From Elusimicrobiota bacterium (lineage in GTDB: Bacteria; Elusimicrobiota; Elusimicrobia; UBA1565; UBA9628), in contig DAIDHS010000006.1 in assembly GCA_027451985.1 (NCBI GenBank), forward strand, positions 23,344 through 87,343: a DNA stretch of 64,000 bases. Direction: 5' to 3'. Positions 1 to 64,000 of the stretch are shown one piece after another. The notes under the pieces are model-generated. The model had not been told where the DNA came from and did not search any database. It saw nothing but the letters and a program-made list of their open reading frames with translations. Each line of letters opens with the position of its first letter. Within the stretch, counting starts at the first letter, position 1. Position numbers and translations under genes: made by a program.

Positions 1-17
1 TTTACCGCGCTTTTTGC

Positions 18-23
18 TATAAT
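18..23 (+). promoter_or_regulatory. -10 element (TGCTATAAT, extended -10 form) upstream of the DUF167 gene
   Basis: TATAAT at 18-23 preceded by TGC; the -35 region is cut or unclear at the window edge. Confidence 0.5.
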
Positions 24-76
24 CACTTTCAGCGCATCTTGACGAAGAGTAATAAATGCGCTATAGGAGGCCGGTA

Positions 77-340
77 ATGATCGTGAAAGTCCGTGTCATT
101 CCGAACGCTCCGGACAACGAAGTCGTTAGCCGAATCGGCAGCGTGCTGCGCGTCAAAGTAGCTGCTCCTTCCGTGACCGAGAAGGCCAATAATACCCTGC
201 GGAACTACTTGGCCGAGTTCTTTGAGGTCTCGGCTCCCAAAGTCAACATCCTGCGGGGAGCCAACGGACGTGAGAAAACGGTCGAAATCGTGGGCAAAAC
301 GGAGGAAGACCTCAAGAGGGTGATGGAATCCATCCCCTGA
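77..340 (+). CDS. DUF167 (YggU-family) protein
   Basis: MIVKVRVIPNA...VAAPSVTEKANNTLRNYLAEFF pattern; AGGAGG RBS at 65-70 favours ATG 77 over the ORF start at 56. Confidence 0.85.
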   Translation: MIVKVRVIPNAPDNEVVSRIGSVLRVKVAAPSVTEKANNTLRNYLAEFFEVSAPKVNILRGANGREKTVEIVGKTEEDLKRVMESIP

Positions 341-361
341 CAATGCCGTCATTCGGAATAG

Positions 362-412
362 GGGAACACCCGCGGCGGAATCTCTGGATTCTCCCGCGGG
401 TGTTCCCATTTT
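362..412 (+). terminator. Long hairpin between DUF167 and mtnA, terminator-like or regulatory
   Basis: GGGAACACCCGCGG (362-375) / CCGCGGGTGTTCCC (394-407) perfect 14-bp arms, inner GAATC/GATTC pairing, then ATTTT. Confidence 0.8.
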
Positions 413-419
413 AAGCAGC

Positions 420-1463
420 ATGGCGAAGAATTTTCCGCTCAAAGACCCCGTTGCACCCGTCCACTGGACGGGCCGGTCACTTAAAGTTTTGGATCAGAGG
501 CTTCTTCCTCATAAGGTCGTTTACCTGAACTGCTCCACACCCGAAGACGTCGCACGAGCGACCAAAAGCATGGCCTTGCGAGGGGCCCCGCTCATCGGTT
601 GCGCGGCCGCTTACGCCATGGCCTTGGCCGCGCGGCGCGACGGATTACGCGGTATGGAGAAAGCCGCTCCGGGGCTCCTGAAGGCGCGGCCCACGGCGGT
701 CAATTTGGCGCACGCGGTTTCTTATATGTTGGTGGAAGGCCGTCAAGTCGCCGAAGCAAAAAATTTCGCAGATTTAATGGAACGCACGGCAGGGAGATAC
801 TACGCGGAAGATCTGCTGGCCAACCAGAGCATGGCGAAATTAGGCGCTTCACTTTTGAAAAAACGGAACTGCCGAGTCATGACCTATTGCAACGCGGGAG
901 CTTTGGCGACTTCCGGCCTGGGAACGGCCGTGGGCGTCATCCGCTACGCCCATCATCTGGGCAAAGTCGAGCGAGTCTATTGCTGCGAAACCAGGCCCTA
1001 TCTACAGGGTAGCCGTCTGACTCTATGGGAGTTTATGAAAGCCGGCGTTCCGGCGACTCTCATCACCGATAATGCCGCCGCGCACCTGATCAAGAGCGGA
1101 AACATCGACGCTGTTTTCGTAGGCTCCGATCGCATCGCCGCTAACGGGGACGTCTGCAATAAAATCGGCACCTACGGAGTGGCCCTTGCGGCGAAGCGGC
1201 ACCGCGTTCCGTTCTATGCGGTTGCGCCTGTCTCCACTATTGATCCGCATTGCCCCAGAGGCAGTCTTATTCCCATCGAGGAGCGGAGTCCCGAAGAAGT
1301 GGTTAAGATCGGCTCCTGTCGCATCGCTCCGCGCGGCGCGAAGGCGGCCCATTTCGCCTTTGACATAACGCCCCGGGACTTGGTTGGCGCCATCGTGACC
1401 GAAAGAGGTATCATAAAGCCAGTCAGCCGCCGTTCCATTAAAAGGATCCTGCATGCCATCTAG
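420..1463 (+). CDS. mtnA: S-methyl-5-thioribose-1-phosphate isomerase
   Basis: MTYCNAGALATSGLGTAVGVI, ETRPYLQGSRLT, GSDRIAANGDVCNKIGTY motifs. Confidence 0.93.
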   Translation: MAKNFPLKDPVAPVHWTGRSLKVLDQRLLPHKVVYLNCSTPEDVARATKSMALRGAPLIGCAAAYAMALAARRDGLRGMEKAAPGLLKARPTAVNLAHAVSYMLVEGRQVAEAKNFADLMERTAGRYYAEDLLANQSMAKLGASLLKKRNCRVMTYCNAGALATSGLGTAVGVIRYAHHLGKVERVYCCETRPYLQGSRLTLWEFMKAGVPATLITDNAAAHLIKSGNIDAVFVGSDRIAANGDVCNKIGTYGVALAAKRHRVPFYAVAPVSTIDPHCPRGSLIPIEERSPEEVVKIGSCRIAPRGAKAAHFAFDITPRDLVGAIVTERGIIKPVSRRSIKRILHAI

Positions 1464-2925
1464 TCAGCGTCTTAAACTTTCGCCGGCCCTAGATAAAAGG
1501 ACTAAAATTCTAGCGACGTTGGGCCCAGCTTCGGCCAACTCCAAAGCGATGAGGGCGCTCGTTCAGGCCGGGGTTAACGCATTCCGTCTCAATTGCTCTC
1601 ATGCTTCCATGTCGGAGCTTTCCCGCGACGTGCGCCTTATTCGGCAGGTTTCGGCTTCATGCGATAAAGCTTGCTCAATCGTTTTGGACCTGCAGGGACC
1701 GCGTCTGCGCGTCGGGCGCCTGCGCGACGGTGGTCCCGTTTCTCTTAAGCGGGGTGAACGAATCCGTATCGTGACCAACGACATTGCGGGAACGCAAGCC
1801 GAGATTTCCACCAGCTTCCGCGGGCTCCCAAAGGCGGTGAGCAAGGGATCGCGCATTCTGGTTGATGATGGCTCCATTGTCTTGGAGGTGCTGAAGGTCT
1901 CTTCCGACCGCGTTGACTGCGAGATTATCGTGGGCGGCCTTTTAAAGGAACATAAGGGCTTAAACCTCCCGGGGGCGGACATCGATTTGCCTGCGTTGAC
2001 GCGCAAGGACTTGAAAGATCTGCAGATGGGCTTGAAGCTCGGGGTGGACCATGTGGCTTTGTCCTTCGTGCGAAGCCCAGACGACGTGCGCAAAGTTAGA
2101 AAGATCATAAAAAGCATCGGAGCTTCCACTCGAGTCATCGCCAAAATTGAGCACCCTCTGGCGATTGTCCGCATCGATTCGATTTTGGCTGCTTCGGACG
2201 GCATTATGGTCGCCCGCGGCGACCTGGCCGTCGAGCTTTCGCCCGCAGACGTTCCAGCCGCCCAGAAGCAGCTGGTGCGCAAGGCCAACCACGAAGGCAA
2301 GCTTTGCATCGTGGCGACGCAGATGCTCGAGTCCATGATCACGCGTCCCACGCCGACTCGCGCGGAGGCTTCGGATGTGGCCAACGCCATCTACGACGGC
2401 GCGGACGTAGTCATGCTCTCCGGTGAAACGGCCGTGGGCCAGTATCCTGTGGAGGCCGTTTCGATGATGGCCGAGATCATCCGCAAGGCTGAACACTCGC
2501 CTTTCCGCTATCAGAACGCGCCGCAGGGCCTGACGGACACCTCGGCGACGGGCTTCGCCAACGCCTTGGCTCGCGCCGCAGGCGACGCCTGCGACATTGC
2601 GGGAGCAGAGGCCGTCGTGGTTTATACGTTGACAGGCTGGTCTGCGCAAGTCATGTCAAAATATCGTCCGCGAGCGCCCATTTACGCACTAACGCCTCTT
2701 ATTTCGACTTACCATAAATTGGCTCTCTATTGGGGCATTACGCCGATTATCTGTCCGCTGGGGAAGTCCACAGACCAAATGCTCGGCTTCGGGGAAAGGA
2801 TATTGTTGCGCAGGGGACTTATCCATAAGGGCCAGAATGTTCTTATCACCGCCGGAGGCACGGCGCGCCACAAGGCCTCTAACATGCTCAAGATTCACGT
2901 CATCGGATCCCTGACGTATCGCTGA
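1453..2925 (+). CDS. pyk: Pyruvate kinase
   Basis: TKILATLGPAS, MVARGDLAVE, KLCIVATQMLESM, PTRAEASDVANAIYDGADVVMLSGETA. Confidence 0.96.
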   Translation: MPSSQRLKLSPALDKRTKILATLGPASANSKAMRALVQAGVNAFRLNCSHASMSELSRDVRLIRQVSASCDKACSIVLDLQGPRLRVGRLRDGGPVSLKRGERIRIVTNDIAGTQAEISTSFRGLPKAVSKGSRILVDDGSIVLEVLKVSSDRVDCEIIVGGLLKEHKGLNLPGADIDLPALTRKDLKDLQMGLKLGVDHVALSFVRSPDDVRKVRKIIKSIGASTRVIAKIEHPLAIVRIDSILAASDGIMVARGDLAVELSPADVPAAQKQLVRKANHEGKLCIVATQMLESMITRPTPTRAEASDVANAIYDGADVVMLSGETAVGQYPVEAVSMMAEIIRKAEHSPFRYQNAPQGLTDTSATGFANALARAAGDACDIAGAEAVVVYTLTGWSAQVMSKYRPRAPIYALTPLISTYHKLALYWGITPIICPLGKSTDQMLGFGERILLRRGLIHKGQNVLITAGGTARHKASNMLKIHVIGSLTYR

Positions 2926-3245
2926 TGGCGGGCCGCCGGTACTGCCTGGTTTTATCGACAGCGCCGCCGGGACATGCCGGGGCACTGGCGGAAAAAATCA
3001 TTGCCGCGCATCTGGCCGCCTGTGTGAACGTCCTATCTGGAATTTCCTCCCACTACTTCTGGAAAGGCGAGAAGGAAAAGAGCCGGGAGCATTTGCTCAT
3101 GGCGAAAACGACCAGCGCCAAGGTGGCCGAGCTGACGCGCTTCATCGAAGAGAACCATCCCTATGAGACCCCGGAAATCGTCGCGCTGCCATTTTCCCGC
3201 GGCTCTAAGGCTTATCTGAGGTGGATATCCGAATGCGTCCGCTGA
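2925..3245 (+). CDS. cutA: Divalent-cation tolerance protein CutA
   Basis: AAHLAACVNVLSGISSHYFWKGE...HPYETPEIVALP. Confidence 0.9.
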   Translation: MAGRRYCLVLSTAPPGHAGALAEKIIAAHLAACVNVLSGISSHYFWKGEKEKSREHLLMAKTTSAKVAELTRFIEENHPYETPEIVALPFSRGSKAYLRWISECVR

Positions 3246-3787
3246 TTCTGGCATCGGCCTCGCCACAGCGCCGCCGTCTGCTCAAAAAGCTCGGCCTGCC
3301 GTTTAAAATCGTCCCCAGCCGCGTGGGGGAGAACATTCCGGAGAAAAATCCCCGCAGGCTGGTGTTATTTTTGGCGAAAAAGAAGGCGCGCGCCGTGGCG
3401 AAGCGCTATCCGGGGAGCATGGTGCTGGGCTCGGATACTGTGGTGTACTGCCAGGGAGAAATCCTGGTCAAGCCGAGAAACCTCTCCGATTCAAGGCGCA
3501 TTCTCAATCTCTTGAACGGCCGCTGGCACAGAGTTTACACCGGCGTGGCCCTGGCTGTGGACGGCGGTAAAAAAGTCTACTCGGAAATTTGCGTGAGCCG
3601 CACCAAGGCCCGCAGGCTGGCTCCGGAAAGACTCTTGAGCCTGGCGGGTAAGCACATGGATAAATCGGGATCCTATGCCATGCAGGACAGGAAAGATCCC
3701 TTCATTGAGAAAGTTATTGGAGGGAAGGACAACGTCATCGGCCTGCCGCTCTCCGCGGTCAGGCGGCTTTTGAAGCGGGCAAAGTGA
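3233..3787 (+). CDS. maf: Maf-like nucleotide pyrophosphatase
   Basis: LILASASPQRRRLLKKLGL, GSDTVVYCQGEILVKP; ORF track start 3221. Confidence 0.92.
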   Translation: MRPLILASASPQRRRLLKKLGLPFKIVPSRVGENIPEKNPRRLVLFLAKKKARAVAKRYPGSMVLGSDTVVYCQGEILVKPRNLSDSRRILNLLNGRWHRVYTGVALAVDGGKKVYSEICVSRTKARRLAPERLLSLAGKHMDKSGSYAMQDRKDPFIEKVIGGKDNVIGLPLSAVRRLLKRAK

Positions 3788-5138
3788 AGTAAAACCGCGC
3801 CCCATGGGGCACGGCGTCTCCGATGGCGATGGTCCCGCCGTGCCGCAGGATGACTTTTTCGCACAAGGCTAGGCCCAGCCCGACGTTGCCGACGTGCCGT
3901 TTCATCTCCTTGCTGTAGAATTTCCGAAAGATGTCGGCGCGCGCTTCCTTGGGAATCCCGGGGCCGGAATCGGAGACGCTGAGAGTAATCAAGTCTTTGC
4001 GGTTTTCCAGAGAGATGAGAATTTTGCCGCCGGGCGGGGTATGTTCGATGGCGTTATAGAGAAGGTTGTCGAGCACGCGCCGCAGCAGAACTGAATCACC
4101 CATCACGGCGGGCGGCGCTTTCTCGGGCAAGTCGAGAGACACCGCATGCCCTTTCTCCGCGGCGATGATCTCGAAGTCCTTAGCGCAGGCACGGGCGAGC
4201 GAAGCCATGTCCACCGGCGCAATCTCGAGAGATTCGCCGACAGCCTCCAGGCGGCTTAATTGCAGGATATCTTCGACCATGCGGCGCAGGCGTCCCACGG
4301 AGAGCCGCAGTAGCCCGAAGGTCCGCTTGTTGGCTTGGCTGGCGCTTTCCTCTAAAAGAGCGACGCCGGAACTGATGACTGTCAGAGGCGTCTTAAGATC
4401 ATGGACCAGCATGGCCATGAGATCGTCGCGTTCCTCCTCTAAATCCAGCCGTCGCCGGGTTTCTTCTTTGAGGCGGCTGCCCAGGCGGTTGAAGGCCGCC
4501 ACAACGCGAGAGAACTCGTCTTTGCCCGTGGCCCTAATGGGTCTAAAATTTTCCGGATCGTCGGGGAGGTGCTCCAGTCGCGGCACAAGGCTTTCGATGC
4601 GCATTCCAAGAAAAGTGCCAAGAAGCCAGGCGAGCAAAGCGATGGCAATGAAGGACATCGCGCCGAAGCGGATGCTTTGCGCGTCCATGGCTTTCATGCG
4701 TGCGCGCAATGCCTCAATGTGGTAAGAAACGCAGACTTTCCCATAACCGTAGCGGCCCAGATATTCCGGCTTTTCTAAATCGTAGATGCCGTCGGAAGAG
4801 TCTTCGATGGAAACGCCGGGATGCAACCGCCGGTGCAGGGAGGTCGGACTGTCGTAGCGTCCTAGAATTCGCCGGCCATGCGAGTCAAAAGCCGCCACGG
4901 AAGCGAGCCCGGCTTCGCGAATAATGGATTGGAGATGGGCGCTGAGGGAAGCCATATGGCCCTGCCGGGCCTCGTCCGAAACTAAGGCGGCCACGGCTGA
5001 GGCGGTGACGTCGGCCATGCCGCGCGCGCTGGCGTAGCCGGCGCGGTGGACGTCGCGGAATTGGATGATTTGGAAAGCCGCGGCGATGGCCAAGCCAAAA
5101 ACGGAAAAAATGAGCGCGAATCGATGGTTCAATCGCAC
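3759..5138 (-). CDS. Sensor histidine kinase (HAMP-HisKA-HATPase)
   Basis: LVHDLKTPLTVI H-box, NLLYNAIEHTPPGG N-box, SDSGPGIP, GNVGLGLAL; GTG start. Confidence 0.92.
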   Translation of the reverse strand: MRLNHRFALIFSVFGLAIAAAFQIIQFRDVHRAGYASARGMADVTASAVAALVSDEARQGHMASLSAHLQSIIREAGLASVAAFDSHGRRILGRYDSPTSLHRRLHPGVSIEDSSDGIYDLEKPEYLGRYGYGKVCVSYHIEALRARMKAMDAQSIRFGAMSFIAIALLAWLLGTFLGMRIESLVPRLEHLPDDPENFRPIRATGKDEFSRVVAAFNRLGSRLKEETRRRLDLEEERDDLMAMLVHDLKTPLTVISSGVALLEESASQANKRTFGLLRLSVGRLRRMVEDILQLSRLEAVGESLEIAPVDMASLARACAKDFEIIAAEKGHAVSLDLPEKAPPAVMGDSVLLRRVLDNLLYNAIEHTPPGGKILISLENRKDLITLSVSDSGPGIPKEARADIFRKFYSKEMKRHVGNVGLGLALCEKVILRHGGTIAIGDAVPHGARFYFTLPASKAA

Positions 5139-5176
5139 GATGTGGAGTGTAGCTATTTTTCGCTATACTCTGCATC

Positions 5177-5911
5177 ATGGATTTGCAAGGGAAAAACGCC
5201 CTCGTGACCGGGGCCGCGCGGCGCGTCGGTTCGGCCATCGCGCGCTCTCTGGCCGAACGAGGAGTCAATCTCGTCATCCATTGTAGCCGCTCGATTCGCG
5301 AGGCCGAGAGTCTAGCGCGGGACTTGCGTGCGCGCCATGGCGTCCAAGTTCTAGTGCTCCGGGCCGGACTGGACCGCGTCGCTGAAGTTGAAAGACTGGC
5401 TGAGGCAGCGCTTCAAAAATTAAAAACTGTTCATGTCCTGGTGAACAATGCGTCGATTTACGAGCAAAACGAGTTCGGACAGACCTCCGAAAACGATTGG
5501 AACAAGCATTTGGACGCCAACCTTCGCGCCCCGTTTTTTCTCGCCCAGGCCTTGGCTCCAGCGATGCGCCGCGCGGGCACGGGCCGGATCGTCAATATCG
5601 CAGACTGGGCGGGGTTGCGGCCGCAGACGGATCATATCCCTTACTACGCCTCCAAGGCTGGTCTGCTGTGCTTAAACACGGCCTTAGCCAAAGCTCTGGC
5701 TCCCGATATCCACGTCAATGCCGTGCTTCCCGGGCCGGTCCTGCTGCCTGAGGGTTGTTCCCGTCAAAAGGCTCGGCGCATTGCCAAGGCAACCCTGCTT
5801 AAACGGGTAGGAACGCCGGAGGATGTGGCGCGTGCGGTCGTATTCTTATGCGAGAGTGACTTTATCACGGGTGCGGCTCTTCCAGTCGACGGGGGGAGGC
5901 TCGTCGCCTAA
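5177..5911 (+). CDS. SDR-family oxidoreductase, probable pteridine reductase (PTR1/FolM-like)
   Basis: TGAARRVG nucleotide-binding motif (R replaces the usual G, as in pteridine reductases), NNAS, YYASKAG; overlaps a PTPS gene. Confidence 0.78.
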   Translation: MDLQGKNALVTGAARRVGSAIARSLAERGVNLVIHCSRSIREAESLARDLRARHGVQVLVLRAGLDRVAEVERLAEAALQKLKTVHVLVNNASIYEQNEFGQTSENDWNKHLDANLRAPFFLAQALAPAMRRAGTGRIVNIADWAGLRPQTDHIPYYASKAGLLCLNTALAKALAPDIHVNAVLPGPVLLPEGCSRQKARRIAKATLLKRVGTPEDVARAVVFLCESDFITGAALPVDGGRLVA

Positions 5912-6312
5912 TGTACAGGGTTACGCGGCTCATCGATTTTTGCTATGGCCACCGTCTGCTGGATTACTCGGGTAAATGCAAGAATCTTCACGGACATAAC
6001 GGACGGCTGGAGATCGTCGTTGAAAAATCTACCCTCGATGCACTCGGCATGGTGATTGATTTCAATGAGATCAAATCCAAGCTGAGGACTTGGGTCGAAG
6101 CCGAACTGGATCACAAAACCTTGCTGTGCGCGCGCGATCCACTCTTGAAAATATTGAAGGATGCCGGCGAACCCGTGGTGGCGATGGAAGTCAACCCAAC
6201 GGCTGAGAACATCGCGGCGTTAGTTTACGCCGAGGCCAAGCGCCGCGGCCTTGCGGTGCGGGCAGTGCGGCTCTGGGAAGCTCCTAATTCCGTCGCCGAG
6301 TACGAAGCCTAA
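5911..6312 (+). CDS. 6-pyruvoyl/6-carboxy-tetrahydropterin synthase family (PTPS/QueD)
   Basis: FCYGHRL...GKCKNLHGHNG, DFNEIK, LDHKTL, NPTAENIA, WEAPNSVAEY. Confidence 0.9.
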   Translation: MYRVTRLIDFCYGHRLLDYSGKCKNLHGHNGRLEIVVEKSTLDALGMVIDFNEIKSKLRTWVEAELDHKTLLCARDPLLKILKDAGEPVVAMEVNPTAENIAALVYAEAKRRGLAVRAVRLWEAPNSVAEYEA

Positions 6313-6324
6313 CCATCCCCGTCT

Positions 6325-6807
6325 TTATTCGATAGGGATTTTGACCTTAAAGCGGAATTTCTGTCCGATCTTAAAGTGCTCCCGCACGGCTGTTCCCGCC
6401 GGAAGTTCCAGAACGTATTGCCCCACGCCCCAAACTCGGGCGACCTTCGCGTCAGGAGTCTTGAGCGTGGAAGCCTTCACTCTTGAATAGATTCTGGTGA
6501 TCTCCTTGTCGCTGCCAATGTAGACGATGTCGAGACTGGTCAGAGTGTTCTTCATCCAGAACTCCATTGCGTCTTTCTGGGGGAAGACGAAGATCATACC
6601 GTAGTTTTTGGGAAGCGCTTTACGGTACATGAGTCCTATTTCCCTCTCGTTTGGCGTGTCTGCCACGGAGACCGAAATCTTTTTTCCGTTTGGAAAATAC
6701 AGGGACGTCATTTTGAGGCGCTGCGCTTTGTGCGATTGAGCGGCAAATATCCATCCCGCGGCGCCGATGAGCGCAATCGCCAGAAATAAGATCTTGGTTT
6801 TTTTCAT
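6325..6807 (-). CDS. DUF192 domain protein, exported
   Basis: N-terminal hydrophobic signal; TPNEREIGLMYRKALPKNYGMIFVFPQ...MEFWMKNTLTSLDIVYI. Confidence 0.85.
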   Translation of the reverse strand: MKKTKILFLAIALIGAAGWIFAAQSHKAQRLKMTSLYFPNGKKISVSVADTPNEREIGLMYRKALPKNYGMIFVFPQKDAMEFWMKNTLTSLDIVYIGSDKEITRIYSRVKASTLKTPDAKVARVWGVGQYVLELPAGTAVREHFKIGQKFRFKVKIPIE

Positions 6808-8396
6808 TGCAGATTTTCTCCTTGTGAGATTTCCTTCATGCGTTTAACGACGCGCGCGGCTTGTGCCATCCAGCCCCTGGTTCCCCAGCGGCCGGTATCG
6901 CCCCAGAGGGCGCGCGATAAATCGTGAATAAACACTCCGCGGGCCGGTCCGTCCGCGTAGATGCGGCTTTCCGCTTCGGAGAGCCGTCGGTAGAGTTCTA
7001 AGGGTCCGTCAGGGTTGCGCTGATGCAGGTCCCAATCGACCATGTCGCCGACCAGGATCTGGGCGTCGCGGCGGCGGACGTAATCGTGCCATTGGCGAAT
7101 GATGGCTTCGAATTGAGGCCGGTCGGCCTGATAGAGCATAACCGCGTCCGCGTCTACGCCGGCATCGTTCATCATGATCGGATCCTGGCCATGCTGATGT
7201 CCCTTGGCCCAGCTTAGGGTGAAGGCCCACAAAGGCTGGGGGGCGTCCGTATTGCGCTTGATACGGCGCACGATGAGCGCGGCTTGGCGCGCGCGCCACC
7301 ACTGCCAAGCGTCCAGGAAATTTTGATCGACGTGCATGCCTTCTTTGCGCGCGAAGTAAACCATGCGGTTGGCACGGCTTAGGCGCGGCCACTCCTGGGG
7401 CGGGTTGATCCACCACATGTCGGCGTAGAACCGCTCGGCTAGCTCGTCGCCGCCTAAAGCGTTGCGGATGTAATCGATGCCGAGATAGTCCACGTCCGGA
7501 ATGCGGCTAAAATGCGAAAGGAGCGCGGCCACGTCCCCTGGACGCTCGGGATCGGCAAGGGAGATGGCTCGGGTGTGAACGGGCCGTCCGTTTCGCACGC
7601 TCATGGCATAATCATAGCGCGCCAAGCGGCGTTTGGAAAAAGTCAGGTCGTATAATACGTAGAGCCCGAACTTAAGGCCGCGCGCGTGCGCGGCCGCGGC
7701 GATTCTCGGGAGAAGGGTGAAATTCGAATCGAGCCAGACTTGTCCGGGCTTTTTGCCGGGCGTTTCGCTTGCCATCATCCAGAAGGCGTCGGCTCCGATG
7801 GCTTTGGTCCAGTCAAGCATGCCGCGCCAGTCCTCTTTTTTCCCATCGGGGCCGATCATGGTCATGCCCGCGAGAGGCCGGGCGTTTTCCCAAGTCAGAA
7901 CAGAGATGCCTTGCGGGATGGGCTTGGGCGCGCGCCGCAGAATCATAAATTCTTTAACATGCAGCCTAGTTTTTAGGTCCTGATTTCCAAGCAGCTTGAG
8001 CGCATAGCGTCCGGCGGGCGCGTTCCACGGGCAGGGCCAAGTGCGGGTCCAGTCATGCTCCTGCGAATCGTAGACCAGCGGTACTTGGGTGAGGCCTCCG
8101 ATGGTCGCGATCGTGCGTCCGTGCTTTTGCACCACGACGACAGGGGCGGATTTCCGCCAGCGGCGGTTCAAGGCGGCGTCGCGAGTCCTCAGGCGCAAAG
8201 CGACGAAATCATAGTGGAAGTAGGCCGGCAGAGCGGTATCGAGGTAGACGGCGTGCCGACGGCGCCAAAGCAGGAACTCAAGGACGGCAAGCAGGCACAG
8301 CGCAATCACTCCGAGTGCGATCGCTGCTTTTTTGCCCGCCACCGTGCGATGATAGCAAAATGTTTTGCGGCCATTTACGGTAAAGAATGCAGTCAT
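6804..8396 (-). CDS. Membrane-anchored glycoside-hydrolase-like TIM-barrel protein, function unknown
   Basis: N-terminal TM segment (AAIALGVIALCLLAVLEFLLW); DAFWMMASETPGKKPGQVW, ARGLKFGLYVLYDL, DYLGIDYIRNA; start moved from 8609 to ATG 8396 because the upstream part overlaps the Lrp-like gene. Confidence 0.55.
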   Translation of the reverse strand: MTAFFTVNGRKTFCYHRTVAGKKAAIALGVIALCLLAVLEFLLWRRRHAVYLDTALPAYFHYDFVALRLRTRDAALNRRWRKSAPVVVVQKHGRTIATIGGLTQVPLVYDSQEHDWTRTWPCPWNAPAGRYALKLLGNQDLKTRLHVKEFMILRRAPKPIPQGISVLTWENARPLAGMTMIGPDGKKEDWRGMLDWTKAIGADAFWMMASETPGKKPGQVWLDSNFTLLPRIAAAAHARGLKFGLYVLYDLTFSKRRLARYDYAMSVRNGRPVHTRAISLADPERPGDVAALLSHFSRIPDVDYLGIDYIRNALGGDELAERFYADMWWINPPQEWPRLSRANRMVYFARKEGMHVDQNFLDAWQWWRARQAALIVRRIKRNTDAPQPLWAFTLSWAKGHQHGQDPIMMNDAGVDADAVMLYQADRPQFEAIIRQWHDYVRRRDAQILVGDMVDWDLHQRNPDGPLELYRRLSEAESRIYADGPARGVFIHDLSRALWGDTGRWGTRGWMAQAARVVKRMKEISQGENLQ

Positions 8397-8459
8397 TCCC
8401 AACTGATTTTTGATATACTGGCCGAGTATTATAATGGCCTTAACGCGGGAGGGATGGAC

Positions 8460-8693
8460 ATGGTGACGGGACTGGTGCTGATACGGCTCATGGCCGGCAA
8501 AGAAAACCAAGCTTTGGCGCAAATCAAGCAAATTAAGGGCGTCGCCCACGTCACGGCCGTCTTCGGGCGCTGGGACCTGGTCCTGGACATCGAAACCGAC
8601 GACGTGCATACGCTCTCCAACGTGGTCGTGCGCGGCATCCGCGCCATTCCGGGCGTCATGTCCACGGAAAGTCTCATCACCACCGCCATTTAG
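8460..8693 (+). CDS. Stand-alone Lrp/AsnC ligand-binding (RAM-like) domain protein
   Basis: MVTGLVLIRLMAGKENQALAQIKQIKGVAHVTAVFGRWDLVLDIETDDVHTLSNVV..IPGVMSTESLITTAI; GGGAGGG upstream; no HTH. Confidence 0.85.
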   Translation: MVTGLVLIRLMAGKENQALAQIKQIKGVAHVTAVFGRWDLVLDIETDDVHTLSNVVVRGIRAIPGVMSTESLITTAI

Positions 8694-8699
8694 CTACTC

Positions 8700-9677
8700 G
8701 TGGACCCGGTCCTCTCCGTCAAAGATCTGCGGGTCGGATTTCGCACGGAGCGGGGCTTCCTGCGCGCGGTCGATGGCATCTCCTATGATCTGCACGCAGG
8801 CCAAACGCTGGCCATCGTGGGGGAATCGGGTTCCGGGAAAAGCGTCCATGCCCTGTCCATTCTGCGGCTTTTGCCCGAGCCTCCCGCAGAAATTGTTTCC
8901 GGGGAAATCACGTTCGCGGGGCGGGACCTGCTGAAGCTCTCCCTCTCGGAAATGCGCAAAATCCGTGGCAACCGCATCGCCATGATCTTTCAGGAGCCGA
9001 TGACTTCGCTTAATCCCGTGCTCACCATCGGGGACCAGATCTCGGAGGCAGTAATCCTGCACCAGAAAGTCAGCCAGGCCAAGGCCATGGCGAAGGCCGT
9101 GGATCTGCTTAAGAAAGTCGGCATCCCGCATCCTTCCGAGCGGGTCAAGGACTATCCGCATCAGTTTTCCGGTGGCATGCGCCAGCGCGCCATGATTGCC
9201 ATGGCCCTTTCCTGCGATCCCGATGTGCTCGTAGCCGATGAGCCCACCACGGCCCTGGATGTCACCATTCAAGCGCAGATCCTGGAGCTTATGCGGGATA
9301 TTCAGAAGGAGTCCAAGATGGGCATAGTGCTCATCACGCACAACCTGGGCGTGGTCGCAGAAATGGCGGATGAGGTCTGCGTCATGTATGCGGGCCGCCA
9401 GATGGAGGGTGCCGGAGTGTCCGAACTTTTTAAGGACCCGCGGCATCCCTACACTCGCGGGCTCTTAAACTCCGTGCCCTCGCTTTACGGCCGAAAGGAC
9501 AGGCTTGAGGCCATCGCCGGCCAGCCACCTGAACTCGTCTCCGAAGTTCCCGGCTGCCCGTTCGAGCCGCGGTGTTCCAAGGCCATGGCGCATTGCAAAA
9601 CCGAGAGACCGACGCGCTTTGAGCCGGCGGCGGGCCATTATTCGTACTGCTGGATGGAGGACGCAAAAAGCCAATGA
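8700..9677 (+). CDS. oppD: Oligopeptide ABC transporter ATP-binding protein (OppD-like)
   Basis: [42 protein letters not shown]-terminal Opp C motif; GTG start. Confidence 0.92.
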
Positions 9678-10690
9678 GCAGGGACACCGCGCCAATTTTA
9701 GAGATTCGCGGCCTTAAGCGTCACTTTGCCGTTTCCCGCGGGCTTTTTTCCTCTAAAACCATGCTTAAAGCCGTCGACGGAGTGGATTTCTCGGTTATGC
9801 CGCAGGAGAGCTTCGCGGTTGTGGGAGAATCTGGTTGCGGCAAAACGACGCTGGCGCGGCTTCTTCTGGCTTTGGATCGGCCGACGGCCGGAGAAGTGCT
9901 CTTTGAAGGCAACAACATCTTTTCCCTGCGGCGGGGCGCATTGCGCCGTTTGCGGCGCGACATGCAGATCATCTTTCAGGACCCCTATTCAAGCCTGAAT
10001 CCGCGCATGACGGTCGAAGAACTTTTGATGGAGCCTTTCGTAATTCACGGTATCGGCGCGCCGGCCGAGCGCCGCGAACGCGTCAAGCGCCTCATGGACG
10101 CCTGCGGGCTCGCCCAGTCCAAAATATCCTCCTACCCTCACGAGTTCTCCGGCGGCCAGCGCCAGCGCATCGGCATCGCGCGCGCCCTGGCTTTGAATCC
10201 CAAACTCGTCATTGCGGACGAGCCCGTCTCGGCGCTGGATGTCTCCATCCAAGCGCAGATTCTCAACCTTTTGAAGGATTTGCAGAATGAGATGCGCCTG
10301 ACTTACGTTTTTATTTCCCACGACTTCTCAACGGTTCGCCATCTCTGCCAGCGGATCGCGGTTATGTACTTGGGCCGGGTGGTGGAGATGGGACAAACGG
10401 AGTCCCTGCTTGGAAACCCCCAGCACCCTTACACCGAGGCGCTTCTCTCCGCGATTCCCATTCCCGATCCGAACATTGAGAAGAAGCGGACGCGGGTCAT
10501 TCTAACGGGCGACGTACCAAGCCCTCTGGCACCGCCTTCCGGCTGCCATTTCCATCCCCGCTGCCGCTACGCTACCGAGGCCTGTAAAAGTCGCACGCCG
10601 GAACTTTCGGAGACCCAGCCAGGACACTGGGCCGCCTGCCCCGTTCTGCCGTTCGCTCAAAAGCCGAGCGCCGCAGCACTCATCCATTAA
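9674..10690 (+). CDS. oppF: Oligopeptide ABC transporter ATP-binding protein (OppF-like)
   Basis: GESGCGKTT, EFSGGQRQRIGIARAL, ADEPVSALDVSIQAQILN. Confidence 0.92.
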   Translation: MSRDTAPILEIRGLKRHFAVSRGLFSSKTMLKAVDGVDFSVMPQESFAVVGESGCGKTTLARLLLALDRPTAGEVLFEGNNIFSLRRGALRRLRRDMQIIFQDPYSSLNPRMTVEELLMEPFVIHGIGAPAERRERVKRLMDACGLAQSKISSYPHEFSGGQRQRIGIARALALNPKLVIADEPVSALDVSIQAQILNLLKDLQNEMRLTYVFISHDFSTVRHLCQRIAVMYLGRVVEMGQTESLLGNPQHPYTEALLSAIPIPDPNIEKKRTRVILTGDVPSPLAPPSGCHFHPRCRYATEACKSRTPELSETQPGHWAACPVLPFAQKPSAAALIH

Positions 10691-10694
10691 AATA

Positions 10695-12464
10695 ATGTCG
10701 AAGCCCGTCGCGTTTAAGTACCCGGTTTTGATGGTTGCGCTCTGCCTCTTTGCGCCCGGGCTGCTTTGCGCGCAGCCGCAGATCAAGAATCCGGGCACCT
10801 TCGTCTACGCCATTGCCGGAGCTCCCGAGAGTCTTGACCCGGATTGGGAGTTCGACGGCATCAGCCACGAAATCACGAGCCAAATCTACGAAACCTTAAT
10901 CGCCTATAAAGGCTGGTCCGTGAGCCAGTTCGTGCCGCGCTTGGCGTCTGTCGTGCCTTCGCGATCCAACGGCCTCATTTCTCAAGACGGTCTGCGCTAC
11001 GCCTTCCCAATCCGCAAGAACGTTCATTTCCAGGACGGCGGCCTTATGACGGCGCAAGACGTCAAATACTCGCTTATGCGCTGCATGCTCATGGATCGCT
11101 CCGCGGGGCCGTCTTTCCTATTGCTCGAACCGATTCTGGGCGTACCTTCGGCCGCCGCTCCCGACGGCAGGCCGCAAATGAACCTTTACGATCAGGCGAA
11201 CAACGCCATTGAGGTGCAGTTCGGCTCCGTGGTCATTTATCTGAACAAACCCTACCCGCCGCTCTTGTCCATCCTGGCTAACTATTGTCCCGTGGTTTCG
11301 AAGGCCTGGGTTGTCGCGCATGGCGGATGGGATGGCACGAAGAAGACTTGGGCCGCGCATTTCAATCCTCCGCGGGAGTCCGCGCCGCTTTTCGAACAGG
11401 GCGACGGCACGGGGCCCTTCAGCTTGGTGCGGTGGGATCGGCAAAATCAAGAGGTCGTTTTGGCTCGCAGCGACAATTATTGGCGCGCGCCCGCCAAACT
11501 TCAGACCATCATCTTCAAGACCGTCAGCGACTTCCAAACCCGCAAGCTCATGCTCGCGGCAGGCGACGCTGACGCCATCATGGTCGATCGAGCGCAGCTG
11601 CCGCAAATCCAAGGCCTGCCCGGCGTAAGCATTACGGACAATCTTCCCATGCTGGAAGTCCATGACGTATTCTTGATGAATTTCGCCGTCAATCCCCAGG
11701 CCAACCCCTTCATCGGGTCTGGAAAATTGGATGGCGACGGCATTCCTCCCGACTTCTTCGCCGACACGAACATCCGCCACGCCATGGCCTACGCTTTCGA
11801 CTACGACTCCTACATGAAGGACGCCTACCAGAACCACGCCTTCCGCGCCCGCGGGCCGATTCCCTCGAATCTTTTTGGCTACAATGCCAATCAGCCAGTG
11901 CTTCCTTACGATTTGACACGCGCGGCCAACCGGTTTAAAAAAGCATTCGGAGGGCAGATTTGGAAGAAAGGATTTCGCTTCACGTTGGTTTATCAGCAGG
12001 GCTACGAAGATAGGCAGATCGAGGCCGAAATCCTCAAGAAAAACGTTGAGTCGCTCAACCCCAGGTTCAAAATCGATTTAATGGCGATGGGTTGGCCCCA
12101 ATGGCTTTCAGCCCTCTCGGATCGGCGCCTTCCCATGACGACCGCGCGCTGGCTGCTCGATTATCCCGATCCGGACGACGCGGTGACGCCCTTTCTCTAC
12201 AGCCAGGGTTACTACGCCAAGTTGCAGGGGTACTCAAATTCAAGAGCGGATGATGACATCCTTGAGGCGCGGAATACCTCTTCAGGCGATCGGCGAGCGA
12301 GGCTTTACGCTGATTTGCAGGCCATAGCTTACGCGGACGTGCCGCAGATCTATACAGTGGAAACCTACTATGCTGAGGCATTGCGCTCCTGGGTTCATGA
12401 TTGGCATTATAATCCCATCAGGATCTACGGCAATCTTTATCCGGTGAATAAAGGGGGGCAATGA
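10695..12464 (+). CDS. Family 5 extracellular solute-binding protein (copy 1)
   Basis: Signal peptide; ESLDPDWEFD, FPIRKNVHFQDGGLMTAQDVKYS, TGPFSLVRWDR. Confidence 0.9.
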   Translation: MSKPVAFKYPVLMVALCLFAPGLLCAQPQIKNPGTFVYAIAGAPESLDPDWEFDGISHEITSQIYETLIAYKGWSVSQFVPRLASVVPSRSNGLISQDGLRYAFPIRKNVHFQDGGLMTAQDVKYSLMRCMLMDRSAGPSFLLLEPILGVPSAAAPDGRPQMNLYDQANNAIEVQFGSVVIYLNKPYPPLLSILANYCPVVSKAWVVAHGGWDGTKKTWAAHFNPPRESAPLFEQGDGTGPFSLVRWDRQNQEVVLARSDNYWRAPAKLQTIIFKTVSDFQTRKLMLAAGDADAIMVDRAQLPQIQGLPGVSITDNLPMLEVHDVFLMNFAVNPQANPFIGSGKLDGDGIPPDFFADTNIRHAMAYAFDYDSYMKDAYQNHAFRARGPIPSNLFGYNANQPVLPYDLTRAANRFKKAFGGQIWKKGFRFTLVYQQGYEDRQIEAEILKKNVESLNPRFKIDLMAMGWPQWLSALSDRRLPMTTARWLLDYPDPDDAVTPFLYSQGYYAKLQGYSNSRADDDILEARNTSSGDRRARLYADLQAIAYADVPQIYTVETYYAEALRSWVHDWHYNPIRIYGNLYPVNKGGQ

Positions 12465-14275
12465 TGGACAGGCGAACGCGCCTCGCATTTTTTTCGGCTC
12501 TGCTGTTGACCTTGGTTTCCTGCGCGCGTAAGCCGATAGAGCAGGCCTCCTTCGATCCCTCCACTTACACAGAACTGACCTTCAACGATTCCGACAGCAT
12601 GGATCCGGCGTGGTCCTATGACACGGCTTCGGATGAAGTCATTCTCAATGTTTACGAGCCTCTTTTTATGTTCAAGGGCTCCTCTACTAAGAAGCTGGTC
12701 CCGCTCATCGCGGCCGAGGTGCCCACGCGGGACAACGGCCTCATCTCGCCTGACGGGCGCACCTACACCATCCCTATTCGCCGAAATGTGACGTTCCAAG
12801 ACGGCACACCCATGACCATGCAGGACGTGCGCTACTCCATTTTGCGCTTCATCCTGCAAGATCGCGACGCTGGCCCCTCACCGTTGCTGCTCGAGCCGCT
12901 GACCGGCTACGCCGGCACGCGGAACGATAAGGGCAAGAACGTCCCTGGCATTTTCAAGAAGGCCGAAGACTCTGTGCAGATCCACGGCTGGAACTTGGTC
13001 CTGCACCTGCCCCGGCCGTTCTCGCCGTTGCCCACCATCTTGGCCTCCTGGGCGCCCATCGTTTCCAAAAAATGGGCGGCCGAGCACGGCGATTGGAACG
13101 GATCCAAGGCGACCTGGAAGAAATACAACAATCCGGAAAAACAGACGTCCTACTTCTTCGAACACGCTTTCGGTACAGGACCTTTTGTCTTGGTGCGCTG
13201 GGATCGGAACACGCACGAGATTGTCCTGCGCCGCAACGATCATTATTGGCGCACGCCAGCTAGGCTCAAGTACGTCATCATAAAGGGCATCGACGAGTTT
13301 GAAACCCGCAAGCTCATGATTGAGGCCGGTCAGGCGGATTCGATTTACGCCGATCGCGAGGTGTTCGAACAAGTCCAGAACATTCCGCACGTGCAGATTG
13401 CCGACGATCTGCCGACCTTGGAAATCAATCCCATTGTTTTTTTTACTTTTAAGATCAACGGCACGGCCAATCCTTTTATCGGTTCAGGCAAGCTCGATGG
13501 CAAAGGAATTCCGCTCGACTTCTTCAACGACGTCAACGTGCGCAAGGGGTTCGCCTACGCCTTCGATTATAAGGACTACATCAATGAGGTCTTGGACGGC
13601 AAAGGGATCCAGCCCACGGGCGTGGTACCGCAGGGTCTTCTGGGCTACAATCCCCATCAGCAAATCTATTCCTACAATCCGCAAAAGGCGATTTATTACT
13701 TCAAGAAAGCCTTCGGCGGCCAAGTCTGGCAAAAAGGGTTCAAATTCACGGCCGTCTACAATGCAGGGAACATTCCACGGCAGTCCCTGCTCCAGGTGCT
13801 CAAGCATACTGTCGAGGCGCTTAATCCTCGGTTCAACATCGAAGTTCGTCCCATGGATTGGCCGGAGTTCCTTGATTCTTACATCTCTTCAAAGCTCCCA
13901 ATCTTCGTCCTTGCCTGGCAGGCGGATTATCCTGATGCCTATGATTTCGTCTTCCCGATGCTTGATTCTCAGGGTGCCTATCCGGGACCACAGCACTTCG
14001 CGGATCCCCGAATCGACAGACTCATTGATGAAGCTGTTGCGGAAACCAACCCGGCAATCCGGAAGAAATTATATTGGCGCATTCAGCGTCTTGCGTACGA
14101 GGACGTGCCTGATTTGCCGGTCCTGCAGCCCCTAGATTACCGTACCCAGCGCGATTGGGTCAAAGGATGGGTGAACAATCCGATCTTCCCGGATGCGCCC
14201 TACGGATGCTATTATTATCCCGTCTACAAGGAGCTCCCGCCCGCGCAAAAAAAACGGCCGGAGAGCGCGCCCTAG
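12461..14275 (+). CDS. Family 5 extracellular solute-binding lipoprotein (copy 2)
   Basis: Lipobox LTLVSCARK; IPIRRNVTFQDGTPMTMQDVRYS; strongly parallel to copy 1. Confidence 0.9.
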   Translation: MMDRRTRLAFFSALLLTLVSCARKPIEQASFDPSTYTELTFNDSDSMDPAWSYDTASDEVILNVYEPLFMFKGSSTKKLVPLIAAEVPTRDNGLISPDGRTYTIPIRRNVTFQDGTPMTMQDVRYSILRFILQDRDAGPSPLLLEPLTGYAGTRNDKGKNVPGIFKKAEDSVQIHGWNLVLHLPRPFSPLPTILASWAPIVSKKWAAEHGDWNGSKATWKKYNNPEKQTSYFFEHAFGTGPFVLVRWDRNTHEIVLRRNDHYWRTPARLKYVIIKGIDEFETRKLMIEAGQADSIYADREVFEQVQNIPHVQIADDLPTLEINPIVFFTFKINGTANPFIGSGKLDGKGIPLDFFNDVNVRKGFAYAFDYKDYINEVLDGKGIQPTGVVPQGLLGYNPHQQIYSYNPQKAIYYFKKAFGGQVWQKGFKFTAVYNAGNIPRQSLLQVLKHTVEALNPRFNIEVRPMDWPEFLDSYISSKLPIFVLAWQADYPDAYDFVFPMLDSQGAYPGPQHFADPRIDRLIDEAVAETNPAIRKKLYWRIQRLAYEDVPDLPVLQPLDYRTQRDWVKGWVNNPIFPDAPYGCYYYPVYKELPPAQKKRPESAP

Positions 14276-14276
14276 C

Positions 14277-15302
14277 ATGCTTAAATTCATCGCCAAGCGC
14301 CTGTTATTTTTGCCCCTCGTGATGCTGGGCGTGACAATGTTGCTTTTTGGCGCGCTACAGTTTCTCTCGCCCGCGATGCGGGCGTCTCTCTACATCCATG
14401 ACCCGAGGCAGCTTTCTGCCTTGAATGAGGTCATCCAGAAATACGGGCTCAATAAGCCCATGCCGGTACAGTATTGGATTTGGCTCAAGCAAGTACTCCA
14501 TGGCAACTTGGGCTACAGCGAGACGGCCAAGATGCCCGTCTCCGATGCCATTAGGGCATTTTTTCCGGCGACTTTCGAACTAACCTTGGTCTCCTTCATT
14601 CCTATTTTATTCTTCGGCATCTATTTCGGGACGCTTTCGGCGGTCAAGAAGGACAAGCTGCTCGATCAGATTACCCGGATTGTCGCCATCACGGGTTATT
14701 CCCTGCCCAGCTTCGTTCTCGGCCTGTTCCTGCTTATGATCTTCTACGGTCACTTCCAAATCTTCCCTCCTGGGCGCTACTCTCTCGACGTAGATCTGCT
14801 CGTCCATTCAGCGAGCTTCCACCACTACACAGGCCTTTTGACCCTGGACGCGCTTTTAAACGGAGACTTCGCCGCGGCCCTGGACATCTTTTCGCACATG
14901 GTCCTTCCGGCGATTACGCTCATCTACATCAGCGTGGCCCTGCTTCTGCGCATCACCCGCTCGTCCATGCTTGAGGAATTGGGCAAGGACTACGTGCGCA
15001 CGGCCAGGGCCAAGGGCCTGCCAGAAAGCGTGGTAATAAAGAAACATGCGCGGAGAAACGCTCTGATCCCCGTTGTGACGCTTTCAAGCCTTCTTTTTAT
15101 TGGTCTTCTGAGCGGCGTAGTCATCACCGAAACCATTTTTGATTTCCCAGGCATCGGGCGATGGAGCGTCATCGCTGCCCAGCAGCTCGACGTTCCCGGC
15201 GTCATGGGTTCGACGCTGCTTTCGGCGTTTCTCTTCGTCACGGCCAACATGATTTCAGACATTCTCTATGCGTTCGTGGATCCGCGCATCAGGCTGCGTT
15301 GA
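14277..15302 (+). CDS. oppB: Opp-type ABC permease (OppB-like)
   Basis: MLKFIAKRLLFLPLVMLGVTMLLF; YVRTARAKGLPESVVIKKHARRNALIPVVT. Confidence 0.92.
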   Translation: MLKFIAKRLLFLPLVMLGVTMLLFGALQFLSPAMRASLYIHDPRQLSALNEVIQKYGLNKPMPVQYWIWLKQVLHGNLGYSETAKMPVSDAIRAFFPATFELTLVSFIPILFFGIYFGTLSAVKKDKLLDQITRIVAITGYSLPSFVLGLFLLMIFYGHFQIFPPGRYSLDVDLLVHSASFHHYTGLLTLDALLNGDFAAALDIFSHMVLPAITLIYISVALLLRITRSSMLEELGKDYVRTARAKGLPESVVIKKHARRNALIPVVTLSSLLFIGLLSGVVITETIFDFPGIGRWSVIAAQQLDVPGVMGSTLLSAFLFVTANMISDILYAFVDPRIRLR

Positions 15303-15306
15303 GACT

Positions 15307-16194
15307 ATGGAGAATAAGTCCAGGACGGCGGCATGGAAGGTGCTCAGGAGAAAGCCGCTTTCGCTTTTGGGCTTCGGCATCATCGGTTTTTTTCTATTGA
15401 TCGCGGCTGCCGCGCCGATTCTGGCGCCCGTGCCGGCCAACTCGCGCAGCGCCTACCTGATTCCTGAATACGGTTATAACCCGGAGCCGAAACTTCCCAG
15501 CGTAAAGCACTGGTTCGGTACGACCGAAAACCAGTACGACCTTTACTACGGCATGATTTGGGGAACGCGCACGGCCTTCAAGGTGGCCGTCTTGGTCGTG
15601 GGCACGGCTCTTCTAATCGGAATTTTCTTGGGTTCCATTTCGGGCTTCTACGGCGGATGGATCGATGAAGCGCTCATGCGTTTTACCGACATCGTGCTGG
15701 CCTTCCCCGGCTTGGTCCTGGCGGTCGTCATCGTTTCGGTGCTGGGTCCAAGTCTGGACCATGTGATGCTTTCCGTTGCCGTCGTGTGGTGGCCATCCTA
15801 CACGCGGCTTTTGCGCGGTGACGTCATGGCGATTAAAGAGCGCGAGTTCGTGCTTGCCGCGCGCGCTCTGGGTGCCTCGGACGCCCGCATTCTCATTAAA
15901 CACATCATTCCTAACTCCATCTATCCCCTGCTGGTCGTGGCTTCTCTTGATGTGGGCAGCGTGGTCATCACGGCGGCGGCCCTGAGCTTCCTGGGCCTGG
16001 GCGCGCCCGCGGGCTACGCCGATTGGGGGCAGCTCATCTCCATGTCGAAGGACTGGATTTTGGGAAGTCCAGGTAACGCCTTCGCGTATTGGAACACCGT
16101 GCTCATTCCCGGCGCGGCGATTTTTCTTTTTGTCCTTGGATGGAACTTGCTCGGCGACGGCGTCCGGGACATGCTGGACCCCAAGCAAAGATGA
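15307..16194 (+). CDS. oppC: Opp-type ABC permease (OppC-like)
   Basis: REFVLAARALGASDARILIKHIIPNSIYPLLV EAA loop; start at ATG 15307. Confidence 0.9.
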   Translation: MENKSRTAAWKVLRRKPLSLLGFGIIGFFLLIAAAAPILAPVPANSRSAYLIPEYGYNPEPKLPSVKHWFGTTENQYDLYYGMIWGTRTAFKVAVLVVGTALLIGIFLGSISGFYGGWIDEALMRFTDIVLAFPGLVLAVVIVSVLGPSLDHVMLSVAVVWWPSYTRLLRGDVMAIKEREFVLAARALGASDARILIKHIIPNSIYPLLVVASLDVGSVVITAAALSFLGLGAPAGYADWGQLISMSKDWILGSPGNAFAYWNTVLIPGAAIFLFVLGWNLLGDGVRDMLDPKQR

Positions 16195-17762
16195 GGACCC
16201 TCAACGACTTGCTTGATGCCGCCGCGAGGAATTCTCCTGCGAAAACTGGACTGGCGTGGCAAAACGGCCGCTTAAGTTTTTCGGAGTTCCGCGGCCAAGT
16301 TCTGCGGGCAGCTGAAGGATTTCGCGCGGCAGGCCTGGCCAAGGGTGACTGCGTCGCCATTATCCACCGCAATTCCGCCGAGTTCGTCGTCGCCTACTTC
16401 GCCCTGGCCCGTCTTGGCGCGGTCGCCGTTCCGATCAACTACATGATCCACAAGGCCGACGAGCTGGCCTACATGCTCAAAGACTGCGGCGCTAAAGGCT
16501 GTGTGACCGAGAAGGAGTTCATCAAGGGCCTGCGCGCGGCCGCAAAGCAGTGCCCGGCGCTTGATAAAATCTGGATCAGCGACGCCTCCTCGGCGGACCT
16601 AAAGCAGGGTGAGCGTGTTTTTACGGATCTGTTCGCTTCGGACGGCGAAGGGAGCTTCACGCCCGTCGCGGAAGAGGACGCCGCCGCAATTCTCTATACT
16701 TCGGGAACGACGGGCAATCCTAAGGGCGTGATTCTGACTCACCGTAATCTTACGACCAACTGCATGAACTCGGCCAAGCGACTGGAGATTCGTGAAGGCG
16801 ACGTGGTGTTGTGCATCCTGCCGATGTTCCACACCTTCGCTTGGACAGGCAATGTTCTGGTTTCCTTGCACAAGGCCGTCAAACTGGTCATCGTCCCCAA
16901 CATCGTGCCGGCGGGCCCATGGCTTAAGCTCATGGCCAGTGAGAAGGTTAGCCTCTTCTCAGCCGTTCCCCAGATTTACGGCGTACTCGCCAAGCAAGCC
17001 TCCGGCTTCAAGAAATTCGCCCTGCGCTGGTGGTTTTTTAGGCGCGTGCGCATCGCGATTTCCGGCGCGGCGCCGCTGGGCTTAGCGGTGCAGGATTCCT
17101 TCGAACATATCTTTAGCATACCGATCCTGGAAGGTTACGGCCTGACCGAGACCTCGCCGGTGGTTTCACTCAATACGCCCAGCGAATACAGACGGGGCAG
17201 CGTGGGGCGTCCCATTGAGGGAGTATTTGTCAGGATTGCCGATGAGGACGGGCGGGAAATGGCGCGAGGCCAAGAGGGGGAAGTGTGCATCAAGGGCGAC
17301 TGCGTCATGAAAGGCTATTACAATTTGCCCGAAGCCACGGCGGAGGCTTTCACGCGGGACGGCTGGTTTAAAACGGGTGACATAGGCATCGTGGATGAGG
17401 AAGGCTATCTTTTCATCCGCGATCGCAAGAAGGACATGATCATTATCAAGGGCTTGAAGGTGTTCTCAGCCCAGGTGGAAAGTATCCTTCTGGAGTACCC
17501 CGCCGTGATGGAAGCCGCCGTCATCGGGATTCCGGACGAACATGGCGACGAGATCATCAAAGCCTTCGTGACGCTCCGCCCCGGCGCAGCGGCGGACAAG
17601 ACCGCAATCCTAAAGTACTGCCGAGAAAAATTCGATCCCTACAAGAGGCCGCGCGACGTGGAAATCGTCGAAAGTCTGCCCAAGAACGCCTTGCAGAAAG
17701 TGCTCAAGCGCGAGCTCCGCCAGCGCGAAATTGATAAACGCGCCGCCGCAACCGGCTCTTAG
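16191..17762 (+). CDS. AMP-binding long-chain acyl-CoA ligase
   Basis: ILYTSGTTGNPKGVILTHRNL, GYGLTETSPVVS, GWFKTGDIG, RKKDMIIIKGLKV; ATGA overlap with oppC. Confidence 0.9.
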   Translation: MRTLNDLLDAAARNSPAKTGLAWQNGRLSFSEFRGQVLRAAEGFRAAGLAKGDCVAIIHRNSAEFVVAYFALARLGAVAVPINYMIHKADELAYMLKDCGAKGCVTEKEFIKGLRAAAKQCPALDKIWISDASSADLKQGERVFTDLFASDGEGSFTPVAEEDAAAILYTSGTTGNPKGVILTHRNLTTNCMNSAKRLEIREGDVVLCILPMFHTFAWTGNVLVSLHKAVKLVIVPNIVPAGPWLKLMASEKVSLFSAVPQIYGVLAKQASGFKKFALRWWFFRRVRIAISGAAPLGLAVQDSFEHIFSIPILEGYGLTETSPVVSLNTPSEYRRGSVGRPIEGVFVRIADEDGREMARGQEGEVCIKGDCVMKGYYNLPEATAEAFTRDGWFKTGDIGIVDEEGYLFIRDRKKDMIIIKGLKVFSAQVESILLEYPAVMEAAVIGIPDEHGDEIIKAFVTLRPGAAADKTAILKYCREKFDPYKRPRDVEIVESLPKNALQKVLKRELRQREIDKRAAATGS

Positions 17763-17771
17763 GCCGGATAC

Positions 17772-19295
17772 ATGGCTCAGCGCGGCCTCCGACTTTCTTC
17801 CGAAGAACTTTCAATTTGCCGTGCCTGTGCGCGTTTCTCGGAAGGCACGGTCTACCTTGTCGGCGGCGCGCTCCGTGATTTAGCATTAGGTAGAGTCGCG
17901 GAGGACTTGGATATTGCCTGTTTCGCGCCCGAAGAGATTGTCCGTTTCCTTTTACGCGAATTTGGCGGAGCAATTGTGACCCTCGATGATCAAAACGGTG
18001 TTTTTCGCGTCGTTTTCCCCAAAGGGCGCTTTAAAAACGTCCGGCAAGTCGACGCGAGCCTCATCCAGGGCCGCGGCATATTGGAGGATTTGGGGCGCCG
18101 GGATTTCACCATCAACTCCATGGCCCTGGAACTTTCTCCGGGGATGGGCGCGGCCGTCTCGGCCCGGGACGTTCTCGATCCTTATGACGGCCGCTCGGAC
18201 CTGGCAAAAAAGACGATCCGTTGCCGCGCAAAAAGCATAATGGCTAAGGATCCCCTGCGCCTGTTGCGCGCCTTCCGCATCGCGGCCCAACTGGGTTTCG
18301 GCCTGGAAGCAAAAACCCTGAGGACAATCGCGGGCCTTAAGAAATCAGCGGCTTCGCCCGCAGCCGAACGCATCAAGACCGAGCTCGCCGGCCTTTTCTC
18401 CATAAACGGCGCCGGCCGATGGGTCCGCGCGATGGATAAGGCGGGTGTCTTGATGGAAATTTTTCCGGAGATGAAGAAAACCAGAACCTGCGCCAAGGTC
18501 TATTACGGACAAGGGGGCGTGCTCGCGCATTCTCTGGCCACTCTCGATCGGATGGATTTTTTACTGGAGCATTCGGCCGAGGCATTCCCCTCGCAGGGCG
18601 CGAAGATTCGCCAGGGAATTTCTGAAAATGCTTTCGGTGACGCGCCGTTCCCGGCGTTTCTTCGTCTATGCGCCTTCCTGCACGATGTGGCCAAGCCGGA
18701 AACCGCCGGTCTCATCGATGGCCGCCTCCGTTTTTTTCGGCATGATGAAATCGGCGCCGAACGCATCTCCGCGCTGTTCAAGCGCCTAAGATTCTCGCGG
18801 CATTGGACAGAAGCTGCCGCAGCGGTGGTGGCGCATCACCTGCGTCCGGGGAATCTTGCCGCGAATCAGAATGTGAGTGAAAGGGCATCCTATCGCTTTT
18901 TTAGGGATTTGGGCGACCATGCGCTCGCGCTTCTCCTAGTTTGCTGGGCAGATCACGCCAGCTACATGCCCGAACACCGGTTGCGCCGACATCTTAGACT
19001 GCTCGGGCGGCCTCCCGGAACCTTTGATGGAAGCGTCTCTGAGGATGAAAAGAAGACGGTTCGACACCTTCAGGTGGTTTCGCTGCTTCTTAAGCGGCTT
19101 TTCGATGAGAACAACAAGCCCGTTCCAGACCCGGTCATCAACGGCCGCGACGTCATGAGAATCTTGCGCCTAAAGCCGGGACCGGAGGTGGGGGTCTGGC
19201 TTGAACGCGTGCGCGAGGCCCAGGGCCGGCGGAAAATCAAAACGCGCGCCGAAGCTCTAGCCTACCTCTCCAAAAGCCGCGCCGTCGGCCGCTAG
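17772..19295 (+). CDS. CCA/poly(A) nucleotidyltransferase family with HD-like domain
   Basis: VYLVGGALRDLALGRVAEDLDIA, RRDFTINSMALEL, DPLRLLRAFRIAAQLGF, LHDVAKP. Confidence 0.9.
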   Translation: MAQRGLRLSSEELSICRACARFSEGTVYLVGGALRDLALGRVAEDLDIACFAPEEIVRFLLREFGGAIVTLDDQNGVFRVVFPKGRFKNVRQVDASLIQGRGILEDLGRRDFTINSMALELSPGMGAAVSARDVLDPYDGRSDLAKKTIRCRAKSIMAKDPLRLLRAFRIAAQLGFGLEAKTLRTIAGLKKSAASPAAERIKTELAGLFSINGAGRWVRAMDKAGVLMEIFPEMKKTRTCAKVYYGQGGVLAHSLATLDRMDFLLEHSAEAFPSQGAKIRQGISENAFGDAPFPAFLRLCAFLHDVAKPETAGLIDGRLRFFRHDEIGAERISALFKRLRFSRHWTEAAAAVVAHHLRPGNLAANQNVSERASYRFFRDLGDHALALLLVCWADHASYMPEHRLRRHLRLLGRPPGTFDGSVSEDEKKTVRHLQVVSLLLKRLFDENNKPVPDPVINGRDVMRILRLKPGPEVGVWLERVREAQGRRKIKTRAEALAYLSKSRAVGR

Positions 19296-19310
19296 CGCAA
19301 CGGACAAAGA

Positions 19311-19347
19311 AAAGGCCCCGGCTTTCGCCGGGGCCTTCTTTTGTTCC
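19311..19347. terminator. Bidirectional intrinsic terminator between the CCA transferase and peroxiredoxin genes
   Basis: AAGGCCCCGGC TTTC GCCGGGGCCTT with T-runs on both strands. Confidence 0.92.
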
Positions 19348-19357
19348 GGAGGGATTC

Positions 19358-19945
19358 CTAGGCGACAGCCGAGAAATACTCCTTGGACTTGACCGGGTCG
19401 GCTTTCATGGTCTTCTTGCCCTCGGTCCAGTTGGCCGGGCAAACCTCGCCGGTCTTCTCAACCTGCTGGAAAGCCTTCAAGACCCGCAGGGTCTCATCGA
19501 CGTTGCGGCCCACCGCAAGATCGTGGACCACATTGTAGACCACGGTGCCTTTGGGGTTGATGATGAAGAGTCCGCGCAGCGCCACGCCGCCGGCGTTCAA
19601 GACGCCGTAGTCCTGGGCGATCTTCTTGGTGATGTCGGCCATGAGGGGATACTTGATGTCGCCCAAGCCGCCTTCCTTGCGGGAGGTGTTGATCCAGGCC
19701 AAGTGCGTGAACTGGCTGTCCACGGAGGCTCCCAAGAGCTCGCAGTTATGCTTGCGGAAATCCTCGACGCGGTCGCTGAAAGCGACGATTTCAGTCGGGC
19801 AGACGAAGGTGAAGTCCAGGGGGTAGAAGAACAGGACCAGCCATTTGCCGGCATAGTCCGAGAGCTTAACTTCCTTGAACATCTTGCCCGAAACGGCCAT
19901 CGCCTTAAAATCGGGCGCGGGTTTCTGAACGAGCGTCTCTGCCAT
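19358..19945 (-). CDS. Peroxiredoxin (AhpC/Prx1 family)
   Basis: [50 protein letters not shown]. Confidence 0.95.
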
Positions 19946-20007
19946 AGTTTTTTTCCTCCTATTTATTACTTACTCAAGCATTTTAGCATTTTTGCTAACA
20001 TTGCATC

Positions 20008-21459
20008 ATGATTTCTCCAATTGTCGTCTCCGCTGCGGATGCCGGGAAATTCGCCAAACACATGGGATTTTTCGTCTACGAAGACGGAGCGTTTCTCGGT
20101 GGCGCAATTGCGGCTGCGGAAAAACGGCGTTTGTGGGAGGCGTCAAAAGAAAGCGGTTTTAAGGCCGTGATTGGAGAGTGTACCGAAATACCTGAAATGG
20201 CGCAGGGGGGGCGAAGAATCGTCCTCGTCGGCCTAGGCAAGAAAAAAGAAGTGTGCGCCGAGACTCTGCGCCGCGCGGGCGCGGCGCTCTACCGCCATGC
20301 CAAGGGCCGATGGGAAAAGCTTTTGATCTCCGCTCCGATCGCGAGCGCCGCTCCAATTTTCGAGGGCTTCATGCTGGCTTCCTATGAATTCACGGAGTAC
20401 AAAAAACCGGAGGCCGCCAGGCTGTCGTCGGCTGGATTTCTGGCCGCGGATGCGCGCGAAATGGCCGGCCTGCGGAAAATTCTGGATAGGTCCTCAGCCG
20501 TCTGCCAGGCCGTGGCTTTCGCTCGGGACTTGGTCAATCGGGGGGCCTCGGACAAAACGCCGGAAAAAATGGGTGAAATCGCGTCGACGCTGGCTGGACC
20601 GCGCGTTAAAGTTGATGTTTTCGGCCGGGAAAAGGCCGCGGAACTGGGAATGGGTTCCTTTCTAAGCGTGGCGCGGGGCAGCGACGATGAGCCGGCGTTC
20701 GTTCGGCTGGTGTATAAGCCCGCCGGCCGCGTGAAGAAGCGAATCGGGCTGGTCGGCAAAGGCATTACCTTTGACTCTGGCGGCTTAAGCCTGAAGCCGC
20801 CGGCTTCGATGGAAACGATGAAGATGGATATGGCCGGCGCCGCAGCCGTCCTGGCCGTCTTCAGGGCCCTGCCCGCGCTGGGCCCGAGGCTTGAGGTCCA
20901 CGGCTTTTGTCCCTTCACCTATAATCTTCCCGGCCCCCGCGCCACCAAGCCCGGCGACGTGGTCAAGGCCATGAACGGAAAGACCATCGAAATTTTGAAC
21001 ACCGACGCGGAGGGCCGGTTGGTCTTGGCCGACGCTCTTTGCTTGGCCGCGCAGGAGAAGCTCGATGCCGTCATCGATATGGCGACCCTGACGGGGGCGG
21101 CCGTCACGGCTCTCGGCAGCAAGGTTTCGGCGGTGATGGCCGGAGACAAGATTCTTTTGGAGCGGCTTTTGCGCGCCTCGCGCGAAAGCGGCGAGATGAT
21201 GTGGGAACTGCCGCTGGTGAAAGAATACCGGGAGCTCCTTAAGAGCGACGTGGCCGATTTGCGCAACATCGGACGCGTGCGAGGAGAAGCCGGGACCATC
21301 ATCGGAGGACTATTCCTCAAGGAGTTCTCGGGAGACGCCCCGTGGGCGCACCTCGACATTGCTGGTCCGGCGTGGTCGGACAAGGCGTCCTCTTATTTTT
21401 CCCAAGGTGGCACCGGTGCCCCGGTGCGCACGATCTTGCGCTATCTGGAGTCTCTATGA
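20008..21459 (+). CDS. pepA: Leucyl aminopeptidase (M17)
   Basis: [40 protein letters not shown]. Confidence 0.95.
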
Positions 21460-22049
21460 CAAAAAGAACGGCGGGCGACGGCGTTGCAGAGAGTGGAGAC
21501 GGCATCGCGCAAAGCGTGCACCATATCCTCAGGGAATTAGGGGAAAACCCGGGGCGAGAGGGGCTTCTCAAGACGCCCGCGCGCGTCTCTCGGTCGCTGC
21601 GTGAAATGACTTCCGGATACGGCGTGGACGTCGATGCCCTCATCAATAACGCCATGTTCAAGGAAGAATGCAACGAGATGGTCCTGGTCAAGGACATCAC
21701 GTTTTATTCGCTGTGCGAGCACCATCTCCTGCCCTTTTTCGGCAAAGCGCACGTGGCGTATTTGCCCGATAAGCACATCATCGGCCTTTCCAAAATCCCT
21801 AAACTCGTGGACGTTTTCGCGCGCAGGCTGCAAGTTCAAGAGCGCATGACCCGGCAGGTCGCTCAAACTTTGGAGCAGAAACTTAAGCCTCTGGGGGTGG
21901 CGGTCGTGCTGGAAGCCAGGCACCTCTGCATGGAGATGCGCGGCGCCGAGAGCCTGCGCTCGCCGACCTTGACCAGCGCGATGTTGGGGGCCTTCCGAAA
22001 CGACGCGCGAACGCGAGAGGAATTCCTGAAGCTGATCGTCAAAGCCTAG
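21456..22049 (+). CDS. folE: GTP cyclohydrolase I
   Basis: [43 protein letters not shown]; start ATG 21456 overlapping pepA stop. Confidence 0.95.
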
Positions 22050-22062
22050 CGCAAAGCGCTAG
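22046..22062. terminator. Hairpin carrying both convergent stop codons
   Basis: CTAGCGC-AAA-GCGCTAG; TAG of folE and TAG of the secreted-protein gene lie in opposite arms. Confidence 0.55.
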
Positions 22063-23405
22063 TCGCCGGCCCAGGGATTGAAGCTGCCGCCCTGGATGGG
22101 GGCTTCGTCGCAAAGGCGGCGGAAAAGTTTGATGTCCTCTTCGGTGGCGCCTCGCGCGATGAGTTTCTGCTCGATTTCGTAGACGCCCGCCTCGTACTCG
22201 GTCTGCGACCAAGGCCTGCCTTTGTATTGGACCGCGTGCTGCGCTGCGCTTTCAATATCCTCGCGGGATAACCCCTGGGGAGCGTCCGCGATGGCGCGCT
22301 TTTTGGGGCTCTTGGCGGATGACGCGTTTCCCGCCATGTCCACGGCTTCGGCCGTCCGCGCGTTGACCGCCACGGCGTGCCCGCGCGAATCGTAGATGTG
22401 GTACCAGAAATCGCTTCCGCCGTCGCGGGGATCCAGGCTGAGCAAATAGGAGGCGTTGAGGCTCAGATCAGGAAAGCGCTTGCGGGCGGCATCGAATGCG
22501 GCGCGGGGGGCATAAATGACTTTCTTGGCCAACTCCGTCACGGCGATGGGGCGAGGCTCCACTGCATGATCCTTCGGGTTGGTGATGAAGGTCGCTACGC
22601 GCGCACCCATGCGCTGTCCCGGCTGGGCCCAGGAGCGCGAGAAATCCACGTAGATAATTCCAGAGTTTTCTTCCGCTTTGCCCGGCTGGATGTAAAACTC
22701 ATAGCTGATTTCCCGGGCGTCCATGCTCGAGAAGGTTCCCTTGATGTCTCCTAAATTGATGTTCCCGGGTTTGACGCCGTAGCGCTCCGCGGTGTGCGCC
22801 GCCTCGGCCAGCGCTTGGGCGTAGAATTCCGCGGGGTTGACTGGCATCCAAGGGATGGAGCCGGCATGGCTTGCGTCGCGGTCGCTTCTGGCCGCCAGGG
22901 CTGCGGAAAGATAACCTGCTCCGTCCGCATCTGCCTCTCCCGTCATGATGGATTCGATCTGCCGTCCTGCCTCGACGGAGGAATCGGCCGACGAATGCGC
23001 GTCGATCGCCGCCCTGAGCGGTTCCTGCAGGCTTTTTGCCATGGCGGAGACCATCTTCTCCGCAACGTTGCGGGTCGCCTTCGCCGCAGGGGGCTGCGTT
23101 TGAAGCGCGGCGGGAGAAGCCGGTAGGGCCGGAATTTCGGGCGCTGGCTGCGCCAAATTGTTGAAAAGCGGCATCTGCGTGCTCAGCGTCGCCGGAAGCT
23201 CCAGCGAGGACGGCAGCGCCAGTTGGCTCGGAGCCAAAAGGGCGGCCGGCGCGATCGGCAGCGTGAACGGCATGAAGTCGGGAGAGGCGGCGGGGAAATC
23301 GAACTCCAACTGTTCGGGAAGGGCTTCCGCCGCGGCGCGCGAGGAAATTGAAAAGCAGGCGAAGGCCAGAATCGCGGCGACGGCACTCAATCGTCTCTTA
23401 TTCAT
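22059..23405 (-). CDS. Exported protein of unknown function with Pro/Ala-rich N-terminal region
   Basis: MNKRRLSAVAAILAFACFSISSRAAAEA signal peptide; RBS GGAGG; ORF track start 23702 runs into the divergent promoter region. Confidence 0.7.
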   Translation of the reverse strand: MNKRRLSAVAAILAFACFSISSRAAAEALPEQLEFDFPAASPDFMPFTLPIAPAALLAPSQLALPSSLELPATLSTQMPLFNNLAQPAPEIPALPASPAALQTQPPAAKATRNVAEKMVSAMAKSLQEPLRAAIDAHSSADSSVEAGRQIESIMTGEADADGAGYLSAALAARSDRDASHAGSIPWMPVNPAEFYAQALAEAAHTAERYGVKPGNINLGDIKGTFSSMDAREISYEFYIQPGKAEENSGIIYVDFSRSWAQPGQRMGARVATFITNPKDHAVEPRPIAVTELAKKVIYAPRAAFDAARKRFPDLSLNASYLLSLDPRDGGSDFWYHIYDSRGHAVAVNARTAEAVDMAGNASSAKSPKKRAIADAPQGLSREDIESAAQHAVQYKGRPWSQTEYEAGVYEIEQKLIARGATEEDIKLFRRLCDEAPIQGGSFNPWAGD

Positions 23406-23537
23406 TCTAAACAACCTCCGGTGACTTATTTTAGTGATGCTCGAGAGGCGATTCATGGGCCTTCTGGGGAAAACAGGAGGCAGTCTTTGGGCCCAGAACG
23501 CGAAGGGGGACGAAGAAGCTGCGAGGGGCTGGGCGGT

Positions 23538-23567
23538 TTGACTCCCGCTCGCGCCGAATGATATTCT
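23538..23567 (+). promoter_or_regulatory. Sigma70-type promoter for the ALDH/PaaA-like operon
   Basis: TTGACT (23538-23543), 18-bp spacer, TATTCT (23562-23567), followed by GGAGG and ATG 23597. Confidence 0.6.
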
Positions 23568-23596
23568 GAAGTCATCTTTCTCCTCGGAGGTTGACC

Positions 23597-25105
23597 ATGA
23601 GCCCCGTTGCCGCGCCGTCAGCGATTTGCCCGGATCTACAGTCTTTTTTGGCCAATAAAGCACATCTTCTGCTTGTCGATGGGCAGAGAAAAGAAGCCTC
23701 AAACGGCAAGATCTTCGAGACCTTCAACCCCGCGACTGGCGAGACTATCGCCCGCGTGGCCGAGGCGACGGCCCAGGACGTCGACGCCGCGGTCAAATCC
23801 GCGCGCAAAGCGCTCGAAGGCCCGTGGAGCAAGTTGAGCCCCGCTGAGCGCGAAAGGCTGCTCAACAAGCTTGCGGATCTCGTGGAAGCTCACGCGGAGG
23901 AATTGGCCCAGCTTGAAACCCTGAACAACGGCAAAACCATCCGCGAGAGCAAAAACGGCGACTTGCCGCTGGCCGTTTCCCTGCTGCGCTATTTCGCGGG
24001 CTGGCCGACCAAGATTCACGGCGAGACGATCCCCGTCAGCGTCCCTTATTATCCCGGCGCCAAATTTCTGCACTACACCGTGCGCGAGCCCATCGGGGTA
24101 GTGGGCGCCATCATTCCCTGGAACTTTCCGCTTCTGATGGCGGTGGAGCGTCTGGCTCCGGTCTTGGCCTGCGGCAACGCCCTGGTCTTGAAGCCCGCCG
24201 AACAAACGCCGCTCTCGGCTTTGCGCTTGGGCGAACTGGCGCTTGAAGCGGGCATCCCGCCGGGCGTGGTCAACGTCGTGCCGGGAGACGGCCCCAGTGC
24301 GGGCGCGGCCTTGGCCGCGCATCCGGACGTCGATAAAATCACCTTTACCGGTTCCACCGAGGTCGGGCGCGAAATCGTCAAAGCTTCGGCGGGAAATCTC
24401 AAGAAGCTGTCCTTGGAATTGGGCGGCAAGTCTCCTAACATCGTCTTTGCTGATGCGGACCTGGATGCCGCGGCCAAGGGCATGTTCATGGGAATTTTCT
24501 ACAACCAAGGCCAGTGCTGCTCGGCCGGATCGCGCGTGTTCGTGGAGAAATCGAAGTTCGACGATCTTGTCGGCGCCTTGGTCGAACGCGCCAAGACCGT
24601 GCGCCAGGGGCCGGGACTCGATCCCAAGACTCAGATGGGGCCGCTGGTCTCCAAAGAGCAGAAAGAACGAGTGCTGGGTTACGTCGCGGCGGGGAAAAAA
24701 GAAGGCGCCAAGCTCCTCTGCGGCGGCGAGGAACTTCCCGGCGGCGGCTATTTCGTTAAACCTACGGTTTTCTCGGATGTGAGAGACTCCATGAAGATCG
24801 CGCGCGAGGAGATTTTCGGCCCAGTCCTGACCGTCATGCCCTTTGAGAGCGCGGACGAGGTCGTCACGCGGGCCAACTCGACCGACTACGGCTTAGTGGC
24901 GGGCGTCTGGACCAAGGACGTCAAGAAGGCGCACATGATGGCGCAGAGCTTGAAGGCCGGAACCGTCTGGATCAACTGCTACCACTTCGTCGACGCGGCC
25001 GCTCCCTGGGGCGGCTACAAGCAAAGCGGCTACGGGCGAGAAAAGAGCCAATACGCCGTCGATCTCTACACGCAGCTCAAAAGCGTGTGGGTGGACCTAA
25101 ACTAG
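23597..25105 (+). CDS. Aldehyde dehydrogenase family (class 1/2-like)
   Basis: IIPWNFPLLMA, FTGSTEVGR, LELGGKSPNIVF, NQGQCCSAGSR, EIFGPVLTVMPF. Confidence 0.95.
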   Translation: MSPVAAPSAICPDLQSFLANKAHLLLVDGQRKEASNGKIFETFNPATGETIARVAEATAQDVDAAVKSARKALEGPWSKLSPAERERLLNKLADLVEAHAEELAQLETLNNGKTIRESKNGDLPLAVSLLRYFAGWPTKIHGETIPVSVPYYPGAKFLHYTVREPIGVVGAIIPWNFPLLMAVERLAPVLACGNALVLKPAEQTPLSALRLGELALEAGIPPGVVNVVPGDGPSAGAALAAHPDVDKITFTGSTEVGREIVKASAGNLKKLSLELGGKSPNIVFADADLDAAAKGMFMGIFYNQGQCCSAGSRVFVEKSKFDDLVGALVERAKTVRQGPGLDPKTQMGPLVSKEQKERVLGYVAAGKKEGAKLLCGGEELPGGGYFVKPTVFSDVRDSMKIAREEIFGPVLTVMPFESADEVVTRANSTDYGLVAGVWTKDVKKAHMMAQSLKAGTVWINCYHFVDAAAPWGGYKQSGYGREKSQYAVDLYTQLKSVWVDLN

Positions 25106-25119
25106 CCGGCGGAGCCCCG

Positions 25120-25905
25120 ATGACAAGTCAAAGCGCCGTGGAGCCGATCTTGACTCAAAAGGATGGCGGCGTGGCCGTCTTGACGCTCAACCGTCCGGAG
25201 GCCTTAAACGCCTTGAACCATCCGCTCATGGATCGGCTTGAGGCCGCGCTGAAGAGTTTTGCCAAGGATGACTCCGTGCGCTGTCTTATTCTTACCGGCG
25301 GTCCCAAGGTTTTCGCGGCCGGCGCGGACATCAAGGAGATGGAGAACGCCGCGGCCAAAGACATGGCGGCGGATCCGCATCTCTCGCGTTGGGACATGCT
25401 CGGAAAATTCCCGAAGCCCGTCATCGCCGCGGTGGCCGGGTACGCTTTGGGCGGCGGCTGCGAGCTGGCGCTGGCCTGCGATCTCATCATCGCCTCGGAA
25501 ACGGCCGTTTTCGGCCAGCCGGAGATTCTCATCGGCGTCATTCCTGGCGCGGGCGGCACGGTGCGTCTGGCCGAGCGGCTCGGCAAGGCGCGGGCGATGG
25601 AATTGATCCTGACGGGACGGCGCGTCAACGCCAAGGAAGCGCTGGCCTTGGGCTTGGTCAACCGCGTTGTGCCGCCCGAGGGTCTGTTGGAGGAGGCGAT
25701 GGCTCTGGCGCAAAATGTCGCCTCGATGCCGCCCTTGGCGGCCCGCGCGGCCAAGGCGTCTCTGCTGCACGCGCTCAACGCGGGCCAGAACGACGCGCTG
25801 GCGTTCGAGCGGCGGCTCTTCTATGATTTGTTCGACACGCAGGACCAGAAAGAGGGAATGAAGGCGTTCGTGGAGAAGCGCAAGCCCCGCTGGACGGGGA
25901 AGTAA
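25120..25905 (+). CDS. Enoyl-CoA hydratase (crotonase superfamily)
   Basis: VLTLNRPEALNAL, FAAGADIKEM, GYALGGGCELALACDLIIA, PEILIGVIPGAGGTVRL. Confidence 0.94.
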   Translation: MTSQSAVEPILTQKDGGVAVLTLNRPEALNALNHPLMDRLEAALKSFAKDDSVRCLILTGGPKVFAAGADIKEMENAAAKDMAADPHLSRWDMLGKFPKPVIAAVAGYALGGGCELALACDLIIASETAVFGQPEILIGVIPGAGGTVRLAERLGKARAMELILTGRRVNAKEALALGLVNRVVPPEGLLEEAMALAQNVASMPPLAARAAKASLLHALNAGQNDALAFERRLFYDLFDTQDQKEGMKAFVEKRKPRWTGK

Positions 25906-25921
25906 GCGCGGGGAATATCCG

Positions 25922-26728
25922 ATGAGCGAAAAGACCGCTATTGCCGAAGAGCTTTTAGTCGAGGAATCGAACGGCGTCATGACGCTGACCTTGAATCGCC
26001 CGGAGGTTCTCAACTCCTTGACGCACGGGATGATGAAGGGGATGATGGACGCTCTCAAAAAGGCGGAAAAAGACAAAAACATCCGCTGCGTGATTTTGAC
26101 CGCGGCGGGGCGGGCCTTCTGCGCCGGCGCGGACTTGGCGGACTTGAAAAAGCGGCAAGCCGAGAAACCGTTATCCTTCGGCGAGGAGCTCCGTCGTCAC
26201 TTTAATCCTCTCATCCTGCAGATCCGGCGCATGGAAAAGCCCGTTATCGGCGCGGCCAATGGTTTGGCCGCCGGCGCCGGCGCGAGCCTGATTTTGTCTA
26301 CGGACATCAAAGTGGCCGCGCAGGAGGCCAAGTTCATCAGCGCGTTCGTACGCGTCGGCCTGGCGCCGGACTCGGGCATCACCTATTTCATGCCGCGCTT
26401 TCTTGGGCTTTCTCTGGCCCTGGAACATGCGTGGACGGCCAAGCCCATCACCGCTGAGGAAGCCTTGCGTTTCGGCTGGGTCAACCGCGTGGTCTCTCAA
26501 GCCGAGGTCGTGGTGGCCGCGAAAGAGATGGCTGCCGAGCTTTTAAAGGCGCCTCCGCGGGCCGTGGCGCTGACCAAACGGGCGATGAACCGTTCGCTTG
26601 AGAACGACCTCGAGAGCCAGATGGAATACGAGGCCCAGCTTCAGGAGATTTTAGGAAAGACCAAGGATCATCAGGAGGGCGTCGCCGCGTTTCTGGAGAA
26701 GCGGGCGCCGCAGTGGAGGGGGGAATAA
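25922..26728 (+). CDS. Enoyl-CoA hydratase/isomerase (PaaG-like crotonase)
   Basis: TLTLNRPEVLNSL, AFCAGADLADLK, NGLAAGAGASLILSTDIKVA, FVRVGLAPDSGITYFMPR. Confidence 0.9.
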   Translation: MSEKTAIAEELLVEESNGVMTLTLNRPEVLNSLTHGMMKGMMDALKKAEKDKNIRCVILTAAGRAFCAGADLADLKKRQAEKPLSFGEELRRHFNPLILQIRRMEKPVIGAANGLAAGAGASLILSTDIKVAAQEAKFISAFVRVGLAPDSGITYFMPRFLGLSLALEHAWTAKPITAEEALRFGWVNRVVSQAEVVVAAKEMAAELLKAPPRAVALTKRAMNRSLENDLESQMEYEAQLQEILGKTKDHQEGVAAFLEKRAPQWRGE

Positions 26729-27555
26729 TGGCGACCGAAAGCGCGCGCGTCAAGGAAGAAAAACTGGCGGAAAAACTGGCCAAGGGCGGCAAGGTGGAAA
26801 CCTTGGAGGAGATGACGGACGAGTACCGCGAACACCTGACCCACCTTATGATGATGCAGGCCGATTCCGAGTTGGCCGGCGCCTTCGGCTACGTTCCCTG
26901 GATCGCCAAGTCTCCGGACATCAAGGAGACGCTTCAGGTCGCGCAGATCGTCAAGGATGAGGTGCGCCACGCGCGCGTGATGTACCGGCTCTTGGAGGGC
27001 ATGGGCGTCGATGTCGATGAGTACTATAAGAAGCACAACTTCAACCTCAGAGTGGAGTCTTCCGACATCGGCACCGAGCGCGTGGCTGACGACAAACGGG
27101 TCAACATCTTCTACTATCCCATCGAGACCTGGTACGACTTCATCATGTTCAACTTCTGCATGGACCGCGGCGCCGGGCACCAGCTGGAGGATTCCCTGCA
27201 CTGCTCTTACAAGCCTTGGTGCGACGCCATGGATGGCATCTTCAAAGAAGAGGCCATGCATATGGCGCACGGCGACCAATGGACCAAGAAGCTTTCCGAA
27301 AACGCCAAGACCCACGGCGAGCTGCAGACCGCGCTGGACAAGTGGTATCCGCGGACCATGAATATCTTCGGGCGCGCCAACTCGCCCAAGAACAAGATAT
27401 ACCGCAAGCTGGGCCTCAAGTCGCGCGACAACGACGAGGTTCGCCAGGCTTTCGCCAAGGAAGTCGCGCAGAAGTGCTCCGAGTTCGGCTTGGGCGTTCC
27501 CAAATGGACGCCCGAAGAGAAGAAGATGACGGAGGAGCCGTTCATCCCCGGCTGA
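26728..27555 (+). CDS. PaaA-like (PaaA/PaaC family) diiron oxygenase subunit homolog
   Basis: Diiron ligand pattern ADSELAG, KDEVRHAR (ExxH), KEEAMHMAHG (ExxH); C-terminal KWYPRTMNIFGRANSP...NDEVRQAF resembles E. coli PaaA WWPALMMFGPND...NDELRQRF. Confidence 0.82.
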   Translation: MATESARVKEEKLAEKLAKGGKVETLEEMTDEYREHLTHLMMMQADSELAGAFGYVPWIAKSPDIKETLQVAQIVKDEVRHARVMYRLLEGMGVDVDEYYKKHNFNLRVESSDIGTERVADDKRVNIFYYPIETWYDFIMFNFCMDRGAGHQLEDSLHCSYKPWCDAMDGIFKEEAMHMAHGDQWTKKLSENAKTHGELQTALDKWYPRTMNIFGRANSPKNKIYRKLGLKSRDNDEVRQAFAKEVAQKCSEFGLGVPKWTPEEKKMTEEPFIPG

Positions 27556-27564
27556 GTTGCAGGC

Positions 27565-28638
27565 GTGGTTCAAAAAATTGGCGTTGTCGGTGCAGGGACG
27601 ATGGGCGCGGGCATCGCGCAGATCTGCCTCCAAAAAGGCTTCCCCGTCCTCATTTTTGACAGCTCTCCGGACGCTCTGTGCGCGGCGTCGGGACGAATCA
27701 AGAAAGGCCTTGATGCGGCCGTGGCTCGGGGGAAAATAGCCGCCGAACAAGCTTCGGAGGCGCTGGCGCGCATCGTCTATGGCAAAAAACTGGAAGATTT
27801 GGGCGATTGCGATTTTCTCATCGAAGCCGCAAATGAAAACATCGAAGTAAAGCGGGTCATTATTGAAACCTTGTCCCGCATCTGTCGAACGGCTATTATC
27901 GCAACCAACACCTCGTCCCTTCCAATCGCCAAACTCTCCGAGTTTTGCGCCGCGCCCGAGCGCTTTTTGGGCGTTCATTTCTTCAATCCGCCGGTCGCCA
28001 TGAAGCTCGTTGAAATGATCAACGGGCCGAAAACTTCCGAGGAGACGCGATTGGCCTCCTGGACTTTCGTGGAAAAAGGCCTTAGCCGCGTGCCCGTTTC
28101 GGCCAAGGACACGCCGGGCTTCATCGTCAATCGTGTGATGCGGCCTTATTACCTGGAATGCCAGAGGGCGGCGCTGGCGGGTTGCAGCATTTCTGCCCTG
28201 GACGGAGCGGCCAAACAGGCGGGATCGCCGCTTGGCCCCTTCGAACTTATGGATTTGATCGGCCTCGATGTGAATTTATCCATCACCAAGGTCATTTACG
28301 AGGCATGCGGAAAACCCGAGCGTTTTAAACCGGTTTCCGTGCAGGAGAAGCTGGTGGCCTCCGGCGCTCTGGGGCGCAAGGCTGGGCGCGGCTTCTACTT
28401 ATATAAGGAAGGCAAGACGGCCGGGGAAAATCCGGCCGCGGCTGCGTTTTTCACGACGGGCGCAGGCTTAACCCCCGAAGCCGGCTGGGAGCGGGTCATC
28501 GGTTCGGTCATCGCCGAGGCCGAACGCGCCTTCGCCGAGGGAGTGGCTTCCAAAGCGGACATCGACACGGCAGTGAAACTGGCTATGAATTTCCCAAAGG
28601 GGCCTTTTGAATGGCGGCAAAAAAGCGCGGCAAAGTAG
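27565..28638 (+). CDS. 3-hydroxyacyl-CoA dehydrogenase
   Basis: IGVVGAGTMGAGIAQICLQKG, IIATNTSSLPI, FLGVHFFNPP, DTPGFIVNRVM; GTG start. Confidence 0.94.
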   Translation: MVQKIGVVGAGTMGAGIAQICLQKGFPVLIFDSSPDALCAASGRIKKGLDAAVARGKIAAEQASEALARIVYGKKLEDLGDCDFLIEAANENIEVKRVIIETLSRICRTAIIATNTSSLPIAKLSEFCAAPERFLGVHFFNPPVAMKLVEMINGPKTSEETRLASWTFVEKGLSRVPVSAKDTPGFIVNRVMRPYYLECQRAALAGCSISALDGAAKQAGSPLGPFELMDLIGLDVNLSITKVIYEACGKPERFKPVSVQEKLVASGALGRKAGRGFYLYKEGKTAGENPAAAAFFTTGAGLTPEAGWERVIGSVIAEAERAFAEGVASKADIDTAVKLAMNFPKGPFEWRQKSAAK

Positions 28639-28880
28639 GCCTGAAGGCGCGCTTGCCGCGGCGCGGAAGACATCGGCGGAACGATTTAGACGCCAAAACT
28701 TTAGGCGAACTTCTATGCCGGAATCCCGGGGTTATCCGCGTGCTGGATAAATACGGGATTAATTTTTGCGCGTCCTGCTACCTGACCCTTTTCTCGCCCA
28801 TTGAGGATGTGCCCGGATTCCACGCGGTCACGGACAAAAAAAAGTTCCTGGCCGACCTGTGCCGCGCAGCCTCTGAATAA
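28611..28880 (+). CDS. Small DUF1858-like CxxC protein
   Basis: TLGELLCRNPGVIRVLDKYGINFCASCYLTL resembles the DUF1858 pattern; overlaps preceding CDS by 28 nt. Confidence 0.6.
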   Translation: MAAKKRGKVGLKARLPRRGRHRRNDLDAKTLGELLCRNPGVIRVLDKYGINFCASCYLTLFSPIEDVPGFHAVTDKKKFLADLCRAASE

Positions 28881-29330
28881 TCATCCGTCCGGATGCATCC
28901 GGACGTGGCGGCGCATCATGCAGTCGTCGGAAACCACCAGCAGCCCGGCTTGGCGCGCCAAGCCCTCTCCTTCTGGATGCGTGATTGCGTCCTGCAGCCA
29001 AAGGGCTTTAGCCTTGAACCGGATGGCGTCCTTGATGATGGGGAGAACTTCTTCGGGACGGCGAAAGACCTCCACCACATCCACGGCCTCCGGAATCTCG
29101 GATAAATTGGGATAGCATTTCTCTCCCAAAATCTCCTTGTGCCCGGGGTTGACCGGAATGATCCGGTAGCCGCGCTCTTTGAGATACGCCGCGACGTAGT
29201 GGCTGGGGCGCTCGGGCTTGGGCGAGCAGCCTACCACCGCGATGGTCTTCATTGCGAAGATTTTCTTGATGACGTCATCCGTGCCCTGGTTTTGGGACGG
29301 GATCCGGCAGGCGGGATTTTGCGCGTCCAT
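28881..29330 (-). CDS. CoA-binding protein (YccU-like)
   Basis: TIAVVGCSPKPERPSHYVAAYLKERGYRIIPVNPGHKEILGEKCYPNL, DVVEVFRRPEEVLPI, LWLQDAI. Confidence 0.9.
   Translation of the reverse strand: MDAQNPACRIPSQNQGTDDVIKKIFAMKTIAVVGCSPKPERPSHYVAAYLKERGYRIIPVNPGHKEILGEKCYPNLSEIPEAVDVVEVFRRPEEVLPIIKDAIRFKAKALWLQDAITHPEGEGLARQAGLLVVSDDCMMRRHVRMHPDG
28886..28905. repeat. 20-bp perfect palindrome
   Basis: CGTCCGGATGCATCCGGACG at the tail-to-tail junction of two genes. Confidence 0.85.
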
Positions 29331-29331
29331 G

Positions 29332-30270
29332 TCAGTCCTCCTCCATGATGGCCGAGCGCCGTGGCGCCCATGAAAGTTTAGGAAGCAGTTCCGTCGCCAG
29401 GATGCCGGAGATGACCAGCAACGCGCCTAGGATCTGCCTCGGATCTAAGCGCTCTCCGTAAAACAGATAGGAAAACATCCAGGCGAAAACGGGTTCCAGG
29501 GCCATAAGCAGAACGGCGGTCGTGGCCGGAAGAATCTCCTGCGCGTAGGACTGGGCGGTGAAGGCCAGGGAGGTCCCCAAGACCGCGGTTATGCCGAGAG
29601 CGAGGGCGACCGTCGGGCTCCACGCCAATTTGGCGGTTTCGAAGGCCGGGCCCGTGCAGGCCATCAGGAGCGCGGCCGCGCCGACTTGGACGAGCCCCAT
29701 GTGCTCATATCGGACGCTTCTGGCGTATTTGGCCAGAACGACGATTTGCAGGGCGAAAAAAAGAGCTCCGATGAGCGTCAGATAGTCGCCGCGGCCCATG
29801 CCGGAAAACAAGGCGCCCAGGGCTGCGCGCCGCGGCAGGGTCAAGAGAGCGAGTCCGGCGAGCGCCGCGGCCGATCCGATGAACGCGCTCGGGCTCGGAG
29901 GAACGCCCTCTTCGGCGCGCAAAGGCGGGAAAAGAAGCAGGACCGGGACCAGGGCGACGGCTAAGCCCGTGATGAAGGCGGATTTGGACGGAGTGGTCAG
30001 CCGCAAGCCTTCCGTTTGGAATTGGTAGCCCAAACCGAGGCAAAAGCCGACCAAAGAGCCCCGGACCAGGGTCCGGCGGTCGATTGCCCAAAGCTGCTTC
30101 CAGTAGACCGCGGCCAGGACGAAAAACGCCAGCGCCATGCGCAGGAAGTTGAATAGGAGAGGAGAGATGCCGGCCAGCGCGTCTTTGACGAGGACGAAGG
30201 TCGAGCCCCAGACCAAGACGACGTCCAGCAAAACGACGTGAGCCAGAAGGCTCGGAGACCGCTCCTTCAT
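29332..30270 (-). CDS. EamA/DMT-family transporter
   Basis: 10 hydrophobic segments; GSTFVLVKDAL, TTAVLLMALEPVFAWMFSYLFYGERL. Confidence 0.88.
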   Translation of the reverse strand: MKERSPSLLAHVVLLDVVLVWGSTFVLVKDALAGISPLLFNFLRMALAFFVLAAVYWKQLWAIDRRTLVRGSLVGFCLGLGYQFQTEGLRLTTPSKSAFITGLAVALVPVLLLFPPLRAEEGVPPSPSAFIGSAAALAGLALLTLPRRAALGALFSGMGRGDYLTLIGALFFALQIVVLAKYARSVRYEHMGLVQVGAAALLMACTGPAFETAKLAWSPTVALALGITAVLGTSLAFTAQSYAQEILPATTAVLLMALEPVFAWMFSYLFYGERLDPRQILGALLVISGILATELLPKLSWAPRRSAIMEED

Positions 30271-30305
30271 CACCTTATTATAAACCCTTTTGATATGATG
30301 GCGTT

Positions 30306-30848
30306 ATGGAGTTTTGGATTCCGAACGCGCTCGTATTCGTCATTCTGGCCGTCGAGCTGCTGACTATGAACCGGCGCGAGGGGACCGTGCGCAAGGACGC
30401 CTTCTCCTACCAGATCGCGGCCGCCGGATTCTTCGTCGGCTACTTTTCCGCCTTCGCGCTGCGTCGGTGCCCGCCGCTTCTGGGCTCGTGGGCCGTGCTC
30501 GCCGGCACGGCGCTGGCCTTGCCCGGGACGGCCTTCCGCTTTTGGTCCATCCGGAGCTTGGGGGAGTATTTCACGCGCGTGGTCCAGGTATCCCCGGATC
30601 AAAAAGTCGTGGAGGCGGGGCCCTACCGCTATATCCGCCACCCTTCATATTCGGGCAGCATCGCGGCTTCTTTGGGAGTGGCGCTGTCCCTGCGCTCCAC
30701 GGTTTCTCTGGGGTGCATGATGATCCCCATCCTGGCCGGACTGGGCTATCGCATTAAAGTCGAAGAACGCGCTTTGGCGGAATCTCTCGGCGAACCCTAC
30801 AAGGCCTACATGAGACGGACCAAGCGGCTCATTCCTTTGGTCTGGTGA
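30306..30848 (+). CDS. Isoprenylcysteine carboxyl methyltransferase-family membrane protein
   Basis: LGEYFTRVVQVSPDQKVVEAGPYRYIRHPSYSGSI, KVEERALAESLGEPYKAYM. Confidence 0.88.
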   Translation: MEFWIPNALVFVILAVELLTMNRREGTVRKDAFSYQIAAAGFFVGYFSAFALRRCPPLLGSWAVLAGTALALPGTAFRFWSIRSLGEYFTRVVQVSPDQKVVEAGPYRYIRHPSYSGSIAASLGVALSLRSTVSLGCMMIPILAGLGYRIKVEERALAESLGEPYKAYMRRTKRLIPLVW

Positions 30849-30859
30849 GCTTTTAAACG

Positions 30860-31972
30860 ATGAGCGATCCGGGCAAAGCGGAGAAGTTGGGGCGGCGGCT
30901 GGTGGACGGCCTCTTATCCGCCGTTTTGCCTGAAAAGGAAAAAGTTCCCGCCGAAACCGTGCGCGATGTCCTGGCCAAGCCAGGCGCCTGCGCGCTTTTC
31001 CTCTTCGAGAGAAGCCGGATGGGCGACGTCCTTCTGCAGACTCCGGTGCTTGCCAATCTCAAAGCGTCCTTCCCGGGTTTGAGATTATGCGCCGTGGCCA
31101 GAGGCTACAACGCTCCGGCTTTGGCCGAGCATCCGGATTTAGAGCGCCTGCTGGTTTTTCCGGACGCAGGGCTCGGCAAACCGGGCCAGCTTCTGAAGTT
31201 CTGGCGAGAATTCCGCCGTCCATGGGACGTGGTCTTCGTCATGAGCGCGGGCGGCGCGTCTTTGACCTCGGCGCTCCTGGCCAGGCTTTCGGGCGCGCGA
31301 TTAATTGCGGGCCCCGGCACGGAGATTTTCGGCAAGCCCTACAGCCGCATTTTTTACAGTTGGGAGTCCCAGCCCATTCCGGCGCGAGGATCCCGAGTCG
31401 ACGCAAACTTGAGAATTTTGGGGGCTCTGGGCGTCCGCATCGGGTCGCGCCGCCTGCGCGCAGGATTTTCCAGCTCCGGCGAAGCAAAAGCGTGGGACTT
31501 TGCGCAAAGCCTGGGCGGGTCGGGCCCTATCGCCGCGATTCATCCAGGAGGAGCGGCGCACCTTTCCGGCCGCATCGCCGCGCCGGAACTCTTCGCCTCC
31601 GTCGCTAAGTCCTTGAACAAAGCGGGCGTGCGCGTCGTGGCGGTCAAGGGACCGAACGAAGCGGAGTCGGTCAGCAGGCTGAAGGCGCTTGCTGGCTTGG
31701 AACTACCCGTCGCGGCTCTCGATCTGGACGGCCTCAAGGCCTTCTTCTCCATGGCGCGCCTGCTGGTCTCCAACGACGGCGGGACCATGCATCTGGCCGC
31801 GGCTATGGGCGCTTCCGTCCTGGCGCTGTTCTCGGCGACGGATCCGGAGGTTTGGGCCTCCGAGGGGGTGGTCCCCGTTGATTTGCGCGGCCGTGATTGG
31901 CGGGCCGCCGAGATCGAGGTGACGGGTTTGGCCCTTAAGCTGATTGAGCCGCGTGCTCCTGCGGCGTCTTAA
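30860..31972 (+). CDS. Glycosyltransferase family 9 (heptosyltransferase-like)
   Basis: FLFERSRMGDVLLQTPVLANLKASFP, IAAIHPGGAAH, LLVSNDGGTMHLAAAMGASVLALFSATDP. Confidence 0.85.
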   Translation: MSDPGKAEKLGRRLVDGLLSAVLPEKEKVPAETVRDVLAKPGACALFLFERSRMGDVLLQTPVLANLKASFPGLRLCAVARGYNAPALAEHPDLERLLVFPDAGLGKPGQLLKFWREFRRPWDVVFVMSAGGASLTSALLARLSGARLIAGPGTEIFGKPYSRIFYSWESQPIPARGSRVDANLRILGALGVRIGSRRLRAGFSSSGEAKAWDFAQSLGGSGPIAAIHPGGAAHLSGRIAAPELFASVAKSLNKAGVRVVAVKGPNEAESVSRLKALAGLELPVAALDLDGLKAFFSMARLLVSNDGGTMHLAAAMGASVLALFSATDPEVWASEGVVPVDLRGRDWRAAEIEVTGLALKLIEPRAPAAS

Positions 31973-32567
31973 ACGATTCTTTGAACGCTTCGGCGGCTGT
32001 GTACGCGGCCGCGGCGACCGAAATCGGGTGGCCCGCGAGCTTGGAAAGAGTGCTCATTTGCTCTGGCTCAAGTCGGCAGGGGTTGATGCGGTAAAATGGG
32101 GAGAGCTCGCAGTCGACGTTGAGCGCGAAGCCGTGGTAAGAGACGTTTCGGCGCACGGCCACGCCGATGGAGGCGATTTTCCGGCCGCGGCACCACACAC
32201 CGGTGAATCCCGCGACGGTTTCGGCCGCAAGGCCGAAGCGCGCGCAGATCCGGATAAGCGCGCTTTCAATGAGACGGAGATGGTCGACCGCGCCCAGCCC
32301 GCGCTCCCCTAAGTGCATGATGGGGTATCCCACCAGTTGACCCGGACCGTGATAAGTGGTGTCGCCGCCGCGCTCGATGACGTAATAGGGGTGGGGCAGT
32401 CCCGGCGGCGGAACGTCGCGGGAGGATGCTCCGCAGGTATAGACCGGCGGGTGCTCTAAAAGAAGAAGCGTGTCCGCAATCAGCCCTTGGGACCGCTCGT
32501 CCGCGAGCCGCTTTTGCAGAGCCCAGGCCTTGGCGAATTCAACCGTGCCCAGGAAACGGACGTCCAT
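31935..32567 (-). CDS. lipB: Octanoyl-ACP:protein N-octanoyltransferase
   Basis: EHPPVYTCGAS, IERGGDTTYHGPGQLVGYPI, GVWCRGRKIASIGVAVRRNVSYHGFALNV; start moved to ATG 32567. Confidence 0.93.
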   Translation of the reverse strand: MDVRFLGTVEFAKAWALQKRLADERSQGLIADTLLLLEHPPVYTCGASSRDVPPPGLPHPYYVIERGGDTTYHGPGQLVGYPIMHLGERGLGAVDHLRLIESALIRICARFGLAAETVAGFTGVWCRGRKIASIGVAVRRNVSYHGFALNVDCELSPFYRINPCRLEPEQMSTLSKLAGHPISVAAAAYTAAEAFKESFKTPQEHAAQSA

Positions 32568-32575
32568 CGCGCGCC

Positions 32576-33982
32576 TCAGCGCTTGACGGGCGGCAGGATA
32601 TGCACGGCCTGTCCCACGCAAGCCTCGGCGGCGTCGACAATGGACTCGCAGAGGGTCGGGTGGGGGTGAATGGCTTCGGCGATGTCTTCGATGGTGGCCT
32701 TCAACTTGACCGCCAGGCAACCTTCCCCAATGAGGTCCGACGCGCTGGCGCCCACAATGGCGACGCCCAGGACCTCGCGCGTCTCTTTGTCCGCGACGAC
32801 CTTGTAGAATCCCTCGGGTTTGCCTACGGCTTGGGCGCGCCCCGAGGCGGCAAAAGGAAAGCGTCCGACGATGGGCTCTCGCCCCCGCGCGCGAATCTGC
32901 TCCTCAGTCTCTCCCACGAAGGCGATTTCCGGATCGGTAAAGATGGTCCAGGGCACCGCGCCGATGCCGTGCGTTTGAAAGCCCGCGATGGCCTGCGCCG
33001 CTACGACGGCTTCCTGCGAAGCCTTGTGCGCCAGGTAGGGCGCGCCGACGACGTCCCCGGCCGCGTAGATATGGGGGACGTTGGTCTGGTAGCGCGCGTT
33101 GACCTTGATGTGCCCTTTGGGGTCGGTCTCCACGCCTGCCGCATCCAAACCCAAATCCTTGGTGATGGGAACGCGGCCCACGCTTAAAAGAATTTTGTCG
33201 GCTTCGACGGTTTTTTCACCCTCGGCCGTTTTGACGCGGACCGACAGTCCGGAGCCCGTTTTCTCGTAGCCGAGAGCTTGGGACTTGGTCAGGACCTCGA
33301 TGCCGAGCTTCTGCAGGCTGCGCAGGACGGGCGAAACCATGTCCGAAGGCACTCCAGGTAGGACCTGATCCATGAATTCGATCACGGTCACCTTGGTTCC
33401 GAGCTTGGCGAAGAAAGTTCCGATTTCGAGCCCGATGACGCCTCCGCCGATGACCGCCAGGCGGTTCGGTGCTTCGGAAAGTTCCAACGCCTCCTTCGAG
33501 CTCAGCACGGACTCCCCATCGAATGAAAAGCCGGGAATTTCCGCGGGTCTCGTACCGGTGGAAATAAGCGCGTGAGCAAACTCAATCGTTTCCTCGCCGT
33601 CGGCCTTCGCGATGACGGCGGAGTTGGGGCCGGTCAGTCGCGCGGTCCCCGCTAAGACGTCGACCTTGTTTCCTTTTTCTAGGGACGCGATGCCGCGCAC
33701 AAATCCTCCGACGACGCCGTTCTTCCAGGCTTGCACCTTGGCCCAGTCGATGCCCAGTCCCGATGCGTTCATGCCCAGGGACTGCGCCGCTTTGGGGTGG
33801 TAGTACTCGTCCGCTGCGTGAATGAGGGCCTTGGAGGGGATGCATCCGTAGTTGAGACACTCTCCGCCGAGCTTGTCCTTCTCGACCAGCAGAGTTTTTT
33901 TGCCCAGCTTGCCGAGCTTGATGGCGCCGACGTAGCCGCCGGGCCCCGCGCCGATGACCAAGACGTCCGTGGAAAGAGCCAT
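32576..33982 (-). CDS. lpd: Dihydrolipoyl dehydrogenase
   Basis: VIGAGPGGYVGAI, GGECLNYGCIPSKALIH, HPHPTLCE. Confidence 0.95.
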   Translation of the reverse strand: MALSTDVLVIGAGPGGYVGAIKLGKLGKKTLLVEKDKLGGECLNYGCIPSKALIHAADEYYHPKAAQSLGMNASGLGIDWAKVQAWKNGVVGGFVRGIASLEKGNKVDVLAGTARLTGPNSAVIAKADGEETIEFAHALISTGTRPAEIPGFSFDGESVLSSKEALELSEAPNRLAVIGGGVIGLEIGTFFAKLGTKVTVIEFMDQVLPGVPSDMVSPVLRSLQKLGIEVLTKSQALGYEKTGSGLSVRVKTAEGEKTVEADKILLSVGRVPITKDLGLDAAGVETDPKGHIKVNARYQTNVPHIYAAGDVVGAPYLAHKASQEAVVAAQAIAGFQTHGIGAVPWTIFTDPEIAFVGETEEQIRARGREPIVGRFPFAASGRAQAVGKPEGFYKVVADKETREVLGVAIVGASASDLIGEGCLAVKLKATIEDIAEAIHPHPTLCESIVDAAEACVGQAVHILPPVKR

Positions 33983-33986
33983 GGAC

Positions 33987-35183
33987 TTAAAGCAGCGTCT
34001 TCGGGTTCTCGAGCGCCTTGACGAGCGTGTTCATGAACGACGCCGCCTGCGCGCCGTCCGTGACGCGATGGTCGAAGGTGAGGACCAAGTTGGCCATGGT
34101 CCGGATTTGCACCGCGCCGTCCTTGACGATGGGCCGCTCCTGCATCTTCATGACGGCCAGGATGGCGACCTCGGGGTAGTTGATGATGGGCGTGGCGAAG
34201 AGCCCGCCGATGGGCCCGATGTTGGTGATGGTGAACGTCCCTCCGGAGAGTTCCGGGGCCTCGATTTTGCCCGCGCGGGCCTTGTCGGCCAGACGGTGGA
34301 TATCGGAGGCCAGAGTCAGAATGTCCTTCTTGCCCGCGTCCTTGACCACGGGAACCATGAGCCCCGACGGCGTCGAGGCCGCGATGCCGATGTGGTAGTC
34401 GCGCTTATGGATGATGGCGCCCGCCTTCTCGTCCAAGGTCGCGTTGAACTGAGGGAACTCCTTGAAGGTCTTGATGAGCGCCTTGATGATGAAAGGCAGG
34501 TAGGTCAGTTTGACCGATTTTTTCTCGGCTTCGGCTTTCATCTCCTGCCGAAGCTTGACCAGCGCGGTGAAGTCCACCTCGTCCATGTGCGAGACGTGCG
34601 GCACGGCGCGCCAACTCTCGGCCATCTTCTCAGCGGTCTTGCGACGGATGCCGATGAAGGGAATCTGCTCGTCGCCCGCGGCTGCCGCGGCGGGCTTGGC
34701 CGCACCGTTGGCCGCGTGGACGGCCGTTCCGTTGGCCGCGCGGCGCACGTCGTCTTCGGTGATGCGCCCAGCCGGGCCGGTGCCGGAGATTTTGGCCAAG
34801 TCGACTTTCAGATCGGAGGCCAGCTTGCGCACGGCCGGCGTGGCGCTGACGGTGGCCGTGGAGGAGGTTGTCGCCGTGGCGGACTTCGAGGCGGTCTGGG
34901 CCGGCGCAGCGGACGCGGGAGCGGCGGCGGGCTTGGAATCGCCGCCGGCGAGTTCAAAAGTGACCAGCGTCTCGTGGACCTTGACCTTTTCGCCGACTTT
35001 GGCCGCGAGCTTGGCGATTTTGCCGTTCTTGGGACTGGGGATCTCCACCTCGGCCTTGTCGGTCAAAACATTGCAAATGGGATCATTTTCCTTGACCGTG
35101 TCGCCTTCCTTGACGTGCCATTTGACGAGTTCGCCCTCTGTGAGGCCCTCGCCGATGTCCGGCAGCTTGAAATCGTAGTTCAT
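33987..35183 (-). CDS. Dihydrolipoamide acyltransferase (E2), single lipoyl domain
   Basis: MNYDFKLPDIGEGLTEGELVKWHVKEGD, lipoyl TDKAEVEIP, PSBD VRKLASDLKVDLAKISGTGPAGRITEDDV, DHRVTDGA. Confidence 0.93.
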   Translation of the reverse strand: MNYDFKLPDIGEGLTEGELVKWHVKEGDTVKENDPICNVLTDKAEVEIPSPKNGKIAKLAAKVGEKVKVHETLVTFELAGGDSKPAAAPASAAPAQTASKSATATTSSTATVSATPAVRKLASDLKVDLAKISGTGPAGRITEDDVRRAANGTAVHAANGAAKPAAAAAGDEQIPFIGIRRKTAEKMAESWRAVPHVSHMDEVDFTALVKLRQEMKAEAEKKSVKLTYLPFIIKALIKTFKEFPQFNATLDEKAGAIIHKRDYHIGIAASTPSGLMVPVVKDAGKKDILTLASDIHRLADKARAGKIEAPELSGGTFTITNIGPIGGLFATPIINYPEVAILAVMKMQERPIVKDGAVQIRTMANLVLTFDHRVTDGAQAASFMNTLVKALENPKTLL

Positions 35184-35236
35184 GGCAGCTCCTTGCGAAT
35201 GGATTTCCAACGTCCTGATTTTATCAAAAGGCTTCG

Positions 35237-36214
35237 TCAGAACGCCAGAATCGCGCGCGCCGCGCTCAGGACCCGCTCGGCGTCCGGAATGTAGTGCTTC
35301 TCCAGACGGAATAGGGGCATGCGGATGTCCCAGCTTCCCACGCGCTTGACCGGAGCCTTAAGGCTCAAAAGCGATCGCTCGGAGATCAGAGCGCTGACTT
35401 CGGCCGCCCAAGATCCCATGTTGGGCGCCTCGTGCGCGATAACCACGCGCCCGGTCTTGTGCGCCGAGGCCAGAATCGCGTCCAAGTCCAAAGGCGCGAG
35501 CGTGCGCAGATCCAGGACTTCGGCGGAGGCGCCTTCCTTTTCCAATATCTCGGCGGCCTTGAGGCAGGTATGGACCATGGCGCCCCAAGAAATTAGAGTG
35601 AGATCGGAGCCGATCCTGGCTTGGCGCGCCTTGCCGATGGGCGTTTCGTAGGGCTCCTGCGGCACCTCGCCTTTGACCGCGCGGTAAAGGGCCTTGGGCT
35701 CGAAGAAGACCACGGGATCGGGGTCGCGCACGGCGGCGATGAGGAGTCCCTTCGCGTCGGCCGGCGTGGAGGGGCAGATGACCTTGATGCCGGGGGTATG
35801 GCAGACGTAGGCCTCGGGCGACTCGGAATGATGCTCCGGCGCATGGATGAGACCTCCGTGCGGACAGCGCAGAACCATGGGCACGGTGTTGCGGCCGCGC
35901 GTGCGGTTGCGCATGCGGCCCATGTGGCAAAGAATTTGATCCATGCCCGAGGGCAGGAATCCGTCGAACTGGATTTCGCACACGGGCCGAAAGCCGTCGA
36001 TGGCAAGGCCTATGGAGGATCCGAGAATGCCGATTTCGGCCAAGGGCGTGTCCACGACGCGGTCGGCGCCGAATTTCTGCTGCAAGCCTTCGGTCGCGCG
36101 GAAGACGCCGCCGTTGAGGCCCACGTCTTCGCCCAGCACCAAGACGCGTTCGTCTTCGGCCATCGCCTGATGCAGGCCTTGATTGATGGCTTGCACCAGA
36201 TTCAGCTCGGGCAT
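35237..36214 (-). CDS. Pyruvate/2-oxoacid dehydrogenase E1 beta subunit
   Basis: VLVLGEDVGLNGGVFRATEGL, DTPLAEIGILGSSIGLA, HSESPEAYVCHTPGIKVICPSTP. Confidence 0.92.
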   Translation of the reverse strand: MPELNLVQAINQGLHQAMAEDERVLVLGEDVGLNGGVFRATEGLQQKFGADRVVDTPLAEIGILGSSIGLAIDGFRPVCEIQFDGFLPSGMDQILCHMGRMRNRTRGRNTVPMVLRCPHGGLIHAPEHHSESPEAYVCHTPGIKVICPSTPADAKGLLIAAVRDPDPVVFFEPKALYRAVKGEVPQEPYETPIGKARQARIGSDLTLISWGAMVHTCLKAAEILEKEGASAEVLDLRTLAPLDLDAILASAHKTGRVVIAHEAPNMGSWAAEVSALISERSLLSLKAPVKRVGSWDIRMPLFRLEKHYIPDAERVLSAARAILAF

Positions 36215-36215
36215 C

Positions 36216-37343
36216 TTACGGGAACCGTCCTTCGGCGGGCGGCAGGACCGCCAGATTTTCGTCCCCGGTCCTGGTTTCCAAGATCTTTTGCAATTCCGCG
36301 CGCTCCTCGATAAGCTGCCAGGGCGCGACGGCGTAATTCTCGGAGAACATGTCGAGAGGGTTCGGCGGGGGGAAAGACTCGTAGGCTTTGATCTCGGCTT
36401 CAAGCATCGCCAAGGATTCCTTTTGCAGGCGCGCTTCTTTTTCGGCGTCCCACAGGCCTTGGCTCTCCAGGTAGCGGCGAAGCCTCAGGATGGGATCTTT
36501 GCGCTTCCATGCCTCCACTTCGGACGCGTCGCGGTAGCGTCCCGCGTCGTCCGCCGTGGTGTGGTGGCTCAAACGATAGGTCTCGCATTCGATGACGCTG
36601 GGACCGCGGCCCTCGCGCGCACGGGCGACGGCCGCGCTGACTTCCTTATAAATCGCGAAGACATCGTTGCCGTCCACTTGGACGCCGAAGGCTCCATAGC
36701 CCCAGGCTTTTTGCGCGAGAGTCTTTCCGGCCGACTGCTTCTCCCGCGGCACGGAAATGGCCCAATGGTTGTTTTCGATAATGTAGATCGCCGGCAGCTT
36801 CATGGAGGCGCAAAACGTTAGGGCTTCGTGCAAATCGCCTTTGGACGAGGTGCCGTCGCCCAGGTAGGCCATCGCCACGCCGCCTTTGCCTTTGAGTTTT
36901 TCACCCCAGGCCAGGCCCGCCGCCTGGGTCAGGTGCGAGCCCACGGGAATCGCGAAAATAAGATCGTTGTTCTCGTCGGGAAACTTCACGCCGCGATCGT
37001 CGCCGGCCCAGTAGAGCAGGGAGTAGCGCAGCTGCATGCCTCGCGCATAGTAGGCGCCCTGGCCTCTGTAAGTCGGCACGAGCCAATCCTTGGGCCGCAG
37101 ACACGCCGCCGGAACGATTTGGCTGGCCTCCTGGCCGAGAATCATGGGGTAGGTGCCCAGGCGGCCCTGGCGCTGCAGTTTGACCGAGCGCTCGTCGAAA
37201 AGCCTCAGCTCGATCATTTTTCGGTAGAGCCAGAGAAGCTGCTCCTCGGGCAAATCGACGGGAATGGAGAAATCGCGCACGCCCTCGGCGCTCAGGATTT
37301 CGACGCGTTCGGTCCGCGAGAGGTCAGCCGAGATGATTGGCAC
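36216..37343 (-). CDS. Pyruvate/2-oxoacid dehydrogenase E1 alpha subunit
   Basis: TPP motif GDGTSSKGDLHEALTFCASMKLPAIYIIENNHWAIS, YRLSHHTTADDAGRYR. Confidence 0.92.
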   Translation of the reverse strand: MPIISADLSRTERVEILSAEGVRDFSIPVDLPEEQLLWLYRKMIELRLFDERSVKLQRQGRLGTYPMILGQEASQIVPAACLRPKDWLVPTYRGQGAYYARGMQLRYSLLYWAGDDRGVKFPDENNDLIFAIPVGSHLTQAAGLAWGEKLKGKGGVAMAYLGDGTSSKGDLHEALTFCASMKLPAIYIIENNHWAISVPREKQSAGKTLAQKAWGYGAFGVQVDGNDVFAIYKEVSAAVARAREGRGPSVIECETYRLSHHTTADDAGRYRDASEVEAWKRKDPILRLRRYLESQGLWDAEKEARLQKESLAMLEAEIKAYESFPPPNPLDMFSENYAVAPWQLIEERAELQKILETRTGDENLAVLPPAEGRFP

Positions 37344-38250
37344 CGAGATAATCCTTCAGGAAAAGCTCGCCGGCCCGATAGGAGCTGCGCACGAACGGCC
37401 CCGATGCCACGTGCAGAAAACCCATCTCCCGCGCGCGGCGGCCGTAATCCTCGAAGCGCTCGGGCGAAACGAATTCCGCGACGGGGAGGTTGCGCTTGGC
37501 GCGGCTGGGCCGCAGGTACTGGCCGATGGTCAAGATTTGCACGCCGGCTTGGCGCAGGTCGTAAAAGGCCGCCAAGACCTCGTCTTTCGTTTCTCCCAAG
37601 CCCAGCATCAAAGAGGATTTGCTCGGCGTTTTTGGCGCGATCTCGCGGCACAAAGCCAAAACTTCAAGGGACTGCCGGTATGAGGCCCGGTGATCGCGCA
37701 CGTCCGGAGTCAAGCGCTCAACGGTCTCCAGGTTGTGGGCCAGCACGTCCGGCCCGGCTGCGGCGACGATTTTAAGCAAATCTCGCCGGCCCTGAAAATC
37801 CTGCATCAGGATTTCAATCAAAAGCTTCGGATTTCGCCGTTTGGCCTCGCGAATGACCTGCGCGACATGCCCTGCGCCTTGATCCGGCAAATCGTCGCGG
37901 CACACGGTGGTGATGACGGCGTAGTCGAGGCCCATGTCCGAAAGAGTCTCCGCCAGCTTTATGGGCTCCTCGGGATCCGGGGCGTCAGGTCTGGCTTTAG
38001 ATGACACAGAGCAAAAACGGCAGGCGCGCGTGCACTCGTCTCCCAAGAGCATGAAGGTCGCGGTGGCGGCGCCCTTTTGTCCGCCCCAGCACTCGGCGAT
38101 GTTGGGGCAGCGCGCTTCCTCGCACACGGTGTGCAAGCTGCGGCGGGCGGAGACGGCCTTGATGCGCTCGAAATCCTTTCCGCCCGCGAGCTTGACCTTG
38201 AGCCAGGGAGGCAGGCGAGCGGGCTGTTCCGCGGTCGCGGAATTACTCAT
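37324..38250 (-). CDS. lipA: Lipoyl synthase
   Basis: TVCEEARCPNIAECW, FMLLGDECTRACRFCSV, two Cys clusters of LipA. Confidence 0.96.
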   Translation of the reverse strand: MSNSATAEQPARLPPWLKVKLAGGKDFERIKAVSARRSLHTVCEEARCPNIAECWGGQKGAATATFMLLGDECTRACRFCSVSSKARPDAPDPEEPIKLAETLSDMGLDYAVITTVCRDDLPDQGAGHVAQVIREAKRRNPKLLIEILMQDFQGRRDLLKIVAAAGPDVLAHNLETVERLTPDVRDHRASYRQSLEVLALCREIAPKTPSKSSLMLGLGETKDEVLAAFYDLRQAGVQILTIGQYLRPSRAKRNLPVAEFVSPERFEDYGRRAREMGFLHVASGPFVRSSYRAGELFLKDYLGANHLG

Positions 38251-39169
38251 GGCCGGCCAGGAACCGCTCGGCTTCCAGCGCGGCCATGCAGCCCGTGCCC
38301 GCCGCGGTGACCGCCTGGCGGTAGCGCGCGTCCATGACGTCTCCGGCCGCGAAGACGCCCGGCACGGAAGTCCGCGTGCGGCCGTCCGTGGAGAGGTAGC
38401 CGTTCGGTTCGGTCTTGAGTTGGCCGTTTAAGAAAGCCGTGTTGGGCGCGTGGCCGATGGCGACGAAAAGCCCCTGGCAGGAGAAATCGCTCTCCTTCCC
38501 GGTCTTGAGGTTCTTGAGTTTGAGCCCGTGGACTTGGCCGTCTCCCAGCACGTCGGCTACGGCCGTATCCCAGATGAAGCTGATCTTGGGGTTTTTTCGC
38601 GCGCGCTCCTGCATGATTTTGGAGGCCCGTAGCTCGTTGCGTCTGTGGATGACCGTGACCTTGGAGGCGAAGCGGGTGAGAAACGTCGACTCCTCCATGG
38701 CCGTGTCGCCGCCGCCAACCACGGCGACTTCCTTGCCCTTAAAGAAGAATCCGTCGCACGTCGCGCAGGCCGAGACCCCGTGGCCCATGAGTTTGGCTTC
38801 GGAGGGAATCCCGAGCAGCTTGGCCGAGGCTCCGGTCGCGATGATGAGCGTGTCCGCCGAGGCTTTGACTCCTTCGGTCGTCTCAAGCTGGAAAGGTCGC
38901 TTGGATAAATCGACTTTCGACACATTTTCTTGGACGATTTTGACGCCCAGCCGCTCACACTGTTTTTTCATGTGCTCGACGAGTTCCGGGCCCATGATGG
39001 GCTCCTCGAAGCCGGGGAAATTCTCCACGTCCGAGGTGATCATGAGCTGGCCGCCCAGGCTCACGCCGCCAAAAACAAGGGGTTCTAGTGCCGCCCGAGC
39101 GGCGTAGATGGCCGCGGTATAGGCGGCCGGACCGGATCCGATGATGACGACTTTCTTTGAATAAGTCAT
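38243..39169 (-). CDS. trxB: Thioredoxin-disulfide reductase
   Basis: VIIGSGPAAYTAAIYAARA, SACATCDGFFFKGKEVAVVGGGDTAMEE, GVFAAGDVMD. Confidence 0.95.
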   Translation of the reverse strand: MTYSKKVVIIGSGPAAYTAAIYAARAALEPLVFGGVSLGGQLMITSDVENFPGFEEPIMGPELVEHMKKQCERLGVKIVQENVSKVDLSKRPFQLETTEGVKASADTLIIATGASAKLLGIPSEAKLMGHGVSACATCDGFFFKGKEVAVVGGGDTAMEESTFLTRFASKVTVIHRRNELRASKIMQERARKNPKISFIWDTAVADVLGDGQVHGLKLKNLKTGKESDFSCQGLFVAIGHAPNTAFLNGQLKTEPNGYLSTDGRTRTSVPGVFAAGDVMDARYRQAVTAAGTGCMAALEAERFLAGHE

Positions 39170-39185
39170 AATTGATTATACAAGA

Positions 39186-39575
39186 ATGGCCACGAGGGAT
39201 AAAATCTGCATTTCGGGCGTGCGTTGCAAAGTCCGCCTGGGCGTTCCCGAACGGGAACGCCGCCGCCCGCAGCTCATCGAAATCGACGCCGTTTTGGAGT
39301 CCGACATTCGCCCGGCGGCGAAGAACGATGATTTTAAAGCCGCGGTAGATTACCAGAATGCCGAGCGAACCGTGCGGAGCCTGGCCGAAGGGCGGCCCCG
39401 GCGGCTGGTGGAAACCCTCGCCGAGGAGATCGCGCAGGCCCTTTTGCGATGCGACTCCCGCGTTTTTGCCGCGACCATCCGGGTCCATAAGCGGCCTGCG
39501 GCTATGCCCCGAACGCGGGAGGTCTGCGTGGAAATCCGCCGCTCGCGCCGCCGTGCGGCGCGGGGCATGGATTAG
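39186..39575 (+). CDS. folB: Dihydroneopterin aldolase family
   Basis: ISGVRCKVRLGVPERERRRPQLIEIDAVLE, VDYQNAERTVRSLAEG, LVETLAEEIAQALL. Confidence 0.85.
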   Translation: MATRDKICISGVRCKVRLGVPERERRRPQLIEIDAVLESDIRPAAKNDDFKAAVDYQNAERTVRSLAEGRPRRLVETLAEEIAQALLRCDSRVFAATIRVHKRPAAMPRTREVCVEIRRSRRRAARGMD

Positions 39576-39608
39576 CGCCGGAAAATTTGGGACAATGTCC
39601 CGCTTGCC

Positions 39609-41348
39609 ATGAAATCGATTAAAAGGCTCATCCCCTATCTCAAGCCGTACTGGGTCCGCTTCATCGAGGCCTGCTTGGTCATGATCGGCGTGGCGCTTTT
39701 AAGCGGCGCCATGGTCGCCATCCTGGAGCCCGCGGTCAACAATGTCCTCATTAAGAAGGACGCGCACACGGCCTACATCATCACCGGGCTCATCCCGCTG
39801 ATCTTTTTCCTCAAGATGATCCTGTCCTACGCCCAGAGCTACCTCATGAGCTACTTGGGCCAGAGAATCACGCAGGATCTGCGCATGGACCTATTCGAGC
39901 ACCTGCACAAGCTGTCTATGGATTTTTTCTGGAAGAACAAGAGCGGGGAAATCATCTCGCGCATGACCAGCGACGTGCAGAACGTCCAGAACGGCCTGCG
40001 CTTCGCGCCGCTTTATCTCATCCGCGACTCCCTGACGGTCATCGTCCTCGTCGTCGTTATGTTCTTCGTCCAGTGGCATTTCGCCTTGGTCGCCCTTCTC
40101 GTCCTGCCCTTCATCGCGGCGGCGCTGATCATCCTAGGCAAGAAGCTCCGCTCGGCTGGAAAGAAAAGCCAGGAGACCATGGGAGAGATCACCCACCGCT
40201 TTCAGGAAAGCCTCCTGGGAATGTTGGTCGTCAAGATCTTCAACTATGAGGATGAAGCGATCGACAAATTCAGGCACGAAAACGACTCCTTCTTCAACCA
40301 GATCATGCGCTACCTGCGCGCGGACGCGCTTTCGGGTCCGCTCATGGAGTTTTTCGGCTCCATTGTCATGGCGGTCGTCTTCTACATGGCCTGGCAGCAG
40401 ATTTTCCAGGGCAAAATGACGCCCGGCGCCTTCTTCGTCTTTATCGGCTGCTTCTCCGCTGCCTACGCGCCGCTTAAGAACCTCGCTAAGCTCAATTCGA
40501 CGGTGCAGTTGACGCTCGCGTCGGCCGATCGTGTTTTCGCGGTTATGGACGCGAAATCCAGCGTCCAAGAAAAAATCCATCCGGTTTTGTTCCAGAGCAT
40601 CTCGCGCGGCATCGAATTCCAGGGGGTTTGCTTCCGCTATCCGACCAGGGACGAATGGGCCGTCAAGGACTTGAACCTGAAAATCCCAACGGGCGAGGTC
40701 CTGGGCGTGGCGGGCGCCAGCGGCTCGGGCAAAACGACGCTGGCGCATCTGCTCCTGAGGCTCTTCGATCCGCAAGAAGGACGCATCCTCATCGACGGCG
40801 TTGATTTGCGCGACTACTCTCTTTCGTCTTTGCGCGATCACGTCGGTTTGGTCGCCCAGGAGACCATCCTGTTCAACGATACGGTCGCGGGCAACGCGAG
40901 CGTAGGGCGCAAGGGCGCCACGGAGGCGGAAATCTGGAAAGCATTGGAAGTCGCCGACGCGCGCACATTCGTCGAGCATATGCCGCAGAAACTTCAGACG
41001 CCGTTGGGCGATCGGGGCATGCAACTGTCGGGAGGCCAGCGCCAGCGTCTGGCCATCGCGCGCGCCGTGCTTAAGAATCCGCCCATCATGCTTCTTGACG
41101 AGGCGACCTCGAACCTCGATGTCGCCAGCGAGAAAGGCGTTCAGGAGGCCCTGGAGCGGCTTTTCCCGGGCCGCACGGTCATGATCATCGCCCACCGGCT
41201 TTTCGCGCTGCAAAAAGCCCACCGCATCGCCGTGCTCCACTACGGGGAGCTTAAAGAGCAGGGTCCGCACGCGGAGTTGGTCGCCAAGGGCGGCCTTTAC
41301 TCCATGCTCTACAAGTTCCAGCAGCTCGAACCCGCCGCCACGGCCTGA
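39609..41348 (+). CDS. MsbA-like ABC exporter (fused TM + ATPase)
   Basis: TM domain; GASGSGKTTLAHLLLRL, LSGGQRQRLAIARAVLKNPPIMLLDEATSNLD. Confidence 0.93.
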   Translation: MKSIKRLIPYLKPYWVRFIEACLVMIGVALLSGAMVAILEPAVNNVLIKKDAHTAYIITGLIPLIFFLKMILSYAQSYLMSYLGQRITQDLRMDLFEHLHKLSMDFFWKNKSGEIISRMTSDVQNVQNGLRFAPLYLIRDSLTVIVLVVVMFFVQWHFALVALLVLPFIAAALIILGKKLRSAGKKSQETMGEITHRFQESLLGMLVVKIFNYEDEAIDKFRHENDSFFNQIMRYLRADALSGPLMEFFGSIVMAVVFYMAWQQIFQGKMTPGAFFVFIGCFSAAYAPLKNLAKLNSTVQLTLASADRVFAVMDAKSSVQEKIHPVLFQSISRGIEFQGVCFRYPTRDEWAVKDLNLKIPTGEVLGVAGASGSGKTTLAHLLLRLFDPQEGRILIDGVDLRDYSLSSLRDHVGLVAQETILFNDTVAGNASVGRKGATEAEIWKALEVADARTFVEHMPQKLQTPLGDRGMQLSGGQRQRLAIARAVLKNPPIMLLDEATSNLDVASEKGVQEALERLFPGRTVMIIAHRLFALQKAHRIAVLHYGELKEQGPHAELVAKGGLYSMLYKFQQLEPAATA

Positions 41349-42037
41349 TGCCGCCTCCTGCCGTCCCCAAGCCAAGAAAAAACGCGCCGCGGATTTCCGC
41401 CGTCGTTTTTGACATGGACGGCGTGATGGTGGACAGCGAACTGCAGTGGAAACTGGCGGAGAAAGAGTTCCTGCTCCATCGCGTGCCGCGTTGGCGCGCG
41501 GAAGATTATCAGCGCGTCACCGGTCTTAGCCCCTCGGCCCTCTACGATTTTCTAAACGAAGCCTATGGCTTGGCCGAAAGTCGGGAATCCTTTCTTCATG
41601 ACTGCGGTCGGCTGGCCGAAACGATTTACAAGAATCGGGTGACTTTGGCCGATGGGCTTCTTGAGACTTTTGCGCGCGTAAAGAGCAGCGGCCGTTCCTT
41701 GGGAATTGCGTCCTCCTCGCCGCGCGATTGGATCTCCATGGTTCTTGAGCGGTTCGGATTGGCCGCCTGGTTCGGCGCCGTCGTCAGCGCCGATGATGTG
41801 AACGGACGCACCAAGCCGCTGCCGGACAGTTATCTCGCGGCCTGCGCGCGATTGGGATTCGTACCCGAGGTCTGCGCGGCCGTAGAGGACTCCAGAGTGG
41901 GCGTGCTGGCCGCCAAGAACGCGGGGCTCTTTTGCCTCGCGTTTCGCAACGGGGCCAACGGGGACCAGGATTTTTCCGCCGCGGACGCGGAGATCATGAG
42001 CGTCAAGGATGTTCCCGAAGCCCTTCGGATCGACTGA
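41348..42037 (+). CDS. HAD-superfamily phosphatase (beta-phosphoglucomutase-like)
   Basis: VVFDMDGVMVDSE, GIASSSPRDWI, AAVEDSRVGVLAAKNAGL. Confidence 0.92.
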   Translation: MPPPAVPKPRKNAPRISAVVFDMDGVMVDSELQWKLAEKEFLLHRVPRWRAEDYQRVTGLSPSALYDFLNEAYGLAESRESFLHDCGRLAETIYKNRVTLADGLLETFARVKSSGRSLGIASSSPRDWISMVLERFGLAAWFGAVVSADDVNGRTKPLPDSYLAACARLGFVPEVCAAVEDSRVGVLAAKNAGLFCLAFRNGANGDQDFSAADAEIMSVKDVPEALRID

Positions 42038-42039
42038 CT

Positions 42040-43503
42040 TTAAAAAAATCGGCTTAAAGCCGTCTGGTGGCTCAGAAAGCTTTTCCAGCGCGCGCGGAGT
42101 TCTCGGGCTTTAGAAGCGGACAGACGAGGGGAGAATGTCTTTTCCACGGGCGCGTTCTGAAGCCTCCGGCTCCAGCGTTCATCGTGGCGGCGCAAGGCCA
42201 AGGAGGCCGCGCCCAGCGCCGTGGCGTCCGGCTGGGACAGGCGTTGAACTGACGTCTGCAGGATATCCGCCTGAAACTGCATCAGGTAGTTTGAACGCGA
42301 AACGCCGCCGGAGGCCCTGATGGTCGGGGCTCTAGACCCGGCCTTAACCATGACTTCGGCGATGTCCGACATGAGAAAGGCGATGCCTTCGACGCAAGCG
42401 CGAACCAAGTCCGCCGGAGTCGTCTGCGCGTCGAGCCCGATGAACGCCGCTTTTGCGCGGGGGTCCCACCGGGGCGCGCCAAGGCCGCCCATGGCGGGCA
42501 GGGCGAGGACGCTGCTCCTGGGTCCGCGGCACATCCCATCGATGTCTGCTCGATTTCTAAGAAGCCCGAAGTTGGACATCCAATCGAGCGCGGCTCCGGC
42601 CGCGTTGACGGTGCCTTCCTCGAAATAAAAGGCCTCGCGGCCCGCCAGCGTCCATCCGATGGAGGCCAGAAGTCCAGGGATGAGTCGCGGTTTGCTGCCC
42701 GAATTTCGCAACAGGAAGGCCCCGGTTCCATAGTTGGCGATCCAGGAGTCGGGCCGCGCTCCACCCAGACCCGCGACCGCGGCCTGCTGATCACCCAGGC
42801 ACGAGAGGACGGGGATTTCGCGTCCGCCGCGATGAATGAGGCCCCAAAGTCCCGCACTGGGAAGAATATCGGGCAGTATTTTCCGGGGAATCTCGAAAGT
42901 GTCAAGAAGATCCGCATCCCAAGAAAGCGACGAGATGTTCATTAAGAGGGTGCGCTGGGCCAGCGTCGGGTCTGCCGCGAAAATGGCGCCGCGGCTCAGG
43001 CGCCAGAGAATGAAGGAGCCGACAGGCCCGGCCAGAAGATATCCGGATTTAGCCAGCGCGCGGACGCGGGAGTTACGACGCAAAATCCAACGAAGCTTCG
43101 GAGCGGAGTAGTAGGGAGTGGGGTAGAGCCCCGTCTTCCAGCGCCAGAACTCCGCGTTTTTCTGGAGGGGGGAAACGTCCTCGGCGGCGCGGCCGTCCTG
43201 CCAACTTAGCGCCGGAGCGGCAGGTTCGCCCGTGCGGGAGTCCCATAAAACAATGGTCGAGCGCTGGCAGGCCAAAGCGAGGCCCGCAATTTCGCGGGAA
43301 GCAGGCAGAAGGGAGAGGACTTTGTCGAGCGCGCGCTCCTGGGTTCGGGCGAGCTCCAACGCTTCATGTTCGACCCAGCCAGGCTTGGGACGCGCAGTCT
43401 TGAGGGGGAACTGGGCGCGTGCTGCGACGCGGCCGGACTCGTCAAAAGCCAAGGCGCGGGAGCTTGAGCTGCCTTGATCGAGGGCGAGGATGACGGGCTT
43501 CAA
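42040..43503 (-). CDS. FGGY-family carbohydrate kinase (glycerol-kinase-like)
   Basis: ILALDQGSSSSRALAFD, VLSCLGDQQAAVAGLG, IRASGGVSRSNYLMQFQADILQ. Confidence 0.88.
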   Translation of the reverse strand: MKPVILALDQGSSSSRALAFDESGRVAARAQFPLKTARPKPGWVEHEALELARTQERALDKVLSLLPASREIAGLALACQRSTIVLWDSRTGEPAAPALSWQDGRAAEDVSPLQKNAEFWRWKTGLYPTPYYSAPKLRWILRRNSRVRALAKSGYLLAGPVGSFILWRLSRGAIFAADPTLAQRTLLMNISSLSWDADLLDTFEIPRKILPDILPSAGLWGLIHRGGREIPVLSCLGDQQAAVAGLGGARPDSWIANYGTGAFLLRNSGSKPRLIPGLLASIGWTLAGREAFYFEEGTVNAAGAALDWMSNFGLLRNRADIDGMCRGPRSSVLALPAMGGLGAPRWDPRAKAAFIGLDAQTTPADLVRACVEGIAFLMSDIAEVMVKAGSRAPTIRASGGVSRSNYLMQFQADILQTSVQRLSQPDATALGAASLALRRHDERWSRRLQNAPVEKTFSPRLSASKARELRARWKSFLSHQTALSRFF

Positions 43504-44645
43504 AGAGGCTCGATCCTCAGTTCAGAGGTTTCAACTTTCTCCGCAAGAGCCGCGAGCTTTTTCCTGAGCGAGGAATCAATGTCTTCGTCTTCCAGGAGGT
43601 CTCGGATCTTCGGCGCCGAAGGAGCTAGGACGCGATCATAAAGACTGTGTTCTTTTAAAAACTCCAAAAATTTTTTCTTATCTGGGAATTCCCAGCGCTC
43701 TCCGGCGGTGCGAACGGCTTCGTATTTGCGGCCGAAGGCCCGAACGTAGCCTTTTTTCTCGAACAAGGCGACGATCTCGTCTTTAAGAAAATTGGCTTCT
43801 CCGTCCAAAGTCTTGCTCTGGGCGAGAAGCTCCCCATAACGGTCAATGAGGGTGGAGACGTCCTCCTCCGTGGCGAAAGCGGCCGGAGGCGGCGCGCTTT
43901 GCGGCTTGTAGACCGGGCAAAGGGGTTTGTAGTCGCACCAGAAGCATTTCTTCTCCTCCGGGGTCGGGGAGAACTCCCGGCCGGAGATGGCCTCGGCGGT
44001 CGAGACGATTTTTTTCTCGAGGCTGCGGACCAAAGCGGACCCGCGGCGCTCGGCGACTTGCTCGGTGAGGCTGGGGAGATGGTAGAAGGACAGGCGGCAA
44101 ACTTCCGCGCCCAAGAGCTTCTCGCAGGCAAGTTGGTACATGGTCAACTGCTCGTCGGTCGCGGCCCTGCCCTTGGCCAGCGCCTTGCCGGTCTTGTAGT
44201 CGACCACGGAGAATCGGCCATCTGGCATCTGGTCCACGCGGTCGACCTTGCCGGTGACCGGCACCCCGTCGATCTCCATGTCGAACTGGTATTCGACGAA
44301 CAGCGGGATGTGATACTCCGGGGCGTGCTTGCGGTAAAAGAGGGTCAATATCTCCTCCCCGTCTTCCCGGTACTGTTCTTCCTGGGCCTGGTTTTTGTAG
44401 CCTGCCGAAATCCAATGCTCTTTATAGTAGGCCAAAACCTCGTCTAGGCTGGGCGGCGTGGGTTCCTTGGAGCTGTAGAAATATTCTAGAGCCGAATGCA
44501 CGCTCGATCCAAACGAAAAATAATGCTTGGGCTTCTCAGGGATCCGATCGATGTAGCGGAACTTGTATTTCTGGGGGCACTCGGCGTAAAGGGAAATGGA
44601 GGAATGGGAGAGAGGGCGCGGCAGATTCAAATTTTTCGCTCCCAT
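43500..44645 (-). CDS. RecB-like PD-(D/E)XK nuclease with putative 4-Cys Fe-S motif
   Basis: LSHSSISLYAECPQKYKFRYIDRI, GSSVHSALE, VTGKVDRVDQMPDGRFSVVDYKTGKA, CFWCDYKPLCP. Confidence 0.85.
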   Translation of the reverse strand: MGAKNLNLPRPLSHSSISLYAECPQKYKFRYIDRIPEKPKHYFSFGSSVHSALEYFYSSKEPTPPSLDEVLAYYKEHWISAGYKNQAQEEQYREDGEEILTLFYRKHAPEYHIPLFVEYQFDMEIDGVPVTGKVDRVDQMPDGRFSVVDYKTGKALAKGRAATDEQLTMYQLACEKLLGAEVCRLSFYHLPSLTEQVAERRGSALVRSLEKKIVSTAEAISGREFSPTPEEKKCFWCDYKPLCPVYKPQSAPPPAAFATEEDVSTLIDRYGELLAQSKTLDGEANFLKDEIVALFEKKGYVRAFGRKYEAVRTAGERWEFPDKKKFLEFLKEHSLYDRVLAPSAPKIRDLLEDEDIDSSLRKKLAALAEKVETSELRIEPL

Positions 44646-44662
44646 CGTGCAATTATAGAAAA

Positions 44663-45487
44663 TTAGGGGATGGGAGCGTTCCCGGCCCGGTAGTGGATAA
44701 GTTCCGTGTTGGGATTCTCGTAGCCGGGGCCGCCGATGGTGGTCTTAACGCGGCCAATGGAGGGAGCGTAATAGACATACTCCCAGGATTCGGGAAGCTT
44801 CTCGTTTGTCTCCCGAACCTTGAGGCAGTTATGAAAAACGCCGGCGGCCGTTTTAACGAGGGCGTCATTGGACTCGACGCGGTACACATATAGTCCTGAG
44901 GGCAGTTTGACGCGCCACTGCCTGCCGGGAACGAAAGGATATCTTAAAACGGCGACGGTCGAAGCTCCGTCCTGCTCCCAGATGGCCCAGTCATTTTTCA
45001 CATAGCGCAGGAGGCTCTTCTTGATGAGGCTCTTTCCGGCGTAAAGGGAGCTCTGGATTTGCGCGGCGGCGCCGAAGTTTGAGGATTCGACCCGCCAGTC
45101 GAGAGTCATATCGTGCCCCAGAGTCGCGCTGTCCCCATAGACCCAGCGGCGGCCGCCGCCAAGCGGGAAATAGTCGGGGCAATTCATGATCCCGATCTGG
45201 GCCTCCGAGAGCCACGGCTGGCCCAGGGGCCCGCCGCGCAAGGCCGCCTCGTATTGTGCCCGAGCCTCCTCGCAGCGGTTCAGCGACGCGTAAATGTTTC
45301 CGAGGCGCACGCGGGTCTGCTCTGCGTGGGAGCCGCGCGGGGCTCCCACGAGATACTCTTTGTATTGTCCCGCGGCGCGCAGGACGTCGCCCCGCTCCTC
45401 GTAAAGCCGCCCGCGATAGTAGTGCGACGAAGAGCAGGCCGCGAGGAGCAGGACGCTTAAAAGCGCAAGGAGTGCTTGTTTTCTCAT
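44663..45487 (-). CDS. Putative lipoprotein of unknown function with TPR-like N-terminal part
   Basis: Lipobox LLAACSSS; YASLNRCEEARAQYEAAL; RBS GGGAG. Confidence 0.65.
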   Translation of the reverse strand: MRKQALLALLSVLLLAACSSSHYYRGRLYEERGDVLRAAGQYKEYLVGAPRGSHAEQTRVRLGNIYASLNRCEEARAQYEAALRGGPLGQPWLSEAQIGIMNCPDYFPLGGGRRWVYGDSATLGHDMTLDWRVESSNFGAAAQIQSSLYAGKSLIKKSLLRYVKNDWAIWEQDGASTVAVLRYPFVPGRQWRVKLPSGLYVYRVESNDALVKTAAGVFHNCLKVRETNEKLPESWEYVYYAPSIGRVKTTIGGPGYENPNTELIHYRAGNAPIP

Positions 45488-45489
45488 TT

Positions 45490-45996
45490 TTAGGTCTCCC
45501 TGAGGAATCCGCTTTCGCGGAAGCTGTAGAAATCTCCTCCCGTGGCGACGACGAGATGATCGAGAAGGGGAATCCCCAGGAGCGCACCCGACTCTTGCAG
45601 CCGCCGGGTCACGTCCTTGTCTTCCGGCGAGGGGGAACAGTCTCCGGAGGGGTGGTTGTGGGCCACGATGAGCGCGGCGGCCGCGTGTGCGATGGCGGGT
45701 GAGAAAACCTCCCGCGGGTGCACCAGACTTGCAGAGAGGGTGCCGATGGACACCGTTTCTTCGCGCACGAGGTGGTTGCGGGCGTCAAGATAAAAGGCCA
45801 AGAAATGTTCCTTGCGGCTTTCGCAAATTGAGCGCGGGATGCGCTGGACGACGCGCCATGGGCAATCCAGAACGGGCGGCTGTGGGCGTTTTTTAAGCCA
45901 GCGCTCCCGGAGCATGACGGCCATGAGGTCACGATCCGTCGCACGGGATGAAAATCCGGAAGAGCAGTAGCCAGAAAATTCCCGGGAGGGCTTCAC
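45490..45996 (-). CDS. radC: RadC-family JAMM-motif protein
   Basis: HNHPSGDCSPSPEDKDVTRRL; SLVHPREVFSPAI. Confidence 0.88.
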   Translation of the reverse strand: MKPSREFSGYCSSGFSSRATDRDLMAVMLRERWLKKRPQPPVLDCPWRVVQRIPRSICESRKEHFLAFYLDARNHLVREETVSIGTLSASLVHPREVFSPAIAHAAAALIVAHNHPSGDCSPSPEDKDVTRRLQESGALLGIPLLDHLVVATGGDFYSFRESGFLRET

Positions 45997-47021
45997 GGCA
46001 CGGACTCTGCCACCCGCTCAAGTGTCTCCAAATCCAGCGGGCCAATGAGGACGAAGCGCCGACCGCCCCGGCTCCAGCTGAGCACCAGACCATCCTGGGT
46101 CTGCGCCAGCGTGCCATGCGTCGAGGCCATCGGCACTGGCTTGGCTCCGGTCGTGCCGAAGTCGAGGCGGACGTCGCTGGAGCATTGGAAAAGGGAGAGG
46201 ATGTTGATGCCATCGGAAAACCGGTCATGCCAAACGGGATTTTGCCCGCCGCGCAGGGCGTCTTCTCCCTCGAAGACATAGCCGGAGGGAAGCCACGAGG
46301 GCAGGGCTCGGCTGGCGTCTGCGCCGGCGTCGCTCGCGGGTTTGAGTCGCGAGGTGATTTTCCAGCCCGTCCGCGGCTTGAACGAGAAAAGATCCTGAGA
46401 AAGCTTGGGATTAAAGGAGACGCTCGTGAAGCGCATGGCCGAACCGACTTTCCGGTTCGGCCGAAAAAGCTCGCTTTCCAGGCTCAGCCAATACTGCCGA
46501 TCGAGCCACAGCCGGCGCACCAAGGCGCCGGTGGCGCGGGATTTGAATTCGAGAAGCCACGTGGCCCGCCCGGCGATGCGCCGTCCGGGGGAAATCCTGA
46601 TGTCGTAATTGGCGGAAATTAGACGAACTTCGGATTCGATTTCGTTCTTAGAGCCTTCGGGAAGGGGGCCTTCCCATGCTTTTTGATCGCTCGGACTATA
46701 AATCCACTCGCTTTTACCGTCGGCCACGATGACTTGGCCGATGCTTCCCGACTTGTCCTTGATTTCGCGGCGATAACGCGAAGGTCCGGCCCAAAAAACG
46801 TCCATGGCGAGAGAGGAACGCTCCCGGCTCTGACGCGAATGGTTCACAATCTTGACTTCGCCCCGGTACGGGACGGAGGGGCCCTCGAGGCTCCGGCGCA
46901 AGGCTTCGATAGGATCCGGACGCTTAAGACGAGCCGCGGCGCCCGAAGCCGGCAAGAGCGGGATCAGGGCCGCGGCCGTCGCAAATGCCGCGATCCGCGC
47001 GCCCTGAAGCTTACAAATCAT
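45993..47021 (-). CDS. RseB/MucB-like sigma-factor regulatory outer-membrane/periplasmic protein
   Basis: Signal peptide; YRGEVKIVNHSR...ADGKSEWIYSP; GAGADASRALPSWLPSGYVFEG; immediately downstream of anti-sigma gene. Confidence 0.65.
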   Translation of the reverse strand: MICKLQGARIAAFATAAALIPLLPASGAAARLKRPDPIEALRRSLEGPSVPYRGEVKIVNHSRQSRERSSLAMDVFWAGPSRYRREIKDKSGSIGQVIVADGKSEWIYSPSDQKAWEGPLPEGSKNEIESEVRLISANYDIRISPGRRIAGRATWLLEFKSRATGALVRRLWLDRQYWLSLESELFRPNRKVGSAMRFTSVSFNPKLSQDLFSFKPRTGWKITSRLKPASDAGADASRALPSWLPSGYVFEGEDALRGGQNPVWHDRFSDGINILSLFQCSSDVRLDFGTTGAKPVPMASTHGTLAQTQDGLVLSWSRGGRRFVLIGPLDLETLERVAESVP

Positions 47022-47493
47022 GCGGATTTTCTCCGGAAGACTCCACCTGCTCCGGCAGCCGAGAATAGATGATATCCGCGGGAGCCAAAGGACGGCTCAG
47101 CGCGTATTCCTCGTGCGCGATCAGCATCGCATTGAGGGAAATGCTGGGGCCCCGCTCCTTCCGCCCGACCGCGTAAACGACGAGCAGGGCGGCAAAGCAC
47201 GCGGCCAGGGCCGCGGCGGGGTAGCGGAACGACGGCAACGCCCAAAGTGACGGCCAGAACGATTCCCGGCGCGTCTGCCGTTTCGCCTCGGCTAGGAGCG
47301 CCGCTTTGAGATCCGCCGGCATGCGGGGCGACGGCAGGCCGGCGACGGCCGCCTTCATGCTTTGAATAAAGCTCAGCTCCGCGCGACAGGCCGGGCAGGC
47401 TTCGAGGTGGCCTCCGATGGCTTGACGCTCTGGAAAGTTCAAGGCGCCGTCGGCATAGGCGGAAAGATTTTCCCGGCACTCCGCGCACGTCAT
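47011..47493 (-). CDS. Anti-sigma factor with zinc-finger (zf-HC2) domain and TM segment
   Basis: MTCAECRENLSAYADGALNFPERQAIGGHLEACPACRAEL; TM YPAAALAACFAALLVVYAV. Confidence 0.85.
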   Translation of the reverse strand: MTCAECRENLSAYADGALNFPERQAIGGHLEACPACRAELSFIQSMKAAVAGLPSPRMPADLKAALLAEAKRQTRRESFWPSLWALPSFRYPAAALAACFAALLVVYAVGRKERGPSISLNAMLIAHEEYALSRPLAPADIIYSRLPEQVESSGENPHDL

Positions 47494-48050
47494 GATTCGA
47501 CCACCTCCCGGCATGATTCGAGAAATTTACGCTTAAACGCCTCCCGGGCCCGGTTGATGCGCGAGCGCACCGTCCCCAGGGGACAATCCAGCACGACGGC
47601 AATCTCTTCGTAGTGCAGCCCTTCCATGTCGCACAGCGTCAAAACGGCTTTGTGCTCCGGAACGAGCCCGTCAAGAACGGCCCTGGTCTTGGCGCCCAAT
47701 TCCTCGCGCTCGAGGCGATCGAGAGGCGCTTCTTCCCGCGCGTCCGCGATGACTTCCGAAAAGGCCCGCGGGCTGCCGTCCTCCCCGTGGACCAGAGCGT
47801 CCAAACTGCGGCAGTTCTTGCGCTCGTAGCGCTTGGCCGCGTCCAAATAGACGTGACGGAGAATGGTGAGAAACCAGCTTTCCGGGTTCGACGAGGGCTC
47901 GAACTTGTCCCAATGGCGGATGACCCGGAAAAAGGCCTCTTGGACCAGCTCCTTCGCCTCTTCTTCGCTGCGGCAAAGCTGGCAAGCGAAGCGGAAGCCC
48001 CGCTCCGAATAGTCCTTGATAAACTTCTCCAGCTCCCGAGCTCGGTTCAT
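47490..48050 (-). CDS. ECF-type RNA polymerase sigma factor
   Basis: ELVQEAFFRVIRHWDKF...NPESWFLTILRHVYLDAAKR; HYEEIAVVLDCPLGTVRSRINRAREAFK. Confidence 0.93.
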   Translation of the reverse strand: MNRARELEKFIKDYSERGFRFACQLCRSEEEAKELVQEAFFRVIRHWDKFEPSSNPESWFLTILRHVYLDAAKRYERKNCRSLDALVHGEDGSPRAFSEVIADAREEAPLDRLEREELGAKTRAVLDGLVPEHKAVLTLCDMEGLHYEEIAVVLDCPLGTVRSRINRAREAFKRKFLESCREVVES

Positions 48051-48060
48051 CGTCCCCCGG

Positions 48061-48088
48061 TCTACGAACCACGCCCTGGAAAAGTTCC
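48061..48088 (-). promoter_or_regulatory. Candidate ECF/sigmaE-type autoregulatory promoter
   Basis: Minus-strand GGAACTT (48088-48082) then 17 nt then TAGA (48064-48061), ending 10 nt before the sigma factor ATG. Confidence 0.4.
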
Positions 48089-48179
48089 CTCCAGGCAGGC
48101 CATTTTAACAAAATCGCAACACGAGGGACACCTCTTCGTAACAAGGCGGGCGCACGCTTAGATCGTGGAACGCCAAACC

Positions 48180-49058
48180 ATGGAATCTTTCAGGGAGCAG
48201 CCGGCCTGGGAGGACATGCTCGTGCGCGAGGACGCGCCGCCCGTTTCGGCGCAGTCGCGGGGGGAGATCTCCCCATCCCATTTGACGCACGAACTGCGCG
48301 CCCCGGTCACGGCCATTCGGCTGGGACTTGAGATCCTTCAGAATCAGCTAAACGGACGCCTCTCCGCGGACGAGCGGCACATGCTTGTCCTCGCCTTCAA
48401 GAACACCATCCGCCTGGAAGCGCTTATTGATGACGTCATGGACTACTCCAAAATCGCGGCTGGAAAGATGCCGCTGAAGCGCGAACCATGCTCCCCCAAC
48501 GAGCTCGTGAAGGAGTCGGTCGAAAGTCTGCAGCCTTCCGCGCTCGCTGCCGGCGTCAAGCTCATCGCGGAGGATGTGGAGCCTCTGCCGCGGATTTCGG
48601 CCGAGGGCCGCCGAATCGTGCAGATGCTTAGCAATCTCATCTCCAACGCGATCAAATACGTTCCGCCGCGCGGGCGCGGCATCGTGCGGGTATCAGCCGC
48701 TCTGGGAAAATTCGAACACGCGGGAACGGTGGTCTTTAAGGTCAAGGACAACGGCTGCGGCATCGCGCTCAAGGATTTGGAGCAGCTCTTTAACGCCTTT
48801 TCTCAGACCGATTCCAAGGATCAGAAGGCTGGAACGGGCTTGGGCTTGGCCTTAGTCCGGGCCATGGCCGAGCTTCACGGCGGCAGAGTCTGGGCGGAGA
48901 GCTGGCCGAGAGCCGGATCATCCTTCTACTTCAGCATTCCCATCGCGCGGGAGGACCAGCGCAAGCCCATCGAGGCGTACCCCAAGCCGGTCGAATACTC
49001 GGGGCTTTTGATGGCCTTCGCCAAGCGCATGAACGCCGTCCTGGCGTTCTTCGTTTGA
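48180..49058 (+). CDS. Cytoplasmic histidine kinase without recognised sensor domain
   Basis: HLTHELRAPVTAIRLGLEIL H-box, LSNLISNAIKYVPP, DNGCGIALKDLEQLFNAF, GTGLGLALVRAMAELHGG; GTG 48165 is an alternative start. Confidence 0.88.
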   Translation: MESFREQPAWEDMLVREDAPPVSAQSRGEISPSHLTHELRAPVTAIRLGLEILQNQLNGRLSADERHMLVLAFKNTIRLEALIDDVMDYSKIAAGKMPLKREPCSPNELVKESVESLQPSALAAGVKLIAEDVEPLPRISAEGRRIVQMLSNLISNAIKYVPPRGRGIVRVSAALGKFEHAGTVVFKVKDNGCGIALKDLEQLFNAFSQTDSKDQKAGTGLGLALVRAMAELHGGRVWAESWPRAGSSFYFSIPIAREDQRKPIEAYPKPVEYSGLLMAFAKRMNAVLAFFV

Positions 49059-49069
49059 ACCGACCGCGT

Positions 49070-50296
49070 CTAGACGCGGCTCTTGAGCAGATCCAGAATG
49101 GCCGCGACCGTCATCAGGTTTTTGGTGGCGCCCGCGTAAGAAAGCCGGTTGACCAAGCGCATGGCCGACTTCCAGGACATTCTGGCGTTTAAGAACTCCG
49201 TGCGGTAAGCTTCCAGCCTGCTTTCCAATCCCTGGCGCATGGCGGAGGGCCGCGCGTGACGGGCGCGCTCAAGTTTGGCCTGGTGGTAGCGCTCCATCGC
49301 GGCCTCGACCCGTGTCTTCGCGGCCTCGAGGCTCTCGTGTATCCGGTCGCCCCAAGCCATTCTCCAGCTCGGCTCCGTCGCGCTGATTTTATTTTTGGCC
49401 GCAGCCAGTTCGACCTGAAGCCGCGCCTTCAAGATATGCGGCTCCGGGGTTCTGCGCAGATTGGAAACTAGTCCCAGAGGACGCATCAGCGCGAGCCACC
49501 ACTTGGTCATGTCGAACTGGTACCAACGCACGCCGTTTCTCCAGTCGGAGGGGAACTTGTGGTGGAAGTTGTGGTAGCCCTCGCCGAACGTGAGCGGCGC
49601 CAGAGCCCAATTGTCGCGGGCCGAGTTGTCCAGGCTGTAGGGACGCTTGCCCCACAGATGCGCAGCCGAGTTGATGAGGAAGGTCATGTGATGGCCGAGC
49701 GTCACGCGCAAGAATCCACCCCACAAAAGGCCCGCCAGCAAGGGCCGGCCGACCAAATGCCCAAGAACGGCCGGAAAAACGAAGCCGGCCAGAACGACGA
49801 GAGCCAGATACCAGCGGTGCTGCCACATGAGGAGAGGATCTTTAAGCAGGTCCGGCACGCTTTGGTAGCGGGTCTTGGCGTCGCGGCTGTCCTTGTAGCA
49901 AATCCAGCCCATGTGGGCGTAGAACCCGCCGCGGTTGATGTTGTAGGGATCCGCATCGGTGTCCACGAAGCGGTGATGGTTCCGATGATCCGCGGTCCAA
50001 TTCAGGGCAGAATTCTCCACCGCAGCCGCGCCGAAAAACAAGTAAAAGAACTGCAGGATTTTCGAGGATTTGTGGCTCAGGTGGGCGTAATAGCGGTGGT
50101 AGCCTGCCGTGATGCTCAAGCCGCCGCAGACATACATCAGCGCGAAAACGGCTAGGTCAATCCAGGAAAACCCGTAGCGCCAAACATAAAGAGCCGTGCC
50201 AAAAATTCCAATGAGCGGCGTCAGCGTCAAAAAAGCGATGTTCGTATAATCAAAGGGCCTTTTTGAGGTTGCCATCTGCGGTTTTGCTTCAATCAT
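49070..50296 (-). CDS. Membrane fatty acyl-CoA desaturase
   Basis: His boxes HRYYAHLSHKS, HRNHHRFVDTDADPYN, GEGYHNFHHKFP. Confidence 0.93.
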   Translation of the reverse strand: MIEAKPQMATSKRPFDYTNIAFLTLTPLIGIFGTALYVWRYGFSWIDLAVFALMYVCGGLSITAGYHRYYAHLSHKSSKILQFFYLFFGAAAVENSALNWTADHRNHHRFVDTDADPYNINRGGFYAHMGWICYKDSRDAKTRYQSVPDLLKDPLLMWQHRWYLALVVLAGFVFPAVLGHLVGRPLLAGLLWGGFLRVTLGHHMTFLINSAAHLWGKRPYSLDNSARDNWALAPLTFGEGYHNFHHKFPSDWRNGVRWYQFDMTKWWLALMRPLGLVSNLRRTPEPHILKARLQVELAAAKNKISATEPSWRMAWGDRIHESLEAAKTRVEAAMERYHQAKLERARHARPSAMRQGLESRLEAYRTEFLNARMSWKSAMRLVNRLSYAGATKNLMTVAAILDLLKSRV

Positions 50297-50369
50297 TTTT
50301 TGCTCCTAAGAGGCCAATTCCCGTCTCAATTTAATGTTACACAATAACCAGTCTGGGCGCAATGTCGCG

Positions 50370-50398
50370 TTGACAACAATGGGCGGATGGGCTATAGT
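50370..50398 (+). promoter_or_regulatory. Consensus sigma70 promoter with near-zero leader
   Basis: TTGACA (50370-50375) - 17 bp - TATAGT (50393-50398) - 7 nt - ATG 50406. Confidence 0.8.
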
Positions 50399-50405
50399 CC
50401 TTTTC

Positions 50406-51068
50406 ATGGCGCGGGTGGAGGTGGGGCGGAAGCGAAAACTGGTTTTTTGGCTGATTTTGGGCGGTATTTGCGCCTTTTCCCTGCTGTTTCTCGTTCTGGG
50501 CCTATTGAGCTACCGTTCCGCTCTCATCACGCTGGCCCATCACGGTTCCGCGTCCGGCGAGAGCAGATTGGAGCCTTATTCCTCTAAACTCGGTGCCTTT
50601 GTCTATCTTCCTCGCGGCTGGGCGATCGAGCGGGACGATAAGGCCGCTTTGATCGCCAAAAACGAGGCGGGCGCCGTATTCTCGATCTATCCTGCGGGAA
50701 CCGGGATGGATGAAAAAAGCATTCAGGCGAGCTTTCCGTTGATTTCGGGGGTCCTGGGAAACATTCTCGCTCGCAACTGTCTGGATAAATCCTACTCCCG
50801 TCCCGAACTTAGGATGACGAACCTGCGAACCGGGCCGGTTTATTATTACTTCACTTCCTGCGCCGGCAAGGACGGCTCGTCCGTCGCGGTGGTGACCATG
50901 TCCTGGCTCAACGGCGTCGATGCCTACACGGGGGGGACATTTTTCAGAAACCCGACCATGGACATCCGAGGCTTGACCTTCGCCTTGCTGAGCGGCAATC
51001 CAGCGTGGCTTTCGGCCGCTAGGCAGGATGCGACGCCGTCCCAATACGCGCCGGAACCTCGCAGATAA
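50406..51068 (+). CDS. Membrane-anchored protein of unknown function
   Basis: TM segment VFWLILGGICAFSLLFLVLGLLSY then soluble domain; start set by promoter/ATG geometry. Confidence 0.65.
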   Translation: MARVEVGRKRKLVFWLILGGICAFSLLFLVLGLLSYRSALITLAHHGSASGESRLEPYSSKLGAFVYLPRGWAIERDDKAALIAKNEAGAVFSIYPAGTGMDEKSIQASFPLISGVLGNILARNCLDKSYSRPELRMTNLRTGPVYYYFTSCAGKDGSSVAVVTMSWLNGVDAYTGGTFFRNPTMDIRGLTFALLSGNPAWLSAARQDATPSQYAPEPRR

Positions 51069-52140
51069 AGACGCTTCCGCCCCCGGGATTGTCCTCCATG
51101 CGAATTGCCCCGCCCAGAGCGCGGCTGGCGATCTGGCAGAAATTGAGGCCGATGCCGCGTCCGCGGCCTTCCGTGGCCTCCGACCAAGAGGACGCGACAT
51201 ATTTCTCGAAAATGCGCGCTTTGATCGCTTGGGGCACCCCGGGTCCGCGGTCGGAAACGGCGAAGCGGACCGCCGCGCCCGATGGGGCGCAGGACAGAAT
51301 GATTTCCTGGCCCGCCCCCGAGGCATTGATCGCGTTGGAGAGCAGGTTGGCCAGGATGCGGAAAAGGAGCCCCGGATCGGTCACCAGAGTCCTGGGCTGG
51401 CCCGAATAGGCGACGCGCAGAAAAATGTTTTTTCTTCGGCAGCGGTTCTCAAACAGGTCTGTGGCTTTTTTCAAAACGACGCTAAGGCCGATCTCGGATG
51501 TCTCCGGGCGCAGTCCGATCTGATCGGCCTGCGAGACGTCGAGCAGGTCGTTGAGCATGAGTAGCATAAACTCCGCTGCGCTTTCCGCCTGGCGCAGAAA
51601 TTTGGAGGCATCGCCTTCGCTGATGAGTCCGCGGCTGGCGACGATTTCCAAGGTCCCCTTGATGGAGGCCGCCGGCGTGCGCAGATCGTGCAGGATCATG
51701 TCCGTCAGGTCCTGGCGCAGGCGCTCGCGGATTTCCAGGTCCAGGTTGCGGCGCGAAAGTTCATCGTGCGCGTGCTTGAGGCGCAGGTGGACCCGGACGC
51801 GCGCGAAAAGCTCTTCAACGGCAAAGGGTTTCTGGATGTAGTCGCAGGCGCCCAGTTTAAACCCTTCGAGGCGGGTCTTGATGTCGCCTTTGGCGGTCAA
51901 GAAAATAAAGGGCAGGTTCCGCCTCTCGCCCAGGCCGAGCCCGCGGCAGACATCAAAGCCGGTGCCGTCAGGCAGGCCGATATCGAGAAGAACCAAATCC
52001 GGCGCTTTTTTGGAGAAGGCCTTAAGCGCGTCCGCCACGGTTCCGCAGGCCTCAACGGCAAATTCGGCCTCTTCCAAGGCGCTTTTGGACAAGCTCTGGA
52101 TGACGGGATCGTCCTCCACAAGCAATATGGCATGGGCCAC
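51019..52140 (-). CDS. Response regulator-histidine kinase hybrid (REC-HisKA-HATPase)
   Basis: ILLVEDDPVIQSL, DLVLLDIGLPDGTGFDVC, MILHDLRTPAASIKG, SDRGPGVPQAI, GRGIGLNFC; GTG start. Confidence 0.92.
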   Translation of the reverse strand: MAHAILLVEDDPVIQSLSKSALEEAEFAVEACGTVADALKAFSKKAPDLVLLDIGLPDGTGFDVCRGLGLGERRNLPFIFLTAKGDIKTRLEGFKLGACDYIQKPFAVEELFARVRVHLRLKHAHDELSRRNLDLEIRERLRQDLTDMILHDLRTPAASIKGTLEIVASRGLISEGDASKFLRQAESAAEFMLLMLNDLLDVSQADQIGLRPETSEIGLSVVLKKATDLFENRCRRKNIFLRVAYSGQPRTLVTDPGLLFRILANLLSNAINASGAGQEIILSCAPSGAAVRFAVSDRGPGVPQAIKARIFEKYVASSWSEATEGRGRGIGLNFCQIASRALGGAIRMEDNPGGGSVFICEVPARIGTASHPA

Positions 52141-52147
52141 GGTGATC

Positions 52148-52175
52148 AGTGTAACAGATTCATGCTGTTTTTCAA
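52148..52175 (-). promoter_or_regulatory. Promoter of the hybrid kinase
   Basis: Minus strand TTGAAA - 16 bp - TACACT - 7 nt - GTG. Confidence 0.65.
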
Positions 52176-52250
52176 TGAGATTTTAGTCACACCGCGTCTT
52201 AGCCCCGCTGGACAAGATTGGGAGAGTTGAGTACCATTAAAGGCGAAATT

Positions 52251-53246
52251 ATGGGTGAAGCGCGGAAAATTTCTTATTGGACGATCGCGGTTTTTGCCGT
52301 GGCCGCCGTTTACTGGCACTTGAGTTCAGAACTGCTGGCCGGCCTTTTTTCCTTTTTCGTTCTGGACCTGACCTATAAGCGGCTTTCGCGCGTTCTGCCC
52401 CGCGCCGCGGCATTGTGGACGTCCCTCGCGGCGTTTCTCGTCTCCAGCGTGTTTTTTGCCTGGATGCTTGTGGTTTTCGTCAAGCTTTCGGTGACGCGCG
52501 TGCCCGAGATGATTTCCATCGTTTTGCCGCGCCTAAACGCCCTGGCGGCAAGTTACGGCCTGTCCATGCCCGGCAGCCTGGAGGATCTGCGGGCCGTCAT
52601 CATGTCCGCCGTGATGGAGCACGCCCAAGCGCTGACGACCACGAGCGGAGTGCTCACCCGCGAGATCTTTGAAATCCTGGTCAGCATTCTTGTGGCCATC
52701 CTTTACCATCTCAGCGCGTTCCGGAAGGAGAGGGCTTGGGCCAAGGCAGAACCCATGGGGGGATTTCTTGACTCGTTTTTGTCCGAGTTCTCGGAAAGAG
52801 TCCGGATTTTCGTTGGCGGCTTTGAGACGATCTTCCGAATTCAGATCCTGTTGGCTGCCTTCCGCTGCGCGGTCTTGGCGATCTTCCTTCTAGTGACCCG
52901 GCTGCCGTGGATGCACTTTTTGCTGGTGGCGACGTTCCTGCTCAGCGTGATTCCCATCGTCGGCGCCTTCACGAGCTCCGCTCTTATCCTGACTGCGGCG
53001 TTCACCGGCTCCTTCCACGCCGCTCTAGTGACTTTGGTTTTCCTACTTATTCTTCATCAGGCGGAATACCTGATCTACAGCCGTTTGGCAGGAACGGGGT
53101 TCGCTCTGCCGACCTGGATCATCCTTTTGGGCCTGCTCATTGGAGAGAAGTGTATGGGTCTTGCCGGGCTCATCCTGGCGCCCGTCGTCATTCATTATTT
53201 GCGCGAGGAAATGCGACGGGCGCCGGATGCCGCCGCGGCCGGCTGA
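52251..53246 (+). CDS. AI-2E-family (PerM-like) transporter
   Basis: Multiple TM segments; VIPIVGAFTSSALILTAAFTGS, AEYLIYSRLAGTGFALPTWIILLGLLIG. Confidence 0.85.
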   Translation: MGEARKISYWTIAVFAVAAVYWHLSSELLAGLFSFFVLDLTYKRLSRVLPRAAALWTSLAAFLVSSVFFAWMLVVFVKLSVTRVPEMISIVLPRLNALAASYGLSMPGSLEDLRAVIMSAVMEHAQALTTTSGVLTREIFEILVSILVAILYHLSAFRKERAWAKAEPMGGFLDSFLSEFSERVRIFVGGFETIFRIQILLAAFRCAVLAIFLLVTRLPWMHFLLVATFLLSVIPIVGAFTSSALILTAAFTGSFHAALVTLVFLLILHQAEYLIYSRLAGTGFALPTWIILLGLLIGEKCMGLAGLILAPVVIHYLREEMRRAPDAAAAG

Positions 53247-54693
53247 TTCCAGCCACTTCGAACGCCGCGTTGAGGCGGGGCTCGAAAAGATCTCCGACAT
53301 CGAGTCCGCAGGCTTGACGGGCCAAATCTAGGGCGCGCCAGGCGTACTTGATGTTCTGCGACGCCTCAAGGCCCGCAATCCCGGGGAAGAACCATCCGCA
53401 GCTCGTGTACATGAACATGGCGTATTTCTGCATCTCGAGAAGCTCTAGCGCACGCTCCTGGAGCGTGGCGTCCGCAGCCCAGCTTTGCCGGCGCAGGTGG
53501 CGGGCGAAGAAGTCCCGCCTCCCCGCTTTGCCGCCGCGCAGCACGCGGATGTAGTCGTTTCGCGCTTCCCACGGGTCCTTGAAAATTTCGCCGGCATTCT
53601 TCTCGTAAGCCGCGGCCAGCTTTTCGCGTAAAAAATCAAACGCTTCGCGCAAAGGTTTTTTCCAGGCCATGGGTCGGCCGTCCGAGCCGCAGCCGCAGTC
53701 CTCTGTCCATCGTAGGACGCCGTGCGGACAGCTCCAAGACGTGCCCAGGCCTTTGCCGCCCATGGCCAGCTCCACGCGCCAGGCGGGTTTGTGGCGGGAT
53801 AAATACCAGCCGTAGTTGACTACGGAGATACCGTGCGCCTGGAATGAATCGGTGAGAAGGTATGCCAAGCCCATTTCCGCGAATTTTTGGTGATGCCCGT
53901 AGGTTTCGCCGTCCGACGCGAGGGAGACCAGGCTGTCCGCCTCACCGTCCGCGTAGACCCGGTTGAAGCGCTCGGCCGCCGCGGGGGCGCTGGACATGAG
54001 ATGGGAGAACGCCGCATCACGAGAAAGCCCCAAGTCATAGAAAAAAATGGCGATGCTTCCCAAGCCATCCGGGCTCTCCCAGAGGTAGGGGCGGCGCGCG
54101 TCCATATCCCCGGAGCGGACTTCCTGCCGTTCGCCTTCAGGTGAAACGACAGCCGCGGCCTGCTCGGGGCCCAGGATCACGTACTTGAAGCGGTGGCGGA
54201 CCAAGAGGCTCATGACATCGTCGTTGACCGCGCATTCGGGCAGCCAGAGGGCCTCAGGCACGCGGCCGAAGCGGCTGATGAAGTCTCCCACGCCCCAACG
54301 GACCTGTGTCTCGCGGTCCCGCGCGTTGGCCAGCGGCATGATCATGTGGTTGTAAGCCTGGGCGATGGCGTTGCCGTGCCCGTTCAAACGCCCGCGACTT
54401 TCATGGTCGGCCGCCAGAATTTTTCTGTAGGTCCAATCCTCGTGCTTTTCCATCCAGTTGAGCAGCGTGGGTCCGAAATTGAAGCTCATCCAGGAGTAAT
54501 TGTTGACCGTGCGTAGGAGGGCGTTGTCCGGGCCCACGATGCGTGCCTCGGCGTTGGGACGGTAGCATTCGCGGGAGATGCGGGCGTTCCAATCGTGATC
54601 GTCTCCGGCCGAAGGCTGACGCTCTATTTCTCCCGTCCAGGGGTTTTCCCTGGGCGGCTGGTAGAAGTGTCCGTGGATGCAGGCGTATTTCAT
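53188..54693 (-). CDS. Glycoside hydrolase family 57-like protein, apparently lacking most of DUF3536
   Basis: MKYACIHGHFYQPPRENPWTGEIE, WLPECAVN, SDGETYGHHQKFAE, MYTSCGWFFPGIAGLEASQNIKYA. Confidence 0.85.
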   Translation of the reverse strand: MKYACIHGHFYQPPRENPWTGEIERQPSAGDDHDWNARISRECYRPNAEARIVGPDNALLRTVNNYSWMSFNFGPTLLNWMEKHEDWTYRKILAADHESRGRLNGHGNAIAQAYNHMIMPLANARDRETQVRWGVGDFISRFGRVPEALWLPECAVNDDVMSLLVRHRFKYVILGPEQAAAVVSPEGERQEVRSGDMDARRPYLWESPDGLGSIAIFFYDLGLSRDAAFSHLMSSAPAAAERFNRVYADGEADSLVSLASDGETYGHHQKFAEMGLAYLLTDSFQAHGISVVNYGWYLSRHKPAWRVELAMGGKGLGTSWSCPHGVLRWTEDCGCGSDGRPMAWKKPLREAFDFLREKLAAAYEKNAGEIFKDPWEARNDYIRVLRGGKAGRRDFFARHLRRQSWAADATLQERALELLEMQKYAMFMYTSCGWFFPGIAGLEASQNIKYAWRALDLARQACGLDVGDLFEPRLNAAFEVAGISRPRRHPAPVAFPRANNE

Positions 54694-54707
54694 AGGCGGC
54701 GTATTTC

Positions 54708-54736
54708 TTGCAATTTAAAGCGATCGACCCTATAAT
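54708..54736 (+). promoter_or_regulatory. Promoter of the DUF1460 gene
   Basis: TTGCAA (54708-54713) - 17 bp - TATAAT (54731-54736) - 7 nt - ATG 54744. Confidence 0.7.
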
Positions 54737-54743
54737 TATAAAC

Positions 54744-55685
54744 ATGATGCCCGCGCAGCGCAAAACGAATTTGATCGGCCGCGCCATTGTGCCCGCTTTA
54801 TTCCTCATCATGAGCGCTTGCACGCTTCCGGTCCGGGCCCAGGACTCCGCAAGCTTCTACGGCATGGCCCCGCAGGATATCGCCCAGGCGTTGCGCCGCA
54901 TCGGAAAAGAGCACCCTGATTTGCAGGGCCGCATCGTCGCGGTGAGTTCCCACTTTTTGGGCACGCCTTACGTTCTCGGCCCACTAGGCGAGGGCCCGCG
55001 AGGGGAGTTTGACCGCAATCCCATCGTCAGCTTCTCAGCCTTGGATTGCACGACGTTCGTTGAAGAGGTCATGGCGTTCTCCCTGGATCCCGATTTAGTG
55101 GGAGGGACGGCGCTCCTGCAAAAAATCCGCTACAAGGACGGCGTCATCTCCTACCAAACGCGCAACCATTTCCCGTCCGTGGACTGGATTCCCAACAATA
55201 TCAAGGCTGGCTTCATCAAGGACATCACCCGCGATCTCGCGGGTGACCAAACGCGCATCGCAACCAAGAGGATTTCCAAAAGAGCCTGGTACGCGGCCAA
55301 GAGCGCGGCGGATCTCCGGGGTATCTCGGGACTGAATCCCTCCCAGGAGGATGCCCTCGTTTCTAAATGGAGGGGCCTAGGCGTGTTTATGCCGGATCAG
55401 GAGGCCTCATTGCCTTACGTGCCCATCGACATCCTTCCCCAGGTCATCAATGACATCCCGTCCGGAACCATCGCGAATCTCGTGCGCGCGGACGATCCGT
55501 CCAAGCCGGTCTTAATCTCCCACCAACTGCTCATCATCCAGAAGGGCGGGCAGGCCTACGTGCGCGAAGCCGCCTACAAGGACAAAGTGAAGGATATTCC
55601 GGCCATGAAATACTTCGGCATCTACCAAAATTCCAAATGGCCGCTTCTGGGCGTCAATCTCGACGAAATCCTGCCCCGTCCCTAA
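54744..55685 (+). CDS. DUF1460 (N-acetylmuramoyl-L-alanine amidase-like) lipoprotein
   Basis: Lipobox FLIMSACT; ALDCTTFVEEVMAFS, RNHFPSVDWIPNNIKAGFIKDIT. Confidence 0.85.
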   Translation: MMPAQRKTNLIGRAIVPALFLIMSACTLPVRAQDSASFYGMAPQDIAQALRRIGKEHPDLQGRIVAVSSHFLGTPYVLGPLGEGPRGEFDRNPIVSFSALDCTTFVEEVMAFSLDPDLVGGTALLQKIRYKDGVISYQTRNHFPSVDWIPNNIKAGFIKDITRDLAGDQTRIATKRISKRAWYAAKSAADLRGISGLNPSQEDALVSKWRGLGVFMPDQEASLPYVPIDILPQVINDIPSGTIANLVRADDPSKPVLISHQLLIIQKGGQAYVREAAYKDKVKDIPAMKYFGIYQNSKWPLLGVNLDEILPRP

Positions 55686-56554
55686 TCCACAGGGGGCAGG
55701 GAAATTCCGGCTTGGCGCAACATGTCCAGGCTCATTGCCCAGAGTTTTTCTTGTGCCTCGCGATTCTCCGCGAGAGGTGACGCCGGGACAAGCTTGGATT
55801 TCCGAAAATATGCTCCGGTTTCTTTTTCCAAGCTCGGATCGCACGCCGCGTAAACGGAACAACGGGCGCCTTCGTTCGGGGTCATGCGGAAAGGCTTGGC
55901 CAGCGCCAGCAGCCACCGCGGGTAATCGCGACCGATTTCCGTCGCCACCACTCCGGGATGCAGCGCGTTGACGGTGACGCGGCTGCCTTCCAATCGGCGC
56001 GCAAGCGCCTTGGCGAAAAGAACGTTGGCCAGTTTAGACTGACGATAGGCGGCTGGGCCGTAGCCTCCTCTTTCAAACTGCAGGTCGGCCCAGTTCATGC
56101 GTCCGCTGTAGTGAGAGTCCGAAGAAACGAAGACGACTCTTGAAGGTGCGCCGGCCTTAAGCAGAGGAAGAAGCTCTAGGGTCAGCAGGGCTGGAGCCAA
56201 GTGATTGACAGCCAACACGGCTTCAAGGCCGTCCTTGGTCGTCTCCCGGCGCCTTTTCCAGATGCCGGCGTTGTTGACAAGCACGTCAAGGCGGTCGCGG
56301 CCGGCCGTGAATTCCCGGGCGAAGGAGCGCACTTGGCGCAGGTCGGCCAAATCCAGCCGTGCCGTTTCGACAGCGTCCTGTCGCGCCTCGGCTTCGATTT
56401 CCCGCTTGGCCACTGCTGCCTTTTCCATGTCGCGGCAGGCCAGAACGACCCGCGCTCCGAGAAGGGCCAGCCCCTTGGCCGTTTCTTTGCCGATGCCCGT
56501 GTTGGCGCCGGTAATGAGGCAAATTCTTCCGCGCATATCCATAGTTTTCGCCAT
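55682..56554 (-). CDS. SDR-family oxidoreductase (retinol-dehydrogenase-like)
   Basis: CLITGANTGIGKETAKGLALLGARVVLACRD, NNAGIW, AYRQSKLANVLF, LHPGVVATEI. Confidence 0.92.
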   Translation of the reverse strand: MAKTMDMRGRICLITGANTGIGKETAKGLALLGARVVLACRDMEKAAVAKREIEAEARQDAVETARLDLADLRQVRSFAREFTAGRDRLDVLVNNAGIWKRRRETTKDGLEAVLAVNHLAPALLTLELLPLLKAGAPSRVVFVSSDSHYSGRMNWADLQFERGGYGPAAYRQSKLANVLFAKALARRLEGSRVTVNALHPGVVATEIGRDYPRWLLALAKPFRMTPNEGARCSVYAACDPSLEKETGAYFRKSKLVPASPLAENREAQEKLWAMSLDMLRQAGISLPPVD

Positions 56555-56560
56555 CGGCGC

Positions 56561-57676
56561 TTAAATTTTAAGGAAAATCTTCCGGCGATAGAGCTCGCGC
56601 ATTCCCACAAGGCAGATCAGCAAGTAGGCGAAGGCGTAGAGCAGCGAGGCGTTGACGGGTGAAAGCCACCAGCCGAAAAGCCGCGCGCAAAGCCAGTCGT
56701 TGAAGCTCAGTCCACCGGCCCAGCTGGGGTGAGAGTACTGCTGGAGGGCGTAAAAGAGCCCAGATAAGAAATAGGAGAGCAGAGGATTGCGGCCGAAAAT
56801 TTCAAAAGACTTTCCCCAAGCCTTGAAGCCCGCGATCTCGATGAGGCCGTAGCAGAGCGCGTAGCCCGCCATGGCGAGGCCGCCCGTGAAAAGCACGTAG
56901 GAGCTGGTCCAAATGTGCTTGTTGATGGGCAGCGAGCGGCCCCAGCCAAGCCCCGCGAGCATGAGGATGGCGCCCGCGGCGAACAAGCCCGCGACTTTGG
57001 TTCCGAGGCTCTTGCCCCGGACGGACAGAAGCCACTCTCCGGAGAGCACGCCCAAAAGCGCGGTCGCCACGGCCCCGAGCGTGCTGAGGATGCCCTCCGG
57101 ATCGCAGAGCGCGCCAGCCCACATATGCCGTCCCAGCACGGCGCGGTCCACGTAGCAGGCGATGTTTCCCGCTTGGGTGAAGTCCGGCGCGCCGTAGCCG
57201 GGTACGGGGAGATGGGCGATGAGAAGCCAGTAGCCGATTAAAAGTGCCGCGCACAGAAGCGCCTGGACAAGCGGCCCCGCGGTTAAATAGATGATGGAAC
57301 AGAAAAGGTAGCAGACCGAGATGCGCTGGAGCACGCCCGGAATGCGCAGGCCCGTAGGAGGGTTGAAAATAAAGAAGGAAATAAGCAGTCCGAAGGAGAA
57401 AATAATGGCGCTGCGTCTAAGAATCCGGAGCGATAGCTGCGGAAACTTTTCACCGCAGGCCACCCGCCTGGATAGGGAGACGACCAAGGAAATTCCCATG
57501 ATGACTAGAAAGCTGGGGAACACCAAGTCCGCCAGGGTCCAGCCGTTCCAGGGAGCGTGGCGCAGAAGCGGGTGGACGACGCTGCTGCCGGGGCAGTCCA
57601 CTAGGATCATTCCGGCGATGGTGATGCCCCGGAACACATCCAGCGAAAATAACCGCTTGTCTGATTCGGAATCCAT
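56561..57676 (-). CDS. HGSNAT/DUF5009-like membrane acyltransferase
   Basis: LFSLDVFRGITIAGMILVDCPGS...WNGWTLADLVFPSFLVIMGISL. Confidence 0.85.
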   Translation of the reverse strand: MDSESDKRLFSLDVFRGITIAGMILVDCPGSSVVHPLLRHAPWNGWTLADLVFPSFLVIMGISLVVSLSRRVACGEKFPQLSLRILRRSAIIFSFGLLISFFIFNPPTGLRIPGVLQRISVCYLFCSIIYLTAGPLVQALLCAALLIGYWLLIAHLPVPGYGAPDFTQAGNIACYVDRAVLGRHMWAGALCDPEGILSTLGAVATALLGVLSGEWLLSVRGKSLGTKVAGLFAAGAILMLAGLGWGRSLPINKHIWTSSYVLFTGGLAMAGYALCYGLIEIAGFKAWGKSFEIFGRNPLLSYFLSGLFYALQQYSHPSWAGGLSFNDWLCARLFGWWLSPVNASLLYAFAYLLICLVGMRELYRRKIFLKI

Positions 57677-57686
57677 CGTGAGTTTG

Positions 57687-57724
57687 GGCGCCGGGACCCC
57701 AATTCAAACGGAGATCCCGGCGCC
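57687..57724 (-). promoter_or_regulatory. Inverted repeat forming a hairpin just upstream of the acyltransferase start
   Basis: GGCGCCGGGA / TCCCGGCGCC perfect 10-bp arms, 18-nt loop. Confidence 0.75.
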
Positions 57725-57741
57725 AGTTAAGCCGGCTTTCC

Positions 57742-58323
57742 CTACTGTTGGCCCGCCGGAGGAGGGGGATTGCCGCCCTCTGGCATCTGCGCAGGGCCGT
57801 CGCTCCTCATGCCGCGGCGTCCGCCGTGCCACCGTCCGCGCATGTGCCGTATCCGGCGCATGCGGCCTAAAAGCATCTTCGCGCGTTGGGTGGGCGTTAG
57901 AAACCCTGTGTCTGCTTCGAACTTGGCTTCCGCGGCCTTCATGGCATCCGCCATGACGCCACGATCCTGTTTAAGTTTGTCGAGCGTGGTCTGGATGTCT
58001 TTGTCCGACGCTTTTTTTTCGACCTGATCGCGCAGAGTCTTCATGTCGGCGCGCAGAACCTTGCCGTTGGCCTTTAAGGCGTCCCACTTGGCCTTAATGG
58101 CGTCAGCCAGTTGCTTGGCCTGGGCATCGCTTAGGCCCAGGTATTCCTTCAAATGCTCGGCGGGATTGCCCTTGCGCTGAAAACCGCCGGACCGATCGGG
58201 CCTTCCCGCTTGAGAAGGCGCAGGCGGAGGGGCGCCCCCTCCTTGATCTTGCGCGTAGAGCGCGCCGGTCAGCGCGGGCACGGCCAGGGCGCAGGCAACT
58301 GCGAGTGAAACAATGCGTTTCAT
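57742..58323 (-). CDS. Spy/CpxP-like periplasmic protein
   Basis: Signal peptide MKRIVSLAVACALAVPALTGALYAQ; EYLGLSDAQAKQLADAI, FLTPTQRAKMLLGRM; RBS GGGAGGG. Confidence 0.65.
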   Translation of the reverse strand: MKRIVSLAVACALAVPALTGALYAQDQGGGAPPPAPSQAGRPDRSGGFQRKGNPAEHLKEYLGLSDAQAKQLADAIKAKWDALKANGKVLRADMKTLRDQVEKKASDKDIQTTLDKLKQDRGVMADAMKAAEAKFEADTGFLTPTQRAKMLLGRMRRIRHMRGRWHGGRRGMRSDGPAQMPEGGNPPPPAGQQ

Positions 58324-58449
58324 GCTTTTAGTCCCTCCCGGAGCGGCCCATGTGCATCTGGCAGACTCCATACCTTTTAGACTCCGGCCGGTTCGGCAAA
58401 GTGTCGGGTCTTCTTAAATCTTATAATAAAGCAGTTCCCGAGAACCCTA

Positions 58450-59838
58450 ATGACTTCCGCTTACGACTTAGCCGCCCAAGAGGAAAAAGGCACCCCGTTC
58501 GTTATCCTGGCTGCCATCCTCGCGGCCGTGGGCGGGCTTCTTTTCGGCTACGACACGGGCGTGATTTCCGGGGCGCTTATTTTTATCCGCCAGAGATTCG
58601 CTTTGACGGTTTTGCACGAAGAGTTGGTGGTCAGCGTGGCTCTGGTGGGAGCGGCGTGCGCGTCCCTGGCCGGAGGGCGCTTGGCCGATTATTTAGGACG
58701 CCGCGCGACGTTGCTGGCGACCTCGATCATTTTCGTCGCTGGAGCGCTCCTGTGCGCCCTGGCGGCCTCCGTGACGGCGCTCATCGCCGGACGGCTCGTC
58801 GTCGGAGTCGGCATCGGCCTGGCGTGCAGCGCCGTGCCGGTCTACATTTCCGAGATTTCGCCGGCTCCCGCGCGCGGCTGGATGGTCTCCCTCATCCAGC
58901 TGGCCATCACGCTGGGCATCCTCGGCTCCTATATCGTGGATTACGCCTTTTCTGGCAGCGGCAGCTGGCGCTTGATGCTGGGACTAGCGGTCGTCCCCGG
59001 GCTGCTTTTGGGCTTGGGCATGATTTTCATGCCGGAAACGCCCCGCTGGCTCACCGAACGGGGCCGCGAAGAGGAAGCCCGCAGAGTGCTGAAAAAAATC
59101 CGCGGGGACGCGAACATCGAGGCCGAAATACGGGACATCGAGCAGACCCTGCGCCTGGCCAAGGAACGCGGTCGTTGGGCGGATCTGCTGGAGCCGTCGG
59201 TCCGGCCGGCGCTCGTCATCGGCCTGGGCATCGCCATTTTTCAGCAGGTCACCGGGATCAACGCCGTCATCTACTACGCGCCGACCATCATCCAGGCCGC
59301 GGGAATCCCTTCCGCCTCGGGAGCCATCCTAGCCACGGCGGGCATCGGGCTCGTCAACGTCGTCATGACGGTCCTGGCGATGTGGCTGATGGACCGGGTC
59401 GGGCGGCGGCCCCTCTTGCTTTTCGGCACCGGGGGGATGATCGTCACTCTGGGTGGGCTCGGGCTGTTCTTCCATCTTCCCGGCCGCGCGGGCGCTTCGG
59501 CCGGAGTGGCCGTGTTTTTGCTCATGGCTTACGTCGCTTCATTCGCCGTCAGCCTGGGGCCCATTTTCTGGCTGCTTATCTCCGAGATTTATCCGCTTAA
59601 GATCCGCGGCTTGGCCGGCGGAACGGCTGCCGGAGTCAACTGGGCTTTCAACTTCCTAGTCTCGCTCACCTTCCTGAGCCTCATCCAAGCCATCGGACCC
59701 GGCGACGCGTTCTGGCTCTACGGGGTGCTGGCCGTGGCGTCCTGGATATTCTCCTACCGCCTCGTGCCCGAAACCAAAGGACGCACACTCGAGCAAATCG
59801 AAGCGGCCTGGCACGATCGGCTCCGGTCCGCCGCTTAA
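58450..59838 (+). CDS. MFS sugar-porter family transporter
   Basis: GGLLFGYDTGVISGAL, RRATLLATSIIF, PETPRWLTERGREEEA, QQVTGINAVIYYAPTI, PETKGRTLEQIE. Confidence 0.95.
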   Translation: MTSAYDLAAQEEKGTPFVILAAILAAVGGLLFGYDTGVISGALIFIRQRFALTVLHEELVVSVALVGAACASLAGGRLADYLGRRATLLATSIIFVAGALLCALAASVTALIAGRLVVGVGIGLACSAVPVYISEISPAPARGWMVSLIQLAITLGILGSYIVDYAFSGSGSWRLMLGLAVVPGLLLGLGMIFMPETPRWLTERGREEEARRVLKKIRGDANIEAEIRDIEQTLRLAKERGRWADLLEPSVRPALVIGLGIAIFQQVTGINAVIYYAPTIIQAAGIPSASGAILATAGIGLVNVVMTVLAMWLMDRVGRRPLLLFGTGGMIVTLGGLGLFFHLPGRAGASAGVAVFLLMAYVASFAVSLGPIFWLLISEIYPLKIRGLAGGTAAGVNWAFNFLVSLTFLSLIQAIGPGDAFWLYGVLAVASWIFSYRLVPETKGRTLEQIEAAWHDRLRSAA

Positions 59839-60127
59839 CCCGGCGCGATTAACAAATGTTGCATTCCGTGCTGCAATTTCCTTCTGATCGCGGCTTTCTT
59901 CGGCTTGTCCGCCGCTCTTCCCATGGTGGGAAACACCACGACGACCAAGGTTGCGGCCTAAGCCGCTCCCAAGCCTGCGACTCCCGCGCAGAAACCTTGG
60001 TGACACATCTGGGGATAAACGGCCTTCCGGCGTTAATAAAAGCTGCCAAACGCAGCGATTCGGCGGCAGACGCAACGGAAGATTCGTATTCCGTTCACCT
60101 GCCGTCTTTTTTGCTTCCTTAATGGGA

Positions 60128-60149
60128 CGCTAAGCAGGCCTGCTTAGCG
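60128..60149. repeat. 22-bp perfect palindrome at the end of the MscS remnant
   Basis: CGCTAAGCAGGCCTGCTTAGCG. Confidence 0.85.
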
Positions 60150-60365
60150 CTAGATTTCCTCGCGGAGAATCCGAAATTCCGGCTTTGCGGCGGGTTCCTT
60201 GCCGGATGAAGGAACGGATGAGTCGTTCCCATCGCGCAGTGAGCTGTAGTGGGGAGACAGTATTTCAACTCCGGCCTCGTTAAAGCGATCCTGGATGTTC
60301 TGGCGCAGATCGAGCAGATGTTCACCATGAGGGCCGGTTTGACGCCTTCGGGGATGGTCATCGCG
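60150..60365 (-). pseudogene. C-terminal remnant of a MscS-family mechanosensitive channel gene
   Basis: Minus-strand open fragment ..EHLLDLRQNIQDRFNEAGVEILSPHYSSLRDGND..REEI* with in-frame TAG (60366-60368) immediately upstream; no start codon or N-terminal part. Confidence 0.7.
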
Positions 60366-60395
60366 CTATTTTAATAAATCGGGAGTCGCCCGGAG

Positions 60396-60800
60396 TCAAT
60401 CGTCTCCGGAAACGAAGCGGCGGGATTTTTTGACTTGCCCGCGCTGGCGCTTGTCCGAGAGCATGCGGGCTTTGGAGGCGTTGGAGCGCCCGCGCCTGCG
60501 GCGGCGCTCCTTCTCGCGTTCGTGCCGAGCCTTGGCGGCGGTCTCGCGTCTGTGAGCCTCGATTTTCTCGGCCAGTCGCACGCGTGCGGCGAGCCGGTTG
60601 GCCCACTGCGAGCGTTCTTCCTGAGAGCGTACGGAAATTCCGCTGGGGCGGTGGGTGAGCAGGACCGCGGTCTCGACCTTGTTGACGTTTTGTCCGCCGG
60701 GGCCACCGGAGCGCGCAAAGCGCTCCTCCAAATCGTGCTCGCGGACGCCCAAGCGGGCCAAGCGCTCGGCCGCTTCCGCCCAGGGATCGGATGAATTCAC
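60396..60800 (-). CDS. GGQ-domain release-factor-like protein (ArfB/PrfH-like)
   Basis: [40 protein letters not shown]; basic C-terminal tail. Confidence 0.85.
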
Positions 60801-60824
60801 GCCCGGAGGCCTAGCGGACGCGCT

Positions 60825-62180
60825 TTAGAGCGCGCCCAGGCACTCGGCCAAGGTGTCGGCGACGAAGTCCGCGTCGGCCTTGGTCAGGCAGAGAGGCGGC
60901 TTGATGCGCAGGACGTTCCCGGAGATGCCGCCCTTGCCGATCAAGAGGCCGCGGTCCTTGGTCATGTCGAGCATCTTGGCGGCCAGCTCGGGCGCGGGCT
61001 CCTTGCTGCCCTTGTCCTTGACCAGCTCCACGCCCAGCATGAGGCCCATGCCGCGCGCCTCGCCGACGAAAGGGGAGTTTTCTTCCAGTTTTTTAAGGCG
61101 CGCGAGAAGATGGCCGCCGATCTTGGCCGCGTTCTCGGGCAGCCTCTCCGACTCAAGAACATCCAGAACCGCGCCGGCCGCGGCCATCTGGACAGGCGAG
61201 CCTCCGAAAGTGTTGTAGTGGCTCTTGCCCTTGATGGCATCGGCAATTTTCCGCGTGGTGATCACGGCGCCGATGGGATATCCGTTGCCCAAGCCCTTGG
61301 CCATGGTAATGATGTCGGGCTTGACCTTCCATTTCTGGATGCCGAAGAAGTCGTTGCCGGTGCGGCCGACGCCCGTTTGCACTTCGTCCGCGATGAAGAG
61401 CCCACCCGCCTTCTTGACCGCGGCGTAGGCGCCGGGGAAATACTCCGGCTCGGGAGTGATGACGCCGCCAACACCGTTGATGGGCTCGGCAAAAAAAGCC
61501 GCGATTTTGCCGGAAGTCGAGGTCTTGATGGTGTCTTCCAGGTCCTCCACGCACAAAGCGGCGAACTGCTTGGGCGTCATGCCGGAGGGACGGCGGTAGC
61601 TGTAGTTCGCCTTGGCGAAGGACACGCCGAAGGGATACGGCATGGAATGCCGCCAGGAGGACTGCCCGGTCAAGGCCATCGCCATCATGGTCCGGCCGTG
61701 GTAGGCGTGGCGGAGCGCAATGAACTCGTGGCTACCGGTGTAATTTTTGGCGATCATCGCAGCCAGTTCGTTGGCCTCGGAGCCGGAGTTGGTGAAGAAG
61801 CACACATCCATGTCGGGATTGGCGGCCTTGGCCTTATCGGCCAGGCGCTTGGCGAAAATCCCAAGCGAGGGATGCAGATAGAGCGCTGTCGTGTGAAAAT
61901 ACTCCCGCATCTGCTCCTCGATTTTGGCCAGCCAATGCGGGTGGCAGTGGCCGATGGAGACGGTGGCCACTCCCGCGAAGGCGTCCAGATACTTGCGGCC
62001 TTTCTCGTCAAAGACGAACTGCCCGCGGCCCTTGACGATTTGCAGGGGCTTCGAGTACATCGGGCCCGGCAGGGGCATGACGTGCTTCTCGCGCAAGGCC
62101 GCCACGGCCTCAGTTGCAAACGCCTGGGCCTGCGGCTTAGTATCCGGCTTCTCTTTTTCCGCGATCGCTGTTTTTTTCAT
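60825..62180 (-). CDS. Class III PLP-dependent aminotransferase
   Basis: FTNSGSEANELAAMIAKNYTG, FIADEVQTGVGRTG, DIITMAKGLGNGYPIGAVI. Confidence 0.93.
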   Translation of the reverse strand: MKKTAIAEKEKPDTKPQAQAFATEAVAALREKHVMPLPGPMYSKPLQIVKGRGQFVFDEKGRKYLDAFAGVATVSIGHCHPHWLAKIEEQMREYFHTTALYLHPSLGIFAKRLADKAKAANPDMDVCFFTNSGSEANELAAMIAKNYTGSHEFIALRHAYHGRTMMAMALTGQSSWRHSMPYPFGVSFAKANYSYRRPSGMTPKQFAALCVEDLEDTIKTSTSGKIAAFFAEPINGVGGVITPEPEYFPGAYAAVKKAGGLFIADEVQTGVGRTGNDFFGIQKWKVKPDIITMAKGLGNGYPIGAVITTRKIADAIKGKSHYNTFGGSPVQMAAAGAVLDVLESERLPENAAKIGGHLLARLKKLEENSPFVGEARGMGLMLGVELVKDKGSKEPAPELAAKMLDMTKDRGLLIGKGGISGNVLRIKPPLCLTKADADFVADTLAECLGAL

Positions 62181-62200
62181 GTTCGCTCCCCGGAAAAATC

Positions 62201-63733
62201 TTAGTAGATGTTGGACTCCCGGCGCGCGCCGGTGTAGTCCACGAAAACGGTCTTAAGCTCCGTAAAGAAATGCAGGCCTTCCTTGGACATCTCCCGCTCG
62301 CCCACGCCCGACCCCTTGACGCCGCCGAAAGGCACCTGGGCTTCCCCGCCGATGGTCGGGCTGTTGACGTGCACCATGCCCACCTCGGCTTCGTCCGCAA
62401 ACTTCATGGCGACGTTCAAGTCGCGGGTATAGATGGCGCAGGTCAGGCCGAAGGCGCAGTCGTTGACCAGGGAGAGCATCTCCGAGTAAGTTTTGACCCG
62501 GGTGACGGAGAGCACGGGGCCGAAGACCTCCTCTTGGAAAATCCGATGCGTGGGTTTGACCCCATCGAAGACCGTCGGCTCGATGAAATAGCCGCGCGCG
62601 AGCGCCCCGTCCTGGACCCGCTTGCCGCCGCAGACGAGCTTGGCGCCGTCTTTCTTGCCGGCCTCGATGTAGTCCAAGTCGGTCTTGAGCTGCGCCTCAT
62701 CGACCGCCGGTCCAAGTCCAATCGCCGGATCCAGGCCGTCGCCGATTTTGATTTTGCGGACTTCGTCCGTGACCATCTTGAGGAACTTATCCGCCACGGC
62801 CTCGTGTACGATGAGGCGCGAGGTGGCCGTGCAGCGCTGCCCGGTCGATCCGAAAGCGCCCTTCATGACGCCGCCCAGGGCCAAATTCAAGTCCGCGTCC
62901 TCCCAGACGACGGCGGGATTCTTGCCGCCCATCTCGCAAGTCACCTTGATGCCGCGCGCCCCGGCCAGCGTGTGTACGCGCCGCCCCACGGCGTTGGAGC
63001 CGGTGAAGGACACGGCCTTAATCGCGGGATGCTCGACCAGGATGTCGCCGACGGAGGAGCCCGCCCCCATCACGAGGTTCAAAACGCCCGGCGGGAGCCC
63101 GGCTTCGGCAAGAATCTCCACGAACTTGACCGCCAGGGCTGGCACCAAGGACGCGGGCTTAAAAACGACCGTGTTGCCGGCGACCAAAGCGGGGGAAATC
63201 TTCCACGCGGGAATCGCGAAGGGAAAATTCCAGGGCGTGATGATGCTCACGACTCCCAGAGGCTGGCGCAGGGTGTAGAGTAGGTTGTCGGGCAGTTCCG
63301 AAGGAGCGGTCGTGCCCATCAGGCGCAGGCCCTCGCCCGCGAACCAGTCGACCAGCGTCGTGCCTTTGTCCATCTCGCCCTTGGCCTCGGAGAGAATCTT
63401 GCCTTCCTCTCGGGTCATGAGGCGCGCTAGTTCGTCGCGGCGCTCACGGAAAATCTGCGCGGCCTTGGCCAAGATGCGGCCGCGCTGAGGCGCGGGTGTA
63501 CGCTTCCACGCGGGAAAAGCCTTTTGCGCGGCCTCGATGGCCTGCTTGGCGTCATCTTGCGAGGCGCCGATGAAATGCGCGACCATGTCATGCGTGTTGG
63601 CGGGATTGTAGGAAACAATTTCCTTGCCTGAAGTGCCCGCCAGCCACTGCCCGCCGATGTACTGCTTAAGAGCCAAGGTCCGTCCGGTTTTGGTGCCGTT
63701 CCCGGCGGCTTTAGAATCGGATTGTTTTTTCAT
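62201..63733 (-). CDS. Aldehyde dehydrogenase family (2,5-dioxovalerate/succinate-semialdehyde DH-like)
   Basis: ITPWNFPFAIPAWK, FTGSNAVGRRV, CEMGGKNPAVVW, GSTGQRCTATSRLIV. Confidence 0.92.
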   Translation of the reverse strand: MKKQSDSKAAGNGTKTGRTLALKQYIGGQWLAGTSGKEIVSYNPANTHDMVAHFIGASQDDAKQAIEAAQKAFPAWKRTPAPQRGRILAKAAQIFRERRDELARLMTREEGKILSEAKGEMDKGTTLVDWFAGEGLRLMGTTAPSELPDNLLYTLRQPLGVVSIITPWNFPFAIPAWKISPALVAGNTVVFKPASLVPALAVKFVEILAEAGLPPGVLNLVMGAGSSVGDILVEHPAIKAVSFTGSNAVGRRVHTLAGARGIKVTCEMGGKNPAVVWEDADLNLALGGVMKGAFGSTGQRCTATSRLIVHEAVADKFLKMVTDEVRKIKIGDGLDPAIGLGPAVDEAQLKTDLDYIEAGKKDGAKLVCGGKRVQDGALARGYFIEPTVFDGVKPTHRIFQEEVFGPVLSVTRVKTYSEMLSLVNDCAFGLTCAIYTRDLNVAMKFADEAEVGMVHVNSPTIGGEAQVPFGGVKGSGVGEREMSKEGLHFFTELKTVFVDYTGARRESNIY

Positions 63734-63824
63734 TGTCGTTGGCATGGCACCTCCTGAATATGTGCCTATTATATAACCCTAATAGGCTCCCGCACAAAAC
63801 ATGCTATTCTATTACGGCGTATAG

Positions 63825-64000
63825 ATGAAGAAAATCCCCCGTCGATACGACCTCCTTATCGTAGGAGGCGGGCCCGCCGGCGCGACTTTGGGTACGCTCG
63901 TCAAAAAATACAATCCTTCGGCCAGCGTCGCGATTGTCGAGATGGAGGATTTCCCCAGGCACCACGTCGGAGAATCGCTTTTGCCTGCGGTCCCTCCGAT
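63825..64000 (+). CDS. FAD-dependent oxidoreductase/halogenase-like protein, truncated by window end
   Basis: MKKIPRRYDLLIVGGGPAGATLGTLVKKYNPSASVAIVEMEDFPRHHVGESLLPAVPP. Confidence 0.75.
   Translation, partial: MKKIPRRYDLLIVGGGPAGATLGTLVKKYNPSASVAIVEMEDFPRHHVGESLLPAVPP

Follow-up and report, generated by a model that had tools for sequence, protein, structure and literature searches.

That genes can be started without a leader is well known, the mechanism having been described in Actinobacteria and Deinococcus. Bacterial ribosomes can start on 5'-terminal AUGs without Shine-Dalgarno (SD) pairing (PMC10783764), and in bacterial leaderless genes a TA-like signal, TANNNT, precedes the start by about 12 bp (Zheng et al. 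2011, PMC3160421). As summarised in PMC9581028, the leaderless transcription class of GeneMarkS-2 comprises 21.6% of bacterial species, with up to 40% of transcripts. Elusimicrobiota are absent from the text of Zheng et al. 2011 (PMC3160421), and the terms "Elusimicrobi" and "leaderless" co-occur in just two of the papers searched, one a treatment of SD use and the other, by its title, concerned with an M. tuberculosis chaperone.

In the window analysed here, a 64-kb stretch of DNA from an Elusimicrobiota MAG, direct reading of positions 50370-50408 on the forward strand gives TTGACA-N17-TATAGT-CCTTTTC-ATG. The -35 element TTGACA (50370-50375) agrees with the consensus at 6 of 6 positions in both sequence and pattern search, and the -10 element TATAGT (50393-50398) at 5 of 6; they are separated by a 17-bp spacer (50376-50392) without an extended -10 TGn, as a scan found no TG before the second hexamer. 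The discriminator CCTTTTC (50399-50405) is 7 nt long, and the usual distance of 6-8 nt between the -10 element and the transcription start site (TSS) places the predicted TSS at 50405 or 50406. With 11 of 12 positions in agreement and a spacer of 17, the hexamers are near consensus and lie within the 16-18 bp spacing of sigma-70-type promoters. The geometry claimed in the earlier note, TTGACA-17 bp-TATAGT-7 nt-ATG with a perfect -35 and optimal spacing, is therefore exact. This is the sole match without mismatch to the search pattern in the window and also its only 11/12 match of sigma-70 type, where 0.105 are expected per 64 kb according to a first-order Markov model with 200 simulated windows of 64 kb; in none of these 200 was an 11/12 match followed, 6-9 nt downstream, by a start codon opening an open reading frame (ORF) of at least 80 codons. 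Taken singly, the promoter at 50370 is ordinary.

The ATG at 50406 opens an ORF of 220 aa on the forward strand (50406-51068), characterized by coding score and hydropathy. A hexamer coding model was trained on 464 kb of the genome, made up of the window and 400 kb from other stretches, and it gives positions 50406-51020 a score of +0.176 per codon, above all wrong-frame control windows (maximum 0.042) but low among real genes, whose correct-frame scores have a 1st percentile of 0.13 and a median of 0.45. The possible upstream extension, 50334-50393, scores -0.34 per codon and is non-coding. Since the coding signal is absent upstream and present downstream, the ORF is coding and begins at about 50406. 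The protein has an RKRK motif followed by a hydrophobic segment at about residues 12-36, the one N-terminal helix seen in the hydropathy profile, and is predicted to consist of an N-terminal signal anchor and a soluble part of roughly 170 aa; the description "membrane protein" given earlier thus holds in the sense of a single-pass anchored protein. No match to the protein was found in Pfam, NCBIfam or the PDB, and homologs were found neither in 44 genomes of the family nor among GTDB genome contigs or plasmids, while 341 genomes of the phylum gave only weak matches that were unconvincing on inspection; it appears to be a lineage-specific orphan. A distant member of the phylum has a weak match to residues 116-156 (locus L018:1501-1623; tblastn against this single locus, E about 1e-4), whose frame is interrupted by stops and which is possibly a decayed relative. 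The single-sequence AlphaFold model, with a pLDDT of 48.6, is too poor for a fold search; at a guess, the order of strands and helices may suit a PsbP/Mog1-like domain.

The arrangement at 50370 recurs in the window and in the genome. Promoters matching at least 9 of 12 positions and followed at 6-9 nt by an ATG or GTG opening an ORF of at least 80 codons are observed 5 times in the window, against 0.225 expected, and the three strongest start-facing ones (at 50398, 54736 and, on the minus strand, 12406) all have the start exactly 7 nt away. A second clean example, TTGCAA-17-TATAAT-7-ATG, lies at 54708-54746 on the forward strand. In the 2.4-Mb genome the promoter pattern with 0-1 mismatch occurs 15 times, as compared with once for a reversed-pattern control; in 8 of these 15 the start codon follows the -10 element by 6-9 nt (7, 6, 9, 7, 9, 6, 6 and 8 nt), although the ORF at one of the eight, L002, has a weak coding score, and the remaining 7 are not of leaderless type, with start codons at 17-94 nt. 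Likewise, the pattern TTGACA-N16-18-TATANT-N5-9-RTG has 11 matches in the genome and none in its reversed control. The 50370 promoter had been singled out as the cleanest single example of leaderless geometry, which is right within the window but does not extend to the rest of the genome, where a few are equally clean. Strict -10 boxes show enrichment at 6-10 nt upstream of candidate ATG starts and at 6-7 nt upstream of GTG starts, but not before internal codons, and 33 of 348 sampled genes (9.5%) have a strict -10 box lying 5-9 nt from a possible start, versus 8 (2.3%) at the control distance of 25-29 nt. SD-like 4-mers stand before 26% of candidate ATGs and 9% of internal ATGs, so SD is used in the genome as well, which appears to combine SD-led with leaderless starts.

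The best reading of ATG 50406, and a well-supported one, is that of a leaderless start. It is highly probable that a housekeeping promoter of sigma-70/RpoD-like type sets the TSS within one base of the A of this ATG, giving a leaderless mRNA for an orphan product with a single-pass membrane anchor. The -10 element stands 7 nt from the ATG, which would put the TSS on or next to the start codon; TATAGTCCTTTTC directly precedes the ATG and contains no purine-rich motif, hence no SD; the coding score switches on at that codon; and -10 elements are enriched in the genome at the leaderless distance. An RpoD-like holoenzyme would start transcription at the A of the ATG, which is more likely, or at C50405, as judged from the 7-nt discriminator and the C/A initiator step, leaving a leader of 0-1 nt. 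With the TSS at C50405 or A50406 there is no room for an SD, as the earlier note had also argued. Ribosomes would then start on the 5'-terminal AUG instead of using SD pairing, either by entry of the 70S ribosome or by entry of a 30S subunit preloaded with IF2 and fMet-tRNA; what is shown here is the promoter sequence, its geometry, the coding status of the ORF and the statistical recurrence in the genome and its relatives, while we infer that the promoter is active, where precisely transcription begins and by which route the ribosome enters. The first 40 nt of the predicted mRNA are weakly structured (z = +1.6), and over the 60-nt 5' region a fold of -15 kcal/mol is possible (z = -1.0), with the first 5 nt remaining free.

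Other readings place the start elsewhere or do without the promoter. Translation from the same, real promoter might begin at GTG 50415 (50415-50417) or GTG 50421 (50421-50423), both in frame on the forward strand and both leaving the RKRK anchor intact, which would give a leader of 9-16 nt without SD; neither GTG, however, has an SD at a workable distance, ATG 50406 is a stronger start codon than either and sits at the predicted 5' end, and the -10 boxes of the genome's GTG starts cluster sharply at a distance of 6-7 nt and not at 16-22, so that these starts are considered unlikely. The longest ORF is opened by ATG 50334, whose 244-aa form would place the promoter-like sequence inside a coding region, but the added segment has the non-coding score reported above for 50334-50393, no SD lies upstream of this ATG, and the presence of an exact consensus promoter within the gene would be a coincidence, all of which makes this form extremely improbable.

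The hexamers might also have arisen by chance or belong to a decayed promoter, the ORF being either driven from another site or silent, a reading with which the below-median coding score of the orphan gene would agree; the chance rate of such promoters is nevertheless very low and the same geometry recurs in the genome and in relatives, and we regard it as very unlikely. Initiation at ATG 50406 on a leaderless mRNA remains the preferred reading.

The leaderless -10 peak differs among relatives within the phylum. Among 16 genomes of the family, TATAATN{6,7}ATG occurs 666 times against 58 for the reversed pattern and TATAATN{14,15}ATG 197 times against 26. In one family relative of 68% GC (G006), whose gene calls were seeded with the G000 model, 13 ATG starts have a -10 box at exactly 6 nt, compared with about 0.5 per position elsewhere, and 22 of 184 genes have one at 5-9 nt, compared with 5 at 25-29 nt. 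In a genome from another family of the class (G063), 10 ATG starts have a -10 box at 6-7 nt, compared with roughly 1 per position, whereas a distant family of the phylum, represented by G335 (loci L083-L102), has no clear -10 peak, unlike G000 and G006. The comparison between genomes is an informal one, as the background is high in AT-rich members. These distributions favour, with some reservation, a view in which leaderless initiation is routine in one branch of Elusimicrobiota, affecting something like one gene in ten or more and marked by a clear -10 peak at 6-7 nt upstream of starts, and is weak or absent in other families, the phylum then recording its gain or loss.

In the case of the neighbouring genes, both types of start are found side by side. 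The divergent fatty acid desaturase gene (49070-50296, minus strand; Pfam FA_desaturase, E 5.8e-18) has an SD, AGGAG at 50303-50307 on the same strand, 6 nt from its ATG (50296-50294), and its SD-led start and the leaderless-type start of the orphan share one intergenic region. Its closest desaturase matches come from Elusimicrobia MAGs. Desaturase orthologs were found in 23 of 42 family genomes, and in most of those inspected (loci L044-L062) a -10 box stands 5-10 nt ahead of the start, the window copy having an SD instead; both initiation modes therefore occur for this gene family, and the mode has possibly been switched between orthologs. Many members of the family have the desaturase gene arranged divergently with that of an AI-2E-type transporter, which in the window lies 2 kb further on (52218-53246), with the orphan and a response-regulator/kinase gene in between. 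Across 49070-53246, an ancestral divergent pair of desaturase and AI-2E-family transporter appears to be split by the inserted genes for the orphan and a hybrid response regulator-histidine kinase. Because these two genes separate desaturase from transporter here, the orphan's promoter is placed on a lineage-specific insertion. The response-regulator/histidine-kinase gene (51019-52140) also has a leaderless-type start, TTGAAA-16-TACACT-7-GTG, at 52138-52175 on the minus strand. The orphan and kinase genes are convergent, and their 3' ends overlap by 50 bp (51019-51068). An Rfam search of the window returned no RNA.

ATG 50406 would offer a clean leaderless gene, open to testing, in a phylum whose molecular genetics has hardly been studied, and the difference between families of Elusimicrobiota could serve the study of how leaderless initiation is gained or lost. 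The analysis also indicates that SD-based gene finders will misplace starts in this phylum. When compared with known systems, TTGACA-17-TATAGT resembles the canonical sigma-70 promoter at 11 of 12 consensus positions, but the canonical promoter stands upstream of a leader, while the one at 50370 abuts the start codon. As in the leaderless genes of Zheng et al., the first T of the -10 element lies 13 nt before ATG 50406, no SD is present and many such genes occur in the genome, here of a host with 60% GC; ATG 50406 differs in having a perfect -35 element at optimal spacing as well. The mixture of SD-led and leaderless genes in one genome is shared with the leaderless class of GeneMarkS-2, whose mapped examples are mainly from Actinobacteria and Deinococcus, whereas the present case is known from sequence alone. 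What is modestly new would be a taxonomic extension, that is, the apparently routine use of leaderless starts in this branch of Elusimicrobiota by a mechanism that is itself known.
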